In this document: one piece after another, positions 1 to 64,000 of the stretch | Layout of the letters: each line of letters starts with the position of its first letter | Position numbering within the stretch: position 1 is the stretch's first letter | DNA from: Faecousia sp. | Lineage (GTDB): Bacteria > Bacillota > Clostridia > Oscillospirales > Oscillospiraceae | Assembly: GCA_029257335.1 (NCBI GenBank) | Contig: JARIBV010000082.1 | Location: 1-64,000, forward strand | DNA length: 64,000 nucleotides | Reading direction: 5' to 3' | The notes under the pieces: generated by a model | Told to the model about the DNA's origin: nothing | What the model saw: the letters and a program-made list of their open reading frames with translations, nothing else | The model's database searches: none | Program-made: the position numbers and the translations under genes

Positions 1-336
<336 letters not shown>

Positions 337-421
337 ACAAGAAAGCAGGCTCGGTTGCAAGAGATAAGAGCGGAGTAAAAACAACAGTGTTCAGTTTTCA
401 GGGTGTATCCCAAAAAGACCT

Positions 422-497
422 GCACCTTTAGCTCAGTTGGTAGAGCAACTGACTCTTAATCAGTGGGTCCCCGGTTCGAGTCCGTGAAGGTGCACCA
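422..497 (+). tRNA. tRNA-Lys (anticodon CTT)
   Basis: The cloverleaf folds cleanly. The 7-bp acceptor stem GCACCTT pairs with AAGGTGC (487-493), followed by discriminator A and an encoded CCA (495-497). The anticodon loop CTCTTAA gives anticodon CTT, which reads the lysine codon AAG. The T-arm contains GGTTCGAGTCC. The gene lies inside the rRNA operon between 23S and 5S. Confidence 0.96.
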
Positions 498-498
498 T

Positions 499-573
499 GG
501 CCCGTTGGTCAAGTGGTTAAGACAGCGGCCTCTCACGCCGTTAACATCGGTTCGAATCCGGTACGGGTCACCA
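499..573 (+). tRNA. tRNA-Glu (anticodon CTC)
   Basis: The acceptor stem GGCCCGT pairs with ACGGGTC (563-569, one G-T pair), then A and encoded CCA. The anticodon loop CTCTCAC gives anticodon CTC, which reads the glutamate codon GAG. It starts one base after tRNA-Lys and is probably processed from the same rRNA precursor. Confidence 0.95.
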
Positions 574-640
574 AAGGTCTTAGGAAAGCGGTTAGAGCAT
601 AGAAGCTTTGACATAAAGAAGGCGCAAGCCTTCCACATAA

Positions 641-756
641 GTTGGTGTTGATTGCGGTGAGGGTCCACCTGTTCCCATCCCGAACACAGAAGTTAAGCTC
701 ACATGCGCCGACAATACTTACCGGGTGACTGGTCGGGAAGATAGGTAATGCCAACA
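641..756 (+). rRNA. rrf: 5S ribosomal RNA
   Basis: The roughly 116-nt gene has the conserved loop region CCCATCCCGAACACAGAAGTTAAG. The terminal helix pairs GTTGGTG (641-647) with TGCCAAC (749-755). It follows tRNA-Glu by 67 nt and is followed at once by a strong intrinsic terminator, so it is the last gene of this rRNA operon. The exact ends are inferred from the helix. Confidence 0.93.
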
Positions 757-762
757 CAATGA

Positions 763-793
763 GAGAACATTCCACCGGAATGTTCTCTTTTTT
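763..793 (+). terminator. rRNA operon terminator
   Basis: The stem GAGAACATTCC pairs with GGAATGTTCTC around a short ACC loop and is followed by a run of six or more T. It lies directly behind 5S rRNA and closes the rRNA operon. Confidence 0.93.
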
Positions 794-846
794 ATTCCTA
801 GATAAGGAGTCACTCTTTGAAACTGCGACATTAAACAGGTTTGCAG

Positions 847-888
847 AAACCTCCCGTATGGTGTAAAAGCACCACACAGGAGGTTTTT
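847..888 (+). terminator. Second hairpin behind the rRNA operon
   Basis: The stem AAACCTCC pairs with GGAGGTTT and the inner stem TGGTG with CACCA, followed by five T on the + strand. It would act as a back-up terminator for rRNA transcription entering the convergent operon at 974-2366. The T-run is on the + strand only, so it does not look like the end of the minus-strand operon. Confidence 0.7.
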
Positions 889-973
889 GCATAGACTGAA
901 GAATTGTGCCCCCAAAAATTTCTGTGCTGCTGTATATAAGATGACAGCAGTATGGGTGATATTTTGGGCCTTT

Positions 974-1420
974 TCATGGTTGTGCACGGGTAATTTTTTC
1001 AATACGATCATAAATGCTGTCCACATCGTCCTGCCTAAGATCTGCTCTGATGTGGTATGTTTCGTTATTGAAAGAGCCGTGCTTTTTTTCTAACATTTTT
1101 TCAACCGGCATAGGCAAATTTCCGTGCAATCGGGCAGCAAATCTCTCCTTGATCACTTCAATGTCCGCAGTGACAAGAATGCGAAGGGAATTCTCAGGCA
1201 GCAGATCCAGGTCTTCTTTGGCCGAAATCACATAAATAATCGAATCGCCGGTGGTGGCTTGCTGTAATTTCTTTATAAATAGTTTTTTTGCAATCGTTTC
1301 ATTTTTAGCTAAGCGCAGATAATCTTTCCCGGTATAAAGCTGGGCATTCATTCTTTGTCTGAGCGTTTCTGCAAGGGTAGACTTACCCACGCAGCTTTCT
1401 CCAAAAATTCCGATTACCAT
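974..1420 (-). CDS. P-loop kinase-like ATPase of unknown substrate
   Basis: The 148-aa protein starts with a beta-strand and an early Walker A loop (GESCVGKST, residues 7-15), the layout of small nucleotide/nucleoside kinases of the cytidylate- and shikimate-kinase fold. The stretch IRILVTADIEVIKERF in mid-protein resembles the base/LID region of such kinases. Its ATG follows directly on the TAA stop of the upstream ArsR-type gene, so the two are translationally coupled. It is the last gene of a three-gene, AT-rich operon. I recognise the fold but not the substrate; a small-molecule or nucleotide kinase role is an inference. Confidence 0.75.
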   Translation of the reverse strand: MVIGIFGESCVGKSTLAETLRQRMNAQLYTGKDYLRLAKNETIAKKLFIKKLQQATTGDSIIYVISAKEDLDLLPENSLRILVTADIEVIKERFAARLHGNLPMPVEKMLEKKHGSFNNETYHIRADLRQDDVDSIYDRIEKITRAQP

Positions 1421-1999
1421 TTAATTCTCACTCCGTTCCTTTGATGGTAATAACCAGTAGGCATCACAGTCTTGGTTTCTGCCCATGATCTTTTCGGCAA
1501 TCATATCCCGCCGAATTGTACAAAAGTCGTCATAAAAATCAGCAATGATTATGTTCACTTCCCGTTCTGTGTAAGTGCGTCCAAAAACAAAAGATTTTGC
1601 AATCTCCTCTAAAATGATGCGCTTTTTTTTCCGTTGTGCCGGAATGGCTTTCAGCTTGCTATATGTAAAAAAGGAATCAATCACCCGCTTGCGATACTCC
1701 GCTTCCCGCTGATTTTGAATAGTAGATTCATCGGATTTTTCGCGGATGATATCAATGATACGCGCATCAAAGACGCCTTTACAGAGGGCGTACATGGTGT
1801 AGTATTGATTTTTATAAGAGTGAACGGCGCCGGCTTCCCCCAGCTTCTTCAGATGAAAAGAAATAGTGGAAGGGGTTAAATTCAGGCGCTGAGCCAATAG
1901 TTCCACATACATATCCTCTATGGCAAGTGATTTTAGAATTTGCAGACGGGATTTATCTGCCAGGCATTTAAATAGATAGATTGCTTCGGATTCAGTCAT
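1421..1999 (-). CDS. ArsR-type HTH regulator with C-terminal DUF2087 domain
   Basis: The 192-aa protein has an N-terminal winged helix of the ArsR family (about residues 8-80, with KSRLQILKSL and LNLTPSTISFHLKKL as recognition region) and a C-terminal DUF2087-like part (about 125-185) with the sequence YTEREVN, then a D..TIRRD.I segment, and a terminal Tyr-Trp. I see no CxC-type metal site, so it may sense something other than metal. The start overlaps the upstream gene by 8 nt. A perfect palindrome inside the operon promoter is a good candidate for its own operator, implying autoregulation. Confidence 0.85.
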   Translation of the reverse strand: MTESEAIYLFKCLADKSRLQILKSLAIEDMYVELLAQRLNLTPSTISFHLKKLGEAGAVHSYKNQYYTMYALCKGVFDARIIDIIREKSDESTIQNQREAEYRKRVIDSFFTYSKLKAIPAQRKKKRIILEEIAKSFVFGRTYTEREVNIIIADFYDDFCTIRRDMIAEKIMGRNQDCDAYWLLPSKERSEN

Positions 2000-2366
2000 G
2001 GTCGGCCTCCCACAGTTCCTGAAACGATTTTATGATCTGAGCAGAACAATCAATTTTGATGTGTTCAATATGGGCTTTCTTAAAATCCCCATGCTTTTCG
2101 GCTGACAAGAGAGAGCTTTGCCAGCTTTCTGTGATCTGCTTGGTCTTGTGAAGAAAAAACTCTTTTACAGCAGCGTTGTTGTTTTGCTGCAGTTTGATCG
2201 CTGTGGAAAAAATGGTGTGAAAGATATCATATACGTTCATCTGGATCCTGGCAAAAACAGATTCATCCCTACGGTCCTCTGCAGCAAACGCTTGTACCTG
2301 CTCTTTGCATTGAGAAATCTGTTCTGCAAAATATACTGTAATTGCGTTGATTCTGTATTCATTCAT
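1992..2366 (-). CDS. Conserved hypothetical protein, first gene of the ArsR-type operon
   Basis: The 124-aa, mostly helical soluble protein begins MNEYRINAITVYF and has no signal peptide, membrane segment or motif that I recognise. Two in-frame ATGs sit 6 nt apart. AAGGAG lies 8 nt before the second (2366) but only 2 nt before the first (2372), so I place the start at 2366. Transcription would begin at the consensus promoter about 50 nt upstream. Its constant companion is the ArsR-type repressor and the P-loop kinase behind it; its role is unknown. Confidence 0.75.
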   Translation of the reverse strand: MNEYRINAITVYFAEQISQCKEQVQAFAAEDRRDESVFARIQMNVYDIFHTIFSTAIKLQQNNNAAVKEFFLHKTKQITESWQSSLLSAEKHGDFKKAHIEHIKIDCSAQIIKSFQELWEADHD

Positions 2367-2421
2367 GGTCATTTCTCCTTTGTGGGAAAGATCCTGTGCA
2401 GCTGGGTCTGTCCTTGATTTG

Positions 2422-2450
2422 ATTATATTATTGCAATAATAAATTGTCAA
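2422..2450 (-). promoter_or_regulatory. Consensus sigma-A promoter with embedded palindromic operator
   Basis: Read on the minus strand this is TTGACA (2445-2450), a 17-nt spacer, then TATAAT (2422-2427), a perfect consensus. The spacer is almost filled by the perfect 16-bp palindrome TATTATTGCAATAATA (2426-2441), which overlaps the -10 box by two bases. A repressor bound there would block RNA polymerase, and the obvious candidate is the ArsR-type protein encoded second in this operon. Confidence 0.88.
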
Positions 2451-2533
2451 TATTATTTTGATGGTTATAAAAATAAAAATCAGATTAGAGTTGTCGAATT
2501 GATAGTCAGACAGGCAAGGGAAGATAGAATGAA

Positions 2534-2570
2534 GCTCGGGGCCAGGCAATCTGCCTGACCCCGAGTTTTA
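2534..2570 (-). terminator. Hairpin behind uracil permease
   Basis: The 14-bp stem CTCGGGGCCAGGCA pairs with TGCCTGACCCCGAG (one G-T pair) around a 3-nt loop. It lies between the end of uraA and the promoter of the next operon. The T-rich flank is weak on the minus strand and better on the plus strand, so the efficiency for uraA is uncertain. Confidence 0.6.
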
Positions 2571-2586
2571 GGGAGTAGGTAAAGAA

Positions 2587-3981
2587 TTAGTTTTTCTTAG
2601 CTCTGGCGCCGAAGTTTACTGCGGTATCACCTTGCTCATTGGAGCCGAACTCATAGTCCTTGCCGGGAAGCACAGCATTCATGAAGATGCCAACCAGAGC
2701 GGCAACAGCCAGACCGGACAGGCTGAGGGTAATGGAGCCGATGGAGAAGGTAATTGCGCCGTTATAGGATACGCCTACAGCCAGGCACATAATCATGGCA
2801 GCAATCAGAACATTTCTGCTCTTGGTGAAGTCCACCTGATTTTCTACCACATTGCGCACACCTACGGAGGAAATCATACCATAGAGCACCAGGCTGACAC
2901 CGCCCATGGTGGCAGCAGGCATGGCTACAATCAGGGCGGAGAACTTGGGGCAGAAAGAAAGCACTACGGAAAATACGGCAGCCAGCCGCACGACCATGGG
3001 GTCGTAGACCTTGCTGAGGGCCAGAACACCGGTGTTTTCACCATAGGTAGTATTGGCAGGACCGCCGAAAGAAGCAGCCAGAGCCGTAGCCAGACCGTCA
3101 CCAACCAGGGTGCGGTGCAGACCGGGATCGGCAACAAAGTTTTTGCCAACGGTGGAAGAAATGGCACACATATCGCCGATATGTTCCACAATGGCGGCCA
3201 AGGCAATGGGGGCAATGGTGACCACGGAGGTCAGAAGCATTCCGCTATCAAAGTCCTTACCGAAAATCGAGAAGGCAGTGTTCTTCCAGATGATGGGAAG
3301 GCCGAACCATTCCGCAGCGCCCACGGTCTGGATGACCTTCTGGCGCGCATCTGCGTCGATTACCATGGCGAACAGATAAGAGGCCAGCACACCCAGCAAA
3401 ATGGGCACAATCTTAATCATGCCCTTTCCCCAGATGTTGCAGGCTATTACCACCAGAATGGCAACCATGGCGACCCACCAGTTACTGCGGCAGTTGCCAA
3501 TGGCGGTTCCTGCCAGGGAAAGACCGATGCAGATAATCACGGGGCCCGTCACAATGGGAGGGAAGAAGCGCATTACTTTTTTTACACCGAACTGCTTAAA
3601 GAAGAAGGCCAAAACCAGATAAACCAGGCCGGCAACGGCCACACCGGCACAGGCATATGGCAGCATAGCGGTGTTGGCAACGGTGGCTTCTCCGGTAGCC
3701 GGATCTGTCAGCATAGGGGCAATGGCGGCATATCCGCCTAAAAATGCGAAGGAGGATCCCAAAAAGGCTGGAACCTTCCGACCGGTGACCAGGTGAAACA
3801 GGAGGGTCCCCAGACCGGCAAAGAGCAGAGTGGTGGACACATTGAGACCTGTCAGAGCGGGAACCAGAACGGTGGCACCGAACATGGCAAACAGGTGCTG
3901 GATCCCAAGGGCCATGGTTTTCGCGGGTCCCAGGGTTTTGGCGTCGTAGATTGCTTCGGTTTGCTTATTGTTTTCAGACAT
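2587..3981 (-). CDS. uraA: Uracil permease (NCS2 nucleobase:cation symporter)
   Basis: The 464-aa polytopic membrane protein imports uracil with a cation. It shows the NCS2 signatures: the N-terminal QHLFAMFGATVLVP segment, GSSFAFLGG (about residues 75-83), a central PIALAAIVEHIGD stretch containing the substrate-binding Glu, and GGPANTTYGENTG. About 12-14 hydrophobic segments are visible, the family norm. The family also contains xanthine and uric-acid carriers; the uracil branch fits best by overall sequence. RBS AAGGA lies 8 nt before ATG. It is a single-gene unit with its own promoter. Confidence 0.9.
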   Translation of the reverse strand: MSENNKQTEAIYDAKTLGPAKTMALGIQHLFAMFGATVLVPALTGLNVSTTLLFAGLGTLLFHLVTGRKVPAFLGSSFAFLGGYAAIAPMLTDPATGEATVANTAMLPYACAGVAVAGLVYLVLAFFFKQFGVKKVMRFFPPIVTGPVIICIGLSLAGTAIGNCRSNWWVAMVAILVVIACNIWGKGMIKIVPILLGVLASYLFAMVIDADARQKVIQTVGAAEWFGLPIIWKNTAFSIFGKDFDSGMLLTSVVTIAPIALAAIVEHIGDMCAISSTVGKNFVADPGLHRTLVGDGLATALAASFGGPANTTYGENTGVLALSKVYDPMVVRLAAVFSVVLSFCPKFSALIVAMPAATMGGVSLVLYGMISSVGVRNVVENQVDFTKSRNVLIAAMIMCLAVGVSYNGAITFSIGSITLSLSGLAVAALVGIFMNAVLPGKDYEFGSNEQGDTAVNFGARAKKN

Positions 3982-4022
3982 TGTAGCATTCCTTTCTCTC
4001 TTTTGTTTTCAGTTTCCTAGAG

Positions 4023-4051
4023 AGTATACCCCTTATTTTGCTGTTTTGCAA
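4023..4051 (-). promoter_or_regulatory. Promoter of uraA
   Basis: On the minus strand: TTGCAA (4046-4051), 17-nt spacer, TATACT (4023-4028). The start of transcription would lie about 35-40 nt upstream of the uraA start codon, leaving no room for a PyrR-type attenuator. Confidence 0.75.
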
Positions 4052-4052
4052 G

Positions 4053-4092
4053 AAAAAAATGGAGTTGTTTTACTAAAAAATAAAACAACTCC
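4053..4092 (-). terminator. Terminator of the SGNH hydrolase gene
   Basis: The perfect 12-bp stem GGAGTTGTTTTA pairs with TAAAACAACTCC, followed on the minus strand by A then seven T. It begins 12 nt behind the stop codon of the gene at 4105-4773. Confidence 0.92.
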
Positions 4093-4104
4093 CAAGAAGG
4101 TCTG

Positions 4105-4773
4105 TTAAATGTTGGAGAGCGTCTGTATTTGCTCCCAAAGCAGCGTTTGCTGCTGCTGTGTGACCCCTTCCGGCCGCCACAGAGGGACACAAGCAGGGTT
4201 CAAAAGAAGTTTATAGAAACACATGGCTGCTGCATAGCTTCCCAGCAAATTGGGATGGTGGGCGTCACCGGTCATAAGTTGCAGGGAGCCAAGGGGCCGA
4301 TTCAGATGGTAAAATACATCTCCCACAGGGATGAGCAATCCATGATTTTGAACACTGGCCTGGTAGTAGCCTTCTTTCAAGGCCCTATAGAATTCGGAAT
4401 AGTCCATCCCGGTGGAAGCCAGCTTGTCCGACCCGGCCTCATAGCTCCATGTTTGATAAAACACAGGAGTTGTGCCAGCTGCATGAATGTTTGTGCACAG
4501 TTTTTTCGCTGCCCGCAAGAATCGTTGCCGTTCCAGAGCGGGCTCTGCACTCTGCCCCTGCAAGACCACATAGTCCCAATGGAGTTCCGCAAGGGTTTTG
4601 TCCGCCAGTTTTCCTGTTTCGGTGATGCCATCCAGGAACTGATCCAGCCAGAATCCGCCTTCGGTTACCATTTTTACGGATACTTCAAAACCGGAGTTAG
4701 TGGCCATAGCTTCAAAAAGCCGGGGCATATGATGAAAATATGTAAAACTGTTTCCCAAAAATAAAATTTTCAT
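4105..4773 (-). CDS. SGNH-fold hydrolase (DUF4886-like)
   Basis: The 222-aa cytoplasmic protein opens with MKILFLGNSFTYF, in which the GNS block carries the presumed catalytic serine of the GDSL/SGNH esterase fold. The block-III segment YVVLQGQSAEP (about residues 70-80) and the late DAHHPNLLGSY, with the Asp-x-x-His pair, complete the family set. There is no signal peptide. AAAGGA lies upstream of the chosen ATG at 4773; the longer reading frame lacks a ribosome site. Substrate unknown; an acyl- or acetyl-ester is likely for the family. Confidence 0.82.
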   Translation of the reverse strand: MKILFLGNSFTYFHHMPRLFEAMATNSGFEVSVKMVTEGGFWLDQFLDGITETGKLADKTLAELHWDYVVLQGQSAEPALERQRFLRAAKKLCTNIHAAGTTPVFYQTWSYEAGSDKLASTGMDYSEFYRALKEGYYQASVQNHGLLIPVGDVFYHLNRPLGSLQLMTGDAHHPNLLGSYAAAMCFYKLLLNPACVPLWRPEGVTQQQQTLLWEQIQTLSNI

Positions 4774-4936
4774 GGTAGGATGGTCCTTTCCTGTCCCTTG
4801 TCTCGGTTTTGAGTATAACAAAAAGAACACCTGAAAACAAGCAGCAAAGGTCCGGCTGTAAATTTCCACACCCCCTGTGGAAAAAGCGTTGCAGTGGAGA
4901 TCGCTGTTTCGTGGGGGCTTGTTCCATCAATGAGTT

Positions 4937-4972
4937 GCAAAAAAGAGAGGCTGGAGTAATCCAGCCTCTCTA
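4937..4972 (-). terminator. Terminator of the reverse rubrerythrin gene
   Basis: The perfect stem AGAGAGGCTGGA pairs with TCCAGCCTCTCT around GTAA, and on the minus strand it is followed by six T. It starts 16 nt behind the stop codon. The 4774-4936 interval upstream of it shows nothing else beyond the SGNH gene's leader. Confidence 0.93.
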
Positions 4973-4987
4973 AAATTACCTGATCTC

Positions 4988-5578
4988 TTACTTGAAGTAA
5001 CGCTCCAGCAGGCCCTTGAAAGCCTTGCCGTGGCGAGCCTCGTCCTTTGCCATCTCGTGAACGGTGTCGTGGATTGCATCCAAGCCGTTCTTCTTAGCGC
5101 AGGCAGCCAGATCGAACTTGCCCTGAGTTGCGCCGAACTCGCAGTCCACACGCCATGCCAGGTTCTCCTTGGTGCTGGCCTTCATGTTGGGCTCCAGGGT
5201 CTGGCCCAGGATCTCTGCGAATTTGGAAGCGTGCTCAGCCTCTTCGTAAGCTGCCTTCTCCCAGTACAGGCCGATCTCGGGATAGCCCTCACGATGAGCG
5301 ATACGAGCCATGCACAGATACATACCAACCTCAGCGCACTCGCCGTTGAAGTTTGCCATCAGCTGATCCAGAATAAAAGCCTTGTCCTCAGCGGAGATGT
5401 CGGGATTGTTGGCAACGGTCTTCTCGTAGATGCCATACTCGTGCTCAGCGGCCAGCTTTGTGGTATCCATGACCTTGAACTTGGAGCCGTCAACCTTGCA
5501 GACGGGGCACTTGAAATCGGCGGGCATAGCCTCACCTTCGTAAACATAACCACAAACAGGGCAAACAAACTTCTTCAT
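4988..5578 (-). CDS. Reverse rubrerythrin (NADH peroxidase type)
   Basis: The 196-aa protein reduces hydrogen peroxide in anaerobes using electrons from NADH-linked rubredoxin reductases. Its rubredoxin-like Fe(Cys)4 domain comes first (CPVCGY near residue 5 and CPVCKV near residue 24), followed by the four-helix di-iron domain (ExxH in [11 protein letters not shown] and [12 protein letters not shown]). This is the reversed order compared with classical rubrerythrin. The start at 5578 is set by GGAGG 8 nt upstream; the earlier in-frame ATG overlaps that site. It lies 52 nt downstream of the Fur-family gene on the same strand, so peroxide/iron control is likely. Confidence 0.93.
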
Positions 5579-5630
5579 AATAATGTCCTCCAAATATTTT
5601 TATTATAATTTTAAACTGATTGAAGCCTTT

Positions 5631-6041
5631 TCAGGCGGTGATGTCTTCCTGCGTTTGAAGACATTGTTCACAGGTTCCCTCAAAGCACAGGGAATAGCCT
5701 GCAATGGTGCCATTGATTTTTTTAGATACGGTTGATTGTAAATCTTCCAAAACCGAAATATGCGGAAGATCGATGATAGCGCCACATTGAGAACAGATGA
5801 AATGCACATGGGGGTCCGTTGTGCCGTCAAATCTTTCCAGACCGTTTACAACACCCAGGGACTGGATAATGCCCTCTTGTTTAAACAGGGTCAGGTTCCG
5901 GTATACCGTGGCCAGAGAAAGATCTGGAAACTGGGGTTTCAGCTGACTATACACCCATTCGGCACTGGGGTGGACCGTTGTGCTTTGAATGCATCTGAGA
6001 ATGGCGTCCCGTTTTTTGCTATGCTTACGGGTTTGCTCCAT
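5631..6041 (-). CDS. Fur-family transcriptional regulator (PerR/Fur)
   Basis: The 136-aa protein has an N-terminal winged helix (about 10-80, with LSLATVYRNLTLF as recognition helix), a regulatory His-rich strand (DPHVHFIC, about 95-102), and a structural zinc site made by CSQCG (about 102-106) and CEQCLQ (about 126-131). The position upstream of a peroxide reductase suggests PerR, but I cannot separate PerR from Fur with certainty. RBS AAGGGG lies 8 nt before ATG. A Fur-type palindrome sits 18-36 nt upstream of the start codon, indicating autoregulation. Confidence 0.9.
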   Translation of the reverse strand: MEQTRKHSKKRDAILRCIQSTTVHPSAEWVYSQLKPQFPDLSLATVYRNLTLFKQEGIIQSLGVVNGLERFDGTTDPHVHFICSQCGAIIDLPHISVLEDLQSTVSKKINGTIAGYSLCFEGTCEQCLQTQEDITA

Positions 6042-6058
6042 TGGTCTTGCCCCTTTTT

Positions 6059-6077
6059 GAAAATGATTATCATTTGC
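6059..6077. promoter_or_regulatory. Fur/PerR box upstream of the Fur-family gene
   Basis: The 19 bases GAAAATGATTATCATTTGC match the Fur consensus GATAATGATAATCATTATC at 15 positions. The core AAATGAT-T-ATCATTT (6061-6075) is a perfect 7-1-7 inverted repeat. It lies just upstream of the gene's ribosome site. The AT-rich stretch 6078-6280 beyond it holds no gene I can support. Confidence 0.85.
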
Positions 6078-6280
6078 ATAATTAAGATACCACAGATTAA
6101 CCCGTTTGTAAAGGGGTTTTTTAAAATTTCTCAAAAAAATTTTTTGCTGGAAAATCAAATAAAAAACTATGTCCGGGGGTTTCGTCAGTTTGTACAAAGA
6201 TCCTTGCAAATTCGCTAATTTGCAAAGGGGTTGTTCGCAGGGTTGCACAAAAAAAGTTTCGGAAAATCCGGGATTGGATG

Positions 6281-6309
6281 TTGCATTCCAAGAATTGTTC
6301 GGCTATAAT
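6281..6309 (+). promoter_or_regulatory. Promoter of minD-like gene and mgsA
   Basis: TTGCAT (6281-6286), 17-nt spacer, TATAAT (6304-6309). Transcription would begin near 6316, about 29 nt before the minD-like start codon. Confidence 0.8.
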
Positions 6310-6344
6310 GGTATGCATCAAAGTGTAGATTGGGAGGGAAGTCC

Positions 6345-7085
6345 ATGGGGACAGTGATTGCTGTGCTCTCCGGAAAGGGCGGCACGGGCAAAACCACCGT
6401 TTGTGCAGGGTTGGCAACAAGTTTGGCGTCACTGGGGAAAAGCGTCTTATGCGTTGATCTGGATGTGGGCCTTCGGAATTTGGATATTGCGCTTGGAATG
6501 TCTAAGGTTCCGGCCCTCTCTTTTACGGAGGTTGTTCAGGGAAATGCGTCCCTGACAGATGGAGCCAGGCACCCGGACTATCCTTCCTTGCAGTTTTTTA
6601 CTGCCCCTGTGGGAAGAGACAATGAATCCCAGAATGAGGAAGCCTTCCATAAGCTGATGTATCAGGCACGGGATCAATTTGATTTCTGCCTTTTGGATGC
6701 ACCTGCGGGTCTGGGGGAAGGGTTCCGTATGGCGGCGGGTGCCGCTTCTCGTCAGATTATGGTAACAGGTCCGGATCCGGCTGCCATGCGGGATGGAGCC
6801 AGAACCGGAGAACTGCTGGAGCTTATGGGCAAGGACAATGTGCGCCTTGTGGTAAACCGTGTCAATCCCAAGCTCTATACCGCTATGGGCATTACCGTGG
6901 ATGACATTATGGATCTGGTGGGGTACCCTTTGTTAGGGCTGGTGCCGGAGGATCGGAATGTGCCTTTGGCGGCGGTTCTGGACAAGCCTCTGATCCAATA
7001 TAAAAGAAGCGGCGCAAGTACGGCCTGCCGCCGGATTGCCCGGCGTATTTTAGGGGAATCTGTTCCTCTTGCAAAGCTAAAGTAA
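6345..7085 (+). CDS. minD: MinD-like septum-site ATPase
   Basis: The 246-aa MinD/ParA-family ATPase helps place the division septum by ATP-dependent membrane binding. The deviant Walker A loop GKGGTGKTT occupies residues 10-18, with the signature lysine (Lys11) two residues into the loop; the switch segment DLDVGLRNLDIALG and the Walker B segment FDFCLLDAPAG follow. The C-terminus ends in a short basic-hydrophobic tail (VPLAKLK) that could be the membrane-targeting helix. The start at 6345 is chosen because GGGAGGG lies 6 nt upstream; a TTG at 6330 is too early. No minC or minE lies beside it; mgsA follows after 22 nt. Confidence 0.85.
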   Translation: MGTVIAVLSGKGGTGKTTVCAGLATSLASLGKSVLCVDLDVGLRNLDIALGMSKVPALSFTEVVQGNASLTDGARHPDYPSLQFFTAPVGRDNESQNEEAFHKLMYQARDQFDFCLLDAPAGLGEGFRMAAGAASRQIMVTGPDPAAMRDGARTGELLELMGKDNVRLVVNRVNPKLYTAMGITVDDIMDLVGYPLLGLVPEDRNVPLAAVLDKPLIQYKRSGASTACRRIARRILGESVPLAKLK

Positions 7086-7107
7086 TACCGGATGGAGTGA
7101 TAAAAAT

Positions 7108-7524
7108 ATGAATATTGCGTTTTTGGCCCACGACAAGAAAAAAGAACTTATGGTTCAGTTCTGCACTGCTTACAAAAGCATCCTTTCAAAGCATAGCCTT
7201 TATGCCACTGCAACAACAGGCCGTCTGGTTGCTGATGCTACCGGCCTGCCCATTGCCTTGCTGCTGTCCCATAAGCAGGGTGGCCATCAGCAGGTGAATG
7301 CCCGTATCGCCTATAATGAAATCGATCTGGTTCTGCTGTTTACCAACCCCGACAGCATTGATCCCTGGGATGGGCAGCAGATGCTGGAGACTATCCGCTT
7401 CTGCGATAAGCACAATGTCCCTGTGGCAACCAATCTGGCAAGTGCAGAAATGCTGATTCTGGGCCTCCAGAGAGGAGACCTGGATTGGCGTGAGATGCTC
7501 CGCAGTAAAAACACCCTGCGCTAA
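7108..7524 (+). CDS. mgsA: Methylglyoxal synthase
   Basis: The 138-aa enzyme converts dihydroxyacetone phosphate to methylglyoxal and phosphate, a bypass of lower glycolysis when phosphate is short or sugar phosphates pile up. Family features are the N-terminal IAFLAHDKKK, the phosphate-binding segment ATTGRLV, GGHQQV (about residues 52-57), and FTNPDSIDPWD (about 71-81), which should carry the catalytic Asp. Length is that of a short family member. It is cotranscribed behind the minD-like gene and followed by a terminator. Confidence 0.94.
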   Translation: MNIAFLAHDKKKELMVQFCTAYKSILSKHSLYATATTGRLVADATGLPIALLLSHKQGGHQQVNARIAYNEIDLVLLFTNPDSIDPWDGQQMLETIRFCDKHNVPVATNLASAEMLILGLQRGDLDWREMLRSKNTLR

Positions 7525-7554
7525 CATGCTCGCAACCCTGTAAGTATCTATGGG

Positions 7555-7585
7555 GCGCACTGGGCTTTTCCCGGTGCGCTTCTTA
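7555..7585 (+). terminator. Terminator of minD-mgsA
   Basis: The stem GCGCACTGGG pairs with CCCGGTGCGC (one G-T pair) around CTTTT, followed by TTCTT. It ends 28 nt before hisS, and a T-box is not present. Confidence 0.75.
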
Positions 7586-7613
7586 ATATCCATATGAAAG
7601 AAGGATGAACACG

Positions 7614-8987
7614 ATGGAACGGATTAAGCCCCGGACATTGTCCGGGTTTATGGAGCTTCTGCCTGCACCTCAGATGCAGATGGAGCGTTTTATGGAGACC
7701 CTGCGCAAAACTTACAGCCTCTACGGCTTTACCCCTCTGGATACCCCTGCCATTGAGTCAGCGGAAGTCCTGCTGGCCAAGGGCGGCGGGGACACCGAAA
7801 AGCAAATTTACCGCTTCAACAAGGGAGACGCAGACCTTGCCCTTCGCTTTGACCTCACGGTGCCCCTGGCCAAATATGTGGCGCTGCATGCCAATGACCT
7901 TTCTTTCCCCTTCCGTCGGTATCAGATCGGAAAGGTCTATCGGGGCGAGCGTGCTCAGAGAGGCCGCTTTCGGGAGTTCTATCAGGCCGATATTGACATC
8001 ATCGGAGACGGCAAGCTGGACATTCTCAACGAGGCGGAAATCCCCGCTATTATTTATAAAACATTCCGGGCTCTGGGCCTCAGCCGGTTCCAGATTCGGG
8101 TGAATAACCGGAAAATCCTCAATGGCTTCTATGCAATGCAGGGCCTGACCGAAAAATCCGGAGAGATCATGCGCTCTGTGGATAAGCTGGACAAGATCGG
8201 CCCTGAAAAGGTGGGTGCCATCCTGATGGAGGACTGCGGCCTTACCCAGGAGCAGAAGGACGAAATCCTGAAGTTTATTGCCATTACCGGAACCAATGAG
8301 GAGGTCCTCACCGCCCTGGAAGGCTACCGGGGCAGAAATGAGATCTTCGATCAGGGCCTGGAGGAGCTGAAGGCAGTGACCGCGTATCTGTCCCAGTTCG
8401 GCGTTCCCCAGGAAAACTTTGCAGTAGACCTCACCATTGCACGGGGACTGGACTATTATACCGGCACGGTCTACGAGACCACACTGCTGGATCATCCGGA
8501 AATTGGCTCTGTGTGCTCCGGCGGCCGATATGACAATCTTGCGGAATATTACACGGATCGTCAGCTTCCCGGCGTGGGAATCTCCATTGGCCTCACGCGC
8601 CTGTTCTATGTACTGGGAGAGCAGAAGCTTCTGAACCCCCAGCTGCCCACGGCTCCTGCAGATGCCCTGGTGCTGCCTATGACCAGCGATCCCGGCCCTG
8701 CCATTGCGGTGGCGACCTCTCTGCGAGAGGCAGGAATCCGTACCCAGATTTACATGGAGCAGAAAAAGTTCAAGCAGAAGATGAGCTATGCCGACAAGCT
8801 TGGCATTCCTTACGCAGTTCTGCTGGGAGAGGACGAAATTGCCGCAGGAAAGTGCTCTGTGAAGGATCTCACCACCGGTCAGCAGGTGACGGTTTCCTAC
8901 GAGGAAGCCGCCGGGATGATCCAGAAGGGAATCCGGGCAAAGAATAGCGGTGCTATCATTCTGGAAACCGAAGGACATCACGATTGA
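7614..8987 (+). CDS. hisS: Histidyl-tRNA synthetase
   Basis: The class II synthetase of 457 aa charges tRNA-His. Motif 2 is YRGERAQRGRFREFYQ, a sub-type differing from the E. coli-like YERPQ form; motif 3-region GLDYYTGTVYE and the family block CSGGRYDNL are intact, followed by a C-terminal anticodon-binding domain (from about residue 345). Two ATGs compete: 7605 touches the AAGGA site, whereas 7614 lies 8 nt behind it, so I use 7614. Length and an intact C-terminal domain argue against the regulatory paralogue HisZ. No other his gene is nearby. Confidence 0.92.
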   Translation: MERIKPRTLSGFMELLPAPQMQMERFMETLRKTYSLYGFTPLDTPAIESAEVLLAKGGGDTEKQIYRFNKGDADLALRFDLTVPLAKYVALHANDLSFPFRRYQIGKVYRGERAQRGRFREFYQADIDIIGDGKLDILNEAEIPAIIYKTFRALGLSRFQIRVNNRKILNGFYAMQGLTEKSGEIMRSVDKLDKIGPEKVGAILMEDCGLTQEQKDEILKFIAITGTNEEVLTALEGYRGRNEIFDQGLEELKAVTAYLSQFGVPQENFAVDLTIARGLDYYTGTVYETTLLDHPEIGSVCSGGRYDNLAEYYTDRQLPGVGISIGLTRLFYVLGEQKLLNPQLPTAPADALVLPMTSDPGPAIAVATSLREAGIRTQIYMEQKKFKQKMSYADKLGIPYAVLLGEDEIAAGKCSVKDLTTGQQVTVSYEEAAGMIQKGIRAKNSGAIILETEGHHD

Positions 8988-8996
8988 CACACAGCA

Positions 8997-9033
8997 AAAC
9001 GGCTGCATCCTGAAAAAGGATGCAGCCGTTTGT
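8997..9033. terminator. Bidirectional terminator between hisS and the HAD gene
   Basis: The stem AAACGGCTGCATCC pairs with GGATGCAGCCGTTT around TGAAAA. The flanking A and T tracts allow it to serve both the hisS transcript (+) and the convergent HAD gene (-). Confidence 0.85.
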
Positions 9034-9048
9034 CTTATCCGTTAAGTG

Positions 9049-9861
9049 TTACAAAGTCGGAAATACATTGTCAATAAGATGGGCGATGGCATGGTGATTA
9101 TTGGAAGGGAGGAGGATTTTTGCTTTTGCCTTTACTTCGGGCAGCGCATTTTCTACGGCTGCCGGGATGTCAGCTTCCTCCAACAGCTCCAGATCATTGG
9201 ACCAGTCGCCTACAGCCACAATGGTTCGGTCCTGCAATTCATCCATAGAGCGAAGATCATGGAGGCAGCGGCCCTTGTGGATTCCCTTGGGGAGAAATTC
9301 CAGATAATTGACGGAGGTATAGACGCGGTCGGCTACCTCCAAAATGCCCCACTTCATGGCAAGATCTTCCAGATGCTCCAAAACAGGTCTGGGACCATAA
9401 AACAGGATCTTCAGCCAGGGCTGGGTCATGGTCTGCTCCAGCCCGGCAAAGGCGGCCGGCTGATGGGTGCGGACAAAGTGATCATCCGCCTGCTCCATGG
9501 GGGTAAGAAAGAGCAAAGAGCCCTCCGTATAAAGCACCACATTGATTTCAGGATATTTCTCCAGGACCCAGCTCATAAAGGGCGCAGCCGAAATTTTAGA
9601 GATCACATGGGGAAAGGCCACACAGCCGCTGGAAAAATCATAGGCCTCTGCGCCGTTGAGTACTACAGACCAGGTGTTGGTAGAAATGCCGGGCAGAAGG
9701 TCCGATGCATTTAGGGGAGCGCGGCCTGTGGAAATTGCAAAAAGTCCACCGCCTGCTTGAAAGCGAGCCAAAGCAGCCCGCGTTTCAGGAGAAACGCAGC
9801 AGTTGCTGTCAAACAAGGTCCCGTCCAAATCTGTGAACAGAGCCAGTTTACTATAATCCAT
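9049..9861 (-). CDS. HAD-superfamily phosphatase, Cof type (subfamily IIB)
   Basis: The 270-aa protein has the HAD motif I FTDLDGTL (about residues 8-15, nucleophile Asp), motif II ISTGR (about 43-47), a conserved Lys before the C-terminal segment, and motif IV VAVGDWSNDLELL (about 213-225) with the acidic pair. The large insert between motifs II and III is the type IIB cap. Such enzymes dephosphorylate sugar phosphates, nucleotides or flavin precursors; the substrate here cannot be named. It is a single gene. Confidence 0.9.
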   Translation of the reverse strand: MDYSKLALFTDLDGTLFDSNCCVSPETRAALARFQAGGGLFAISTGRAPLNASDLLPGISTNTWSVVLNGAEAYDFSSGCVAFPHVISKISAAPFMSWVLEKYPEINVVLYTEGSLLFLTPMEQADDHFVRTHQPAAFAGLEQTMTQPWLKILFYGPRPVLEHLEDLAMKWGILEVADRVYTSVNYLEFLPKGIHKGRCLHDLRSMDELQDRTIVAVGDWSNDLELLEEADIPAAVENALPEVKAKAKILLPSNNHHAIAHLIDNVFPTL

Positions 9862-10129
9862 AGGAAGCCTCCTTGTGTAAAAATAGAATTATTGCCCGAA
9901 CTCCTGTAGATTATACACGAAAAACGAAAAAATTACAATAGCAATCTGTGCAATTTTCAAACACGCAGAATTGCAACACAGCCATAGCTGCGGGCAGTGG
10001 TTTTCTGTGCACAGAAATCTACAGGGGGTGTGGATTATTTTTTGCAATGGGAGAAGCAAAGTTTGCGGACAATTTTTGCTTTTTTGAACAGCTTGGGAAG
10101 GACCCTGTGGAAAAACTGAAACGATCACG
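9862..10129. other. Intergenic region without a recognisable gene
   Basis: AT-rich spacer of about 270 nt between two minus-strand genes. It must contain the promoter of the HAD gene. I see no convincing ORF, RNA structure or repeat. Confidence 0.6.
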
Positions 10130-10172
10130 GCGAAAAAGAAAAATTCCCTCCCCGGGTCTTCGGGGAGGGAAT
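10130..10172 (-). terminator. Terminator of the M18 aminopeptidase gene
   Basis: The stem ATTCCCTCCCCG pairs with CGGGGAGGGAAT around AAGACC. On the minus strand it is followed by TTTTTCTTTTT. It lies 8 nt behind the stop codon. Confidence 0.9.
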
Positions 10173-10180
10173 ACATGGAA

Positions 10181-11572
10181 TTACAGACCGGCGTAGACAG
10201 CGTCCATGGCCTTCATGGTCATGTAGCAGTCATACTTGCTGACGATCTCGTAGGGAGCATGCATGCACAGAACGGGAACGCCTGCGTCAACGGTAACAAT
10301 GTTGCGGTTTGCCATGTAGGCAGCCACAGTGCCGCCGCCGCCCTGGTCAACCTTGCCCAGAGTAGCAGCCTGCCATACAACGCTGTTCTTCTGGAACAGG
10401 GTGCGCAGATACCCCATGGCCTCTGCGGCAGCATCGGAAGCGCCGCCCTTGCCCCGGGAACCGGTGTACTTGCAGATGCCAACACCGTAGTTCAGCTTGG
10501 AGTTGTTGCGCTTGTCGCAGGTGTCGGGGAAGTTGGGGTCAAAGGCATTGGTGACATCCGCAGAAAGGCAGAAGGAGTTGGCGAAGCAGTGCAGCAGGGA
10601 TGCGCCCTGGGCAGCACACAGATCAGCCATGAAGTTCTCAAAGCACTGAGACTGCATGCCGGAAATACCGACGGAGCCGATCTCTTCCTTGTCAGCCAGC
10701 ACACAGACCGCGGTCTTAGCGGGAGTGCCCAGCTTCAGCAGGGGAGCCAATGCGGCGTAGGAGCAGACACGGTCATCATGGCCGTATGCAGCCAGCAGGG
10801 ACCGATCCAGACCCACCTCACGGCACTTGCCGGCAGGTACAATGGTCAGCTCAGCAGACAGGAAGTCCTCCTCGATCAGGCCGTACTTCTCGTTCAGCAG
10901 GGCCATGGCAGCCAGCTTCACACGGTCTGCGCCGTCATCATCGGCCATGGGAACGGTGCCCAGGATCAAATTCAGCTGCTCGCCGGTGATGCCCTCGGCC
11001 AGAGTCTTCTTCATCTGGTCGGCAGACAGGTGAATCAGCAGGTCGGAGATGAAGAAGACGGGATCGGAGTCATCCTCACCGATGGTGATGGTGAGGACCT
11101 CACCGTTCTTCTTATACACAACGCCGTGGATGGCGAGGGGAATGGTGGTCCACTGATACTTCTTGATGCCGCCGTAGTAATGGGTCTTGAGGTAAGCGAT
11201 CTCAGAATCTTCGTACAGGGGATTGGGCTTCACATCCATACGGGGGCTGTCGATGTGCGCAGCGGTGATGTTGGCACCCTCTTCCAGGCTCTTCTCACCG
11301 ATGACGGCCAGCATAATGCTCTTGCCACGGTTGTTGTAGTAGACACGGTCGCCGGGCTTCAGCTCCATACCGGGAACCATGGGCTTAAAGCCCACCTTTT
11401 CCGCTGCTGCTACGGCGTAGGTGACAGCCTCACGCTCGGTTTTGGCAGCGTCCATGAACGCAGTATAGTCCTTGCAGTAAGCTTCCATCTCAGCCTTCTG
11501 AGCCTCAGTAATGAGGTCATAGCCGTTCTTTGCCTTAAACAGCAGATTTTCACGCAGAGTTTCGTTGCTCAT
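10181..11572 (-). CDS. apeA: M18-family aminopeptidase
   Basis: The 463-aa di-zinc aminopeptidase removes N-terminal residues from cytosolic peptides. M18 hallmarks are TAAHIDSPRMDVKP (about residues 95-108, first zinc His and catalytic Asp), HYYGGIKKYQW (about 123-133), the DKEEIGSVG block (about 290-298) carrying the catalytic Glu, and a late His that should complete the metal site (about 440). There is no signal peptide. The length is normal for bacterial M18 enzymes. It lies downstream of coaE with a 32-nt gap, so it may share the tsaC-coaE transcript. The symbol is given by analogy only. Confidence 0.9.
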   Translation of the reverse strand: MSNETLRENLLFKAKNGYDLITEAQKAEMEAYCKDYTAFMDAAKTEREAVTYAVAAAEKVGFKPMVPGMELKPGDRVYYNNRGKSIMLAVIGEKSLEEGANITAAHIDSPRMDVKPNPLYEDSEIAYLKTHYYGGIKKYQWTTIPLAIHGVVYKKNGEVLTITIGEDDSDPVFFISDLLIHLSADQMKKTLAEGITGEQLNLILGTVPMADDDGADRVKLAAMALLNEKYGLIEEDFLSAELTIVPAGKCREVGLDRSLLAAYGHDDRVCSYAALAPLLKLGTPAKTAVCVLADKEEIGSVGISGMQSQCFENFMADLCAAQGASLLHCFANSFCLSADVTNAFDPNFPDTCDKRNNSKLNYGVGICKYTGSRGKGGASDAAAEAMGYLRTLFQKNSVVWQAATLGKVDQGGGGTVAAYMANRNIVTVDAGVPVLCMHAPYEIVSKYDCYMTMKAMDAVYAGL

Positions 11573-11604
11573 ATGAAATTCCTCCTATAAATAATATATT
11601 TTCC

Positions 11605-12192
11605 TTAGACAATGGGATATTGTAAGTATCTCTGAAATAGATTCAGAGCTTGCTGATAAAATTCTTCCCTGGTGCCCAAATTTTCCAGGGTATCGTCACA
11701 CAGGGCACGGAAATAGGAATCCGGCTTCTGGGCGCCGATGCGGGCCAGGGCGTAGTCCCTGGAAATGCCTTCCCGGGCCATGAGACGGCAGACCCGGCTT
11801 TCCAGCGGTGCTGAAATTGCCACGGTCTTCTGACACAGGCCGCTGAGCCCTCCTTCAAACAGAGAGATGGCATCAATGGCAGCCAGAGGACCCTTCCAGC
11901 AGGACAGCCTTTTTTCGACTTCCTCACGCACTGCCCCATGTGCGATGCGGTTTAAATCCAAAAGGGCTTCGGGATCGTGAAATACCATGTTTCCCAGAGC
12001 CTTCCGATCCAGTTTGCCCTGGGTTACCACGCCGGTAAACCGTTGGGAGATGGCCTCAAGAAGAGCAGGGGAGGTGCCCAGAAGCTGATGGTAGATTTCG
12101 TCACAGTCCAGCACAAGGCCGCCTAGGGCAGAGACTGCCATGAGAGCCGTTGTTTTTCCGCAGCCGGAGCCGCCGGTGATTCCGATAATCAT
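11605..12192 (-). CDS. coaE: Dephospho-CoA kinase
   Basis: The 195-aa P-loop kinase catalyses the last step of coenzyme A synthesis, phosphorylation of the ribose 3'-hydroxyl of dephospho-CoA. It shows the Walker A loop GGSGCGKTT (residues 7-15), the CoA-binding DCDEIYHQLL (about 29-38; most family members have DAD), and the lid-region RLMAREG..RDYALARI. It overlaps tsaC by 4 nt (ATGA), so the two are translationally coupled. Confidence 0.9.
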   Translation of the reverse strand: MIIGITGGSGCGKTTALMAVSALGGLVLDCDEIYHQLLGTSPALLEAISQRFTGVVTQGKLDRKALGNMVFHDPEALLDLNRIAHGAVREEVEKRLSCWKGPLAAIDAISLFEGGLSGLCQKTVAISAPLESRVCRLMAREGISRDYALARIGAQKPDSYFRALCDDTLENLGTREEFYQQALNLFQRYLQYPIV

Positions 12193-13223
12193 TCCTCAGC
12201 CTCCGCATCAATGATATGGAAGGCCGCCGCCTTTTTCAGACGGTTCTGCACGGCATAGGCCACACCGCCTCCCACCGGGCACCGGGCATAGACCTGGTGG
12301 ATGGAGGGATCGTCCAGCTCCCGCAGGGCTGCAAAAAGACCTGCCGAAAGGGTCTGCACATCATCCTCACGGCCATAGGCCAGGGGATTACAGTCTTGAT
12401 AAAGGGAGAGCTCCTCTTCAAAGCACAGGACTCGGTCGCCGGGCACAAAGTGCCGATGGATATAAGCTGCCGCTTTTTCTCTGGAACCGGAAACAATGAC
12501 CACAGGCTCCTGGGGGGCATAGTGCCGATACTTCATCCCGGGGGCCTTGACCACCGCATCTTTGTCAATCTGCGCAGTGACCGCCTTATCAATGACCAGA
12601 TCGCCCAGAACTTCCAGAAGCTGCTCCGGGGTGATACCGCCGGGACGCAGCAGACGGGGGCGTGGCTCTGTGAGATCCACAATGGTAGATTCCACCCCCA
12701 CGGCACAGGGACCGCCGTCTACAATGGCATCAATATTGCCGTTGTGGTCGTGGAGCACATGCTCTGCGGTGGTGGTAGAGGGCTTGCCTGAGAGATTGGC
12801 AGAGGGGGCCGCAATGGGAACCCCGGCTAAGGCAATGATCTTTCTGGTGACCTCGGTCTTGGGGCAGCGCATGGCTACCGTAGAAAGACCGGCAGTGGTG
12901 CACCTGGGAACATTGTCCCGGGCGGGCAGAACCATGGTCAGAGGACCGGGCCAGAAACGCTCTGCCAGACGATACGCAGATTCCGGGATGCTGTGGCAGA
13001 ACAGGGGAAGCTGCTCTGCGCCGGTGACATGGAGAATCAGCGGATTGTCATTGGGGCGGCCTTTGGCCTCAAAAATTTTAGCAACGGCCTCCGGGTTCAG
13101 ACCGTCGGCACCCAGACCGTAGACCGTTTCGGTGGGAATGGCCACCAACCCCCCACGGCGCACAATGGCCGCCGCCAGTTCCGGCGTTTTAGGGTCAGAG
13201 GCAGAAAATACTTGGGTATTCAT
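12189..13223 (-). CDS. tsaC: Threonylcarbamoyl-AMP synthase (Sua5/TsaC)
   Basis: The 344-aa protein makes threonylcarbamoyl-AMP from threonine, bicarbonate and ATP, the first step of the t6A37 modification of ANN-decoding tRNAs. The N-terminal YrdC domain carries GLVAIPTETVYGLGADG (about 25-41) and the KGRPNDNPLILHV block (about 54-66). The extra C-terminal Sua5 domain (from about residue 215, PGMKYRHYAP onward) makes this the long Sua5 form. RBS AAGGA lies 6 nt before the chosen ATG at 13223; the longer frame has none. It is first in an operon with coaE. Confidence 0.93.
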   Translation of the reverse strand: MNTQVFSASDPKTPELAAAIVRRGGLVAIPTETVYGLGADGLNPEAVAKIFEAKGRPNDNPLILHVTGAEQLPLFCHSIPESAYRLAERFWPGPLTMVLPARDNVPRCTTAGLSTVAMRCPKTEVTRKIIALAGVPIAAPSANLSGKPSTTTAEHVLHDHNGNIDAIVDGGPCAVGVESTIVDLTEPRPRLLRPGGITPEQLLEVLGDLVIDKAVTAQIDKDAVVKAPGMKYRHYAPQEPVVIVSGSREKAAAYIHRHFVPGDRVLCFEEELSLYQDCNPLAYGREDDVQTLSAGLFAALRELDDPSIHQVYARCPVGGGVAYAVQNRLKKAAAFHIIDAEAEE

Positions 13224-13383
13224 ATGGTATCCTTCTTTAAGATCGTGAGATCGTGCATATGGATGAGAAAATTCATCCGCTGGGGCATGCATAGAAATCC
13301 CCAACAAATTCAGTATAGCAGATTTTAGTTTGGAAAGCAACTCATGGAGTTGTAGAATATTGAAAAGAAACCTTGTATATAGT

Positions 13384-13415
13384 GAAAAAACAGGGAGCCA
13401 TGTCTGCTCCCTGTT
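13384..13415 (-). terminator. Terminator of prfA
   Basis: The stem ACAGGGAGC pairs with GCTCCCTGT around AGACAT, followed on the minus strand by six T. It starts 13 nt behind the prfA stop codon. Confidence 0.9.
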
Positions 13416-13427
13416 TGTGCTAAGTTT

Positions 13428-14498
13428 CTAAGACTGTGCGTTTTTCAGTTTTTCCGCCTGGTCAGCCGTGGCCAGGGCATCCATAAGCTCGTCCAGACCG
13501 CCATCCATCACAGAGTCGATTTTAAACAGAGTCAGGCCGATGCGATGGTCGGTGACTCTACCCTGGGGGAAGTTGTAGGTGCGGATGCGCTCATTGCGCA
13601 TACCGGTGCCCACCTGAGACTTTCTCAGGCCGGTGATCTCCCCGGAGACTCTGGCTTGTTCGATCTCATAGAGCTTAGAGGCCAGCATCCGCATACATTT
13701 TTCCCGGTTCTGCACCTGGCTTCGTTCCTCCTGACAGGCGACCACAATGCCTGTGGGCTTGTGGATCAGGCGGACGGCAGAAGAGGTCTTGTTGACATGC
13801 TGACCGCCGGCACCGGAGGCCCGATAGACCTGCATTTCAATGTCCTCGGGACGAATTTCCACATCCACTTCTTCCATTTCGGGAAGAACTGCCACGGTGA
13901 CAGTGGAGGTGTGGACCCGTCCGCCGGATTCGGTTTCCGGCACACGCTGCACCCGGTGAACACCGCTTTCAAACTTCATTCGGGACCAGGCGCCTTTGCC
14001 GTTAATAAGGAAGTCTGCTTCCTTTACGCCGCCCAGTTCCGTTTCATTGTAGTTGAGTAGCTCAATGTTCCAGCCACGGCTGGCGGCATACATGGAATAC
14101 ATCCGGAACAGGCTGTGGGCGAACAGAGCACTTTCCTCGCCGCCGACACCACCGCGGATTTCCACAATTACATTTTTGTCATCATTGGGATCCTTGGGCA
14201 GGAGCAAAATCGTCAGCTCCTGTTCCAGCCTAGCTTCTTCCTCTTTCGCTTCTTTGAATTGTTCCTGACACAGCTCCCGCATTTCCGGGTCGGTCTCGCC
14301 CACCAGAAGTTCTTTTGCGTCTTGCTGGGCTTTTTTGGCATTCATAAGGGCCTGATAGGCCTCCACAATGGGCTCCAGCTCGTTTCGTTCTTTCAGAAGC
14401 TTTGCAGCCTTTACCGGATCGGCATAAAAATCCGGCTGCTCTGACTTTGCGCACAGCTCTTCAAAGCGGTTTGCCACCGCTTGCAATTTATCCAGCAT
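13428..14498 (-). CDS. prfA: Peptide chain release factor 1
   Basis: The 356-aa factor terminates translation at UAA and UAG. The catalytic GGQ is in SGAGGQHVN (about residue 230), and the RF1-type stretch [20 protein letters not shown] is present (about 288-307). The N-terminal coiled helices are complete. The start at 14498 gives the normal family length and has an AGGAG site; the longer frame would add 54 unrelated residues. It is a single gene with its own promoter; no prmC follows. Confidence 0.96.
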
Positions 14499-14529
14499 AT
14501 TGTCTCCTTTTTCACCATAACTTTCCTGT

Positions 14530-14558
14530 ATTGTACCAGAAATACAGGGAAAAGTAAA
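14530..14558 (-). promoter_or_regulatory. Promoter of prfA
   Basis: On the minus strand: TTTACT (14553-14558), 17-nt spacer, TACAAT (14530-14535). The region is also an imperfect inverted repeat (CCTGTATT and AATACAGG), which may be coincidental or an operator. Confidence 0.65.
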
Positions 14559-14631
14559 GAAAAACCCCTGCGATTTTAAAAGATATCCATGACAGACACA
14601 GACTCTGAGAGCGCGGTTATTTCCCTTTCTG

Positions 14632-15447
14632 CTAGGGTTCCCAAGCAGGGCGGTACACATTCACCACGGCACTTGCGGTGTCTTCCAGAGCATCCAGCGA
14701 ATCCAGACGCTTCGCCCCTTCCTTGGAAATGCGGAATAAATGCGGCGTCATGGACAGCAGATTCTGAATTTGTTCCCCCTCTGCACGGAAGGAAAAACGG
14801 ACCCTGCGGGACTGCGCCAGGGTAAAGCCCGGAAGCGCAGGAACGGAGTCCTTCTCCCGGTGCAAAAGCTCCGGATAGATCACGGATTTCAGCCCCAGCA
14901 GGTGATCTTCTGCGGCCAGAACCTGGAGATAGATGCCGTCTTTTGTTAAGACCCGGCGAAATTCCTGGGCAACGGTGAGGGCAAACATACTCATAACCAC
15001 ATGAAAGGTGTGGTCCCGAAAGGGCAGATGTGAGGCGGTGCCACACAGCCAGGTGCTGTCTTTGTACCGTCCGGCGGCCAGACGGACTGCATCCTTAGAA
15101 ATATCCAGACCAACCAGAGAGCCCTGTGTGGCCTGCGCTACCTGGGCCCCGTAATATCCCTCTCCACAGCCTACATCCAAGATCTGCGGATGGGAAACAC
15201 CGTAATTTTTTGCGGCTTCACAGACTGCATGGGCAATGGGGGCATAATATCCTGCCTCCAAAAAGGTTCGCCGGGCGGCTACCTGCTCTCTGGTGTCTCC
15301 GGGATGGAGGGAATGCTTTTGGGTCACGGGGAGCAGATTTACATGGCCCTGCCGCCCCACATCAAAGGCATGGCGGTTTTGACACTGCCATGCAGGCTTC
15401 TCCTGATGCAGTGGTGCGCCGCACAGGGGACATAGAATTTCAATCAT
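14632..15447 (-). CDS. 23S rRNA (guanine-N1)-methyltransferase, RlmA-like
   Basis: The 271-aa SAM-dependent methyltransferase has an N-terminal zinc ribbon (CPLC near residue 5 and C-x3-H near 22-26), followed by HVNLLPV and the SAM motif [12 protein letters not shown] (about residues 88-99) and SMFALT (about 152-157). This is the architecture of the RlmA/TlrB family that methylates G745 or G748 in helix 35 of 23S rRNA. Some relatives give macrolide resistance (TlrB), but the sequence alone does not show which base is used. It lies 133 nt upstream of prfA on the same strand, with a promoter between. Confidence 0.85.
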
Positions 15448-15520
15448 GGTATCACATCCTTTTCTTCATCTTACCTGAATTTCGCCGTCCCGTCAAGGGA
15501 CAGTACGGAAGGAGTTTGCA

Positions 15521-16213
15521 ATGAAACATTTACTTCGTTTACTCGTTAGCCTGTGCATAATTGTTGGGTTGTCCACAGTTTCCACAGGGGCTGTGGATAA
15601 AAAAGTGGCATTCACCTTCGACGATGGCCCCTCCGGCCGGTTCACCAGACAGCTTTTGGAGGGATTACAGGAGCGGGAGGCTAAGGCAACCTTCTTTTTA
15701 TGCGGCTATCGGATGGAGCTATATCCGGAGTTGCCGGCTGAAATTTTGGGGGAAGGCCATGAAGTGGGGCTGCATAGCTACAGCCATAACTCCATGATTC
15801 AGATGTCCAGAGAAGAATTGGAGACGGAATTGGAGAAAACACAGGAATTTCTATATGAACTTACGGGAAATAGGGTCAAACTTCTGCGACCTCCCGGAGG
15901 AGAGGACAGTGAACTTCTGCGACAGGTGGCGCGGGAAAAGGGACTGTCCCTGATCCATTGGTCAGTAGATCCACGAGACTGGGCAACGCACGATTGTCAA
16001 CAGGTGAAGAATAACCTGTTGAAAGAAATAGAAGACGGGGACATCATATTGATGCATGATATGTCACAAAGCTCAGTGGATGCAGCGCTGGAGGTCATGG
16101 ACGAACTGGAAAAAGAGGGCTATGGGTTTGTTACGGTCAGCGAGCTCCTTTCTGAAAAAGGATATACCATGGAGTCGGGACATTGGTATCATAAAAGATG
16201 CCCTGTGGAATAA
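15521..16213 (+). CDS. Secreted polysaccharide deacetylase (NodB domain)
   Basis: The 230-aa protein has a signal peptide (hydrophobic residues about 5-22) and a NodB domain starting at about residue 28: motif 1 TFDDGPS with the catalytic base and metal Asp, motif 2 HSYSHN with the two metal His, motif 3 LRPPGG, and motif 4 DPRDW. It is likely to de-N-acetylate peptidoglycan or another N-acetylated glycan outside the membrane. RBS GGAAGGAG lies upstream. It is divergent from the rRNA methyltransferase gene and stands alone. Confidence 0.9.
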   Translation: MKHLLRLLVSLCIIVGLSTVSTGAVDKKVAFTFDDGPSGRFTRQLLEGLQEREAKATFFLCGYRMELYPELPAEILGEGHEVGLHSYSHNSMIQMSREELETELEKTQEFLYELTGNRVKLLRPPGGEDSELLRQVAREKGLSLIHWSVDPRDWATHDCQQVKNNLLKEIEDGDIILMHDMSQSSVDAALEVMDELEKEGYGFVTVSELLSEKGYTMESGHWYHKRCPVE

Positions 16214-16296
16214 AAGATATAAACAGCTATTCCTCAACAGCCCTCCGCAGGGACAGTGAGACAAAAAACGGGGAAAAACAGAAAATGCCCAATAGG

Positions 16297-16325
16297 TCAG
16301 GGGGACAGCACAGCTGTCCCCCTGA
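16297..16325. repeat. Perfect GC-rich inverted repeat
   Basis: The arms TCAGGGGGACAGC and GCTGTCCCCCTGA (13 bp) are separated by ACA. It lies between two convergent genes (deacetylase and rubrerythrin) but has no T-run on either strand. It may be a weak terminator or a dispersed palindromic repeat; only one copy was noticed in the window. Confidence 0.7.
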
Positions 16326-16344
16326 TGGTATGGTATGGATCGAA

Positions 16345-16884
16345 TCAATAATTTGCGCAGTGCACTTCAAAATAGCTCTGGGGATGATTGCAAACAGGGC
16401 AAACCTCCGGGGCCTTGGTGCCCACCATAATGTGGCCGCAGTTTCTGCACTCCCAGACCTTGACTTCGCTCTTTTCAAAGACCTGTGCGGTTTCTACATT
16501 GTGCAGCAGCGCACGGTAGCGCTCTTCGTGTTCCTTTTCGATGGCCGCAACCATGCGGAATTTGGCGGCAAGCTCCGGGAAGCCTTCTTCTTCTGCGGTC
16601 TTGGCAAACTCGGAATACATATCGGTCCATTCGTAGTTTTCTCCGTCTGCGGCCTGCTTCAGATTGGAGGTGGTGTCCCCGATGCCGTTCAGTTCCTTGA
16701 ACCACAGCTTGGCATGCTCTTTCTCGTTGTCTGCTGTTTTCAGGAACAGAGCGGCAATCTGCTCATAGCCTTCTTTTTTTGCCTTGGAGGCAAAGTAGGT
16801 GTATTTGTTGCGGGCCTGAGATTCGCCGGCAAAGGCGGCTTCCAGGTTCTTTTCCGTTTGGGTGCCACTGTATTTGGTTTTCAT
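16345..16884 (-). CDS. rbr: Rubrerythrin (classical)
   Basis: The 179-aa peroxide-reducing protein of anaerobes has an N-terminal four-helix di-iron domain (E-x-x-H pairs in [10 protein letters not shown] and IEKEHEERY) and a C-terminal rubredoxin-like Fe(Cys)4 domain (CRNCGH and CPVCNHPQ). The domain order is opposite to the protein at 4988-5578, so the two are complementary types. Two ATGs 6 nt apart (16890, 16884) are possible; the GAGAG site fits the second better. It lies 55 nt downstream of sodA and is probably cotranscribed. Confidence 0.92.
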
Positions 16885-16939
16885 AGACATAGACTCTCTT
16901 TCTGTAAGTAATAGATTGTTTGTGTGAGATTTCCTGAAT

Positions 16940-17575
16940 TTAGAGGCAGAATGCGCTCTGTTCATAATTCTTGCTGACAACATCCCAGTTTATCAGCGTC
17001 ATCAGTGCATCAAAATAGTCAGGACGGCGGTTCTGGTAATCCAGATAGTAGGCATGCTCCCAGACATCAACGGTCATGAGCGGAGCAAATTTGGAAAGAT
17101 CCGGCACATCTTGGTTGGCAGTGGAGCAAATAGAAAGGACGCCGTTTTCATCAGCCACAACATAGGCCCAGCCGGAACCGAATCGGCCCAGTGCAGCCTG
17201 TCTGAGCTGAGTCAGCATCTGATCGAAGCCGCCAAAGTCACGATCGATAGCAGCCTGCAAGGAGGCGGAAGGCGTTGTTCCGGCATTGGGGTGAATCAGA
17301 GTGGAGAAGTACAGCGAATGGTTGTAAACACCACCGCCATTGTTTCGCACGGCAGTCTGTGCAGCCTGGGGCAGCTCGTACAGCTTGGTCAGCAGCTGGG
17401 GCAGAGAAAGATTGTGAAAATCGGAATAAGGCTCCAAGGCTTTATTCAGGTTGTCAACATAAGCATTCATGTGCTTATCGTGGTGAAAATGAAGGGTATC
17501 ACTTCCCAAAACGGGGACTAAGGCCTCATAAGAATAGGGCAGATCCTGCAATACAAACGGATAGGTTTTATTCAT
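16940..17575 (-). CDS. sodA: Superoxide dismutase, Fe/Mn type
   Basis: The 211-aa cytosolic enzyme dismutates superoxide to peroxide and oxygen. Metal ligands are visible: His in FHHDKH (about residue 31), His in [13 protein letters not shown] (about 85), and Asp and His in [18 protein letters not shown] (about 169-173). The choice of iron or manganese cannot be read with certainty. The peroxide it makes can be removed by the rubrerythrin encoded next in the operon. Confidence 0.95.
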
Positions 17576-17668
17576 GTTTCATCATCCTTTCTGTTTGGGA
17601 ACGGGAATTCCACCGCTGCGGGAAGCAGGCGGTACATCCACGGACAACATGTAACTGCTGTTGTTTTT

Positions 17669-17696
17669 ATTATAACAGATTCAAATGAAAATACAA
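17669..17696 (-). promoter_or_regulatory. Probable promoter of sodA-rbr
   Basis: On the minus strand: TTGTAT (17691-17696), 16-nt spacer, TATAAT (17669-17674). The 90-nt leader that follows shows no clear regulatory structure. The rest of the 17576-17796 interval holds no gene. Confidence 0.6.
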
Positions 17697-17796
17697 TGAT
17701 TTTCTGCCTAATTAAAGTACATATATTTTATAACCATGGATCCTTTTGTCAGCACCTTTAATAAAAGGAAGGTTCGGTGTATGGGAAATGGAAGAA

Positions 17797-17831
17797 AAAG
17801 AAAAACGGTGCAGCCCATAGGGCCGCACCGT
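17797..17831 (-). terminator. Terminator of the ylxM-ffh-rpsP-khpA operon
   Basis: The stem ACGGTGCGGCCC pairs with GGGCTGCACCGT (one mismatch) around TATG, followed on the minus strand by TTTTCTTTTTC. It lies about 48 nt behind khpA. Confidence 0.9.
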
Positions 17832-17878
17832 ATCCTACTGCCGGTTTTCTCCGGCCCATGGGGCCGGAAGACAGCATT

Positions 17879-18109
17879 TTAATCGACAATATCCACCGTG
17901 ACCCTCTGGCCGTTGCGCTGGGCAACAGCTTTCATGATGGTCCGGATTTCCTTCGCGATCCGGCCCTGACGGCCGATGACCTTGCCCATATCCTCAGAAG
18001 CTACATGGAGCTCCAGGATGGTGCCTTCTTCATCCTCAGTCTGGGTAACACGAACTGCATCGGGGTTATCGACAAGGTTCTTTGCTATATACAGCAAAAG
18101 GTCCTTCAT
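17879..18109 (-). CDS. khpA: KhpA, KH-domain RNA-binding protein
   Basis: The 76-aa protein is a single KH domain: MKDLLLYIAKNLVDNPD at the start and the GxxG-type loop VIGRQGRIAKEIR at about residues 43-55. KhpA works as a dimer with KhpB (Jag) and affects cell elongation and RNA metabolism in Firmicutes. The ATG at 18109 is chosen because GGAG lies 8 nt upstream; a GTG at 18118 overlaps that site. Gene order rpsP-khpA is typical; rimM and trmD, which often follow, are absent here. Confidence 0.93.
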   Translation of the reverse strand: MKDLLLYIAKNLVDNPDAVRVTQTEDEEGTILELHVASEDMGKVIGRQGRIAKEIRTIMKAVAQRNGQRVTVDIVD

Positions 18110-18130
18110 GACGAACACTCCTTCAGGAAA

Positions 18131-18370
18131 TTACAGTACGCCAGCCTTCTTGAGCAGGCCGCGGACGGTATCGGTGGGCTGAGCGCCGTTCTTGATCCAA
18201 GTCTTAGCCTTCTCGCAGTCCACATTGACAACGGCGGGCTGGGTCAGGGGGTTGTAGGTGCCGATTTCCTCGATGCAACGGCCGTCGCGGGGGGAACGGG
18301 CATCAGCAACAACAATACGGTAGAAAGGAGCCTTCTTTGCACCCATTCTTCTCAGTCTGATCTTAACCAT
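18131..18370 (-). CDS. rpsP: 30S ribosomal protein S16
   Basis: The 79-aa ribosomal protein starts [23 protein letters not shown], the invariant family opening, and contains [15 protein letters not shown]. It binds 16S rRNA during 30S assembly. The length is complete for the short Firmicutes form. It is preceded by AGGTGAAA-type RBS and followed after 21 nt by khpA. Confidence 0.97.
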
Positions 18371-18442
18371 GGGGTTTCACCTCCAAATATAATATAAAAA
18401 ATTTATATCGTAAAGCCTAGATAGGGGCTTGTTACGAACGAA

Positions 18443-19792
18443 TTACATGCCGGGGAATCCGCCCATGCCTTTCAGGCGGCCCAGACGCTTCATCTTTTTG
18501 CCGGCACCGGGGCCGGAGAACTGCTTTACCATGGCCCGCATGGACTCAAACTGCTTCAAAAGGCGGTTGACATCCTGAATCTGGACACCGGCACCTTTGG
18601 CAATTCGCTGGCGGCGGCTGGAATTGATGAGCGAGGGGTTGTCCCGCTCTTTGGGAGTCATGGACAGGATGATAGCCTCGGTTCTGGTCATGGCCTTTTC
18701 GTCCACTTTCAGGTCCTTCATATTGCCCGCCCCGGGGAGCTGGGCCAGAAGCTCCTGCATGGAACCCATGGATTTGAGCTGCACCAGCTGGTCGTAGAAA
18801 TCCTGAAGCGTGAACTTGTTGGATTTTAGCCGTTCCTCCAGCTCGGCGGCCTTCTTGGCGTCAAAAGCTTTCTCTGCCTTTTCAATGAGGCTCAGAACAT
18901 CGCCCATGCCCAGAATACGGGAGGCCATGCGGTCGGGGTGGAAGGCCTCAATATCGCTGAGTTTTTCACCCATGCCCACAAATTTAATGGGCTTTCCTGT
19001 GGTGGCCCGGACAGACAGGGCTGCACCGCCTCTGGCATCGCCGTCCAGCTTGGTCAGCATGACAGAGTCGATATTGAGCCACTCATTAAAGCTTTGGGCG
19101 GCATTCACAGCGTCCTGACCGGTCATGGCATCCACCACCAGCATGATTTCCTGGGGATTTACGGCGGCTTTGACGGCCTTCAGCTCTTCCATCAGCTTTT
19201 CGTCCACATGGAGACGACCGGCAGTATCCAGAAAAACCATGTCGTTGCCGTGGCGGATGGCGTGCTGCACAGCGGCCTTGGCAATGTCCACGGGATTGGT
19301 CTGGCCCATCTGGAACACGGGCAGGTCCAGCTTTTCGCCGCAGACCTCCAGCTGACGGATGGCCGCAGGACGATAGATATCGCAGGCGACCAGCAGAGGA
19401 TTTTTTCCCTGCTTTTTCATGAGGCCTGCCAGCTTGGAGCCGTTGGTGGTTTTACCGGCACCTTGCAGACCCACCAGCATTACAACCGTAGGGCCCTTAG
19501 GATTGATGGTAATATGTTGTGTTTCACTGCCCATAAGACGGGTCAGCTCTTCATTGACGATCTTCACGATCATCTGGGCGGGAGTCAAAGACTCCAGGAC
19601 ATCCACGCCGATACAGCGTTCCGTCACGGATTTGGTGAAATCCTTAACAACCTTGTAGCTGACGTCTGCTTCCAAAAGAGCAAGACGGATTTCACGCATG
19701 GCCTCCTTCACATCAGCCTCTTTGAGGCGGCCTTTGCCGCGGAGCTTTTTGAAGGTGGCGGATAATTTTTCAGTTAAGCCTTCAAACGCCAT
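18443..19792 (-). CDS. ffh: Signal recognition particle protein Ffh
   Basis: The 449-aa GTPase binds 4.5S/SRP RNA and signal sequences and delivers ribosomes to FtsY. Domains in order: N domain (1-90), G domain with GLQGAGKTT (about 107-115), DTAGRLHVDE (about 190-199) and TKLDGDARGG (about 248-257), and a methionine-rich M domain from about 325 with the RNA-binding IAKGAGV segment and a basic tail GKKMKRLGRLKGMGGFPGM. It is cotranscribed with ylxM upstream (3-nt gap) and rpsP downstream. Confidence 0.97.
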   Translation of the reverse strand: MAFEGLTEKLSATFKKLRGKGRLKEADVKEAMREIRLALLEADVSYKVVKDFTKSVTERCIGVDVLESLTPAQMIVKIVNEELTRLMGSETQHITINPKGPTVVMLVGLQGAGKTTNGSKLAGLMKKQGKNPLLVACDIYRPAAIRQLEVCGEKLDLPVFQMGQTNPVDIAKAAVQHAIRHGNDMVFLDTAGRLHVDEKLMEELKAVKAAVNPQEIMLVVDAMTGQDAVNAAQSFNEWLNIDSVMLTKLDGDARGGAALSVRATTGKPIKFVGMGEKLSDIEAFHPDRMASRILGMGDVLSLIEKAEKAFDAKKAAELEERLKSNKFTLQDFYDQLVQLKSMGSMQELLAQLPGAGNMKDLKVDEKAMTRTEAIILSMTPKERDNPSLINSSRRQRIAKGAGVQIQDVNRLLKQFESMRAMVKQFSGPGAGKKMKRLGRLKGMGGFPGM

Positions 19793-19795
19793 TGC

Positions 19796-20146
19796 TTACT
19801 CCTTCATGGTGTCGGCAGCTTCCAGAATCTCCTGGGCCAGTGCTTTGGCCAGGGGGTCCGGATGCTCCAATAGCTTCCTGGCTGCCAGCCGAATCCGATT
19901 CATGGCCTGGCGGCACTGAGTATCCCGGGCGGCAGCTCCGGTTTTGGCCTCCATGGTTCTCAGGGCGGCCTCTGCCCGGCTCAGAGAGTCGTGCACTCCC
20001 TGACGGCTGATCCCGGCTTCCTGAGCGATTTCGCTCAGGGACAGGTCTTGATTGTAGTACAAATCGAAACAGGTCCGCTGTTTCTCGGTCAGCAGATCCC
20101 CGTAGTAATCAAAGAGCAGGGACAGGCCCAATTCTTCCAGTTTCAT
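19796..20146 (-). CDS. ylxM: YlxM-type HTH protein of the SRP operon
   Basis: The 116-aa protein is a sigma-70-region-4-like helix-turn-helix protein (LSLSEIAQEAGISRQGVHDSLSRAE, given here as its core LSEIAQEAGISRQGV, about residues 38-52). It belongs to the UPF0122/YlxM family that is coupled to ffh in Firmicutes and is thought to modulate SRP. The opening LLFDYYGDLLTEKQ is characteristic. It is the first gene of the operon, and ffh starts 3 nt behind its stop. Confidence 0.93.
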   Translation of the reverse strand: MKLEELGLSLLFDYYGDLLTEKQRTCFDLYYNQDLSLSEIAQEAGISRQGVHDSLSRAEAALRTMEAKTGAAARDTQCRQAMNRIRLAARKLLEHPDPLAKALAQEILEAADTMKE

Positions 20147-20190
20147 GGGCTTCCTCCTTGTATCAAGGCAATTCCCTTGACAGCCTCACC

Positions 20191-20219
20191 AGTATACACG
20201 ATTTTTTCTCGGTTGTCAA
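20191..20219 (-). promoter_or_regulatory. Promoter of the ylxM-ffh-rpsP-khpA operon
   Basis: On the minus strand: TTGACA (20214-20219), 17-nt spacer, TATACT (20191-20196). It is close to consensus, as expected for an SRP/ribosomal operon. The leader contains a small CAAGG...CCTTG stem just upstream of the ylxM ribosome site. Confidence 0.88.
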
Positions 20220-20300
20220 GTAAAAAACCTTGCCACCTTTTGTTTTTTCGGAAATCAGTAACGAAAAGCTGTTTGGCAGTTTTTGTATAACAGGGAAAAA

Positions 20301-21251
20301 TCAGGGCAGATCGATTACCTTTCCGTCGTAAGCTTCCGAAGAAGATCTCTTCATAACATTAAATGCGCCAAGCAGACCGAAGAGCAGACCAAGGCCGAGA
20401 TTGGTCAAAATGTCAGCACGATAAAGGGGATCAGTCTGCATTAGAGAAAACAGAAGTCTGGGCATATACAAGAAATATTGCAGCGATGCATAGGGAGCGC
20501 CTCTGATTACCCTCGCCAGAATATGTGTCTCTGACAGGAAAGTACCCAGTACAACGGCCAGCACAACAGCGATGCCAATGATGAAAGGTTTGGCCTTGCC
20601 GGGCTTTCCTTTTAACAGGGTATAGCCCCGTTCTGCCAGATATCCTACTAAAAGACCTACAGCAACGGCAATATAACCGATATGCAATACCAGCGCCCAC
20701 ACAATGGCACCCAGCAAAGCGCCCAGCAGAGCACCCACAACACCGGCGCCATAGGATTTTGGGGATTGCAGATTGCAGGCTTCTGCTTCGGCTTCCATAC
20801 GACGCCTGATTCTGTCACCACAGCTCTGGTGGACATAATAGGCAGAGCCATTGGCCAGTTTCCAGCAGCCGCTGGACAGATCGCAGCCGCATTCCGGGCA
20901 TGTGTTTGTTTTTGTGGCGCTGAAATGATCCAGAAGAGGAAAGAACCACGCAATGAAGGCGGTAAATCCTTTCATGGATCCCATGGTATTACGGAAGGTG
21001 ATGACAATGTGTTTGGGGGTAAAATCCACCTTCTGAATCAGATATTCTGCTGTTCTATTGCTGTCTTGCAGAAGATTTTGCAGGGATTCCAGGCACTGTG
21101 GATCGGAAACGGTGGTTATAATATCGATGCGTCTATAGTTGTTCCCTTCCGAAAGGGTCACGGCGTAGCCCCGGATCTGGCCGTAGGCAATGCCATGATT
21201 CACTTGCAGCCCGTGAGAGGATGCAACCTTTTTTAAGTTTGAACTAATCAT
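20301..21251 (-). CDS. Membrane protein with zinc ribbon, unknown function
   Basis: The 316-aa protein has a soluble N-terminal part (1-110), a possible zinc site CPECGCDLSSGC near residue 120 with a later HQSCGDRI, then four or so hydrophobic segments between about 170 and 300 (one begins VVGALLGALLGAIVWALV). The C-terminal segment ends in a short charged tail. I do not recognise a family; the layout resembles zinc-ribbon membrane proteins of unknown role in Clostridia. AAGGA lies 6 nt before the chosen ATG at 21251. It is a single gene. Confidence 0.7.
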   Translation of the reverse strand: MISSNLKKVASSHGLQVNHGIAYGQIRGYAVTLSEGNNYRRIDIITTVSDPQCLESLQNLLQDSNRTAEYLIQKVDFTPKHIVITFRNTMGSMKGFTAFIAWFFPLLDHFSATKTNTCPECGCDLSSGCWKLANGSAYYVHQSCGDRIRRRMEAEAEACNLQSPKSYGAGVVGALLGALLGAIVWALVLHIGYIAVAVGLLVGYLAERGYTLLKGKPGKAKPFIIGIAVVLAVVLGTFLSETHILARVIRGAPYASLQYFLYMPRLLFSLMQTDPLYRADILTNLGLGLLFGLLGAFNVMKRSSSEAYDGKVIDLP

Positions 21252-21349
21252 AATCATTCCTTCTCTCTATTTTAACTAACTAGTGAGACAGGTGAAGTAT
21301 ATCAAATTATAGTTTTAGATGCAATGTGTTGGCGGGTGATATTATGCAC

Positions 21350-21382
21350 AAAAAAAGGCTGTTCTGCTTGTGCAGAACAGCC
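21350..21382 (-). terminator. Terminator of the SpoIIQ-like gene
   Basis: The perfect 11-bp stem GGCTGTTCTGC pairs with GCAGAACAGCC around a 4-nt loop and is followed by seven T on the minus strand. It lies about 70 nt behind the stop codon. Confidence 0.92.
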
Positions 21383-21450
21383 AACGCATCGGGCACGATG
21401 CCGGGGCAACCCCCGAAAAGAGGAAGAACATGAAACTGTGGAGGAAAGAA

Positions 21451-22143
21451 TTATTCCAGGAATTGTTCCGGATCTACCGGCTTGTCGTTGCAGGTGACAC
21501 TGAAATGGACATGAGGGTCCAGCGCCTTTTCACACAGGGCAGTGGTGCCCACGACCCCGATGGTATCGCCGCACTTCACGCTGTCACCGGCCTTCACAGA
21601 CGGATCTTCTGCCAGACTGGCATAAGTGGTGAGGTATCCGCCCACATGGCGGATGACCACGGTGGTACCCATAAGATCGTCATTGTAGACGGTGTAGACC
21701 TGGCCGTCAGCGGCGGCCCTGACCTGGGTTCCGGCGGCTGCCGCAAGGTCAACACCATTGTGGACCCGCCAGTCTTTGGTGGTTTCGTTGAAGGTGAGCT
21801 TGTCCATGGCATATGCCGCCACGGCTTCGCCCTCTACAGGCCACATGGTTTTTTGTGGCTTTTCAGGCTCTGTAGGAGTTGTAGAGGGAGTGGTTTCCTT
21901 TTGGGGGATGGTAGGACCGGTGCCGATGGCGGGAACCATGGGGTCCCCGTCCCTGGACAGCCCCGCAGGGGTGGTGGCCACGGTTGCAATGGTGGTTTCC
22001 TCCGTGGCAGGGGATTTGTTGGAAGAGCGGTAGTATACATAGCCGGAGATCCCGATGGCACAGGCACACAGGATCAGGGCTATGTAGTAGCCCTTGGCCT
22101 TGAGTCCCTGCCAGAGACTCTTGTTTTCCTTGTCGTTGTTCAT
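21451..22143 (-). CDS. spoIIQ: SpoIIQ-like membrane-anchored M23 peptidase
   Basis: The 230-aa protein has one N-terminal membrane anchor (about residues 17-40), a Thr/Pro-rich linker (about 48-98), and an M23/LytM domain. The segment AYAMDKLTFNETTKDWRVHNGVD closely follows clostridial SpoIIQ proteins, which make the forespore-side half of the engulfment channel with SpoIIIAH. The zinc ligands look intact (His and Asp of HNGVD, and HVHF near residue 211), unlike B. subtilis SpoIIQ, so this copy may be an active endopeptidase. RBS GGAGGTG lies upstream. Assignment to SpoIIQ rests on sequence similarity only. Confidence 0.8.
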   Translation of the reverse strand: MNNDKENKSLWQGLKAKGYYIALILCACAIGISGYVYYRSSNKSPATEETTIATVATTPAGLSRDGDPMVPAIGTGPTIPQKETTPSTTPTEPEKPQKTMWPVEGEAVAAYAMDKLTFNETTKDWRVHNGVDLAAAAGTQVRAAADGQVYTVYNDDLMGTTVVIRHVGGYLTTYASLAEDPSVKAGDSVKCGDTIGVVGTTALCEKALDPHVHFSVTCNDKPVDPEQFLE

Positions 22144-22284
22144 TTGTTAAGCACCTCCGAACATCAGTATGCCCCGTATTTGTGGGAAATAAACCCAATG
22201 TTTATGATATTTTCCATCTTGCGGGAAGGAAAGGTTTGCGGTAAGATAGAGAAAATGTATCATAGAGAGTTGAGGAATTGCATT

Positions 22285-23046
22285 ATGCTGTTTGACACCC
22301 ACGCCCATCTGGACGACAGCCGGTTCGATGAAGACCGGCAATCGCTATTGAAAAGACTGCCGGAGCAGGGGATCGGCCTGCTGATGAATCCGGGCTGCGA
22401 CCTTCGCTCCTCCCAGGCGGCCTGTCGGCTGGCAGAGGAACATGACTGGATCTATGCCGCAGTAGGCTCTCATCCCGACGCAGCGGATGACATTGGAGAT
22501 GAGGTGCTGGAAGCCTACAGGCGGATGGCCCGGGAAAATCCCAAGGTGAAGGCCGTGGGAGAGATCGGTCTGGATTATCACTATGAAGATGTTCCCAGAG
22601 AGCAGCAGATGGTGTGCTTTCGCAAGCAGATGGAGCTGGCCCGGGAGCTGGATCTGCCCGTCATCATCCATGAACGGGAGGCCCACGAGGATGCTCTGGC
22701 AATTCTTAAGGAGTTTCCCCAGGTAACAGGGGTGTTTCACTGCTATTCCGGTTCCGCGGAAATGGCAAAATATCTGGTTTCTAAAGGCTGGTATATGGGA
22801 TTTACCGGAGTGATTACCTTTAAAAATGCCAGAAAACTGGTGGAAACTGCCATGACCATTCCCATGGATCGAATGGTGATCGAGACCGACTGCCCCTATA
22901 TGGCGCCGGAGCCATACAGAGGCCGCCGCAATGACCCCGGCTACATTTACCGCATGGCGGAGAAGCTGGCCGAGCTTCGGGGCGTTTCCCCTGAACGGAT
23001 GCAGGAAATCACCATGGAAAACGGCAAACGGCTGTACAGAATCTAA
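22285..23046 (+). CDS. tatD: TatD-family metal-dependent hydrolase (DNase)
   Basis: The 253-aa TIM-barrel hydrolase has the TatD markers: DTHAHLDD at the start (metal His pair), GSHPDAA (about 63-69), AVGEIGLDYHYE (about 91-102, metal Glu), the central IIHEREA (about 127-133), FHCYSG (about 151-156) and IETDCPYMAPEP (about 199-210). Family members are 3'-5' exonucleases or D-aminoacyl-tRNA-related deacylases. The start at 22285 has GAGG 9 nt upstream and gives the usual length. The rlmD-like gene follows after 9 nt, so the two form an operon. Confidence 0.93.
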   Translation: MLFDTHAHLDDSRFDEDRQSLLKRLPEQGIGLLMNPGCDLRSSQAACRLAEEHDWIYAAVGSHPDAADDIGDEVLEAYRRMARENPKVKAVGEIGLDYHYEDVPREQQMVCFRKQMELARELDLPVIIHEREAHEDALAILKEFPQVTGVFHCYSGSAEMAKYLVSKGWYMGFTGVITFKNARKLVETAMTIPMDRMVIETDCPYMAPEPYRGRRNDPGYIYRMAEKLAELRGVSPERMQEITMENGKRLYRI

Positions 23047-23055
23047 GGAGGCGCT

Positions 23056-24420
23056 ATGCTCAACAAAAATCAGGTTTATACCGCAACGATCACGGACTAT
23101 ACCGCCCAGGGCCAGGGTGTGGCCCATGTGGAAGGGTGCGCCGTGTTTATTCCCAATGCAATTTATGGTGAGATCTGTGAAATCCGGCTCACTAAGGTGG
23201 CCAAGACCTGGGCCGCCGGAAAAATTGAAAAGATTCTACAGGTGTCTCCTCACCGGGTCAATCGGGACTGCCCTCTGGGCAAGCGCTGCGGCGGCTGTGC
23301 CTTTCAGCATATGGACTACGAAGAGGAATGCCGACTGAAATCGGAGCGGGTTCGGGGAGCACTGAACCGAATCGGCGGGCAGAATTTGGAGCAGGTTCCT
23401 ATCCTGCCTGCTCCGTCTGCTACCTGCTATCGGAATAAGGCCCAGTATGCCCTGGGTATGCACAAAACCAAGGCAGTGGCAGGCTTTTATCAGGAGGGAA
23501 GCCACGATTTGGTGGTCGGTGACCGCTGCCTGATTCTTCCGAAGGAAATGGATCTGGTTCGGGATGCGGTGACGGATTACATGAACCAGTACCGGGTCAG
23601 CGCCTACAATGAGCAGACCCATAAAGGACTGGTTCGTCATATTTATGTGAGAAAAGGCTGGATTTCCGGGCAGATCCTGGTGTGTCTGGTGATCAATGGC
23701 GACCGTCTTGCCAAACCTCAGCCTCTCATTGAACGCCTGGAAAAGATCCCGGGATTTGCCACACTGGTTCTGTCGGTAAATAAAAAGCCCGGCAATTCCA
23801 TTTTAGGCGATGCCTTTCACACGCTCTATGGCCCGGGCTGGATCGAAGACACGCTGTGCGGCATGACCTTCCGGCTGTCGCCCCGGTCTTTTTATCAGGT
23901 GAACCATCCCCAGGCGGAAAAACTCTATGAAATGGCCATCAGCCAGGCAGACATTCAGAAAACCGACACGGTGCTGGACTTGTACTGCGGCGTGGGCACC
24001 ATCACTTTGGCAATGGCCAAAGCAGCGGGAAAAGTCATGGGGGTAGAGCTGGAGCCCCAGGCTGTGGAGGATGCCAGAGACAACGCCGTGCGAAACGGTG
24101 CAGACAATGTGGAATTTTTCTGCGGCGATGCAGGAACCGCAGCACTGGAGCTCCAGGCCAGAGGCCTCACCCCGGATGTAGTAGTGGTAGACCCGCCCAG
24201 AAAGGGCCTGAGTCAGGATGTCATAGAGGCTGTGGATAAAATGAACCCCAGAAAGCTGGTCTATGTGTCCTGTGACCCTGCCACCCTGGCCCGGGATGTG
24301 GCCCTGCTCCAGAAGAAGGGCTTCGCTTTGCGTACGGTGCAGGCCGCAGACCTCTTCCCCAGAACCGCCCATGTGGAAACCGTGGCCCTTTTAAGCAGAA
24401 CAGAAAATTTGGATTTTTAG
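23056..24420 (+). CDS. rlmD: 23S rRNA (uracil-C5)-methyltransferase, RlmD/RlmCD type
   Basis: The 454-aa enzyme methylates uracil C5 in 23S rRNA with SAM. It has an N-terminal TRAM RNA-binding domain (about 1-60), a 4Fe-4S cluster site (CPLGKRCGGC, about 76-85, with a later Cys), the SAM motif VLDLYCGVGT (about 306-315), VVVDPPRKGL (about 376-385), and the catalytic Cys in YVSCDPATLARD (about 404-415). The target uridine (747, 1939 or both) cannot be deduced; Firmicutes often have the dual-site RlmCD. Confidence 0.92.
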   Translation: MLNKNQVYTATITDYTAQGQGVAHVEGCAVFIPNAIYGEICEIRLTKVAKTWAAGKIEKILQVSPHRVNRDCPLGKRCGGCAFQHMDYEEECRLKSERVRGALNRIGGQNLEQVPILPAPSATCYRNKAQYALGMHKTKAVAGFYQEGSHDLVVGDRCLILPKEMDLVRDAVTDYMNQYRVSAYNEQTHKGLVRHIYVRKGWISGQILVCLVINGDRLAKPQPLIERLEKIPGFATLVLSVNKKPGNSILGDAFHTLYGPGWIEDTLCGMTFRLSPRSFYQVNHPQAEKLYEMAISQADIQKTDTVLDLYCGVGTITLAMAKAAGKVMGVELEPQAVEDARDNAVRNGADNVEFFCGDAGTAALELQARGLTPDVVVVDPPRKGLSQDVIEAVDKMNPRKLVYVSCDPATLARDVALLQKKGFALRTVQAADLFPRTAHVETVALLSRTENLDF

Positions 24421-24430
24421 GGAAAAGTAA

Positions 24431-24459
24431 TTTACAAAAGGCCGTTGACAGGGTATAAT
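24431..24459 (+). promoter_or_regulatory. Promoter of the fluoride-riboswitch transcript
   Basis: TTTACA (24431-24436), 17-nt spacer, TATAAT (24454-24459). Transcription would start near 24466, that is, at the first base of the riboswitch aptamer. Confidence 0.85.
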
Positions 24460-24466
24460 GGCTTTC

Positions 24467-24557
24467 GGGAATGAAGTTCTCCCCCGGGAAACCGAAACCG
24501 CTTAGTAAGCTGATGACTTCTGTGATTTGATTGTCGCAGAAAGCATCAGCTTTTTTG
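24467..24557 (+). promoter_or_regulatory. Fluoride riboswitch (crcB motif) with terminator
   Basis: The aptamer matches the known class. GGGAATGAAG begins it; GGGA (24467-24470) can form the pseudoknot with TCCC (24480-24483); GAAGTT (24473-24478) pairs with GACTTC (24515-24520) as P1; the GCTTA/TAAGC hairpin (24500-24510) precedes the conserved GCTGATGAC. An optional hairpin CGG-GAAA-CCG is inserted at 24485-24494. The expression platform is a terminator whose stem AAGCTGATG (24507-24515) pairs with CATCAGCTT (24544-24552) before six T. That stem reuses aptamer bases, so fluoride binding should prevent termination and switch the antiporter on. Confidence 0.93.
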
Positions 24558-24577
24558 CGCCTGAAGGAGAGAAAATT

Positions 24578-25813
24578 ATGTTAACATCACTGGCATTGAT
24601 TTTTCTGGTGGGTCTTGCCATGGCGGCGATCTGCCAAAGGCTGAAGCTGCCGCGCATCATCGGGATGCTGGCAACCGGCATTGTTCTGGGACCCTGTGTT
24701 CTGGATGTTCTGGACCCCTCCATTTTATCCATTTCTGCGGAATTGCGCCGGATGGCTTTAATCATCATCCTGCTGAAAGCAGGTCTTTCTTTGAATCTGT
24801 CCGATCTGAAAAAAGTGGGGCGGCCTGCTGTCATGATGTCGTGTATTCCGGCCTGCTTCGAGATTCTGGCGTTTTCCCTGCTGGCTCCATCCATTCTGGG
24901 CATTTCCGGAATGGATGCTGCGGTTATGGGTGCGGTCCTTGGAGCGGTGTCTCCCGCAGTTGTGGTTCCCAGAATGGTGCAGCTCATGGACACCAGATAC
25001 GGCACAGAGAAAAGTATTCCCCAGATGATTATGGCGGCGGCCTCCTGCGATGACATTTTTGTCATTGTTCTGTTCTCAACCTTTGTAGGAATGGCGCAGG
25101 GTGAAAGCGCCCGTTTTATGGAGTTTGCCAAGATTCCCACTTCAATCGTTCTGGGTATTGCGCTGGGGGCAGCGGCAGGATCTTTTCTGAGCCTGTTCTT
25201 TGAAAGGGCGTATACACATAGACGCTGCATTCGCAACAGTATGAAGGTGGTGATTGTATTGGGAGTTTCCTTCCTGCTCATGGCTATAGAAGACTGGACC
25301 CAAAATGTGGTTTCCGTGTCCGGCCTGCTGGCAGTGGTCAGCATGGCGTGTGTCATCAAACTGAAAAGTGTTGCATTTGTCTCGAAACGACTTTCTGAAA
25401 AGTTCGGAAAATTGTGGATTGCCACAGAGGTCATACTGTTTGTCCTGGTGGGCGCAGCGGTTGACATTCGATACACCGTCGGTGCGGGAATTGCCGCAGT
25501 TGTGATGATTCTGATTGCTCTGGTGTTTCGGGCCTTCGGTGTATTTCTTTGCCTGCTGGGTACGAAGCTCAACGGGAAAGAACGGCTGTTTTGCGTGATT
25601 GCCTACCTGCCAAAAGCCACGGTACAGGCTGCCATCGGTTCGGTTCCGCTGTCTCTGGGGCTGCCCTGCGGACAGATCGTTCTGTCTGTAGCGGTACTGG
25701 CCATTCTCATAACGGCACCTTTGGGAGCGTTGGGGATGGATTTGACGTATCAAAAACTGCTGGAAAAGGAGCGGGTTTCTGCCGATACGAATGCAAACAG
25801 GGAACAGCATTAA
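24578..25813 (+). CDS. Cation/proton antiporter under fluoride control
   Basis: The 411-aa polytopic protein belongs to the monovalent cation:proton antiporter (CPA) superfamily, with about 12 hydrophobic segments. Recognisable parts are the N-terminal LKLPRIIGMLATGIVLGP, the helix with SPAVVVPRM (about 127-135), and the ion-site motif ASCDDIF (about 156-162), which carries the Asp-Asp of electrogenic antiporters. GAAGGAG lies 8 nt before ATG at 24578. Antiporters of this superfamily are an established gene class behind fluoride riboswitches, probably helping to cope with fluoride-coupled proton or sodium stress. The transported ion is not proven. Confidence 0.87.
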   Translation: MLTSLALIFLVGLAMAAICQRLKLPRIIGMLATGIVLGPCVLDVLDPSILSISAELRRMALIIILLKAGLSLNLSDLKKVGRPAVMMSCIPACFEILAFSLLAPSILGISGMDAAVMGAVLGAVSPAVVVPRMVQLMDTRYGTEKSIPQMIMAAASCDDIFVIVLFSTFVGMAQGESARFMEFAKIPTSIVLGIALGAAAGSFLSLFFERAYTHRRCIRNSMKVVIVLGVSFLLMAIEDWTQNVVSVSGLLAVVSMACVIKLKSVAFVSKRLSEKFGKLWIATEVILFVLVGAAVDIRYTVGAGIAAVVMILIALVFRAFGVFLCLLGTKLNGKERLFCVIAYLPKATVQAAIGSVPLSLGLPCGQIVLSVAVLAILITAPLGALGMDLTYQKLLEKERVSADTNANREQH

Positions 25814-25819
25814 AAAGAT

Positions 25820-25853
25820 AACCGGAGGGTCAGGTGGCCCTCCGGTTGTTTTT
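25820..25853. terminator. Terminator of the antiporter gene (bidirectional)
   Basis: The stem AACCGGAGGG pairs with CCCTCCGGTT, followed by GTTTTT on the + strand and by ATCTTTTT on the minus strand. It can also end the convergent rhodanese transcript. Confidence 0.88.
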
Positions 25854-25872
25854 CTGTAATTTTGCTTTGCAA

Positions 25873-26262
25873 TCAGATGTCTTCTGACACAGTTTCGCCG
25901 GGCCAATCCAGAATGCCGCCGAACTCCATAATATTGGTATAACCAAGCTTTGCCAGCTTCTGCGCTGCCCGCTTGCTGCGGCTGCCACTGCGGCAGTAGA
26001 CCAGAATGAGTTGGTCTTTTTGGGGAAGCTCCGGGATTTCACCGACGCCGATGCTTTCATTTGGAACACAGATGGCACCGGGGATGTGCGCCTCAACATA
26101 CTCTTCCTCAGTGCGTACATCCAAAATAATATAATTTTTTTCGGTTTCCATCAGTTCCATGGCTTTTTCCATGGAAATTTGCTGATAGGAACTGCCTGAC
26201 CCGGAGACGCCGCAGCCGGTCATAAGCATCATAGACATGAGAAAAGGAACCACTCGTTTCAT
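25873..26262 (-). CDS. Rhodanese-domain lipoprotein
   Basis: The 129-aa protein has a short lipoprotein signal with lipobox MTGC (Cys near residue 17), followed by a complete single rhodanese domain: ILDVRTEEEYVEAHIPGAICVPN (core LDVRTEEEY, about 44-52) and the active-site loop VYCRSGSRS (about 84-92) with catalytic Cys. It would sit on the outer face of the membrane and handle sulfane sulfur or thiol redox. AGGAGG lies upstream. It is 11 nt behind the Fe-S membrane protein gene on the same strand and is probably the last gene of that operon. Confidence 0.9.
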   Translation of the reverse strand: MKRVVPFLMSMMLMTGCGVSGSGSSYQQISMEKAMELMETEKNYIILDVRTEEEYVEAHIPGAICVPNESIGVGEIPELPQKDQLILVYCRSGSRSKRAAQKLAKLGYTNIMEFGGILDWPGETVSEDI

Positions 26263-26273
26263 ATAACATCCTC

Positions 26274-26852
26274 CTATTTTGTATTGTGATTTTTTGCTTT
26301 GCAGATCAGTTGGGTCATGGTACCCATGGGACAGTAGACACACCAGCTGCGGGGCTTGAACAGCACCATGGTTGCCAGTCCCAAAACGGTGGAAGTCAGC
26401 ATTACGCTGTAGAAGCCAAAGGCAAACTGCGCCGCACCGGGATGGAACAGGGTCCCGTGATAGGCCCAATGCCAAGGCAGGCGAAAGGTCCACAGCAAGG
26501 TGACGGCCTGCCTTAAACTATGGGTGCCTGCAAATACCAGGAAAGTATTCCACAGCATCTGAAAGAACATAACGAAAAAGAAAATCAGGAATCCGTAGCG
26601 GAACCCCTTGCTTTTCATCCAGTTTGGGATATCTTTTTTTCGAGACAGTCCGAACTGTCCTCCCAGGAGAGAAAACAGCTGACCTCTGCCGCAATAGTGG
26701 TTGCAGTAGCTCTTTGTTCCTTTTACCAAAGACAGAACCAGGGGAATGAAAAAGCACAAAAGTCCCAGCCAGGCGAACAGAATATTGAAAAAGCCCAGGA
26801 GGAGATAGGCCAGGGATGCAATCCATAAATAATCATACCAACGCTTTTTCAC
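26274..26852 (-). CDS. NapH/CcoG-like 4Fe-4S membrane protein
   Basis: The 192-aa integral membrane protein has about four hydrophobic segments and two cysteine sites near membrane faces, YCNHYCGRGQLFSLL (about 52-66) and WCVYCPMGTMTQL (about 171-183), as in NapH/NosR/YccM-type Fe-S electron-transfer proteins. I take GTG at 26852 as start: GGAGG lies 7 nt upstream and the codon overlaps the ferredoxin stop (GTGA). The longer reading frame runs through the ferredoxin gene in the wrong frame. It probably passes electrons between quinone/flavin and outside acceptors with the ferredoxin; the partner reaction is unknown. Confidence 0.82.
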   Translation of the reverse strand: MKKRWYDYLWIASLAYLLLGFFNILFAWLGLLCFFIPLVLSLVKGTKSYCNHYCGRGQLFSLLGGQFGLSRKKDIPNWMKSKGFRYGFLIFFFVMFFQMLWNTFLVFAGTHSLRQAVTLLWTFRLPWHWAYHGTLFHPGAAQFAFGFYSVMLTSTVLGLATMVLFKPRSWCVYCPMGTMTQLICKAKNHNTK

Positions 26853-27061
26853 AGGCACACCTCCTGGATGGTGATGACAGAGGCCGGGCATTCTTTGGCG
26901 CACAGGCCGCAGCCGATGCATTGGTCTGCGCTGATCTTGGCAGCAATGCCCTTCACAATTCGGATGGCAGACAGGCGGCAGACTTTTACGCAGCAGCCGC
27001 AGGCCACACAGTCCGTTTCCTTTACAGAGGCCCTTCGTTTCTTGCGTTTTTTCGGTTCCAT
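26849..27061 (-). CDS. 2[4Fe-4S] ferredoxin, small
   Basis: The 70-aa ferredoxin has two C-x2-C-x2-C-x3-C motifs, CVACGCCVKVC (about residues 21-31) and CIGCGLCAKEC (about 50-60), each feeding one cubane cluster. A basic N-terminus (KKRKKRR) precedes the first site. GGGAGGA lies 8 nt before ATG. Its stop overlaps the start of the NapH-like gene by 4 nt, so the pair is translationally coupled and likely forms one electron-transfer unit with the rhodanese lipoprotein. Confidence 0.92.
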   Translation of the reverse strand: MEPKKRKKRRASVKETDCVACGCCVKVCRLSAIRIVKGIAAKISADQCIGCGLCAKECPASVITIQEVCL

Positions 27062-27204
27062 GTGACATTCCTCCCAGGTTTGCTTTGCACGATACAATGC
27101 ATATATTATGGAACAACGGAAATCGGTTTTCTGTGACCAGATCACTAATAGCAGATGGAATGCTGCTTTTGAGGGGCGAAAACCCTCTGTTTTTTTATTT
27201 GCGG

Positions 27205-27216
27205 GTATGCTATAAT
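27205..27216 (+). promoter_or_regulatory. Probable extended -10 promoter of rsmH-mnmA
   Basis: TGCTATAAT (27208-27216) is an extended -10 element; no good -35 box is seen at the right distance. Transcription would start near 27223, about 35 nt before rsmH. Confidence 0.6.
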
Positions 27217-27257
27217 GAGAAAAAACAGGGGCTTACCGTTGCCCGGAAGGAGAAGCC

Positions 27258-28304
27258 ATGGAACAGCAGCATAAGCGGCGGGTTCGGTATTCTGGTACCC
27301 ATCCCAGGCGATTTGAGGAAAAATATAAAGAGCTGAATCCTGAAAAATATCAGGAGACCATTGACAAAGTGATTTCCCGGGGAAATACTCCGGCGGGAAT
27401 GCATATTTCCATTATGGTGCAGGAAATTTTAGATTTTTTGCAGATCCAACCCGGTCAGGTGGGACTGGATGCCACCCTGGGCTATGGCGGCCATACAAGA
27501 AAGATGCTGGAACAGCTGCAGGGCCGGGGCCATATTTATGGTCTGGATGTAGACCCAATCGAGTCTGAGAAAACAAAAAAACGGCTTCAGGATCTGGGCT
27601 ATGGGGAAGAAATCCTCACGGTGCGGCTCCAGAACTTTGCAGACATTGACCAGGTGGTTCGGGATACCGGCCGAAAGCTGGACTTCATTCTGGCGGATCT
27701 TGGGGTTTCCTCCATGCAGATCGATAATCCGGAGCGAGGATTTTCCTACAAGGTGGAAGGCCCTCTGGATCTGCGGCTAAATCCTCAGTCCGGCGTCACA
27801 GCCGCCCAGCGGCTGGCGGAACTGAATCGGGAGGAGCTGGAGGGAATGCTCATCGAAAATTCCGATGAACCCTATGCCGTGCAGATTGCCGATGTGGTTA
27901 TGGCATGGCGCAAGGAGGGGAAACCCATTGAAACCACCAGCCAGATGCGTTCCGTGGTGGAGCAGGCCCTGGCATTTCTGCCTAAGAAGGAGCAGAAAGA
28001 AGCAGTGAAAAAATCCTGCCAGCGGACATTTCAGGCACTGAGAATTGATGTAAACAGTGAATTCGAGGTGCTGTATGCATTTTTGGAAAAGCTTCCTCAG
28101 GTGCTGGCCCCCGGTGGACGGGTGGCTGTGCTGACCTTCCATTCCGGGGAAGACCGTCTGGTGAAAAAGTCCTTTAAGGAGCTTTGCCGGGCGGGCATTT
28201 ATCAGGAAGTGGCCCGGGATGTGATTCGACCCACACCGGAAGAATGTGTGAGAAATCCCCGGGCCAAATCTACCAAAATGCGCTGGGCGATTTTGGCAGA
28301 GTGA
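27258..28304 (+). CDS. rsmH: 16S rRNA (cytosine-N4) methyltransferase, RsmH-like
   Basis: The 348-aa SAM methyltransferase is homologous to RsmH, which methylates N4 of C1402 in the decoding centre. Family motifs are GLDATLGYGGHTRKML (about 74-89), FILADLGVSSMQID (about 143-156), RGFSY, and the C-terminal AVLTFHSGEDRLVK (about 290-303). It has about 45 extra N-terminal residues before the usual TPAGMHISIM start and sits next to mnmA rather than in the mraZ-ftsL division cluster. A second, cluster-linked copy elsewhere is possible. GGAAGGAG gives a strong RBS. Confidence 0.88.
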   Translation: MEQQHKRRVRYSGTHPRRFEEKYKELNPEKYQETIDKVISRGNTPAGMHISIMVQEILDFLQIQPGQVGLDATLGYGGHTRKMLEQLQGRGHIYGLDVDPIESEKTKKRLQDLGYGEEILTVRLQNFADIDQVVRDTGRKLDFILADLGVSSMQIDNPERGFSYKVEGPLDLRLNPQSGVTAAQRLAELNREELEGMLIENSDEPYAVQIADVVMAWRKEGKPIETTSQMRSVVEQALAFLPKKEQKEAVKKSCQRTFQALRIDVNSEFEVLYAFLEKLPQVLAPGGRVAVLTFHSGEDRLVKKSFKELCRAGIYQEVARDVIRPTPEECVRNPRAKSTKMRWAILAE

Positions 28305-28324
28305 ACCAAGACGGAGGAAAATTT

Positions 28325-29407
28325 ATGGTCATAGATGAAAAGACCGCCCTCATTGCCATGAGCGGCGGAGTAGACAGTGCGGTGGCGGCCTATCTCATGA
28401 AGCAGCAGGGCTACCGCTGTACCGGTGCGACCATGCGTCTGCATGACAGCGGCATCTCCCAGGAAAAAAGCTGCTGCTCGTTGGAGGATGTGGAGGACGC
28501 CCGGATGGTGGCCACCAGGCTGGGCATTCCTTATTACGTGTTTAACTTTAAAGATGATTTTGCAAGGCAGGTCATGGACCGCTTTGTAGGGGCCTATGAG
28601 GAAGGTGCCACCCCAAACCCGTGCATTGACTGCAACCGATATCTGAAATTTGACCGGATGTACCGCAGAGCCAAGGAACTGGGGCTCAACTATGTGGTAA
28701 CGGGACACTACGCCCGGATCATGCAGGGAGAAAATGGACGATGGCTCCTGCTGAAAGGACCGGATCCTCAGAAGGATCAGAGCTATGTGCTCTATGCCAT
28801 GACCCAGGATCAGCTGGCCCATACCCAGTTCCCCCTGGGCAGCCTTCGAAAGGAGGAGGTTCGGGCCATTGCACAGCAGCAGGGCTTTGTCAATGCCCAT
28901 AAACGAGACAGTCAGGATATCTGTTTCGTACCGGATGGGGATTATGCGGGATTTATCTGCCGCAGGACCGGAAAAGAGTATCCAAAAGGAAACTTTGTGG
29001 ATGTCAGCGGGAAGATTCTGGGAACCCATAAGGGCATTATTCATTATACGGTGGGACAGCGCCGGGGCCTGGGTGTTTCCGGAGGACGCCCCCTGTATGT
29101 GAAGGAGATTCGCCCGGAGGACAATACGGTGGTTCTGGCGGACAACGACCAGCTGTTTGAAAGGACCGTCATTGCAAAGGACTTCAACTGGATCGCCTTT
29201 ACAGCACCCGAAACCCCTGTGGAGGTTCTGGCCCGGGCAAGGTATCACCACCCGGAGCAGCCTGCCACAGCCACGGTCCTTCCGGACGGCAGAGTCCGCA
29301 TCACCTTCCGGGAGCCCCAGCGGGCACTGACCAAGGGACAGGCGGTGGTCTTGTACCAGGAAGATGTGGTAGTTGGCGGCGGCACCATTGAAATCACGGA
29401 ACCATAA
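28325..29407 (+). CDS. mnmA: tRNA-specific 2-thiouridylase MnmA
   Basis: The 360-aa enzyme thiolates U34 of tRNA-Lys, -Glu and -Gln using ATP and persulfide sulfur. It has the PP-loop AMSGGVDSA (about residues 10-18), the first catalytic Cys in NPCIDCN (about 98-104), the second Cys in SQDICFVPDGDY (about 197-208), and a C-terminal beta-barrel with VGQRRGLG (about 243-250). GGAGGAAAATTT precedes the ATG at 28325. It lies 20 nt behind rsmH, so the two RNA-modifying enzymes form an operon. No nifS/iscS desulfurase is adjacent. Confidence 0.94.
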   Translation: MVIDEKTALIAMSGGVDSAVAAYLMKQQGYRCTGATMRLHDSGISQEKSCCSLEDVEDARMVATRLGIPYYVFNFKDDFARQVMDRFVGAYEEGATPNPCIDCNRYLKFDRMYRRAKELGLNYVVTGHYARIMQGENGRWLLLKGPDPQKDQSYVLYAMTQDQLAHTQFPLGSLRKEEVRAIAQQQGFVNAHKRDSQDICFVPDGDYAGFICRRTGKEYPKGNFVDVSGKILGTHKGIIHYTVGQRRGLGVSGGRPLYVKEIRPEDNTVVLADNDQLFERTVIAKDFNWIAFTAPETPVEVLARARYHHPEQPATATVLPDGRVRITFREPQRALTKGQAVVLYQEDVVVGGGTIEITEP

Positions 29408-29408
29408 C

Positions 29409-29446
29409 AAAAAGCACCGGATTTTTCCTGAAATCCGGTGCTTTTT
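29409..29446 (+). terminator. Terminator of rsmH-mnmA
   Basis: The stem AAAAAGCACCGGATTT pairs with AAATCCGGTGCTTTTT around TTCCTG, ending in five T. It is symmetric enough to serve the convergent alaX transcript as well. Confidence 0.92.
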
Positions 29447-29498
29447 ATGTAGCATTGGTTACGGTATATAGACACAGTGCCTTCTTATAAGGTCTGTA

Positions 29499-30659
29499 TT
29501 ACATGGCAGAAAGTGAGGCCAGAAAGGCTTCAATGGCATCCTTTGTAGCGGGAATGCTGCCCTGAATGAATTCCGGCTTGCCGCCGCCTCGGGCGTGAAG
29601 GGTGCGATTCATTTCCTTTGCCAGGGAACGAAGATCCTGGTCTTTGCTGTTAGCGGCAAAGCGGTAGCCCTCTTCGTCATTTCCGGACAGGACAAAGCAG
29701 AAGCCGGTGGTGGCTGCCCCCAGCTTGTCTGCCAGTCGGCGCAGACCGTCCGGGGAAATGGAATCTTCAAACAGCACCAGATTATGGGCGCCCTGGTGGG
29801 CTTGGGCAATGGTGTCAAAAATCTGATTTTCCAAAGCTCCTACCCGATATTTCAGAGTTTCTATGTCCTCCTGGGCCTTCTTTGCGGCGGCTCCGGTTTC
29901 CAGGGGCTTTGCAGAGAAGGTCTGGCAGACCATGCGGTTTTGCTCCAATACCTGAGACAGATAGCGCAAAGCCATGCCGCCGCAGACCATTTCAATGCGG
30001 ACGCCCTGGTGGAACTTTACACGGGAAAGGATCTTTAAAAGACCGATTTCTCCGGTGTTGTCCACATGGGTGCCGCAGCAGGCACACAGGTCATAACCGG
30101 GGAACTCCACCAGACGAACCACGCCGGACAACTGCTTTTTGCTGCGATAGGGAAGACGGGACAATTCTTCTTCCGTTGCAAACCAGGTTTTTACCGGGAA
30201 GTTTTTCCAGATGGCTTCGTTGACCTTGGCCTCCAGGGCGGGGATGTCCTCCTGGGGGATCATGCCGTCAAAGTCGATGGTCACCGTATCTGCGCCCATG
30301 TGAAAGCCCACATTGTGGAACCCATAGGCGGCGTGGATCAGGCCCGAAAGAATATGCTCGCCGGAGTGCTGCTGCATAAAATCGAATCGGCGCTCCCAGT
30401 GAATGCGGCCTTCCACCACTTGCTCAGGCTGCAAAGGCCCATCACAGGTGTGCAGGATGGCGCCATCCTGTTCCTGCACATCCAGAACATTGACGCCGTC
30501 CAGAATGCCCTGGTCCGCAGGCTGACCGCCTCCTTCGGGATAGAAAGCGGTATTGTCCAGGGTGACAAGATAGCGGCCTTTTTCCTCGGTGCAGGTTAAT
30601 ACCCTGGCCTCAAAGGTGATTTTGTGAGAATCTTGGTAGTATAAAGCGCGAGGGTCCAT
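29499..30659 (-). CDS. Alanyl-tRNA editing protein (AlaX, long form)
   Basis: The 386-aa protein is a free-standing editing domain related to AlaRS that hydrolyses Ser-tRNA-Ala or Gly-tRNA-Ala. The N-terminal half (1-85) matches the AlaRS C-Ala-linked barrel (TAFYPEGGGQPADQG), followed by the zinc-site motifs HSGEH (about 100-104) and CCGTH (about 199-203), and a C-terminal DHHA1-like part ending in HARGGGKPEFIQGS. AAGGAG lies 7 nt before the chosen ATG at 30659. It stands alone. Confidence 0.9.
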   Translation of the reverse strand: MDPRALYYQDSHKITFEARVLTCTEEKGRYLVTLDNTAFYPEGGGQPADQGILDGVNVLDVQEQDGAILHTCDGPLQPEQVVEGRIHWERRFDFMQQHSGEHILSGLIHAAYGFHNVGFHMGADTVTIDFDGMIPQEDIPALEAKVNEAIWKNFPVKTWFATEEELSRLPYRSKKQLSGVVRLVEFPGYDLCACCGTHVDNTGEIGLLKILSRVKFHQGVRIEMVCGGMALRYLSQVLEQNRMVCQTFSAKPLETGAAAKKAQEDIETLKYRVGALENQIFDTIAQAHQGAHNLVLFEDSISPDGLRRLADKLGAATTGFCFVLSGNDEEGYRFAANSKDQDLRSLAKEMNRTLHARGGGKPEFIQGSIPATKDAIEAFLASLSAM

Positions 30660-30887
30660 AAAATGGCTCCTTACTATGGTGAATTTCAGTTTACGGGGGA
30701 ACTGATACCCCAGGCGGGCAGACGATGCCCATAGCATCGCGTGGTTATTGTATCAAAGAGACGGCGGGAAAGTCAATCCCGGCAGAAGGCAGATTCTGCC
30801 CTCCATATGGCAGGATTGACCCTATACAAACGGGAGGGAACCTGATAAAATACCCATAGAATCTGAAGTGTATAGGAGGAGATGGCC

Positions 30888-31709
30888 ATGGAGTTCTGGA
30901 AAATGACCGGAGCGGGAAATGACTTTATCATTTTGGACAATCGGAGCCTTTGGGCAGATTCGGAGCGGCTCAGCCGTATTGCAAAGGCACTGTGCCGCCG
31001 CCGTCTGTCCATTGGAGCGGACGGCCTCATGGCAGTGGAGCCTGCCCGGGCAGGCGGTGACTATCAAATGCGCTTTTATAACGCCGATGGGTCTGTGGGC
31101 GAGATGTGCGGCAATGGAGCAAGGTGTATCTGCCGCTATGGATATGAAATGGGACTGGCAGGGCAGACCCAGAAGGTGGAGACCACTGCCGGACTGGTGA
31201 CAGGAACCAGACTGGATCGGGAAACCTATCAGGTCCATCTGAATCTTCCCTCGGTGCTGGACCCCCGGCGGCCTACGGCGCTGGGCCTGACGGGTTACGC
31301 GGAGCTGGGAAATCCCGGTGTACCCCATGGACTGCTGCATGTGCCGGGATTACAGGACAAGACATTAGAAGAGCTTCGTCCCATGGGCCGGGCCCTGCGC
31401 TATGACAGTGCCTATCCCAAGGGGGCAAATGCCAACCTTTACGATTTTCTGGGTCCCAACCATGTAGTGGTCCGTACCTTTGAACGGGGGGTAGAGGACT
31501 TCACTCTGGCCTGCGGCACGGGCACCGGCTCTCTGGCGGCCTATCTCACCGTAACCGGACAGGTCTCTCCGGGACCGGTTCTGGTGGAAAATCCCGGCGG
31601 TACCTTGCAGGTGGATGTGACCTGTGAAGAGGGCAGGATCACACAGCTGCTTTTGACCGGCCCTGCAACGGTGGTCTGCCGCGGAACCATAGAGGAGCTG
31701 CCCCTTTGA
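30888..31709 (+). CDS. dapF: Diaminopimelate epimerase
   Basis: The 273-aa PLP-independent epimerase converts LL- to meso-diaminopimelate for lysine and peptidoglycan synthesis. Catalytic Cys are in GEMCGNGARC (about residues 70-79) and in ACGTGTGS (about 206-213). The N-terminal KMTGAGNDFIILDN is typical. Two ATGs compete; GGAGG lies 8 nt before the second (30888), which I use. The stop overlaps the start of the next gene by 4 nt. No other lysine-pathway gene is adjacent. Confidence 0.93.
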   Translation: MEFWKMTGAGNDFIILDNRSLWADSERLSRIAKALCRRRLSIGADGLMAVEPARAGGDYQMRFYNADGSVGEMCGNGARCICRYGYEMGLAGQTQKVETTAGLVTGTRLDRETYQVHLNLPSVLDPRRPTALGLTGYAELGNPGVPHGLLHVPGLQDKTLEELRPMGRALRYDSAYPKGANANLYDFLGPNHVVVRTFERGVEDFTLACGTGTGSLAAYLTVTGQVSPGPVLVENPGGTLQVDVTCEEGRITQLLLTGPATVVCRGTIEELPL

Positions 31710-33187
31710 TCCGGAAGTGGTGGAGCCCGCAGAAGTGGGCGAGCCTTTGGCTCCTATTTTTTAGTACGGTCTTTATTCTGTGGGTTCCCGCCACGGGCTA
31801 TCGAAGCATTGTAGGCCCCAAGCATCTCCTCTTTCTGGGAGCCTCGGGAATCTTCCTGCTGGGATGCATCCCAGCGCTGCGGCACAGGCCCAGGCTCACA
31901 AGACCGGAATGGCTTCCCATTCTGTTTGCAGGGGCCTTTCTTGCAATGGCTCTGTTGTCTGCCCTGAATTCTCAATACACGGAACTGGTGTGGTGGGGAA
32001 ACCGGCGCAATGAGGGCTTTTTGACCCTGGCTGTGTATATGCTGCTGTTTTGTGCCATGGCTCTGTGGGGAGAAATGGGGAAGGAAGAGAAAATCGGCCT
32101 GGGAATCACAGGGATCGTTACATTTGTCATTGTCTGCCTCCAGTTTTTTCAGTACAATCCGCTGCATCTGTTTCCCGAAGAGCTGCGATTTCATGACCGC
32201 AGCCTGAAATACAGCGGAGAATATATGGGGACCATTGGAAATGCGGATCTTTTGTCTGCCTTTCTCACCATGGCCACGCTGTTTCTTTTGGGGGCTTACG
32301 CTGTGGAAAAAAAGCGCAGCCGCTTTTTCTGCCTGATTGCAGGCGGGGCCTCCTGGATGGCGCTGCTGTGCAGTGAGGTCACCGCAGGCCCTGTAGCCAT
32401 TGGGCTTAGCTTTGGGGTGCTGTTTCCCCTGTGCCTGTACAAGGGAATTGCTATAGACCGCATGGGAGAAATTCTTGGGGTGCTGCTTCTGGGCGTTTTG
32501 GGAAAATCTGCCCTGGGGTATGCATATGACGGAACGGTCCTGACCACCTGGCTGCGGTGGGGGACGGTGCAGTGGCTGCTTGCCATGCTGACAGGGCTGG
32601 CCTTCCTTGCGGGTATATGGCTGAGGCCGCTGAAGGGACGGGCCTTTCCCAAGCTTACAAAGATTCTGCTGATTGTTGCCCTGGTGGCGATCCTGCTGGT
32701 TTTGACATTTCTCTGGTTCTATTCCGGAGAAAATACCGCCCTTTCCGGCATGTCTCAGCTGCTGCACGGGAACCCGCCTGACACCTTAGGGTCCAGCCGC
32801 ATTGCCATATGGAAAGAAGCGGTGAGGCTGGGGATGGAACAGCCCCTTTTGGGCGGCGGTCCGGACACTTATCAGAAGCGGTCGGAGATCATTTTTACCA
32901 GGCCGCTGCCGGACGGCGCGGTTCGCCGTACCAGTGTGGATGCGGCGCACAATGAGTATCTGAACCTGTGGGTCAATGTGGGCGTTCCTGCCATGATTTT
33001 TTATCTGGCCCTGCTGGGGTCGGTGATTCTGCCGGCGCTCAAAAATTTGAATGAAGGCAGACTGGCTCTGACTCTGGCGGTACTGGGTTATGGATTCCAT
33101 GCCCTGTTTGGAATCAGCCAGAGTGTGGTGAGCCCTGTGTTCTATCTGCTTTTGGGGGCGCTGGCCTGCCAAAATCGAAGGACATGA
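31706..33187 (+). CDS. O-antigen-ligase-family membrane protein
   Basis: The 493-aa polytopic protein has 10-12 hydrophobic segments and a large extracytoplasmic loop (about 350-425) that contains the Wzy/WaaL landmarks: GSSRIAIWKEAVRLGMEQPLLGGGPDTY (cores SSRIAIWK and LGGGPDT) and AHNEYLNLWVNVG, with the conserved His. Such enzymes transfer polymerised glycans to lipid, protein or other acceptors. It starts with TTG at 31706, overlapping the dapF stop (TTGA), with AGAGGAG 8 nt upstream. A WaaL role in LPS is unlikely in a Gram-positive cell; a cell-wall polysaccharide or glycoprotein is more plausible. Confidence 0.82.
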   Translation: MIRKWWSPQKWASLWLLFFSTVFILWVPATGYRSIVGPKHLLFLGASGIFLLGCIPALRHRPRLTRPEWLPILFAGAFLAMALLSALNSQYTELVWWGNRRNEGFLTLAVYMLLFCAMALWGEMGKEEKIGLGITGIVTFVIVCLQFFQYNPLHLFPEELRFHDRSLKYSGEYMGTIGNADLLSAFLTMATLFLLGAYAVEKKRSRFFCLIAGGASWMALLCSEVTAGPVAIGLSFGVLFPLCLYKGIAIDRMGEILGVLLLGVLGKSALGYAYDGTVLTTWLRWGTVQWLLAMLTGLAFLAGIWLRPLKGRAFPKLTKILLIVALVAILLVLTFLWFYSGENTALSGMSQLLHGNPPDTLGSSRIAIWKEAVRLGMEQPLLGGGPDTYQKRSEIIFTRPLPDGAVRRTSVDAAHNEYLNLWVNVGVPAMIFYLALLGSVILPALKNLNEGRLALTLAVLGYGFHALFGISQSVVSPVFYLLLGALACQNRRT

Positions 33188-33195
33188 GAAATAAA

Positions 33196-33234
33196 CCCCG
33201 GACGAGCCGCATAGGCTTGACCGGGGTGATTTTT
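33196..33234 (+). terminator. Hairpin with T-run between ligase and deacetylase genes
   Basis: The stem CCCCGG-A-CGAGCC pairs with GGCTTG-A-CCGGGG around a 5-nt loop, followed by TGATTTTT. It can terminate the dapF-ligase transcript. Its 3' arm also contains the GGGGTGAT that would serve as ribosome site for the deacetylase start at 33235, so folding would hide that site. Confidence 0.75.
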
Positions 33235-34008
33235 ATGAAAAAACGAGATGTTGCCATTTGCATCTATGCCGTAGCTCTGGCAGCGGTCTTTCTTCTGGTG
33301 AGAGGCAGCGACAGAGTCATTGAAACCGGCTCCTGGGGTCTGAGCTTTCAGACCCAGGGAGAAACTCCGGTGGGCAATGCCTCTGCCAAAAATCTGGAAC
33401 GGTTCGATGCCGCCTATGTGGATGAGACGGAAGAAAAAGTGCTGTATCTGACCTTTGATGCCGGATATGAAAACGGACAGACCGCCAAAATTCTGGACAC
33501 TTTAAAAGAACATGAGGCACCGGCTACCTTCTTCCTGGTGGGAAATTATCTGGAGCGGAACCCGGAACTGGTCAAGCGGATGGTATCAGAGGGCCACACC
33601 GTGGGAAACCACACGGCCCATCATTATGATATGTCCAAAATCGGAGACCGCGCCACCTTTGAACAGGAGCTGAAAGAGGTGGAGGATCTGTTCCGGCAGG
33701 TTACGGGACAGGAGCTTCCCAAGTACTATCGGCCCCCTCAGGGGATTTACAGCGAGGACAACCTGCGCATGGCCCAGGAACTGGGCTATCGAACGGTATT
33801 TTGGTCGCTGGCCTATGTGGACTGGAACAATGACAGTCAGCCCAGCCATGACGAAGCTTTTTCCAAACTTCTGCCCAGAACCCACAATGGGGCCGTGGTA
33901 TTGCTGCACAGCACCTCCAAAACCAACGGAGAAATTCTGGATGAGCTGCTTACCAAATGGGAAGCTGAAGGCTACCGGTTTGCTCCCATAGAAGAGCTTT
34001 TTTCATGA
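33235..34008 (+). CDS. PdaA-like polysaccharide deacetylase
   Basis: The 257-aa protein has one N-terminal membrane segment (about 6-22) and a NodB domain: motif 1 LTFDAGYENGQT (Asp-Ala-Gly instead of Asp-Asp-Gly), motif 2 GNHTAHH with metal His pair, motif 3 YYRPPQGIYSE and a late LLHS. The TFDAGYENG variant is typical of PdaA/delta-lactam-biosynthesis deacetylases that act on muramic acid in spore cortex. An upstream ATG at 33184 overlaps the ligase stop, but the terminator hairpin lies inside that extension, so I prefer 33235. Role in cortex modification is an inference. Confidence 0.87.
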   Translation: MKKRDVAICIYAVALAAVFLLVRGSDRVIETGSWGLSFQTQGETPVGNASAKNLERFDAAYVDETEEKVLYLTFDAGYENGQTAKILDTLKEHEAPATFFLVGNYLERNPELVKRMVSEGHTVGNHTAHHYDMSKIGDRATFEQELKEVEDLFRQVTGQELPKYYRPPQGIYSEDNLRMAQELGYRTVFWSLAYVDWNNDSQPSHDEAFSKLLPRTHNGAVVLLHSTSKTNGEILDELLTKWEAEGYRFAPIEELFS

Positions 34009-34085
34009 TGCACACTTTTTTGCCTCTGGAATACCATGGAATGAGCGGTGAATCCGCCCAATAAAATAATCTGGAGGTACAAATT

Positions 34086-34259
34086 ATGAACTGCAATTCT
34101 GGTTTCTGTGGCTGTGGGAACAACTCCTGGTGGATCATTCTTTTGATCCTGTTCTGCTGCTGCGGCGGCGGTAACTTCTGCGGCAACAATGGCTATTGCG
34201 GCGGCGGAAACTGCGGCTGCATGTGCGGCGGCTGTGACAACAACAATAACTGCTGCTAA
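34086..34259 (+). CDS. Cysteine/glycine-rich micro-protein
   Basis: The 57-aa protein begins MNCNSGFCGCGNN, has one short hydrophobic stretch (SWWIILLILF, about residues 14-23) and then CCCGGG and many C-G-N repeats, ending NNNNCC. GGAGG lies 8 nt before ATG and a terminator follows, so it looks translated. Short clostridial proteins of this composition are often auto-annotated as high-cysteine chorion-like proteins and resemble the YjcZ-type small membrane proteins of sporeformers; no function is known. It lies 77 nt behind the PdaA-like gene and may be cotranscribed. Confidence 0.75.
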   Translation: MNCNSGFCGCGNNSWWIILLILFCCCGGGNFCGNNGYCGGGNCGCMCGGCDNNNNCC

Positions 34260-34312
34260 GATCTAGCACCGGCCGGGGGTCTCCGGCCCTACTTCAGTAC
34301 CCAATATAGGAA

Positions 34313-34358
34313 GCCCCCATAGGAGACGGAATTTCAGTCTTCTATGGGGGCAATTTTA
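34313..34358 (+). terminator. Terminator of the micro-protein transcript
   Basis: The stem GCCCCCATAGGAGA pairs with TCTTCTATGGGGGC (one mismatch region) with an 11-nt loop, followed by AATTTTATT. A smaller GGCCGGGGGTCTCCGGCC hairpin lies just before it (34271-34288). It abuts the end of metI on the other strand. Confidence 0.88.
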
Positions 34359-35066
34359 TTAGAAATGCTTTTTTCTGCGATCGGATTTTGAAGCCAGACG
34401 GGTGCCGAGAGACTGAAAAATCTGTACCAGAACCACCAAGAGGACCACGGCCAGAATCATCACTAAATCTTTATAACGATAGTAGCCGTAGTTAATGGCG
34501 ATCTTGCCCAGACCGCCGCCGCCGATGATACCGCTCATGGCGGAGTACCCCAAAATGGTGGTAACGGCAGTGGTGGCATTGGAAAGAAGGCTGGGGATGC
34601 TTTCAGGGAGCAGTACCTTCCGGATGATCTGCATGGGAGAGGCTCCCATGCTCTGGGCGGCTTCTATCACATTGGGATTCATCTCCCTGAGACTGGTCTC
34701 CGCCAGCCGTGCCACAAAGGGAAATGCGGCAACCACTAGAGGCACGATAGAGGCGGCCGTTCCCACAGAGGTGCCTACAATGGCCCGGGTGAGGGGAATC
34801 AAAATAATCATGAGGATCAGAAACGGCACGGAGCGCAGCAGGTTAATGATGACATTCAGCGCAGACATGAGCCACCTGGGCAGCGGACAGATGCCCTTGG
34901 GCTGCCCGGCTACCAATAAAATGCCCAGAGGCAGGCCGATAGCAATGGCAAAGGCGGTGGAAAGCAGGGTGACATAGAGCGTTTCCCAAAGGGCCAAGGG
35001 AAATTCGGTTTTTAGGATCTCCAGGGCCTCTTGCACGGCCTCCGGGGAAAAAAGATTATTCAGCAC
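34359..35066 (-). CDS. metI: Methionine ABC transporter permease MetI
   Basis: The 235-aa permease has five hydrophobic segments (first at about 27-48) and the ABC-permease EAA-type loop EAAQSMGASPMQIIRKVLLPES (core EAAQSMGAS, about 147-155). GIIGGGGLGKIAINYGYYRY near the end is typical of MetI. I take GTG at 35066 as start because GGAGG lies 9 nt upstream; a TTG at 35084 lies within the Shine-Dalgarno region. It overlaps metN by 11 nt. It forms the membrane channel of the D/L-methionine importer with MetN and MetQ. Confidence 0.93.
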   Translation of the reverse strand: MLNNLFSPEAVQEALEILKTEFPLALWETLYVTLLSTAFAIAIGLPLGILLVAGQPKGICPLPRWLMSALNVIINLLRSVPFLILMIILIPLTRAIVGTSVGTAASIVPLVVAAFPFVARLAETSLREMNPNVIEAAQSMGASPMQIIRKVLLPESIPSLLSNATTAVTTILGYSAMSGIIGGGGLGKIAINYGYYRYKDLVMILAVVLLVVLVQIFQSLGTRLASKSDRRKKHF

Positions 35067-36069
35067 GATCGGAAACCTCCTCAATCAATATATCGGGAAT
35101 CATGTTCAGGTAGTTCATGGCCTGTTGCAGCTCCTGCCGTCCGCCGGGAATGCCCAGAAGCATGTTTCCATAGACTTTGTCACCGATGGGCCGGGTAGAG
35201 GCAGAGAGAATATTGGCAGGGATTCCCAATTCCATGGCCATCTGAGAGATCAGGGGCGTCCGGGTGGTCTGGGCACCATTGAACACCACGCGCAGGCGGT
35301 GCTCCCCGTCGCAGGGGTTCAGAATCTCCTGTACGCCCTCGGGAAATACCAGCTGCCGGGCGGCTCTGGATTTGGGGCTGGAGAACACGGCGCTCACATC
35401 CCCCTCTTCCACCACGGTGCCGGCGTCCAAAATGGCAACCCGATTGCAGACCTCTTCCACCACGCTCATCTGGTGAGTGATAATGATGACGGTAATGCCC
35501 AGCTTTTTGTGGATGTCCCGGATCAGTTCCAGAATTGAATGGGTGGTATTTGGGTCCAGGGCAGAGGTGGCCTCATCGCACAGCAGAACCTTTGGCTCTG
35601 TTGCCAAAGCTCTGGCGATTGCCACACGCTGCTGCTGTCCGCCGGAAAGCTGCGCCGGGTAGGCATCGGCTTTTGTGGGAAGCCCCACGATTTCCAGAAG
35701 CTCCAATCCCCGTTTCCTTGCTTCTGCCTTGGGAACGCCGGAAAGTTCCAAAGGGAAGCATACATTTTTGAGACAGGTTCGCTGCTGTAGCAGGTTGAAG
35801 CCCTGGAAAATCATAGTTACAGTTCTGCGTACCTTCCGCAGCTCTTTTTGGCTCAGGGCACCCACATCCTGCCCGTCAATGAGGACGGTACCTTGGGTGG
35901 GGCGCTCCAGCATATTGATGCACCGCACCAGGGTGGATTTACCGGCACCGCTCATGCCAATGATGCCGAAAATATCTCCGTCGTGAATGGTAAGAGATAC
36001 ATCTTTCAGGGCTTCTACGCCGCCATCGGCACCGGGAAAGGTTTTTGTCAGGTTTTTTATTTCAATCAT
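35056..36069 (-). CDS. metN: Methionine ABC transporter ATP-binding protein MetN
   Basis: The 337-aa ATPase has Walker A GMSGAGKST (about residues 37-45), the signature LSGGQQQR (about 141-148), Walker B LLCDEATSAL (about 161-170) and the H-loop THQMS. The C-terminal NIL domain (about 260-335) is present, which in E. coli MetN binds methionine and inhibits transport when the inside pool is full. GGAGG lies 5 nt before ATG 36069. The operon order is metQ, metN, metI; the gap to metQ is 57 nt. Confidence 0.95.
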   Translation of the reverse strand: MIEIKNLTKTFPGADGGVEALKDVSLTIHDGDIFGIIGMSGAGKSTLVRCINMLERPTQGTVLIDGQDVGALSQKELRKVRRTVTMIFQGFNLLQQRTCLKNVCFPLELSGVPKAEARKRGLELLEIVGLPTKADAYPAQLSGGQQQRVAIARALATEPKVLLCDEATSALDPNTTHSILELIRDIHKKLGITVIIITHQMSVVEEVCNRVAILDAGTVVEEGDVSAVFSSPKSRAARQLVFPEGVQEILNPCDGEHRLRVVFNGAQTTRTPLISQMAMELGIPANILSASTRPIGDKVYGNMLLGIPGGRQELQQAMNYLNMIPDILIEEVSDRAE

Positions 36070-36126
36070 AGGAACCTCCAACCAGGGATTCGGGCCGCCG
36101 GAGGGGCAGCCCAAAAGAATTGCAAT

Positions 36127-36978
36127 TTACTTCAGAGCGTCCAAGCCGGTCTGCTTGCCGCCATAGAGCCCCATGGGCTCCACATGGATGGCAGAGACAC
36201 TCACAAGACTGGTTCCGTTCTGGCTGTTGAAGTCCTCCAGATAGGGCAGGTGCTGGAAGTAGTTGGCGTCCAGCTCTCCGCTGTCTACCACCAGATTGGG
36301 CTGCACATAGTCGGTAAATTCCACGATTTCCAGGGTAATGTTCTTAGAAGCCAGAATTTCCCTAGCAATTTTCAGAATGTCGGTATGGGGCGCGGGAGAA
36401 GCGGCCACCTTGATGCTCTGGCCTGCCAGGGCGGAATAGTCCACAGTGGGGTCAAAGCCGTTGGTGGGGGCCTCTACGGTGCTGACCACGGCACCGCCGT
36501 AGGTAGCAGTGATATAGTCTGCGACCTGTTGGCTTTCCAGAGCGGCTTTCAGCGCCAGAATCTTGGGAGAGGATTCGCTGCCGGCCTTCACTGCCAGAAT
36601 GTTGCTGTAGGCAGAGGAGGAACCCTCTGTCAGGAGGCTCTCTTCTGCGGGCTTCATCCCTGCGTCAATGGCATAGTTGGAGTTGATGATGGCATAGTCC
36701 AGATCCTTCAGCGCAGCAGGAAGCTGGGCGGCCTCGATCTCTTTTAATTCCAGATTCTGGGGTTTGGTTTCGATGTCCCGGATGGTGGCGGTGATATCGG
36801 CCCCCTCTTTCAGGGTAATGATGCCGTTTTCCTGAAGCAGCAGCAGGGCCCGGGCTTCGTTGGTGGTATCATTGGGAACACCGATCACAATGGATCCGTC
36901 GTGGGAACAGCCGGTAAATACAAAAATAAGAGACAGAGTAAGGATAACGGTAAGAACCAGAGAAGTGATTTTTTTCAT
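36127..36978 (-). CDS. metQ: MetQ-type methionine-binding lipoprotein, circularly permuted
   Basis: The 283-aa lipoprotein (lipobox FTGC, Cys24) should bind methionine and feed MetNI. Every family motif is present but in permuted order. The part that is normally second comes first: VPNDTTNEARALLLLQ (34-49), EIEAAQLP (80-87), INSNYAIDAG (98-107). After a linker (about 165-188) the normally N-terminal part follows: IKVAASPAPH (189-198), FTDYVQPN (221-228), DANYFQH (237-243), HVEPMGLY (265-272), ending GLDALK, where a normal MetQ would continue into the VPND segment. Length is normal, and there is no frameshift. A ribosome site AAGGAG lies 10 nt upstream. Confidence 0.93.
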   Translation of the reverse strand: MKKITSLVLTVILTLSLIFVFTGCSHDGSIVIGVPNDTTNEARALLLLQENGIITLKEGADITATIRDIETKPQNLELKEIEAAQLPAALKDLDYAIINSNYAIDAGMKPAEESLLTEGSSSAYSNILAVKAGSESSPKILALKAALESQQVADYITATYGGAVVSTVEAPTNGFDPTVDYSALAGQSIKVAASPAPHTDILKIAREILASKNITLEIVEFTDYVQPNLVVDSGELDANYFQHLPYLEDFNSQNGTSLVSVSAIHVEPMGLYGGKQTGLDALK

Positions 36979-37016
36979 AGTATGTATGCTCCTTTGTGGA
37001 TTGAATGTTGTAAGGG

Positions 37017-37100
37017 TCAGAATATGGAATGCAGTACGCAAGGGCGCATTCGCTGATTTGTCAGGGTAGTACGGGTGAGGATCGTTGCCATGGTTTTCAT
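37017..37100 (-). CDS. Possible second small leader ORF (27 codons)
   Basis: An ATG with AAGGAG 8 nt upstream opens a 27-codon frame beginning MKTMATILTRTTLT and ending before metQ. It lies between the attenuator terminator and metQ, so it would be translated only on read-through transcripts. Three methionines and six threonines are not a clear amino-acid signal. It could be a leader peptide or chance; translation is plausible because of the ribosome site. Confidence 0.45.
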   Translation of the reverse strand: MKTMATILTRTTLTNQRMRPCVLHSIF

Positions 37101-37117
37101 GGAGATCGCTCCTTTCC

Positions 37118-37154
37118 ATAAAAAATGAGGGAAGCTTCCGATGAAGCATCCCTC
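37118..37154 (-). terminator. Attenuator terminator in the met operon leader
   Basis: On the minus strand the stem GAGGGA-T-GCTTC pairs with GAAGC-T-TCCCTC around ATCG, followed by ATTTTTT. It lies 37 nt behind the stop codon of the methionine-rich leader ORF and about 140 nt before metQ. The loop and 3' arm (CATCGGAA, + coordinates 37136-37143) are complementary over 8 nt to TTCCGATG inside the leader ORF (37215-37222), a candidate anti-terminator pairing. Confidence 0.9.
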
Positions 37155-37190
37155 TGTAATACAAACTCAGTTGCGGCGCAAGTTCGCCGG

Positions 37191-37301
37191 TCATCTCTGG
37201 TATGACAGAAAGCGCATCGGAAAAAGGGCAGAGCGAAGCATGCACATGGAGCACATGCACATTTCCATCATATTCATCACGATCATATGCAGATTTTTCA
37301 T
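37191..37301 (-). CDS. Methionine-rich leader peptide
   Basis: A 36-codon ORF has a good ribosome site (AAGGGAG, 9 nt before ATG) and starts about 36 nt behind a consensus promoter. Ten of its 36 residues are methionine, most within one run (MNMMEMCMCSMCM, residues 9-21). A terminator follows its stop codon. This is the standard layout of amino-acid attenuation: ribosomes stalling at AUG codons when charged tRNA-Met is scarce would free the mRNA to form an anti-terminator. It sits before the methionine transporter operon. The mechanism is inferred from the sequence. Confidence 0.88.
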   Translation of the reverse strand: MKNLHMIVMNMMEMCMCSMCMLRSALFPMRFLSYQR

Positions 37302-37344
37302 GGTGCGTGTCTCCCTTCCTCCAAAATGTGCTTGAAACACGGAC

Positions 37345-37373
37345 ATTGTACCACCGGCAGTTTTATTTGTCAA
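37345..37373 (-). promoter_or_regulatory. Promoter of the methionine transporter operon
   Basis: On the minus strand: TTGACA (37368-37373), 17-nt spacer, TACAAT (37345-37350). Transcription would start near 37338. No SAM-box (S-box) or T-box signature was found in the 360-nt leader that follows. Confidence 0.9.
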
Positions 37374-37584
37374 TAGAATATCACAATAAAATTTCAGGTC
37401 AAAAATGCAAAGCATAGAATAAATTGATTTAAGAGTACTGCGATACATCGAAGCGTTTATAAGGAATGACTAAAAACAGGGGGGATGTACATGCAAGATT
37501 ATGAAATAGGATGTACAAATTCAATAAAACCTGTGTCGAAGATTTGGGAGAAAAAGAGAAAAAGAGGAGAGCCGTGGAAAACGA

Positions 37585-37613
37585 TTGAAATGGGCATGAT
37601 ATTTTGATAAAAT
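37585..37613 (+). promoter_or_regulatory. Probable promoter of malQ-glgP
   Basis: TTGAAA (37585-37590), 17-nt spacer, TAAAAT (37608-37613). The AT-rich stretch 37374-37584 before it holds no gene. Transcription would start near 37620, leaving a leader of about 395 nt before malQ. Confidence 0.65.
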
Positions 37614-37619
37614 GGAGCT

Positions 37620-38005
37620 ACTTTCAAACGATTTTACCAGAATGGTAATGCAATTCTCGGAAAAGCTGCCCCAATCCCTGCTAGAACCCCCGTGTTTCTC
37701 TGACAGGTCTCGTCAAAGGGAAGCCCGGGGGATTCTTTGCAGAATCAAGCGGCGCCCGATGCTCCGGAAAGAGATTTGTGACCGGAACCCGGAAACATGG
37801 GAGAGCAAGGCATACGCCTGCGGCGGACAGTGACGGTGGGAAAACGAAAGCATCTGCCCTGAAAGCGGCGGACATCTGCGCATGGGCGGTTCCGCCGGAG
37901 CAAAGGCTGCAAGAGATTCCGGCCCTTCATGCAGGAGGCTCTTCTGCCCGGCCGCACCATGTTCAGCTGCTAAAAAGAACGCACCCCAAGATTGGATGAC
38001 GAGGA
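37620..38005 (+). other. Long GC-rich leader of malQ-glgP, content unexplained
   Basis: About 390 nt separate the promoter from malQ. Unlike normal spacers in this window, it is GC-rich and full of potential hairpins, for example CCCCCG with CGGGGG (37687 and 37725 regions), GATTC-TTTGCA-GAATC and GGCGG-TT-CCGCC. Small ORFs there lack ribosome sites. It could be a structured 5' UTR or a small RNA gene; I could not match it to RNase P, tmRNA, SRP RNA or a riboswitch class. Confidence 0.5.
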
Positions 38006-38014
38006 GGGAACACC

Positions 38015-39505
38015 ATGCGAACAAGCGGAATTCTGATGCATGTCACCTCTCTGCCCGGTCCCTATGGAATAGGCACCATGGGCGCAGAGGCTCGAAGGTT
38101 TCTGGATTTTCTGGAGAAGGCGGGCCAGTCCTACTGGCAGGTTTTGCCTCTGTCTCCAACAGGCTGCGGCAATTCTCCTTATCAGGCCTTTTCTACCTTT
38201 GCCGGCAACCATTATCTGATCGATCTGGATATACTGGAAGAAGAAGGCCTTTTGCGAAAGGAGGAACTGAACGGAATCCACTGGGGTCAGGATGCGGGCC
38301 GGGTGGACTTCGGCGCGCTGTATGAAAATCGCTGCAAGGTTCTGTATCAGGCCTATGAGCGTTTTATCGGGATGCCCAACCGGGCCTTTCAGGAGTTTGT
38401 AAAGGCCAATTCGTGGCTTCCGGACTATGGCCTGTTCATGGCGCTCAAGGAGGAGTTCTCCGGCGCCGAATGGCTCAGCTGGCCGGAAGGCCTGCGGCTG
38501 CGAGACCCTGCCGAGATCCAAAAATATCGGGAAAAACTGAAGTATAAGATCGTGTTTCAGTATTTCCTTCAGTTCAAATTCTTTGAGCAGTGGGGAAAGC
38601 TTCGGGCCTATGCCAAGGACAGGGGAATCGGCATCATTGGAGATGTGCCCATTTATGTGCCCCTGGACTCTGCGGATGTGTGGGCAAACCCCGGATTTTT
38701 CCAGCTGGATGAGGAACGCAGACCCACCATGGTGGCCGGAGTGCCCCCGGATGCCTTCACGGCGGATGGTCAGCTTTGGGGAAATCCTCTGTATGATTGG
38801 AACCGGATGAAGGAAAGCGGCTATGCCTGGTGGATGCGCCGCCTGGAATCTGCCAGCCGGATGTATGACAGGATTCGCCTGGACCACTTCCGCGGCTTCG
38901 AGAGCTACTGGGCAGTGCCCGCAGGGGATTCTACCGCAAAAAACGGTCAGTGGCTTCCCGGCCCCGGCGAAGACTTCCTCAATGCCATTCAAAAAAATCT
39001 GCCGCATCTGGCATTTATAGCGGAGGATTTGGGTTTTCTTACTGCCCGGGTCCGCAAGCTGCAGCAAGATTCCGGCTATCCCGGGATGAAGGTGCTGGAG
39101 TTTGCCTTTGACTCCCGGGAGCCCAGTGAGTATCTGCCCCATACCTACACCAGAAATACGGTGTGTTATACGGGAACCCACGACAATCAGACCGTGCAGC
39201 AATGGTTTGATGAGGCGCCCTCTGAGGCGGTGGAGTACGCCAAAGAATATCTGGCCCTGAATGAACGGGAGGGATATGCCTGGGGGATGATCCGCAGCGG
39301 TATGGCGTCGGTTTCTGACCTGTTTGTGGCACAGATTCAGGACTATCTGGGCCTGGGGGCCCACAGCCGAATGAATTTCCCGGGCTCGTTGTCCGGGGAT
39401 AACTGGACCTGGCGTGTACAGGAGGGGCTGTTTACGGAGCCTCTGGCAGAAAAAATCAAACATCTTACCCACATGTATGGGCGGGATGGAAACAGAAACA
39501 AGTAA
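38015..39505 (+). CDS. malQ: 4-alpha-glucanotransferase (amylomaltase)
   Basis: The 496-aa GH77 enzyme transfers alpha-1,4-glucan segments between maltodextrins, producing chains that phosphorylase can attack. Family markers: ILMHVTSLPGPYGIGTMG at the start, WQVLPLSPTGCGNSPYQ (about 41-57), GDVPIYVPLDSADVW (about 210-224), RLDHFRGFESYWAVP (catalytic Asp, about 288-302), AEDLG (about 335-339, acid/base Glu) and YTGTHDNQT (about 386-394). GAGGAGGG gives a strong RBS. It is 50 nt upstream of glgP in one operon. Confidence 0.96.
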   Translation: MRTSGILMHVTSLPGPYGIGTMGAEARRFLDFLEKAGQSYWQVLPLSPTGCGNSPYQAFSTFAGNHYLIDLDILEEEGLLRKEELNGIHWGQDAGRVDFGALYENRCKVLYQAYERFIGMPNRAFQEFVKANSWLPDYGLFMALKEEFSGAEWLSWPEGLRLRDPAEIQKYREKLKYKIVFQYFLQFKFFEQWGKLRAYAKDRGIGIIGDVPIYVPLDSADVWANPGFFQLDEERRPTMVAGVPPDAFTADGQLWGNPLYDWNRMKESGYAWWMRRLESASRMYDRIRLDHFRGFESYWAVPAGDSTAKNGQWLPGPGEDFLNAIQKNLPHLAFIAEDLGFLTARVRKLQQDSGYPGMKVLEFAFDSREPSEYLPHTYTRNTVCYTGTHDNQTVQQWFDEAPSEAVEYAKEYLALNEREGYAWGMIRSGMASVSDLFVAQIQDYLGLGAHSRMNFPGSLSGDNWTWRVQEGLFTEPLAEKIKHLTHMYGRDGNRNK

Positions 39506-39555
39506 ATCCCGTGACCGCTCCCGTGCGGCTGCGATTCCAATAGAGGAGACTGATT

Positions 39556-41889
39556 ATGAATTTAAATTGTCAAAATATTCTGAAAATGACAGAAGCACAG
39601 CTGAAATACCAGTGCGATGTGAACCTGCAGGAGGCAACGCCCCAGGAGCTTCACGAGGCACTGTCCAGCGCGGTGATGGTTGCCATCAGCGATGACTGGG
39701 CTGCCAGCAAGCACGGCCGCACCAACAGCCGCAAGGCATTTTACTTCTCCGCAGAGTACCTCATTGGCCGTCTGGTATACAGCAACCTGTATAATCTGGG
39801 AATTCTGGAGGAATTGAAGAAGGTATTCCTCAATGCCGGTGTGGATTTGGCCTGCCTGGAAGAGATCGAAGATGCCGCCCTGGGCAATGGCGGTCTGGGT
39901 CGTCTGGCTGCCTGCTTCCTGGATTCTGCCGCCACCTGCAATGTCCCTCTGTCCGGCTATGGTCTTCGGTATCGCTTCGGTCTGTTTAAGCAGAAATTTG
40001 ACGACAATGGCAGCCAGAGAGAGACGGCTGACGATTGGACCAAATACGGCGATCCCTGGTCCTACCGTCGGTATAATCATGCGGTCCGCATCGCTTTCCC
40101 TGACCATACGGTTCTGGCGGTGCCCTATGATGTGCCGGTCATTGGCTATGGCACCAAGAATATCGGCACCCTGCGTCTGTGGCAGTGCGAAGCGGAGCAG
40201 GAGCTGGATTTTGATGCCTTCAATGCCCAGGATTACGCCCGGGCTCTGGCAGAAAAGAACAAGGCAGAGGATATCACCAGAGTGCTGTACCCCAACGACT
40301 CCACCTGGGAGGGCAAGCGCCTGCGTGTGAAACAGCAGTATGTGCTGTCTTCCGCTTCCTTGCAGGACATTTTGCGGGCTTACAAGGACACCCATGGAAC
40401 CGATCTGAGCCGCTTTGCTGATTTTGTCACCATTCAGCTCAATGACACCCATCCTGCCATCTCCATTCCGGAACTGATCCGCCTGTTTATGGTGGAGGGC
40501 ATGACCTTTGAGCAGGCCTTTGCAGTGGCACAGAAGACCTTCTGCTATACCAACCACACCATTATGACGGAGGCCCTGGAGAAGTGGAACATGGATCTGC
40601 TGCGCTCCGTGGTGCCTGAGGTCTGCGATATTATCTGCCGCATTGATGCCAAGCTCAAGAGCGAGCACCCCGAACTGTATATCCTCCGGGACAACACGGC
40701 CCACATGGCATATATGTCTGTGTATGTGTCCTCCTATGTCAATGGCGTTGCGGAGATCCACTCCCAGATTCTGAAGGATGACCTGTTCAGAGACTGGTAC
40801 CGGGTATATCCTGAGCGCTTCCAGAACAAGACCAATGGCATTACCCCCCGCCGCTGGCTGGGGCTGTGCAATCCCGAACTGACCCAGATGGTGAAGTACC
40901 GGGTGGGCGGCGACTTCCTCACCAACCTGGATAAGCTGAGCGAGCTGAAGCCTCTGATCGACGATGACATGGTGCGTCAGTTCAACTCCATCAAGCGTCT
41001 CAAGAAAGAGCAGCTGGCGGCTGTGATCGAGAAGAATGAAGGTGTGGTGCTGAATCCCGACTTCATGTTTGATGTACAGGTGAAACGCCTGCACGAGTAC
41101 AAGCGGCAGCTGATGAATATTATCTCCGTTCTGGACATTTACTACCGCCTGAAAGATGGGAGCCTTCAGAACTTCCATCCCACCGCATATATCTTTGGCG
41201 CAAAGTCTGCCCCCGGCTACGCCCGGGCCAAGGCCATCATCCGCTTTATCAACCGGGTGGCCAAGATGATTAACAACGACCCTGCAGTCAAGGATCAGCT
41301 GAAGGTAGTTTTTGTACAGAACTACAACTGTTCCTATGCTGAGCACATTATTCCCGCCGCCGATGTATCCGAGCAGATTTCCCCTGCCGGCACCGAGGCT
41401 TCCGGCACCGGCAACATGAAGCTGATGCTCAACGGCGCAGTGACCCTGGGTACCATGGACGGTGCCAATGTGGAGATTGTGCGGGAAGCCGGTCTGGAGA
41501 ACAACTATATCTTCGGTGCTACGGTGGAAGAGCTCAACAGCATCAGAGACACCTACTGGGCCCGGGGTATTTATGATACCAATCCCCAGCTGCACCGTGC
41601 GCTGGATACGCTGGTGGACGGTACGGTGCCTACGGATGACGAACAGAGAGAGCTGTATCATGCTCTGCTGGACGGTGCTTCCTGGCATCGCCCGGACCAC
41701 TATTTCGTCCTGAAGGACTATGACTCCTATCTGGAGACCAAGCTTCGTGCAAACCGGGATTATGCCGATCGGCTGGCCTTTGGCCGGAAGTGCCTGATGA
41801 ATGTTGCCTCCGCCGGCAAATTCTCCTCTGACCGCACCATCCGGCAGTATGCCGATGAAATCTGGCATGTAGAGCCCAGTGAAATTTAA
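39556..41889 (+). CDS. glgP: Glycogen/maltodextrin phosphorylase
   Basis: The 777-aa GT35 enzyme releases glucose-1-phosphate from alpha-1,4-glucans. Sequence markers: AALGNGGLGRLAACFLDS (about 107-124), the RLHEYKRQLMN segment near 515, and the PLP-lysine block EASGTGNMKLMLNGA (about 615-629). The N-terminus is short, as in bacterial enzymes without allosteric extensions. It works with MalQ in the same operon to break down storage glucan or imported maltodextrin; glycogen synthesis genes are not in the window. Confidence 0.96.
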   Translation: MNLNCQNILKMTEAQLKYQCDVNLQEATPQELHEALSSAVMVAISDDWAASKHGRTNSRKAFYFSAEYLIGRLVYSNLYNLGILEELKKVFLNAGVDLACLEEIEDAALGNGGLGRLAACFLDSAATCNVPLSGYGLRYRFGLFKQKFDDNGSQRETADDWTKYGDPWSYRRYNHAVRIAFPDHTVLAVPYDVPVIGYGTKNIGTLRLWQCEAEQELDFDAFNAQDYARALAEKNKAEDITRVLYPNDSTWEGKRLRVKQQYVLSSASLQDILRAYKDTHGTDLSRFADFVTIQLNDTHPAISIPELIRLFMVEGMTFEQAFAVAQKTFCYTNHTIMTEALEKWNMDLLRSVVPEVCDIICRIDAKLKSEHPELYILRDNTAHMAYMSVYVSSYVNGVAEIHSQILKDDLFRDWYRVYPERFQNKTNGITPRRWLGLCNPELTQMVKYRVGGDFLTNLDKLSELKPLIDDDMVRQFNSIKRLKKEQLAAVIEKNEGVVLNPDFMFDVQVKRLHEYKRQLMNIISVLDIYYRLKDGSLQNFHPTAYIFGAKSAPGYARAKAIIRFINRVAKMINNDPAVKDQLKVVFVQNYNCSYAEHIIPAADVSEQISPAGTEASGTGNMKLMLNGAVTLGTMDGANVEIVREAGLENNYIFGATVEELNSIRDTYWARGIYDTNPQLHRALDTLVDGTVPTDDEQRELYHALLDGASWHRPDHYFVLKDYDSYLETKLRANRDYADRLAFGRKCLMNVASAGKFSSDRTIRQYADEIWHVEPSEI

Positions 41890-41897
41890 AGAAACAG

Positions 41898-41935
41898 CGG
41901 CGTTGTCTCACGAAACCGTGGGACAACGCCGTTTT
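41898..41935 (+). terminator. Terminator of malQ-glgP
   Basis: The stem CGGCGTTGTCTCACG pairs with CGTGGGACAACGCCG (one mismatch) around AAAC, followed by TTTT. It begins 9 nt behind the glgP stop. Confidence 0.9.
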
Positions 41936-41994
41936 ACACAAGGGGATATACAACGGGGGGGAGCCGGTGACGCCACCCCGTTTTTCTATAGGAT

Positions 41995-43173
41995 TCATGC
42001 ACTCTTTTTGTGGTGGCAGAAGCACACGGCACAAAGCAGAGCGGTAACGGGAACGGAAAGAATGACGCCGATGGCGCTGGCGACGCCGCTGACCACTTCC
42101 AAACCCATGTAGGCAGAACTCATAAGCTCATGGAACGGAAGGTTCAGGGAGTACAGATAAATAATCAGAGTGAAGCCGCTGCCCAGAAAGGCCAGGATCA
42201 ATGTATTGGTCATGGTGCCTACCATGTCCCGTCCGATGTTCATGCCGGATTTCCATAGCTCTTTGGGGCCCAGGGCAGGATTCACGGTTTTGACCTCCCA
42301 CAATGCAGAGGAGATGGACATGGCCACATCCATAACGGCGCCCAGGGCCGAAATGATGATGCCTGCCACCAGAAGGCCCCGCAGTCCGATGGGGGTTCCG
42401 GTCTGGCGGAGCTGAAGCAGGGCCTCAACATCGCTGATCCTCAGACCGTCAATGTGGGTAATTTTCTGAGCTGCGAGGCCAAAGACCATGGCCATGGCCA
42501 TGCCTGCGATAGTTCCCAGAGCGGCACAGATAACCTTCCGGTTCAGGCCGCCCAGAACCACAAAGCTTACAATGGCTACATACCCACACATGAGGAACGT
42601 GGTGGGGATGGTGGGCCAGCCCTTTAAAAGCAGGGGAATCAACAGGGTCAGAAGCACGCCCACGGTGAACACCAGACCTAAAATAGACTGCAAGCCGGTT
42701 TTTCCGCCTACCAGAATGGTGGTCAGGAAAAAAAGACCAATCAGCAAATAGATGGGGGTGCTGCGATCGTATTCATAAACCGTGGACTGAATGGTTCCGT
42801 CGGCATAGGTGGAGAGAATTACGGTAATATGGTCCCCCGCCTGTACCGGTTCGCCAAAGAGAGGGCCCACTGCGTTGCTGGTAAGATAGGTTTTGCCCTT
42901 GTACCGGCCGGAGGTGATTTCCGCCAGCAGGGTCTGACTGCCGCGGTAGGCGTTTTCTGCGGTTGGGTCCGGCTCGCAGGAATCAGAGAGGATTTCCTGC
43001 ACCACGCCGCTTTCATATTCCGCATATTCTTCTGCGGCAGGGGTGGTTTCCGAAGCATTGGGGTGGGTATACAGATAGAATCCCACAAACAATACAGCAG
43101 CCAACAATAAAACGACCAGAGCGCCCCGGTTCTTTCGGAGGAACTCTCTGAGGTTTGGCATTTGAAGCTTCAT
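41995..43173 (-). CDS. YibE/F-family membrane protein
   Basis: The 392-aa protein has one N-terminal anchor (about residues 18-35), a soluble outer domain (about 45-135) and about seven membrane segments. The segment GTPIGLRGLLVAGIIISALGAVMDVAMSISSAL (core SALGAVMDVAMSI) and the following MNIGRDMVGTMTNTLILAF are the signature of the YibE/F family, whose function is not known. The genes for it often stand alone in Firmicutes. It lies 13 nt downstream of the RemB-like gene and may share its transcript. Confidence 0.88.
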   Translation of the reverse strand: MKLQMPNLREFLRKNRGALVVLLLAAVLFVGFYLYTHPNASETTPAAEEYAEYESGVVQEILSDSCEPDPTAENAYRGSQTLLAEITSGRYKGKTYLTSNAVGPLFGEPVQAGDHITVILSTYADGTIQSTVYEYDRSTPIYLLIGLFFLTTILVGGKTGLQSILGLVFTVGVLLTLLIPLLLKGWPTIPTTFLMCGYVAIVSFVVLGGLNRKVICAALGTIAGMAMAMVFGLAAQKITHIDGLRISDVEALLQLRQTGTPIGLRGLLVAGIIISALGAVMDVAMSISSALWEVKTVNPALGPKELWKSGMNIGRDMVGTMTNTLILAFLGSGFTLIIYLYSLNLPFHELMSSAYMGLEVVSGVASAIGVILSVPVTALLCAVCFCHHKKSA

Positions 43174-43186
43174 TTTGCAGTCCTTT

Positions 43187-43456
43187 CTATGTGTTTTCCT
43201 TGGGCTTCAGGGCTTCCAGCCGTTTTTCTAGGGTGGATGCGCTGAACTGCGTGAGATAGACCCGGAACATACCGTATTCACTGGTAAGGATAAAGGCTTT
43301 TGGTAGGTCTTCGGCAGCACTGACCACCTGACCGTCCCGCTCTGCCATCTGGAGAAACTGACGGGTGTGCTTGGAGGTGGTCGTGTTGTCCATATCAAAG
43401 ATTCCCAGAATGGTTTCGGTCCGCACTGCCATATCGCCGCCAATGGGAAGATACAT
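43187..43456 (-). CDS. RemB-like DUF370 protein
   Basis: The 89-aa protein opens MYLPIGGDMAVRTETILGIFDMDNT, matching the extracellular-matrix regulator RemB/YaaB (DUF370) family; B. subtilis RemA and RemB control matrix gene expression. The C-terminal third (SASTLEKRLEALKPKENT) is longer than in RemA. GGAGG lies 8 nt before ATG. It is the first gene before the YibE/F gene. DNA-binding function is inferred from the family. Confidence 0.82.
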   Translation of the reverse strand: MYLPIGGDMAVRTETILGIFDMDNTTTSKHTRQFLQMAERDGQVVSAAEDLPKAFILTSEYGMFRVYLTQFSASTLEKRLEALKPKENT

Positions 43457-43519
43457 GGTCCATTCCTCCTTTTTGGGCTATTGTACCATTGCAAAGCCAG
43501 GGGGTCAATGAAAAAGACA

Positions 43520-43555
43520 GAGAAACAGGGGCTGTTTCCTTGGAAACAGCCCCTG
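43520..43555 (-). terminator. Terminator of the sugar-ABC ATPase gene
   Basis: The perfect 14-bp stem CAGGGGCTGTTTCC pairs with GGAAACAGCCCCTG with a 2-nt loop, followed on the minus strand by TTTCTCTG. It lies 13 nt behind the stop codon. Confidence 0.88.
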
Positions 43556-43568
43556 AAACACATATCAA

Positions 43569-44774
43569 TTAACCTTCCAGGTTCTCCTTGGTAGCCTTGC
43601 TGAACACATGTGCAACATTGCCGTTGAAGGTAAAGTGCACAGTGGAGCCCATGGTGAAGCTGGCGATCTGATGGCCGGTCATATCCATGGTCTGCACAAC
43701 GATCACCACATCCTTGCCGTCGGCCATGGTGGTATGCAGGTGGATGGCGGAGCCCATCATTTCGGACACATCTACCTTAGCGGCAACACCCTTGTCACTC
43801 AGGAGAATGTGCTCGGGACGGACGCCCAGAACGATGTCCTGAGGCTCGACCTTGTTGGCAGCCAGAGAGGCCTGCTTCTCGGCAGACAGCTCGACCTTGA
43901 TGCCGCCCAGCTCAACAACATACTTGCCGTTCTCCTTCAGCAGCTTGGTGTCGAAGAAGTTCATCTGGGGGGTGCCGATGAAGCCTGCAACAAACAGGTT
44001 ATGAGGATGGTTGAACACTTCCTGAGGAGTGCCGATCTGCTGGATGTAGCCGTCCTTCATGATGACGATACGATCGCCCAGGGTCATAGCCTCGGTCTGG
44101 TCGTGGGTAACATAGATGAAGGTGGTGTTGATGCGCTCACGGAGCTTGATGATCTCAGCACGCATCTGGTTACGGAGCTTTGCGTCCAGGTTGGACAGGG
44201 GCTCGTCCATCAGGAAGACCTGAGGATCACGGACCAGAGCACGGCCGATGGCAACACGCTGACGCTGGCCGCCGGACAGAGCCTTGGGCTTACGGCCCAG
44301 ATACTGGGTGATGTCCAGGATCTCGGCAGCTTCCTTGACCTTTTTGTCGATTTCTTCCTTGGAGACCTTCCGCAGCTTCAGAGCAAAGGCCATGTTTTCA
44401 TAAACAGTCATGTGGGGGTACAGAGCATAGTTCTGGAAAACCATGGCGATATCACGGTCCTTGGGAGCCACATCGTTTACCAGACGGTCACCGATGTACA
44501 GCTCACCGGCGGTAATCTCCTCCAGACCGGCGACCATACGCAGGGTGGTGGACTTACCACAGCCGGAGGGGCCGACCAGAACGATGAACTCTCTGTCAGC
44601 GATTTCCAGATTGAAGTCATGAACGGCAACAACGCCCTTGTCTGTAACGGTGAGCTGAGCACGATCTTCGTGGGAAGCCTCTTCGGCATCCTTTTTCTTC
44701 TTCTTGCTCTTTTTCGTCTCGTCACCGCTGAAGGGGTAGATCTTCATGATGCCTTTCAAAGATACTTTTGCCAT
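43569..44774 (-). CDS. Sugar ABC transporter ATPase, UgpC/MsmK type
   Basis: The 401-aa ATPase energises carbohydrate importers. Walker A is [10 protein letters not shown] (about 71-80), the signature LSGGQRQR (about 171-178), Walker B FLMDEPLSNLDA (about 190-201). A C-terminal OB/TOBE regulatory domain follows from about 265. A lysine-rich insert of about 30 residues (KKSKKKKKDAEEAS, about 20-35) sits between the first strand and Walker A region. It stands alone without permeases or a binding protein, as for shared MsmK-type ATPases that serve several sugar transporters. RBS is weak (GGAG, 10 nt). Confidence 0.92.
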   Translation of the reverse strand: MAKVSLKGIMKIYPFSGDETKKSKKKKKDAEEASHEDRAQLTVTDKGVVAVHDFNLEIADREFIVLVGPSGCGKSTTLRMVAGLEEITAGELYIGDRLVNDVAPKDRDIAMVFQNYALYPHMTVYENMAFALKLRKVSKEEIDKKVKEAAEILDITQYLGRKPKALSGGQRQRVAIGRALVRDPQVFLMDEPLSNLDAKLRNQMRAEIIKLRERINTTFIYVTHDQTEAMTLGDRIVIMKDGYIQQIGTPQEVFNHPHNLFVAGFIGTPQMNFFDTKLLKENGKYVVELGGIKVELSAEKQASLAANKVEPQDIVLGVRPEHILLSDKGVAAKVDVSEMMGSAIHLHTTMADGKDVVIVVQTMDMTGHQIASFTMGSTVHFTFNGNVAHVFSKATKENLEG

Positions 44775-44961
44775 ATGCTTACGACTCCGGCCCATGGGCA
44801 TCCGCGCCAAGTGCCTCGTGGTCACCACAAGAGGTGACACCACATTACGACAGGTCTCCACACTGCCGCACCGCGAGTCAAACGGATATTTCCTCCTTTG
44901 TTACTGCAAAACAAGCCTAACGCTTATGCGTGGAGTAGACAGATTTCGCATAGATGCCAGT

Positions 44962-44990
44962 ATCATACCATATATGGCTCTTTCCTGCAA
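44962..44990 (-). promoter_or_regulatory. Promoter of the sugar-ABC ATPase gene
   Basis: On the minus strand: TTGCAG (44985-44990), 17-nt spacer, TATGAT (44962-44967). The 180-nt leader contains a strong AAAGGAGGA (about 44896-44904) with no good start codon behind it, and hairpin-capable GTGGTGTCACC repeats near 44825-44850. Confidence 0.7.
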
Positions 44991-45024
44991 GAGAAAATAG
45001 AAAAGGTTCAAAAATTTGCAAACA

Positions 45025-45435
45025 TTACATGCAAAAATATAACAAAACCGGGAGAACCGGTTCTCTTTTTGGGGCAATGGCAGATCTGAGGCCGCTGGGG
45101 CGGACGATGGCCGCAGGACGCCGGAAAGTGACCTCGACAACGGCTGGGTCTGGGCCCAGCCCTGCAATGGAGTATCTTCCCGGCGGAAGATGCGGAAAGA
45201 GGCCCATGACAGAATCCGGCTGCTGAGGATCGTATCGGAGACGAAGACTTTTTTGAATCCCTGTGCCTGCAAGATGGCATTCATACTCTGCCGGTGCGCA
45301 GCCGCCGGGGGCACAGATGATTATGGTGCAGGGGCCTGCCTGCCCCCGAATTCCGGGAATGCCCAGTCTCCAGGTATATCCCAGGGCGGCCATCAAAGAA
45401 AGAATCAGACAAACTCCCTTACAGATACGACACAT
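45025..45435 (-). CDS. Putative exported protein, unknown function
   Basis: The 136-aa ORF starts at an ATG with GGAGG 8 nt upstream and has an N-terminal hydrophobic signal or anchor (VCLILSLMAALGYTW, about residues 8-22). The middle (about 55-90) with LPPGRYSIAGLGP resembles a small Cna-B/prealbumin-like beta-sandwich edge, but this is weak. The codon use is less typical and the C-terminus runs into AT-rich DNA. I regard it as a likely but unproven gene; function unknown. Confidence 0.5.
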   Translation of the reverse strand: MCRICKGVCLILSLMAALGYTWRLGIPGIRGQAGPCTIIICAPGGCAPAEYECHLAGTGIQKSLRLRYDPQQPDSVMGLFPHLPPGRYSIAGLGPDPAVVEVTFRRPAAIVRPSGLRSAIAPKREPVLPVLLYFCM

Positions 45436-45830
45436 ATGCGTTCCCTCCCAATTCTGTTGTGCAGAGAAAGTATAGTAAATTTTCCCGGGAGAAAGCATCA
45501 AAAACCTGTCGCCCCACAGGGATTATGTTTCAGCAAGTTGTGCAGAGAAAGGATACAAGGGGATAAAAAATAGCAAACCGGCAGGAGAATCCTGCCGGCC
45601 TGCCGGAAAAGAGGGGAAGTAATTTTGCAGATTGTGTGTGAGGAGAGATGGGAGCACCGGGCACTGATGCAGCCAAACGCACACGATCGCACAATTACCA
45701 GTGCTAATATAGCAAATATGTCGAAAGAAAGCAAGTGGGTTTTCAGGAAATTTGCTGCTAAATCCATAAATTATCAGAAATTGATGTTTTATCCGGAATA
45801 AAGCAGAAAATATTTTTTAAGCATTCAGGA
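45436..45830. other. AT-rich intergenic region
   Basis: About 395 nt between two minus-strand units. The only clear structure is the palindrome CCGGCAGGA-GAA-TCCTGCCGG (about 45579-45599), which lacks a T-run. It must hold the promoter of the exported-protein gene (a TATACT lies near 45472). No supported gene. Confidence 0.55.
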
Positions 45831-45863
45831 TAAAAAACAAAGGGCCGCTTTTGCGACCCTTTG
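45831..45863 (-). terminator. Terminator of tdh-kbl
   Basis: The stem CAAAGGGTCGC pairs with GCGGCCCTTTG (one mismatch) around AAAA, followed on the minus strand by six T. It lies 14 nt behind kbl. Confidence 0.9.
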
Positions 45864-45876
45864 TCCAATGAACATA

Positions 45877-47082
45877 TTATTTGTTGGCGTCCTCTTCTTC
45901 GATCTGGCGTCTGGCCTCGACGAAGCATTTGACCGCAAAATCCAGGTCCTCCTTGGTATGAGCGGCGGAAACCTGTGTGCGGATACGGGCCTTTCCCTTG
46001 GGAACAACGGGGTAGGTGAAGCTGACGGCGTAGATGCCCAGCTCATACAGCTTCTGTGCCATACGGGCAGCTTTGTGCTCGTCATACAGCATGACGGGAA
46101 CACAGGGATGGGTGCCGTCGATGATGTCGAAGCCGTTGTCCTTCAAAGCCTGACGATAGTCGCCTACGATGCTTTCCAGATGGTCGCGCAGGGAGGTGTC
46201 CTTCTCCAGCATCTCGATGCACTTCAGAGTAGCGGCAGCAACAGCGGGGGCCAGGGTGTTGGAGAACAGGTAGGGACGGCTGCGCTGACGCAGCAGGTCG
46301 ATGATCTCCTTCTTGCCGGAGGTGAAGCCGCCGGAGGCACCGCCCAGGGCCTTGCCGAAGGTGCTGGTGATGATGTCCACACGGCCCATCACACCGCAAT
46401 GCTCGGTGGTGCCGCGGCCGGTCTTGCCCACAAAGCCGGAAGCATGGCTGTCGTCCACCATGACCATGGCACCGTATTTGTCAGCCAGGTCACAGACACC
46501 CTTCAGGTTGGCAATGATGCCGTCCATGGAGAACACACCGTCGGTGGCAATGAGCTTGATCCGGGCACCGGCAGCGTCGGCTGCCTGGAGCTGAGCTTCC
46601 AGATCTTCCATGTTGTTGTTCTTGTAACGATAGCGCTTGGCCTTGCACAGGCGGACGCCGTCGATGATGGAAGCGTGGTTCAGTTCGTCACTGATCACGG
46701 CGTCATCGGCAGTGAGGAGAACCTCAAACAGACCGCCGTTGGCATCAAAGCAGGAGGAGTAAAGAATGGTATCCTCGGTACCCAGGAAGCGGGACACAGC
46801 AGCCTCCAGCTTCTTGTGGATGGACTGGGTGCCGCAGATGAAACGGACGGAAGCGCAGCCGTAGCCATACTCGTCATAGGCGTTCTTGGCGGCTTCGATC
46901 AGTTCCTTGTTGTCGGCCAGACCCAGATAGTTGTTGGCGCACATATTGAGCAAATCTTTTCCGTCAGCAAAGATGTGAGCGCTCTGGGGAGTGGTGATGA
47001 CACGCTCGGCCTTCAGGACACCGGACTCTTTGATGCCCTCCAGCTGGGAAGCGTAGTAGGAAAATGCTTCTTGCTTGTTCAT
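45877..47082 (-). CDS. kbl: Glycine C-acetyltransferase (2-amino-3-ketobutyrate CoA ligase)
   Basis: The 401-aa PLP enzyme of the alpha-oxoamine synthase family cleaves 2-amino-3-ketobutyrate with CoA to glycine and acetyl-CoA. Landmarks: NNYLGLADN (about 49-57), [14 protein letters not shown] (about 71-84), [10 protein letters not shown] (about 207-216) and the PLP lysine in [13 protein letters not shown] (about 239-251). Pairing with tdh upstream fixes the assignment against the sister enzymes (KBL, ALAS, AONS, SPT). It follows tdh by 23 nt. Confidence 0.95.
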
Positions 47083-47105
47083 GATTACCAGGTCCTTTCA
47101 AAATG

Positions 47106-48152
47106 TTAGATGTTTGACCAATCCAGAATGACCTTGCCGGAATTGCCGGAACACATGGCATCAAAGCCCTTTTCAAAGTCAGCGATGGGGAACCGATGGG
47201 TGATGATGCGCTCCAGGGGGAAGCCGGCTTCCACCATGGCCTGCATCTTATACCAGGTTTCATACATCTCACGGCCGTAGATGCCCTTGAGCTGGAGGCC
47301 GTTCCAGATAATGGTGTTGAGGGGTAGCTCCACGTTGTTCTTGCTGGGCAGGCCCAGCAGGGCGACCTTGCCGCCGTTGTACATGGAGCCAAGGAGCTGA
47401 CGCAGCGCCACGGGAGCACCGGACATCTCCATGCCCACATCGAAGCCCTCGTGGATGCCCATGCTCTGCATGACTTCGTTGAGATCGGTCTCTTTGGTGT
47501 TGACAGCGGTCACACCGAACTGACGGGCCAGATCCAGACGATAATTGTTGAGGTCTGTAATGACCACATTCCGGGCGCCGGCAAACTTGGCAATGGCGGC
47601 AGCCATAATGCCGATGGGACCGGCACCGGTTACCAGCACGTCCTGTGCCAGAAGGTCAAAGGACAGTGCAGTATGGGTGGCGTTGCCAAAAGGATCAAAG
47701 ATGGAGTACAGCTCCTCGTCGATTTTGGGAGAGCAGGTAATGACATTGCTGGCGGGAATTACCAGATACTCAGCAAATGCACCATCCCGGTTTACGCCGA
47801 CACCTTTGGTGGCCTTGCACAGATGACCCCGGCCGGCACGGCAGTTGCGGCACATGCCGCAGACAATATGGCCCTCACCGGAGACGACCTCGCCGATGTG
47901 ATGGCCTGTGACATTGGCACCCATTTCCACAATATGGCCCACATATTCGTGGCCTGCGGTGGTGCCCAGACGGATGGTGTCCTGTGCCCATTCGTTCCAG
48001 TCCCAGATATGAACGTCGGTGCCGCAGATTGCGGTCTTATGAATTTTAATCATAACATCGTTTGCACCAACGGCGGGGATCTCTACCCGCTTCATGGTGA
48101 GGCCCCGTTCAGGACGGTCCTTCACCAAGGCCCACATAGTACCATTGTTCAA
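47106..48152 (-). CDS. tdh: L-threonine 3-dehydrogenase
   Basis: The 348-aa zinc medium-chain dehydrogenase oxidises threonine to 2-amino-3-ketobutyrate with NAD. It has the catalytic zinc ligands in [17 protein letters not shown] (Cys near 38), GHEYVG, the structural zinc cysteines in [15 protein letters not shown] (about 97-111), and the Rossmann motif [14 protein letters not shown] (about 171-184). The start is uncertain: TTG at 48152 has GAGGAG 8 nt upstream, GTG at 48161 overlaps that site. It is coupled with kbl in the classical threonine-to-glycine pathway. Confidence 0.95.
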
Positions 48153-48467
48153 TGTGATCACTCCTCAATAATAAGCAGTTGTATTTGAGATACGGACACG
48201 ATAGGGGAAACCGTCCCCAAGCTAAAAACATTATACCGAAGTTTGCGCCAAAAAGCTATAACAACCGTAAAAAAATATGCCCAAACTTATCAGGAGAAAA
48301 AAGAATGGAAAGCGGCAGTTTTAAAGAAAAAGCAGAACAAATGGTGCAATAGTCTCAATATTTTGGAAAAGGCCGGAAAATATACTGCACAAAATTGAAA
48401 TGGTGCGATTGACGGCAAAATCCCAAAAACCATATAAGAATTTAACTTATGTTTTACAAAATAGGTG

Positions 48468-48495
48468 TTGGCAGACCATATTTTTGCTGTATAAT
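48468..48495 (+). promoter_or_regulatory. Promoter of the PhoP/PhoR-like operon
   Basis: TTGGCA (48468-48473), 16-nt spacer, TATAAT (48490-48495). Transcription would start near 48502, 25 nt before the response-regulator start. The rest of the AT-rich divergent region 48162-48467 holds only this promoter and that of tdh (a TATAAT on the minus strand at 48231-48236). Confidence 0.75.
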
Positions 48496-48526
48496 AAAAG
48501 AAATCAAACAAAAGGGGGACAAACCC

Positions 48527-49201
48527 GTGATATACTTAGTAGAGGATGACAGCAGTATTCGGGAATTGGTAGTCTACACGTTAAATAATTCCGGCATGGA
48601 GGCCCGGGGATTTCACACCCCGTCAGACTTCTGGCAGGCCATGGAGCAGGAAATCCCCCAGCTCATTATGCTGGACATTATGCTGCCGGAGGAGGACGGT
48701 CTGCAGATCCTGAGAAAGATCCGGGCCAATCGCCACTGGAAGGCCATACCGGTGATGATGCTCACCGCCAAGGGAACGGAATATGACAAGGTTATGGGGC
48801 TGGATGCAGGGGCGGACGATTATGTGCCCAAGCCCTTTGGCATGATGGAGCTGCTGGCCAGGACCCGTGCCCTCCTGCGGCGGACAGGCGCACAGGAGCG
48901 CCCGGCTGAATTTACCGTGGGACCTCTGTATGTGGCCCCCGCCCGCCATGTGGTGAAGGTAAATGGGGAAGATGTTTCGCTGACCTTGAAGGAATTTGAA
49001 GTGCTCAAAATGCTGCTGGAAAATCAGGATGTGGTGTTGAGCCGGGATAAGCTTCTGAATCAGGTCTGGGGCTACTCCTTTGACGGGGAGAGCCGGACGG
49101 TGGATGTCCACATCCGAACCCTGCGGCAGAAGCTGGGCCCCGCCGGGGAACTGATCGAGACGGTTCGGGGGGTCGGCTATAAGATCGGAGCCCAGGGATG
49201 A
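48527..49201 (+). CDS. phoP: OmpR/PhoB-family response regulator
   Basis: The 224-aa regulator has a receiver domain (1-118) with acidic pocket EDD (6-8), phospho-acceptor Asp50 in MLDIMLP, Thr/Ser and Lys in LTAKG and PKPFG, and a C-terminal winged helix (about 125-222) ending GVGYKI. Start is GTG at 48527 with AAAGGGGG upstream. It overlaps the kinase gene by 4 nt. The pst operon lies 6 kb downstream on the same strand, so a phosphate-starvation role (PhoP) is likely but not proven. Confidence 0.9.
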   Translation: MIYLVEDDSSIRELVVYTLNNSGMEARGFHTPSDFWQAMEQEIPQLIMLDIMLPEEDGLQILRKIRANRHWKAIPVMMLTAKGTEYDKVMGLDAGADDYVPKPFGMMELLARTRALLRRTGAQERPAEFTVGPLYVAPARHVVKVNGEDVSLTLKEFEVLKMLLENQDVVLSRDKLLNQVWGYSFDGESRTVDVHIRTLRQKLGPAGELIETVRGVGYKIGAQG

Positions 49202-50592
49202 AAAAAGCCGGACGAATGCGGATGCAGTCCAAGATTTTCAGAGGGAGCCTCCTCACAACCTTGGTGGCAGCCATTCTATGCGCCGGGATTTGCGTGGGGT
49301 ACTCCTACTACAGCATTTCTCTGGAGAGCAGGAAAAATCTTCGGGCTGAAGCCAGAAATATTGCATGGGCTGTGGAGCTGGGCGGCCAGGAGTACCTCCG
49401 GGGGGTAGAGCCGGAGCCAAAGAGCCGCATCACCTGGATAAGCCCGCAGGGCGAGGTCCTTTTTGATACGGATGTGCAGCCTGAAAGACTGGACAACCAC
49501 AAAAAACGAGATGAGGTCCTGAAGGCGCTGGAAACCGGCTACGGAGAGAGCGTCCGCCATTCCAACACACTGGACAGACAGACCCTCAATTACGCCGTCC
49601 GCATAGCAGATGGCTCTGTGGTGCGCTTTTCCGTGGAGACGGACACGATTCTGGCGGTATTACAGGGGGCGGTCCCTTCCATTCTGATGTCTTTGGCACT
49701 GGTGTCGGTGCTGGCGCTGGCAATGGCGGCCTGGACATCCCGGAGAATTGTGGAACCCATCAACCGCATTGACTTACAGCAGCCGGGAAAAGGCCGGACC
49801 TATGAGGAACTGGAGCCTCTGGTGCGGCGCATCGGGTCTCAGAACCAGCAGCTTCAGGAGCAAATGGACCGGCTGACCCGGGAGCATGAAAAGCAGGATA
49901 AATTCCGAAGGGAGTTTACAGCCAATGTGTCCCACGAGCTGAAAACCCCTCTGACCTCCATCTCCGGTTTTGCGGAAATCATCCGGGACGGTCTGGTGCG
50001 GCCGGAGGATGTGTCCCGATTTGCAGGAAACATCTATAAAGAGGCCCAGAGACTGATTATTCTGGTGGGAGATATTATTAAAATCTCCCGAATGGACGAT
50101 AAGCAGATCCCCGTCCAGCGCGAGCAGCTGGATCTGTGCCAGCTGTGCGAGGATGTGATGGAGCATCTGGCCCCGGCGGCAGACCGGGCCGGTGTGAAGC
50201 TCACCATGGAGGCAGAGGAAAAGGTGCCCCGGATTCTGGGGGCCCGGCAGATTGCCGACGAGATGATCTATAATCTCTGCGACAATGCCATTAAATATAA
50301 TCATCCCGGCGGGACGGTGAAAATCCGTCTGAGGCGGCAGGGGGAAAATCAGGTGATGCTTCAGGTGGAGGATACCGGAATCGGTATTCCTTTGGAGCAT
50401 CAGGACAGAGTGTTTGAACGGTTCTATCGGGTGGATAAGACCCGATCCAAGGCTATGGGCGGTACCGGTTTGGGGCTGTCCATCGTAAAGCACGGCGCGT
50501 TGTTCCATGAGGCTGCACTGGATCTTGCCAGCGCCCCGGGAAAGGGTACTACCATTACGGTGGTGTTTCCCATAAAACCGAAGAAAGAATAA
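49198..50592 (+). CDS. phoR: Sensor histidine kinase, PhoR-like
   Basis: The 464-aa kinase has an N-terminal membrane segment (about 17-38), an extracytoplasmic sensor part (about 40-155), a second membrane segment (about 157-178), a short linker, HisKA with phospho-acceptor His246 in VSHELKTPLTS, and HATPase with N box (NLCDNAIKYNHPGG), DTGIG and GGTGLGLSIVKH. The phospho-domain lacks the PAS domain found in many PhoR proteins. It is cotranscribed with the response regulator. Confidence 0.9.
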   Translation: MKKAGRMRMQSKIFRGSLLTTLVAAILCAGICVGYSYYSISLESRKNLRAEARNIAWAVELGGQEYLRGVEPEPKSRITWISPQGEVLFDTDVQPERLDNHKKRDEVLKALETGYGESVRHSNTLDRQTLNYAVRIADGSVVRFSVETDTILAVLQGAVPSILMSLALVSVLALAMAAWTSRRIVEPINRIDLQQPGKGRTYEELEPLVRRIGSQNQQLQEQMDRLTREHEKQDKFRREFTANVSHELKTPLTSISGFAEIIRDGLVRPEDVSRFAGNIYKEAQRLIILVGDIIKISRMDDKQIPVQREQLDLCQLCEDVMEHLAPAADRAGVKLTMEAEEKVPRILGARQIADEMIYNLCDNAIKYNHPGGTVKIRLRRQGENQVMLQVEDTGIGIPLEHQDRVFERFYRVDKTRSKAMGGTGLGLSIVKHGALFHEAALDLASAPGKGTTITVVFPIKPKKE

Positions 50593-50635
50593 AAAGGCCC
50601 CCGAATCTTTGGGAAGGATTCGGGGACCTTTTCGT
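50593..50635 (+). terminator. Terminator of phoP-phoR
   Basis: The stem AAAAGGCCCCCGAATC pairs with GATTCGGGGACCTTTT (one mismatch) with a 10-nt loop, followed by TTCG. It begins directly behind the phoR stop. Confidence 0.88.
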
Positions 50636-50700
50636 TGTCCGGTTGAAATGTGATGCTATTTCAGGTATCATAGGGATACAACAGGAAAGGAGCTACAAAA

Positions 50701-51858
50701 ATGGAATATAATTTTAATGAAATCATCCAGAGAAAAGGCACGGACAGCGTCAAATGGGACACCATCCCCGGCAATCCCGATGCCATTGCCATGTGGGTGG
50801 CAGATATGGACTTCCGCTGCCCCAAGCCGGTCATTGACAAGGTAATGGAAAAGGCGGCCTTTGGGATTTATGCGTATAACATCATTCCCCCTTCTTTTCG
50901 GGCCTCTACCGCAGGGTGGCAGCGGCGCCGCCACGGCTGGGACATTGCCGACGCACAGGTCATTCCCATGTCCAGCGTAGTTCCGGCCCTCTATACCGCC
51001 GTGGCTGCGTTTACAGAACCCGGGGACAAAGTGATTTTGCAGCGGCCGGTGTACGGCCCCTTTACCGGGGCGATTGAAAGTCAGGGGCGTGAGGTGAGCA
51101 ACAATGCCCTGCGGCTGGAAAACGGAAGATATGAAATCGATTTTGCAGACCTGGAGGAAAGGGCGAAAGATCCAAAGGCCAAGCTGATGCTGCTGTGTTC
51201 TCCCCATAACCCCGTGGGCCGTGTCTTCACCAGGGAGGAACTGGAAAGAATCGGAAAGATCTGCGAAGAAAACCATGTGATCCTCTTTGCAGACGAGATT
51301 CACGGAGATTTTGTCTATCCCGGAGCGACCCATATCCCCGCAGGTATGGTCTGCAACAGATGCCTGGTTGCCGTAGCACCCAGCAAGACCTTTAATCTGG
51401 CCTCTATGAAATGCGCTGCCGTCATCACACAGGATCCGGAGCTGGCGGAGAAATTTAAAAGTGTGCTGGCACTGTCTCATGCGGATAATCTCAATATGCT
51501 GGGGATGTATGCCTATATTGCCGCTTATGAGCAGGGGGACGAATATATTGACCAGCTGTTGGTTCATCTCGAGGGAAATATCCGGTATCTCACGGCCTAT
51601 TTGAAGGAACATCTGCCCCAAATCCACCTGATCCAGCCGGAAGGCACCTACCTCATGTGGCTGGACTGCCGGGAGCTTGGCAAGACCCAGCAGGAGCTGA
51701 CCCAATTCTTTACCTGGGATGCCGGGGTGGCAATGAACGAGGGAAATTGGTTCGGACCCGAGGGAGAGGGCTTTGTCCGAATGAATCTGGCCTGCCCCAG
51801 ACCCACTCTGGAAGAGGCACTGCGTAGAATCAGGAAAGCCTATGAAACCCTGCTTTGA
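50701..51858 (+). CDS. MalY/PatB-family PLP C-S lyase (cystathionine beta-lyase type)
   Basis: The 385-aa fold-type I PLP protein starts YNFNEIIQRKGTDSVKWD and has AMWVADMDF (about 32-40), HNPVGRVF (about 168-175), ADEIHGDF (about 197-204) and the PLP lysine in APSKTFNLASMKCA (about 222-235). This is the MalY/PatB group that cleaves cystathionine or cysteine conjugates to pyruvate, ammonia and a thiol. Physiological substrate uncertain. GGAAAGGAG lies upstream. Confidence 0.92.
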   Translation: MEYNFNEIIQRKGTDSVKWDTIPGNPDAIAMWVADMDFRCPKPVIDKVMEKAAFGIYAYNIIPPSFRASTAGWQRRRHGWDIADAQVIPMSSVVPALYTAVAAFTEPGDKVILQRPVYGPFTGAIESQGREVSNNALRLENGRYEIDFADLEERAKDPKAKLMLLCSPHNPVGRVFTREELERIGKICEENHVILFADEIHGDFVYPGATHIPAGMVCNRCLVAVAPSKTFNLASMKCAAVITQDPELAEKFKSVLALSHADNLNMLGMYAYIAAYEQGDEYIDQLLVHLEGNIRYLTAYLKEHLPQIHLIQPEGTYLMWLDCRELGKTQQELTQFFTWDAGVAMNEGNWFGPEGEGFVRMNLACPRPTLEEALRRIRKAYETLL

Positions 51859-51959
51859 TGCCGGTGACGGGGAAAAGGAAAAACTTTTTATTTACAGATC
51901 CCATAGATATGTGGTATGATAAACGATATGAATGTTGACAGACAGGAGTCGTTTTCGGC

Positions 51960-52967
51960 ATGGAATATATCATACTGGATATGGAATGGAACCAGCCCTG
52001 GCCCGGCTCGCCCTCTGCACGACGGCCTTTGCCGGTGCAGATCCGCGGGGAGATCATTCAGATCGGTGCGGTGCGCCTGCTGACCGATCAGACGGTGGCC
52101 GATGAATTTCAAATTATGATTCGGCCCAAGGTATACCGCCGGCTGAATAAGCGGGTGTCTAAGCTCACCGGCATCAAGGAAGCCCGGCTTCGTGAGGAGG
52201 GTGTGCCCTTTCCGGAGGCCATGGAGCGGTTTCGGAGTTGGTGCGGGGAAGATGTGGTATTTCTTACCTGGGGCTTTGACGACATCACCATTCTGCGGGA
52301 AAATCTGGCGCTCTTTGGCCTGAATGCAGACTGGACAAACCGCTGGTATAATGCGCAGATGATGTTTAACGCACAGACAGATGGCTCCAATGCCCAGAAG
52401 GCACTGAAAACGGCTATGGAAATCTTTGAAATCACGCCCAGCCGGCCGGCCCACGATGCCCTGGGAGATGCCTACCACACCGCTCTGATCTGTGCCAGAC
52501 TGGATCTGCACAAGGGAATCCGGGAGTATGAGACCGCCCTCAAGGAGCACGAAAACGGGTTCCATGGGGCCGAGCTTCCCGGCTGTTTGGGGCGTCATGT
52601 CTATTATGGCCTGGAGAATAAGGAAGAGGCTCTCAAACAGATGGCAGGCAGTGAAAATCTCTGCCCCCAGTGCGGCAAGGAGATGACCTGCAGCCGCTGG
52701 TTTTCCCAGCCGGGCCGCCGGTATATGACCATGGCCCAATGCCAGGAGCATGGCGACTATCTGATTCGGGTGCGCCTGTCTCCGGAGGAAGGCGGTACCC
52801 TGCGTGTGAGCCGTCTGGTCTATAAAGGAGACTCGGATGCGGCACGGGCCTATACCCAGAGGGCGGAACGAGCGGAACCCACCCGTCCCTCCCGTCGCCG
52901 CCGTCGCCGCTCCGCCAAGAAGCTGGCGGGGCAGGATCTCCAGGGACAGCCTCAGAGTGAAGAATAA
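51960..52967 (+). CDS. 3'-5' exonuclease (DEDDh) with zinc ribbon and basic tail
   Basis: The 335-aa protein has an N-terminal DEDDh exonuclease domain (about 1-185): Asp7 and Glu9 in ILDMEWN, the second Asp in WGFDDITIL, and HDALGDAYHT near residue 160 giving the last His and Asp. A zinc ribbon follows (CPQCGKEMTC near 235 and QCQEHGDY near 261), and the C-terminus is a basic tail with a run of Arg (RPSRRRRRRSAKK, about 310-322). It is KapD/ERI-1-like; RNA is a likely substrate given the tail. GGAG lies 11 nt before ATG. Confidence 0.82.
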   Translation: MEYIILDMEWNQPWPGSPSARRPLPVQIRGEIIQIGAVRLLTDQTVADEFQIMIRPKVYRRLNKRVSKLTGIKEARLREEGVPFPEAMERFRSWCGEDVVFLTWGFDDITILRENLALFGLNADWTNRWYNAQMMFNAQTDGSNAQKALKTAMEIFEITPSRPAHDALGDAYHTALICARLDLHKGIREYETALKEHENGFHGAELPGCLGRHVYYGLENKEEALKQMAGSENLCPQCGKEMTCSRWFSQPGRRYMTMAQCQEHGDYLIRVRLSPEEGGTLRVSRLVYKGDSDAARAYTQRAERAEPTRPSRRRRRRSAKKLAGQDLQGQPQSEE

Positions 52968-52970
52968 AGC

Positions 52971-53011
52971 ATAACAGCTGCCTTACAGAAATGTGGGGCA
53001 GCTGTTTTTTG
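52971..53011 (+). terminator. Terminator of the exonuclease gene
   Basis: The stem AACAGCTGCC pairs with GGCAGCTGTT with a loop of about 14 nt, followed by TTTT. It lies 5 nt behind the stop. Confidence 0.88.
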
Positions 53012-53026
53012 CGGGCGAAAATCTGC

Positions 53027-53058
53027 TTGACATTGAATACTATGTGATATATAGTATT
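53027..53058 (+). promoter_or_regulatory. Promoter with PadR-type operator
   Basis: TTGACA (53027-53032), 17-nt spacer, TATAGT (53050-53055). An inverted repeat AATACTAT (53036-53043) and ATAGTATT (53051-53058) with 7 nt between covers the spacer and the -10 box. ATACT-N-AGTAT palindromes are typical PadR targets, so the PadR protein encoded directly downstream probably represses its own operon. Confidence 0.87.
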
Positions 53059-53077
53059 ATGCGGAAGGAGGTATACC

Positions 53078-53404
53078 ATGGACATTCAGCTGAAACGAGG
53101 TCTCCTGGATGTATGTGTTCTGGCGGCAATCAAAAGCAGGGATTCCTATGGATATCAGATTGTGAAGGATATCAAGCCCTTTGTGGAAATTTCAGAATCG
53201 ACCCTCTATCCCATCCTGCGCAGATTGGAAAGCGCGGAGCTTTTGTCCGTATATTCGGTGGAACATAACGGAAGACTTCGGAAATATTATCATATCACCC
53301 CGTTGGGACGAAATCGCATTGAGGCATTCAAGGAGGAATGGAAGGAACTCCAGTCGATTTATCAATTTGTTGTGAGGGAGGATATAAACAATGACGAAAT
53401 ATGA
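53078..53404 (+). CDS. PadR-family transcriptional regulator
   Basis: The 108-aa protein is a PadR winged helix with short C-terminal dimerisation helix: LKRGLLDVCVLAAIKSRDSYGYQIV (core DVCVLAAIKSRDSYGY, about 10-25), STLYPILRRLESAELL (about 47-62) and GRLRKYYHITPLGR. The length is that of the small PadR-s2 group. GGAAGGAGG precedes the ATG. Its 3' end overlaps the DUF1700 gene by 14 nt, a conserved Firmicutes arrangement that senses cell-envelope stress or antimicrobials in some species. Confidence 0.94.
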   Translation: MDIQLKRGLLDVCVLAAIKSRDSYGYQIVKDIKPFVEISESTLYPILRRLESAELLSVYSVEHNGRLRKYYHITPLGRNRIEAFKEEWKELQSIYQFVVREDINNDEI

Positions 53405-53993
53405 GTTTCTTTCTGAGCTTCGGGAAGGGTTGTCCGGGCTGCCGGAAGAAGATATTCAAAAATCTGTGGACTATTACAGCGAGATGATAGAGGATCAGAT
53501 AGAAGACGGCATTGCGCAGGAAGAAGCGGTAAAGGCCATGGGCTCCGCTGCGAAGATTGCCAATCAGATCCTGATGGACACGCCGCTTCCGAAGCTCATG
53601 AAGGCAAAGGCAAAGCCGAACAGAACGCTCAAAGCGGGAGAAATCGTCCTTCTGATTCTGGGGGCGCCTCTGTGGCTGTCTCTGCTTTTGGCGGGAGTGC
53701 TGACGATTGCTGCGATTTATACTGCGATTTGGGCGATGATTGCATCGCTTTATGTTGCCGTTTTGGCGGTGGGCATAGGGGCGTTTGCGGGAGTGATCGG
53801 TTTTGGCGTGCTTCTCATTGAGCATCAATTTGTTCAGGCGGCAATGTACCTGGGCCTGGGACTGATGCTGGGTGGCACCATGATTGTGCTGTTTTTGGGC
53901 TGCAACCTGATTGCCAAGGGAGTTGCGGCAGGAAGCAGACGCATCCTGCGGGGGCTGAAATCCTGCTTTATCGGAAAGGGGAATAGAGAATGA
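53391..53993 (+). CDS. DUF1700 (HAAS-domain) membrane protein
   Basis: The 200-aa protein has an N-terminal HAAS/DUF1700 motif (FLSELREGLSGLPEEDIQKSVDYYSEMIEDQIEDG, core LPEEDIQKSVDYYSEM) and AMGSAAKIANQIL, followed by three to four membrane segments (about 78-175). PadR-DUF1700 pairs are common; the HAAS domain probably contacts the regulator at the membrane. Overlaps both neighbours, so it is translationally coupled. Confidence 0.92.
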   Translation: MTKYEFLSELREGLSGLPEEDIQKSVDYYSEMIEDQIEDGIAQEEAVKAMGSAAKIANQILMDTPLPKLMKAKAKPNRTLKAGEIVLLILGAPLWLSLLLAGVLTIAAIYTAIWAMIASLYVAVLAVGIGAFAGVIGFGVLLIEHQFVQAAMYLGLGLMLGGTMIVLFLGCNLIAKGVAAGSRRILRGLKSCFIGKGNRE

Positions 53994-54838
53994 AACACTC
54001 AAAAAAGAAAGCCTTGATGATTGCGGCCGCACTGCTGGCAGCAGGCTTTCTGGTCTGTATTGGGGCATTGGCCTGGATCCGATTCGATATGACCAAATTA
54101 AGTACCGTACAATTCACCAAGAAAACCCAGGAAGTGCTCGAGAGCTTTCAAAATATACAAATCAAAACGCAGGCCTGTGACATTCAGTTCCTGCCCTCCG
54201 AGGATGATCGCTGCAAAGTGGTGTACCCCGAAGGACGGAACAGCACCTGTTCTGTTTTTGTGGAAGCAGACACTCTGGTTATCCGGCAGAAAGATACCCG
54301 CAAGTGGTACGAGTATATTGGATTTTCCTGGGATGAGCAAAAATTAACGGTCTATCTGCCACAAACCGAATACAAGGAATTTGCCCTGGAAACCGGCATC
54401 GGAGATGTTGAAGTTCCTATGGATTTTACTTTTACGGAGGCCTCTCTTAGCAGTGACAGCGGAGATTTCTGCTTTGGCGCGGCGGTAAAGGAGACCCTTA
54501 CCGTGGAAACCCTCATCGGAGATCTGAAACTGCATCATGTGACTGCAAAAAACATACAGGCGCAATCCACAAGCGGGGATATTGAGGTCGTTCGTGCGGT
54601 CGCCCTGGAGCAGATGAAGCTGGAAAGCACCAGCGGAGAAATCGAGCTTAAGCACTGCGATGCTCCGATTATGTGGTTAAAGACGGTCAGCGGTGATGTG
54701 GAGGGCTCTCTTATGACCGGGAAAGTATTTGAAATTGAGACGCACAGCGGAGATGTCCGGGTCCCTCCATTGGGCACCGGGGGAAAATGCCGGATTGAAA
54801 CAGTCAGCGGAGACATAGAAATAGAAACCGGAAATTAA
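53990..54838 (+). CDS. DUF4097-family surface beta-helix protein
   Basis: The 282-aa protein has an N-terminal membrane anchor (about residues 8-27) and a repetitive beta-strand domain (about 55-282) with recurring SGDI/SGDV units (IGDVEVPM, SGDFCFGAA, SGDIEVVRA, SGEIELKHC, SGDVEGSL, SGDVRVPP, SGDIEIET), the hallmark of DUF4097. It overlaps the DUF1700 gene by 4 nt (ATGA). Role is unknown; in such operons it is thought to act in envelope sensing. Confidence 0.9.
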   Translation: MKHSKKKALMIAAALLAAGFLVCIGALAWIRFDMTKLSTVQFTKKTQEVLESFQNIQIKTQACDIQFLPSEDDRCKVVYPEGRNSTCSVFVEADTLVIRQKDTRKWYEYIGFSWDEQKLTVYLPQTEYKEFALETGIGDVEVPMDFTFTEASLSSDSGDFCFGAAVKETLTVETLIGDLKLHHVTAKNIQAQSTSGDIEVVRAVALEQMKLESTSGEIELKHCDAPIMWLKTVSGDVEGSLMTGKVFEIETHSGDVRVPPLGTGGKCRIETVSGDIEIETGN

Positions 54839-54851
54839 AGAAACCCACCAA

Positions 54852-54903
54852 AGGTCCACCGGCCCTGTGAATGGATACACAGGGCTGGTGGATCATTGTT
54901 TTT
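54852..54903 (+). terminator. Terminator of the padR operon
   Basis: The stem GGTCCACCGGCCCTGTG pairs with CACAGGGCTGGTGGATC (two wobble or mismatched pairs) with a 9-nt loop, followed by ATTGTTTTT. Confidence 0.88.
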
Positions 54904-54910
54904 CCAAATG

Positions 54911-54975
54911 TTTACAGACTTTAACAGAATCTTTCCCAAACCGCGATTGGGGATTTAACACAAACTTTTTATAAT
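54911..54975 (+). promoter_or_regulatory. pst operon promoter with Pho-box-like repeats
   Basis: TATAAT lies at 54970-54975 without a proper -35 box. Upstream are spaced hexamers resembling PhoP repeats TT(A/C/T)ACA: TTTACA (54911-54916), TTAACA (54921-54926), and TTAACA (54955-54960) with TTTTTA at 54966. This fits a PhoP-activated promoter; the PhoP/PhoR-like pair encoded at 48.5-50.6 kb is the natural candidate. Confidence 0.65.
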
Positions 54976-55045
54976 TGAACTTGTCCAATGGTTCTGAAAG
55001 AACCAAAAAAACAAATGGATATGAAATAGAAAGGAAATGCAAACG

Positions 55046-55903
55046 ATGAATGTTTGGAAAAAGATGGCAGCGTTTGCCATGGCAGGCATTGTGAGTGCAG
55101 GCCTGTTTGCGGGTTGTGGAAAGACAGAAGGAAATCAGATTACCGTAGTTTCCAGAGAAGAAGGCTCCGGCACCAGAGGTGCTTTTGTAGAGCTGATGGG
55201 AGTGCAGACAGAAGAGGGAGACAAAACCACACAGAATGCGGAAATCGCAAACTCCACTTCGTTGGTGCAGAATACGGTTTCCGGCAATCAGAACGCCATT
55301 GGCTACCTGTCTCTGGGCGCCTATGACAGCAATCTGGTAAAGGCGGTGTCCATAGACGGGGTTGCGCCCACGGTGGAGAATATCAAACAGGGCACCTATG
55401 CCGTGGCCCGGCCCTTCCTGGTTTGCTACCGGGAGGAGAATCTGACAGACCTGGGAAAAGATTTTATGAGCTTCGTTCTCAGCGAGGAGGGACAGAAGAT
55501 CGTGGAAGAGGAGGGCTACATCGCCGCCGTGGACAATGCGGCTGCCTATACCCCTTCCGGCCTTACGGGTAAACTGAGTCTGGACGGCTCCACCTCTGTT
55601 GGCCCTGTGATGGAGGTCCTGGCAGAGCGGTATCGGGCCCTGAATCCTGATGTGGTCATCGATATCCAGCAGACCGGCTCCGGTACGGGCATCACCGCCG
55701 CCATTGACGGTTCCTGTGAGATCGGTCTCAGCTCCAGAAATCTGAAGGAAGAAGAAATCGCCAAGGGTCTGTCCTACACCGCCATTGCCATGGACGGAAT
55801 TGCGGTGATCGTGCACAAGGACAACCCCGCAGACGATCTGACCCAGGAGCAGATCCGGAAGATTTACACCGGCGAAGTGACGGCCTGGAACGAACTGGGC
55901 TAA
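55046..55903 (+). CDS. pstS: PstS-type phosphate-binding lipoprotein, circularly permuted
   Basis: The 285-aa lipoprotein (lipobox FAGC, Cys24) should bind phosphate for PstCAB. All family motifs are present in permuted order. First comes the normally second half: ITVVSREEGSGTRGAF (32-47), NAIGYLSLG (83-91), ARPFLVCY (121-128), GQKIVEEEGYI (149-159). After a linker (about 160-176) the normally N-terminal half follows: LDGSTSVGPVMEVLAE (179-194), QQTGSGTG (208-215), AMDGIAVIVHKDNP (248-261), ending TAWNELG, where normal PstS would run on into the VV.RE.GSGTRGAF segment. Length is normal. AAAGGA sets the start at 55046 over 55037. Confidence 0.94.
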   Translation: MNVWKKMAAFAMAGIVSAGLFAGCGKTEGNQITVVSREEGSGTRGAFVELMGVQTEEGDKTTQNAEIANSTSLVQNTVSGNQNAIGYLSLGAYDSNLVKAVSIDGVAPTVENIKQGTYAVARPFLVCYREENLTDLGKDFMSFVLSEEGQKIVEEEGYIAAVDNAAAYTPSGLTGKLSLDGSTSVGPVMEVLAERYRALNPDVVIDIQQTGSGTGITAAIDGSCEIGLSSRNLKEEEIAKGLSYTAIAMDGIAVIVHKDNPADDLTQEQIRKIYTGEVTAWNELG

Positions 55904-55914
55904 GGGCCTTTTGC

Positions 55915-55945
55915 ATCGGGGTGGGTTGCCACCCCGATTTTCCAT
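55915..55945 (+). terminator. Intra-operon hairpin between pstS and pstC
   Basis: The perfect 10-bp stem ATCGGGGTGG pairs with CCACCCCGAT around GTTG, followed by TTTTCC. A partial terminator or RNA stabiliser here would leave more pstS than pstCAB mRNA, as needed for a binding protein. Confidence 0.85.
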
Positions 55946-55968
55946 GCTATGAGGAAAGAGGGATGATT

Positions 55969-56820
55969 ATGGCAAAATTTCGGGAAACCGCCATGCGCTA
56001 TGTATTTTTGCTGTCGGCGGTTCTCTGCATCGCCTGTGTAGGCGTCATTTGTGTGTATCTTCTGGGAAGCGGGATTCCCACCATGTTTGAAATCGGTCTG
56101 GATAACTTCTTCGGAACCACATGGAAGCCGGGAAGCGGAAGCTATGGTATTTTTCCCTTTATTGTGGGATCGATCTATGTGACGGCGGGAGCGATCCTCA
56201 TCGGTGTGCCCATCGGTGTGCTGTGCGCCGTATATCTGGCCTGGTTTTGCCCTCAAAAGCTGTATAAGGTTCTGAATCCTGCGGTGCGGCTGATGGCAGG
56301 AATCCCCTCCATTATCTACGGCTTTTTCGGCCTGACGGTATTGGTCCCCATGATACAGTCTATGACCGGAACATCCGGCAAAGGGCTTTTGACCGCCTCT
56401 CTGCTTTTGGGCATTATGATCCTGCCCACCATCATCGGCACTGCGGAGCCTGCATTGAGAGCGGTACCAAGGCCCTACTATGACGGAGCCCTGGCTCTGG
56501 GGGCAACCCATGAAAGAAGCGTATTTTCCGTGGTTGTTCCTGCGGCATCCTCCGGTCTGATGTCCGGTGTCATTCTGGGTATTGGCCGTGCCATTGGAGA
56601 GACCATGGCGGTCATCATGATTGCGGGAAATCAGACAAGAATGCCGGGAGGCCTGTTTGACGGACTGAGAACCATGACCTCCAATATTGTGATGGAAATG
56701 GGCTATTCCACAGGACTTCACCGGCAGGCCCTGGTGGCTACGGGTGTGGTACTGTTTGTCTTCATCCTACTTATTAACCTGCTGTTTTCTCTGGCAAAGA
56801 AGAAGGAGGGAACCGAATGA
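55969..56820 (+). CDS. pstC: Phosphate ABC transporter permease PstC
   Basis: The 283-aa permease has six hydrophobic segments and the PstC hallmarks GSYGIFPFIVGSIYVT (about 49-64) and the EAA-type loop with GALALGATHERSVFSVVVPAASSG (core LGATHERSVF). IGRAIGETMAVIMIAGN (about 202-218) is typical. Two starts 6 nt apart are possible (55963, 55969); both have a GA-rich RBS. In normal PstC order; overlaps pstA by 4 nt. Confidence 0.95.
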   Translation: MAKFRETAMRYVFLLSAVLCIACVGVICVYLLGSGIPTMFEIGLDNFFGTTWKPGSGSYGIFPFIVGSIYVTAGAILIGVPIGVLCAVYLAWFCPQKLYKVLNPAVRLMAGIPSIIYGFFGLTVLVPMIQSMTGTSGKGLLTASLLLGIMILPTIIGTAEPALRAVPRPYYDGALALGATHERSVFSVVVPAASSGLMSGVILGIGRAIGETMAVIMIAGNQTRMPGGLFDGLRTMTSNIVMEMGYSTGLHRQALVATGVVLFVFILLINLLFSLAKKKEGTE

Positions 56821-57707
56821 AGAGAACTTCTTCTTTGAGACGGTTTCGTGGACATCCTGCGGCGCTGATGCAGTATCTTCTGGTTCATTTGGCGGCGCTG
56901 CTCACCGGGGGTACGGTCCTGGTGCTCATAGGATATATTCTGATTACCGGAATCCCCCACCTGTCTTTGGACTTGTTTGCATGGAATTTCACCACAGAAA
57001 ATCAGTCCATGATGCCGGCGATTATCAATACCCTGTGCATGACGGTCTTGACCCTGCTGATGGCGGTTCCGGTGGGCGTGGGCGCAGCCATTTATCTGGC
57101 AGAGTATGCCAAGCGTGGAAATGTTCTGGTGAAGATGGTGCGCATTACTGCCGAGACTCTGGCAGGAATTCCCTCCATTGTCTATGGCCTTTTTGGGTTC
57201 ATGTTTTTTAATGTGGCCCTTGGCTGGGGATATTCCATGCTCTCCGGTGCGGTGACCCTGGCCATAATGGTCCTGCCTCTGGTCATGCGCACAACGGAGG
57301 AGGCGCTGAACTCCGTTTCGGATACATTCCGGGAAGGCTCTTTTGGCTTGGGTGCAGGGAAACTCCGGACAGTGTTTCGGATTGTCCTGCCTGCGGCCGT
57401 GCCCGGGATTCTGTCCGGTATTATTTTGAGCATTGGCAGAATTGTGGGAGAATCTGCGGCCTTGATTTTCACCGCCGGGTCCGGACGAGAAAGCCTGAGC
57501 TTTATGACGCAGGATGGATTTTCACTGTTCGCGCCCCTGTTCCAGTCTACCAGAACCCTGTCCGTCCATATGTATAATTTGATGAATGAGGGGCTCCACA
57601 TGGATGAGGCACGGGCTACGGCAGTGGTACTGCTGGTATTGGTGTTGGGAATCAATGCCCTGTCCAGCTATTTGGGCAAGAAGCTGACGAAAGGGAAAGA
57701 ATTATGA
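56817..57707 (+). CDS. pstA: Phosphate ABC transporter permease PstA
   Basis: The 296-aa permease has six membrane segments, [32 protein letters not shown] (core [17 protein letters not shown], about 69-85), [12 protein letters not shown] (about 118-129) and [16 protein letters not shown] (about 207-222). It pairs with PstC and overlaps pstB by 4 nt (ATGA), keeping the stoichiometry of the complex. Confidence 0.95.
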
Positions 57708-58453
57708 TAAAAATGACCATAGAAGAGTTACACCTGCATTATGGGGAGTTTCATGCCCTGAAGGGAATCCATATGAACATTCCGGCCAATGAGGTCACCG
57801 CCCTGATTGGTCCCTCCGGCTGCGGAAAAAGCACTCTGCTCAAAAGCCTGAACCGGATGAATGACCTGGTAGAGGGATGCCGCATAACAGGCTCCGTCCG
57901 GTTGGACGGACAGGATATCTATGGAAACATGGATGTAAACGATTTGCGCCGCCGAGTGGGTATGGTGTTTCAGAAGCCCAATCCCTTTCCCATGAGTGTG
58001 TTTGACAATGTGGCCTATGGCCCACGGACTCATGGCACCAGGAACAAACGAAAGCTGGAAGAGATTGTGGAAAAGGCGCTGCGCCAGGCGGCAATCTGGG
58101 ACGAGGTGAAGGATCGGCTGCACAAAAGCGCAATGGGGCTGTCCGGCGGTCAGCAGCAGCGGTTATGCATCGCACGGGCACTGGCAGTGGAACCGGAGGT
58201 GCTGCTGATGGATGAAAGCACCTCAGCTCTGGACCCCATTTCTACGGGAAGAATCGAGGACCTGATTTTAGAGCTGAAGAAACAGTATACCATCGTTATG
58301 GTGACCCACAATATGCAGCAGGCCCTGCGAATTTCTGATAATACCGCCTTTTTCCTGCTGGGGGACATGGTGGAGATGGACAAGACTCAGAAGCTGTTCA
58401 CCATGCCGGGAGACAAGCGGACCGAAGACTATATTACAGGGAGGTTTGGATAA
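57704..58453 (+). CDS. pstB: Phosphate ABC transporter ATPase PstB
   Basis: The 249-aa ATPase has Walker [10 protein letters not shown] (about residues 36-44), the signature LSGGQQQR (about 147-154), Walker [13 protein letters not shown] (about 167-178) and an H-loop His near 205. The sequence [21 protein letters not shown] is diagnostic of PstB. It drives phosphate import through PstCA. Its stop TAA overlaps the PhoU start (TAATG). Confidence 0.97.
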
Positions 58454-59094
58454 TGAGGAATCGCTTTGACCGGCAGTTGGAGCAGCTGCATGAGGACCTG
58501 GTCCATATGGGCGGACTGTGTAAAAATGCCATTGGAGAAGCCTTGGTTGCGGCCACTCAGGGGGACACGGAAATGGCGCAGAAGGCCATGGAAGACGACG
58601 CAAAAATTGACGATATGGAGCGCTCTATTGAGCGGCAGTGCCTGAATCTCCTGCTACAGCAGCAGCCTGTGGCCAGAGATCTGCGGACCATTTCTTCGGC
58701 CCTGAAGATGATTTCGGACATGGAGCGAATCGGAGATCAGGCCACAGACATTGCTGAAATTGCCCGGTTTTTGCAAAACCGACACGAAACCACCAACGAA
58801 ACCCTGCACACCATGGGCGGAGCAGCCAGCAGCATGGTGGGGCAGGCGGTGGACAGCTTCGTCCGCCGTGACATTGAGCTGGCCAGAAAGGTCATTGCAG
58901 ATGATGATGTGGTAGACAGTCTGTTCGACCATGTCAAAGAACAACTCATTGGGTTCATTGCCAAAAATCCGGGACAGGGAGCCTATTATCTGGATCTGCT
59001 TATGATTGCCAAGTATCTGGAGCGAATTGCAGACCATGCCACAAATATCGCAGAATGGGTGGTTTTTTCCATTACAGGGACCCACGAAGGGTAA
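58453..59094 (+). CDS. phoU: Phosphate-signalling protein PhoU
   Basis: The 213-aa all-helical protein is two PhoU repeats, with the metal-binding-like E/D-x-x-x-D motifs (ALKMISDMERIGDQATDIAE, core MERIGDQATDIAE, about 77-89, and YLERIADHATNIAEW, about 188-202). It links the Pst transporter to the PhoR kinase and damps phosphate signalling when phosphate is plentiful. Last gene of the operon. Confidence 0.95.
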   Translation: MRNRFDRQLEQLHEDLVHMGGLCKNAIGEALVAATQGDTEMAQKAMEDDAKIDDMERSIERQCLNLLLQQQPVARDLRTISSALKMISDMERIGDQATDIAEIARFLQNRHETTNETLHTMGGAASSMVGQAVDSFVRRDIELARKVIADDDVVDSLFDHVKEQLIGFIAKNPGQGAYYLDLLMIAKYLERIADHATNIAEWVVFSITGTHEG

Positions 59095-59158
59095 AAGTCC
59101 ACTGGAATTCTTCCGTCCAAGGGTGTATAATAGAAAAAACTTGAAAAGGGGAGCGGAC

Positions 59159-59380
59159 ATGGAAGAATTTGAAATCTTTGTAGAAAACATGACCAGCTGC
59201 GGCGGTGAAAAATACGCCAAACGGGAGCTGAAGGAGGTCACAGGGGAAAGCCCCGAAGCCTGCGTCAAAAAGCTCAGCCCCTGGCCCATTATAGATGTCC
59301 GGAAAAATCAAGAGGGAGATTTGGTGTACCTCTGCGGAGACTGCAACGGAAATCTGATTCGATATACCTTTACAGGCTAA
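59159..59380 (+). CDS. Small protein of unknown function behind phoU
   Basis: The 73-aa acidic protein starts MEEFEIFVENMTSCGG, has three Cys besides the early one (KKLSPW..; CGDCNG near residue 61) and no signal peptide or membrane segment. AAAAGGGGAG lies 5 nt before ATG at 59159, and a TATAAT (59126-59131) suggests its own promoter. CGDC could bind metal or be redox-active. I do not recognise a family. Confidence 0.65.
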   Translation: MEEFEIFVENMTSCGGEKYAKRELKEVTGESPEACVKKLSPWPIIDVRKNQEGDLVYLCGDCNGNLIRYTFTG

Positions 59381-59426
59381 AAAAGCACTGTAAGTTCTGA
59401 AAAACAGGACTTACAGTGCTTTTTTG
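59379..59426. terminator. Bidirectional terminator between the small gene and pnuC
   Basis: The stem AAAAAAGCACTGTAAGT pairs with ACTTACAGTGCTTTTTT around a loop of about 14 nt. One arm contains the stop codon of pnuC (59411-59413), so the two convergent genes share it. Confidence 0.92.
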
Positions 59427-60121
59427 TTATTTGCCGCTTGGCGCTTGCGCATATTCTGCCAGTTGTAGAAGCCGTAGCAGTCATTTCCAAAGAAAATGAC
59501 AAAGCACACGATCATGGGAAAGTAGGTAGCGTTTTCCTTGGAGGCCAGAGCCCACAGAAGAATCAGCACCACATCATTGAGGCCATAGGCCAGGGCGTAA
59601 TAAGGGGAACGAAAGAAGGTCAGCATGGAGGCCACAAAACTGGTGGCAATGGAAAGAGTGCTGAGACCCAGATTTGCGGTGTGGAAGTATTTCAGAATAA
59701 AGTAAAACAAAGTGGTTGTAACAGCGGCGCCCGCCAAGAGAAAAACCATTTGTTTGGAAGAAACGGCACAGACCTGCACCTCATTTTTTCCGTCCTCATA
59801 GGGATTGCGAAACCAGGAAAACGCAGCCATTATGGCCATGGGAGCGGTCATGCACAGATAGGTAATCATCTCGCCGTAATAGCGGTAGGACAGAGAAATG
59901 ATGGAGTACAGCAGGGAAAAGGCCACGGAAAGGATCTGCCCCAGAGGATCTCCCTTTGACAGAAATATCAGGGATGAGACACCGATGAGAGAGGCCAAAA
60001 GAGTCATATAATTCTGTCGGGGTACACAGAAAAAGCTGATGGCAATGCAGCACAGAGAGCACAGCCAAATGCCCCATTCCAGCTTGGTCAGGGACTTGAA
60101 GGGATTGTGATAGTGCTTCAT
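59411..60121 (-). CDS. pnuC: PnuC-family nicotinamide riboside transporter
   Basis: The 236-aa protein has seven or so membrane segments; KLEWGIWLCSLCCIAISF, RYYGEMITYL (about 78-87), YYALAYGLNDVVLILLWALA (core YGLNDVVLILLW, about 178-189) and ending FFGNDCYGFYNWQNMRKRQ mark the PnuC family of vitamin precursor (NR) importers. Substrate may also be riboflavin or thiamine in relatives. GGAGG lies 7 nt before ATG at 60121. The 3' end lies inside the shared terminator. Confidence 0.88.
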   Translation of the reverse strand: MKHYHNPFKSLTKLEWGIWLCSLCCIAISFFCVPRQNYMTLLASLIGVSSLIFLSKGDPLGQILSVAFSLLYSIISLSYRYYGEMITYLCMTAPMAIMAAFSWFRNPYEDGKNEVQVCAVSSKQMVFLLAGAAVTTTLFYFILKYFHTANLGLSTLSIATSFVASMLTFFRSPYYALAYGLNDVVLILLWALASKENATYFPMIVCFVIFFGNDCYGFYNWQNMRKRQAANNKKAL

Positions 60122-60211
60122 GGGCAGACCTCCAAAAAATAAGCATCCACAGGCGCATCTTGCGAAAAGCCGATGTGCCATGAATGCTGCACCGCTGTGG
60201 GATATGAACAT

Positions 60212-60241
60212 ATTGTATCACAAAGATTTGAAATTCGTCAA
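60212..60241 (-). promoter_or_regulatory. Promoter of pnuC
   Basis: On the minus strand: TTGACG (60236-60241), 18-nt spacer, TACAAT (60212-60217). The leader (about 85 nt) does not match any known NAD or TPP riboswitch by eye. The 60242-60380 interval holds no gene. Confidence 0.75.
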
Positions 60242-60380
60242 CAGAAATCAAAAGGGGCTGTGGATAAAGCAAAGACGCAAACCTTTTTACACCTGCAAAA
60301 TGCAGTGGTATGCGTTTTTCATTCAATACCGGTGGCGGGTTATGAGGCTCTTTTGTGACAAAACCAAGATAAAAGCAGAT

Positions 60381-60424
60381 AAAACAGGGCAGTATCCGAA
60401 AACTTGGATACTGCCCTGTTTTGG
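60381..60424. terminator. Bidirectional terminator of ileS
   Basis: The perfect stem AAAACAGGGCAGTATCC pairs with GGATACTGCCCTGTTTT with an 8-nt loop. It lies about 77 nt behind the ileS stop codon and reads well on both strands. Confidence 0.9.
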
Positions 60425-60500
60425 TTATCGGCCGGAACCTTACGGCAGCTGCCTTGTGGTTCGCTTGCAATGAAGTCTCCAACAAGGGGTGCAGCGTGGA

Positions 60501-63308
60501 TTACAGTTCTACCTCAGCGGCGGGCATACGGGAGATCACACCTGCGCAGCGGGGGCACAGGCCCTCTTCATTGGCCTGTTGGGAGTGCATCCAGCAACGG
60601 GGACACTTGGTACCCCGGGCATCGGCAACGCCAATCTTGAGGCCGGGGAAATTGAGCCCCTGACCACAGGTAGCATCGGCCTCAGGAGCCTCCATGGAGC
60701 AGGAGGACACGATGAGAATTTCGGACAGGTTCAGGTGGCTCACCGCATCCAGAGCGGCCTTGGCGGCATCGTCAGAGGCTTCCAGGCTTACATGCGCTTC
60801 CAGGGCCTTGCCGATCCGCTTAGCGGCACGGGCAGACTCCAGAACTGCATTGACATCCTGACGCAGGCGAATGGCTACCTCCCACTTGGCCATGGCGTCC
60901 ATGTCCAGGGCGTACTGGTCCACATCCTGGGGCATCCGGTTCAGAAGGATGTTCCGGGAATCGTCGCACTGACGATGGGGCATTGCCTGCCAGATCTCGT
61001 CGCAGGTAAAGGCCAGGATGGGGGCAAAGAGCTTTGCCATGGCGTCAACAATGAGGAACAGGGCGGTCTGAGCGGAACGACGCTTCAGGCCTTCGGCATC
61101 CTCACAGTACAGACGATCCTTGATGATATCCAGATAGAAGCTGGACAGCTCCACTACGCAGAAGTCGTTGATGGCGTGGGAGACCACATGGAATTCATAG
61201 TTGTCATAGGCCTTGCGGCAGACCTTAATCAGCTTTTCCAGCTTGGTCAGCGCCCAGCGGTCCAGCTCGGTCATATCCTGAGGGGCCACCAGATGGTTGG
61301 GATCGAAGCCTTCCAGATTGCCCAGGCAGTACCGGGCGGTATTGCGGAATTTCAGATAGTTCTGGCTCAGCTGCTTGAAGATCTCCTTGGAGCAGCGCAC
61401 ATCGGCGTGGTAGTCGGAAGAACCGGCCCACAGACGGATGATGTCGGCACCGTATTCCTTGATGATCTGCTGGGGGTCAACACCGTTGCCCAGAGACTTG
61501 TGCATGGCACGGCCCTCGCCGTCTACGGTCCAGCCGTGGGTCAGGATCTGACGGAAGGGAGCGCCCATTTCCAGAGCGCCAACGGCAGTCAGGAGGCTGG
61601 ACTGGAACCAGCCGCGGTACTGGTCTGCGCCTTCCAGATACACATCGGCAGGCCAATTCTGTGCATCGTCCCGACGAAGGGAAGCATAATGGGTGGAACC
61701 GGAGTCGAACCAGCCGTCCAGTGTGTCGGTCTCTTTGTCGAACTCTTTGCCGCCGCAGTGCTGGCAGGTGAGCCCCTGGGGAATCAGCTCCATGGCCTCT
61801 TTCTCAAACCAGATGTTGGAGCCATGCTCCCGGAAGAGGTTGGAGATATGCTCGATGGTTTCCTGGGTGCAGATGGGCTTGCCGCAGTCCTTGCAGTAGA
61901 ACACGGGAATGGGCAGACCCCAGCGCCGCTGACGGGAAATGCACCAGTCGTTACGCTCCCGGATCATGGATTCCATACGATCCTTGCCCCACTGGGGGAA
62001 CCAGCGCACATCCTGACAGGCGGCCACGGCCTGGTCCTTGAAGGAGTCTACAGAGCAGAACCACTGGGGAGTGGCACGGAAGATGATGGGGTTCTTGCAG
62101 CGCCAGCAGTGGGGATAGGAGTGGACCATTTCCTCTGCGGCAAACAGGGCGCCGGATTCCTTCATGTCAGCCAGAATGACCTCGTTGGACTGCGCATAGA
62201 ACATACCGGCATACTTACCGGCATCCTTGGTCTGATAGCCCCGGTCATCCACAGGAACAATCAGGTCTACATCATATCGGCGGCAGGTCTGGTAGTCGTC
62301 TGCACCGAAGCCGGGGGCGGTGTGGACGCAGCCCGTACCGGAATCCATAGTGACATAGTCGGCGGTGACCATCAGACTGGTACGCTCCAGGAAGGGGTGC
62401 TGTGCGGTCATGTATTCAAAGAACTTGCCGGGGAAAGAAGCAATCTCGCGATACTCCTCCACGCCGCCTTCCTTCATGGTCTTTTCGGCCAGAGCCTTGG
62501 CAACGATATAGCGCTCCTTGCCTGCATCCAGCAGAACATATTCCTCTGTGGGATGGAAGGCAATGGCCAGGTTGCCGGGCAGAGTCCAGGGGGTGGTGGT
62601 CCAGATGATTACATAGGTGTTCTTTGTGCCGCCAAACTGGGAAAGCTTTCCCTGATCGTCCTTCACGGCAAATTTTACATAGATGGAGGTACACTTGTCG
62701 TCGGCATATTCGATTTCTGCCTCTGCCAGTGCGGTTTCGTCCTTGGGGCACCAGTACACAGGCTTCAGGCCCTTGTAGATATAGCCCTTCTGGAACATTG
62801 CGCCGAAGATCTTTACTTCCTCGGCCTCAAATTCCTTGTTCATGGTCTTGTAAGGACGCTCCCAGTCGGCCACCACGCCCAGACGCTTGAAGCCTGCCAT
62901 CTGGCGGTCGATGTAATCCTGCGCAAATTTTTCACAGGCGGAACGGAACTCGGGCACAGGCATGGTCTTATGGTTCAGCTTGTTCTTTTTGATAATGGCA
63001 GACTCAATGGGCATGCCGTGGTTGTCCCAGCCGGGGGTATAGGGGGTGTAGTAGCCCTCCATGGCCTTGGAACGGACGATAAAGTCCTTCAATGTCTTGT
63101 TGAGAGCGTGACCCATATGAATATCACCGTTGGAGAAGGGAGGGCCATCATGCAGAATGAACCGGGGGCAGTCCTGATTCTTTTCCAGCAGGGCCTCATA
63201 CAGATTAAGCTCGTTCCACTTCTCCAGCATACCGGGCTCCCGATTGGGAAGGCCTGCCTTCATGGGGAAGGAGGTCTTAGGGGTGATGATGGTATTTTTG
63301 TACTCCAT
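60501..63308 (-). CDS. ileS: Isoleucyl-tRNA synthetase
   Basis: The 935-aa class I synthetase charges tRNA-Ile. The HIGH motif is in PPFSNGDIHMGHALNK (about residues 55-70), the CP1 editing domain in the middle (WTTTPWTLPGN, about 232-242), and the second signature reads RAMHKSLGN (about 605-613) instead of the usual KMSKSLGN. A C-terminal zinc finger is present (CPRCWMHSQQ and CPRCAGV, about 902-924). GGAGG lies 9 nt before ATG. A T-box leader precedes it and divIVA lies upstream. Confidence 0.97.
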   Translation of the reverse strand: MEYKNTIITPKTSFPMKAGLPNREPGMLEKWNELNLYEALLEKNQDCPRFILHDGPPFSNGDIHMGHALNKTLKDFIVRSKAMEGYYTPYTPGWDNHGMPIESAIIKKNKLNHKTMPVPEFRSACEKFAQDYIDRQMAGFKRLGVVADWERPYKTMNKEFEAEEVKIFGAMFQKGYIYKGLKPVYWCPKDETALAEAEIEYADDKCTSIYVKFAVKDDQGKLSQFGGTKNTYVIIWTTTPWTLPGNLAIAFHPTEEYVLLDAGKERYIVAKALAEKTMKEGGVEEYREIASFPGKFFEYMTAQHPFLERTSLMVTADYVTMDSGTGCVHTAPGFGADDYQTCRRYDVDLIVPVDDRGYQTKDAGKYAGMFYAQSNEVILADMKESGALFAAEEMVHSYPHCWRCKNPIIFRATPQWFCSVDSFKDQAVAACQDVRWFPQWGKDRMESMIRERNDWCISRQRRWGLPIPVFYCKDCGKPICTQETIEHISNLFREHGSNIWFEKEAMELIPQGLTCQHCGGKEFDKETDTLDGWFDSGSTHYASLRRDDAQNWPADVYLEGADQYRGWFQSSLLTAVGALEMGAPFRQILTHGWTVDGEGRAMHKSLGNGVDPQQIIKEYGADIIRLWAGSSDYHADVRCSKEIFKQLSQNYLKFRNTARYCLGNLEGFDPNHLVAPQDMTELDRWALTKLEKLIKVCRKAYDNYEFHVVSHAINDFCVVELSSFYLDIIKDRLYCEDAEGLKRRSAQTALFLIVDAMAKLFAPILAFTCDEIWQAMPHRQCDDSRNILLNRMPQDVDQYALDMDAMAKWEVAIRLRQDVNAVLESARAAKRIGKALEAHVSLEASDDAAKAALDAVSHLNLSEILIVSSCSMEAPEADATCGQGLNFPGLKIGVADARGTKCPRCWMHSQQANEEGLCPRCAGVISRMPAAEVEL

Positions 63309-63349
63309 TAGGGGATACCTCCAAATCTAAAGTTTCATGTAAATTGGTA

Positions 63350-63600
63350 TTTCGTTATAAAAGGAAAGCGCCTTTGCCTCTTTTGCCAAGAGACAAAGGC
63401 GCACAAACCTCTGCGGTACCACTCTCATTCCGGATCGGATCCGGCACTCGTAGGGCGCTGTATCGGGCGCTCACCCGGCCCCGTCTACCAGAAAAAACCT
63501 TCGGGGGGCTGCTCCGAGGGGATACGGTCTGCCGCTGCCATCTGCCTTGCACCGACCGGCAGCTCTCTGGTGGCAGGGAAGGCATACCGCCTGTCCTCAT
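63350..63600 (-). promoter_or_regulatory. T-box leader (Ile) of ileS
   Basis: On the minus strand the leader has AGAGAGCTG (stem I, near 63560-63570), a specifier loop with ATC (Ile; + 63521-63523) in CCGTATCCCC, and the antiterminator T-box sequence GAGAGTGGTACCGCAG (about 63408-63428) that pairs with the tRNA acceptor end. The terminator follows: stem GCGCCTTTG with CAAAGGCGC (63366-63402) and then TTTCCTTTT. Uncharged tRNA-Ile should let ileS be transcribed. Confidence 0.93.
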
Positions 63601-63621
63601 CTGCGCATGGGAATATGAAAA

Positions 63622-64000
63622 TTACCGCTTATTGGGGTCGTAGTTCTTGCCGAACTGCAGATTGGTAAACCGGCTGGTGACGGCGTCAGACACCGGGGGG
63701 CGGGGGGACACAGGGGCAGAATCCACAGTGGTACCCACCAGCTTTTCCAGGCTCTCAGCGATCTCCTTGGCCACTTCATCCTCATTTTCGGACTGGGCGG
63801 CGGGAGCGTCGGAATCTGCGGTTTCGGCCTTGAGAGCCTCTAGCTTGCTCAGGATCTCCTTGAGCTTCTCCTCCATGGACTCAATGCCCTGGCGGGCAGT
63901 GGCCTTGGCGGCACTGAGCTGGGAATCACCGGCAGGGGCCGCCATGGGCTTGGCACCGTGCACAATGGCACGGCATTTGGCTTCGGCCTCCCGGATCATA
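63622..64000 (-). CDS. divIVA: DivIVA-like cell-division protein, 3' part (partial)
   Basis: Only the C-terminal 125 residues are in the window; the gene continues beyond its right end. The visible part has a short coiled region (SMEEKLKEILSKLEALKAE, core KLKEILSKLEALK) and a low-complexity tail with Asp, Ala, Glu and Pro, ending FGKNYDPNKR. The position directly upstream of ileS is the conserved ylm-divIVA-ileS synteny of Firmicutes, which supports the assignment; the diagnostic N-terminal domain is outside. Confidence 0.75.
   Translation of the reverse strand, partial: MIREAEAKCRAIVHGAKPMAAPAGDSQLSAAKATARQGIESMEEKLKEILSKLEALKAETADSDAPAAQSENEDEVAKEIAESLEKLVGTTVDSAPVSPRPPVSDAVTSRFTNLQFGKNYDPNKR

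Follow-up and report, generated by a model that had tools for sequence, protein, structure and literature searches.

A circularly permuted phosphate-binding lipoprotein, PstS, at the head of a complete pst operon

The pst operon and its pstS gene

The window, i.e. the whole 64 kb stretch of DNA that was analysed, carries on its forward strand a pstS gene directly 5' of pstC, pstA, pstB and phoU. All four downstream genes score above the NCBIfam cut-offs, in agreement with the sequence-only reading of this DNA, which had described the operon as otherwise complete. The features are as follows.

54911..54926, forward strand: Pho box TTTACA-GACT-TTAACA (TTTACA-N4-TTAACA), located 119 nt 5' of the pstS ATG
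55046..55903, forward strand: pstS, circularly permuted phosphate-binding lipoprotein of 285 aa (open reading frame with profile and structure matches)
55046..55117, forward strand: PstS signal peptide with lipobox (FAGC, Cys24), from the translation
55136..55525, forward strand: canonical C-terminal half, residues 31-160, including the phosphate-arginine loop SREEGSGTR (R37, S41, G42, T43), from the 4q8r alignment and half-profile
55526..55564, forward strand: linker, residues 161-173, bridging the original C and N termini, from the gap between half-profile matches
55565..55900, forward strand: canonical N-terminal half, residues 174-285, including GSTSVGP and QQTGSGTG, from the 4q8r alignment and half-profile
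55921..56820, forward strand: pstC, permease (TIGR02138, 271.9 bits, cut-off 196.45)
56817..57707, forward strand: pstA, permease (TIGR00974, 271.3 bits, cut-off 193.45)
57704..58453, forward strand: pstB, ATPase (TIGR00972, 416.7 bits, cut-off 343.2)
58453..59094, forward strand: phoU (TIGR02135, 232.6 bits, cut-off 130.25)

The pstS reading frame extends from the ATG at 55046 to the TAA at 55901-55903, with AAAGGA located about 10 nt 5' of the start. The in-frame ATG at 55037 was rejected as an alternative start because it is too near this AAAGGA. The lipidated cysteine, residue 24, is assigned from FAGC. In canonical PstS the GSTS half stands before the SREEGSGTR half, whereas the window protein has the reverse order: as the earlier reading had described, the lipobox is followed by the C-half motifs, with ITVVSREEGSGTRGAF starting at residue 32, and the GSTSVGP half lies at the C-terminal end, with DGSTSVGP at residue 180. 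The linker of about 17 residues proposed in that reading is present but shorter, since the string quoted there has 16 residues and the profile-defined linker about 13, its exact borders varying with the profile used.

The swapped order is evident from several comparisons. Pfam PF12849 matches the protein in two stretches, the better of which places residues 173-283 on profile positions 8-125 of 267. Similarly, the best stretch of TIGR02136 places residues 174-285 on positions 38-156 of 295, and the profile reaches 214.7 bits, above its NCBIfam cut-off of 206.6, with the two swapped stretches summed. Because the profile score sums both halves, profile annotation can hide permuted binding proteins. 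Half-profiles, built from 23 rows with the window sequence included, find the canonical C-half first (209.5 bits) and then the canonical N-half (179.5 bits). A two-segment alignment to Clostridium perfringens PstS (4q8r) likewise gives C-half then N-half, residues 31-159 aligning to 4q8r 119-243 and residues 174-285 to 4q8r 3-114, and the two halves score 112 and 117 bits. Against the solved permuted structure 4H1X, in contrast, the window PstS gives a single colinear, full-length match in both sequence and fold. These results confirm that the permuted half order is real and that the protein is circularly permuted relative to canonical PstS, as had been claimed.

TTHACANNNNTTHACA is matched exactly at the Pho box and nowhere else in the window (0.02 matches expected in 64 kb), although the pattern was picked after the site had been seen; a variant with a 5-base spacer has no match in the window. 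Further upstream, positions 53078-54838 encode a PadR regulator, a HAAS-domain protein and a DUF4097 protein, which an apparent hairpin with a T-run at about 54870-54905, recognized by eye, parts from the pst operon.

Distribution of the permuted order

Relatives of the window protein were searched for the same order, which was found in its family, class and phylum. With half-profiles applied to the fetched loci, 141 distinct sequences are permuted. The gap between their half-profile matches spans 11-19 residues with a median of 13 (11 in one, 19 in three), and 123 of them have a lipobox-like pattern ahead of the first half. The best 120 of 7866 scored homologues, a sample biased towards the query as the top-scoring ones, are all permuted, 115 by a motif-order script and 5 by eye. 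The latter had been labelled 'canonical' (3) or 'undecided' (2) by the script, the pattern having been misled by a serine-rich linker or a changed motif.

Among 101 genomes of the same family, 64 contain a PstS-like match and 15, including that of the window, a copy that spans the junction and that half-profiles confirm as permuted; a canonical copy accompanies the permuted one in 4 of the 15 (G008, G028, G032 and G046). A divergent permuted PstS, used as the query against an overlapping, larger set of 400 same-family genomes, gave junction-spanning matches in 54; the match in G559 is a tandem protein of the order A-B-A-B. Both orders occur within the genus of the window, G591 and G710 being permuted and G049 canonical. 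Of 391 same-class genomes, 76 give a match, 75 across the junction, and the best 30 are all permuted by half-profiles. At the level of the phylum, 143 of 398 genomes match, and among the matches listed at least 14 genomes are permuted and at least 2 have the A-B-A-B order.

Permuted loci are also present in records of Thermoclostridium caenicola, Agathobaculum, Dorea, Mordavella, Streptococcus azizii and S. mitis. Twelve such genomes were re-searched: S. azizii and Thermoclostridium have a canonical copy as well, Mordavella has a second permuted PstS, and S. mitis has a second frame that matches the N-half only at the cut-off used. Three metagenome-assembled records assigned to Spirochaetales, Slackia and Synergistaceae (L042, L046 and L075) contain permuted PstS too, through either transfer beyond Bacillota or mis-binned contigs.

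The earlier reading had taken the canonical order as the Gram-positive order, which implies that the permutation is rare. This rarity is not supported: the permuted order is widespread in the class, and a PDB entry that shows it dates from 2012. Since a solved structure has been public from that year and close homologues are many, the window PstS is a member of an overlooked, widespread group of a known kind, not a new invention. A description of the permutation was not found in the open-licence literature, where broader topics were covered by the top-ranked papers only; a term search of the main text of PMC12667903 gave none of 'phosphate', 'PstS' or '4h1x'.

Pho boxes occur upstream of both forms at similar frequencies. 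With spacers of 4-6 bases, they were detected at 65 of 152 permuted pstS-pstC loci (0.8 expected) and, by the pattern used, not at the other 87, while 13 of 30 canonical pstS-pstC loci (0.15 expected) and one of three tandem loci have one. Where no partner gene is in reach, a box was detected at three of five permuted loci and at four of eight canonical ones. The expectations come from shuffles moving two-base blocks, and a few genes lying in two overlapping loci (e.g. L114 and L198) are counted twice.

Partners, descent and function

We consider it highly probable that the window PstS is the phosphate lipoprotein of a complete Pst importer, made of permuted canonical halves in the usual fold and derived from one old permutation. 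The canonical half-domains would be cut open in lobe II and the original chain ends joined through about 13 linker residues, and the chain would still fold as the usual two-lobed flytrap, its pocket formed by the same motifs as in canonical PstS. Under phosphate scarcity, the protein would hand phosphate to PstCAB.

The position of the cut is suggested by the phosphate arginine. According to two structural reports, canonical lobe I comprises both chain ends and lobe II roughly the middle (lobe I of CpPstS is 24-111 plus 279-324, PMC12421899; domain II of PhoX is 101-251, PMC5439949), and the phosphate arginine, at position 169 in CpPstS (PMC12421899) and 159 in PhoX (PMC5439949), is within lobe II. 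The folded part of the permuted chain begins 5-6 residues before this arginine. Therefore, the cut probably lies inside lobe II, which would leave lobe I continuous and lobe II split and would move the lipid anchor from lobe I to lobe II. This geometry is inferred from the alignment together with PMC12421899 and PMC5439949.

The partner genes were compared in trees. PstC separates 54 permuted from 25 canonical or tandem loci with support 100/95 in a first tree, from which the PstC of the window was dropped by a distance filter, and 37 permuted from 29 canonical or tandem loci (97/99) in a second tree that includes it. The divergent rows L175 and L176 fall with the permuted loci in the first tree. 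For PstA, one branch parts 55 permuted from 21 canonical or tandem loci (97/84). PstB does not part the two forms clearly: the free tree requires two changes, but holding the permuted rows together is 3.59 log units better (AU 0.607), and without one long row they lie on one side (78/44). All trees are unrooted and contain some very long rows, the sampled canonical loci are those most like the query, and permuted rows were thinned by similarity (37 of 116 for PstC, 55 of 85 for PstA and 22 of 71 for PstB).

We lean slightly towards a functionally neutral order, carried by one Pst lineage through operon inheritance, in which case the anchor swap and the permease would both be of no consequence. 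The pocket motifs and the operon are the same in permuted and canonical systems, the frequencies of Pho boxes are alike, and both forms occur within one genus and together in 4 of the 15 permuted genomes described above. On the other hand, all sampled permuted PstC and PstA stand apart from the sampled canonical ones, and co-adaptation would give the same pattern.

A further reading, which we regard as rather unlikely, is that the anchor-moving permutation became locked to its own PstC and PstA by co-adaptation and that one branch then left the ABC importer and serves a Na/Pi cotransporter-PhoU protein as a lipoprotein receptor or sensor. In all seven fetched genomes of one genus (g47), a permuted pstS without an adjacent pstC stands directly before such a gene.

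L180:4570-7183 (also L206-L211 and L227): permuted pstS with a Na/Pi cotransporter-PhoU gene

In L180, this gene matches the Na/Pi-cotransporter family PF02690 (205.8 bits) and PhoU PF01895 (57 bits) and starts 7 bases after pstS. The same pair was found in G1047, a genome of another family. With the pattern described above, no Pho box was detected at any of the eight permuted loci that have a Na/Pi neighbour. L059 (493-3553) encodes a divergent permuted PstS that belongs to this sub-branch. Its gene overlaps the polyphosphate kinase gene 3' of it, and immediately before it lies a Na/Pi-like frame truncated at the start of the locus; further on, the locus carries an ordinary permuted pst operon. 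A close-relative scan returned no viral relative of the orphan permuted PstS. If this reading is true, a secondary phosphate carrier gains a lipoprotein receptor or sensor. A permuted clade with canonical relatives, sometimes in one genome, permits a direct test of why the permutation has been kept, in particular whether phosphate delivery depends on which lobe bears the anchor and on the permease partner.

A single origin of the permutation is the simplest reading. The permuted protein would have been inherited with its own PstC and PstA lineage across Clostridia and into Streptococcus. In the 61-row tree, the window PstS pairs with G591 (100/99) inside the main permuted group, which itself is supported at 86/94 and unstarred. 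Two separate permutations at an identical break, one in this group and another in the divergent branch L014/L015/L111, are improbable in our judgement. In the 52-row tree (14 of 109 permuted rows kept after thinning by similarity, L137_AB_2512 dropped) the permuted rows do stand in two places, parted by starred branches, and in the free tree of 61 rows (without loci L137 and L139) they are again apart, unstarred. The AU test, however, does not reject one clade in the former (p 0.117) or in the latter (0.547), where constraining the permuted rows to one clade improves on the free tree by 1.32 log units. Moreover, the divergent branch is very long (1.36 and 1.28), and PstC groups L175 and L176 with the other permuted loci. 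Two origins were thus not kept as the best reading, because the AU test does not reject one clade and PstC and PstA give one group.

The single permutation probably began with an in-frame tandem duplication, after which the outer halves were lost. In-frame tandem canonical PstS proteins of the order A-B-A-B, with frames of 531-636 aa, head pstCAB-phoU operons in L109, L110 and L222; they consist of the same halves as the permuted proteins, with the B-A junction inside the chain. In the 61-row tree they fall at two separate points among canonical PstS, which indicates at least two origins, and the two copies in L222 are very similar to each other and close to a canonical sister. We rejected these tandems as the ancestor of permuted PstS, since they branch with canonical PstS. 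They show, nevertheless, that these bacteria do undergo the first step of the duplication route, and the recent fusion in the window's own family means that it still happens.

With regard to function, R37, S41, G42, T43, S182, S184 and S212 are invariant across 23 aligned permuted proteins, the serines of GSTS and QQTGSGTG being assigned to the pocket by motif. R37 aligns with Arg125 of C. perfringens 4Q8R, which PMC12421899 identifies as the phosphate-binding arginine, and the spacing of G42 and T43 to R37 equals that of Gly164 and Thr165 to Arg159 in PhoX, as given in PMC5439949. The protein is very likely functional, with phosphate as its predicted ligand. The claim that it is the working phosphate-binding protein of the operon is likewise supported by the kept pocket motifs, the complete pstCAB-phoU set, the Pho box and the lack of any other PstS in the operon or elsewhere in the 82% complete genome, where a PF12849 family search returned the window locus only. 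A candidate second PstS, C13 (E 8e-4), was discarded as a 73-residue piece whose weak lipoprotein-family matches, over its first 51 residues, are below the cut-offs.

A ligand other than phosphate is very improbable: one sub-branch of permuted PstS stands away from pstCAB, but here TIGR02136 and the pstCAB-phoU partners score above their cut-offs, a Pho box is present, and the phosphate arginine and SGT loop are kept. Least credible of all is that another PstS does the work and that this gene is either a paralogue, decayed or scrambled, or a product of faulty assembly, because, although a second PstS could be missing from a genome that is 82% complete, the pocket residues are invariant, no other PF12849 match was found, and recurrence of the order in 141 distinct sequences and in a crystal structure already refutes an artefact.

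Comparison with known systems

Canonical PstS (TIGR02136/PF12849, e.g. C. perfringens 4Q8R) has the same halves, pocket motifs and operon as the window system, but the opposite half order and, as far as can be deduced, the lipid anchor on the other lobe. The closest solved counterpart is PDB 4H1X, the phosphate-binding protein SP_2084 of Streptococcus pneumoniae TIGR4, released in October 2012, which differs from the window PstS in organism and linker. The titles of the 4H1X entry leave the permutation unmentioned, and no paper naming it was found in the open-licence literature. 4h1x does not appear among the 50 matches listed for a canonical control model, which is no proof of its absence. 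The title of another entry, 9L8J, contains the words 'reveals an evolutionary hotspot'.

In the PDB, the permuted pneumococcal 4h1x is labelled 'pstS 2' and the canonical 4exl/4lat 'pstS 1'. The permuted pstS of S. mitis, however, is located about 0.6 kb 3' of a histidine-kinase gene (HELKTP motif, by eye) and has a Pho box, and in pneumococcus the SP_2084 gene presumably follows pnpRS. Because of this S. mitis gene order and the assumed pneumococcal one, the permuted pneumococcal protein is very likely the PstS of pst1, despite its label. According to PMC4913102, the pneumococcal pst1 operon has a Pho box, with which that of the window may be compared, and the PnpRS genes upstream; low phosphate induces it more than 100-fold, and initial uptake drops about twofold when it is lost.

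Naturally permuted substrate-binding proteins were rarely encountered in the literature searched. The nearest described precedent (PMC4990184) is TpMglB-2 (Tp0684) of Treponema pallidum, termed 'Type Ic', likewise a naturally permuted lipoprotein of an ABC importer. It binds its ligand, and its topology recurs in Gram-positive, often gut, bacteria. Unlike PstS, TpMglB-2 is sugar-binding and of the type I fold, with strands of the N-lobe moved to the C terminus; PstS has the type II fold (PMC12421899). Type Ic is a precedent only, and no homology is claimed. The authors of PMC4990184 suggest that membrane anchoring possibly favours such a topology, and the permuted PstS clade is a good place to test this idea.
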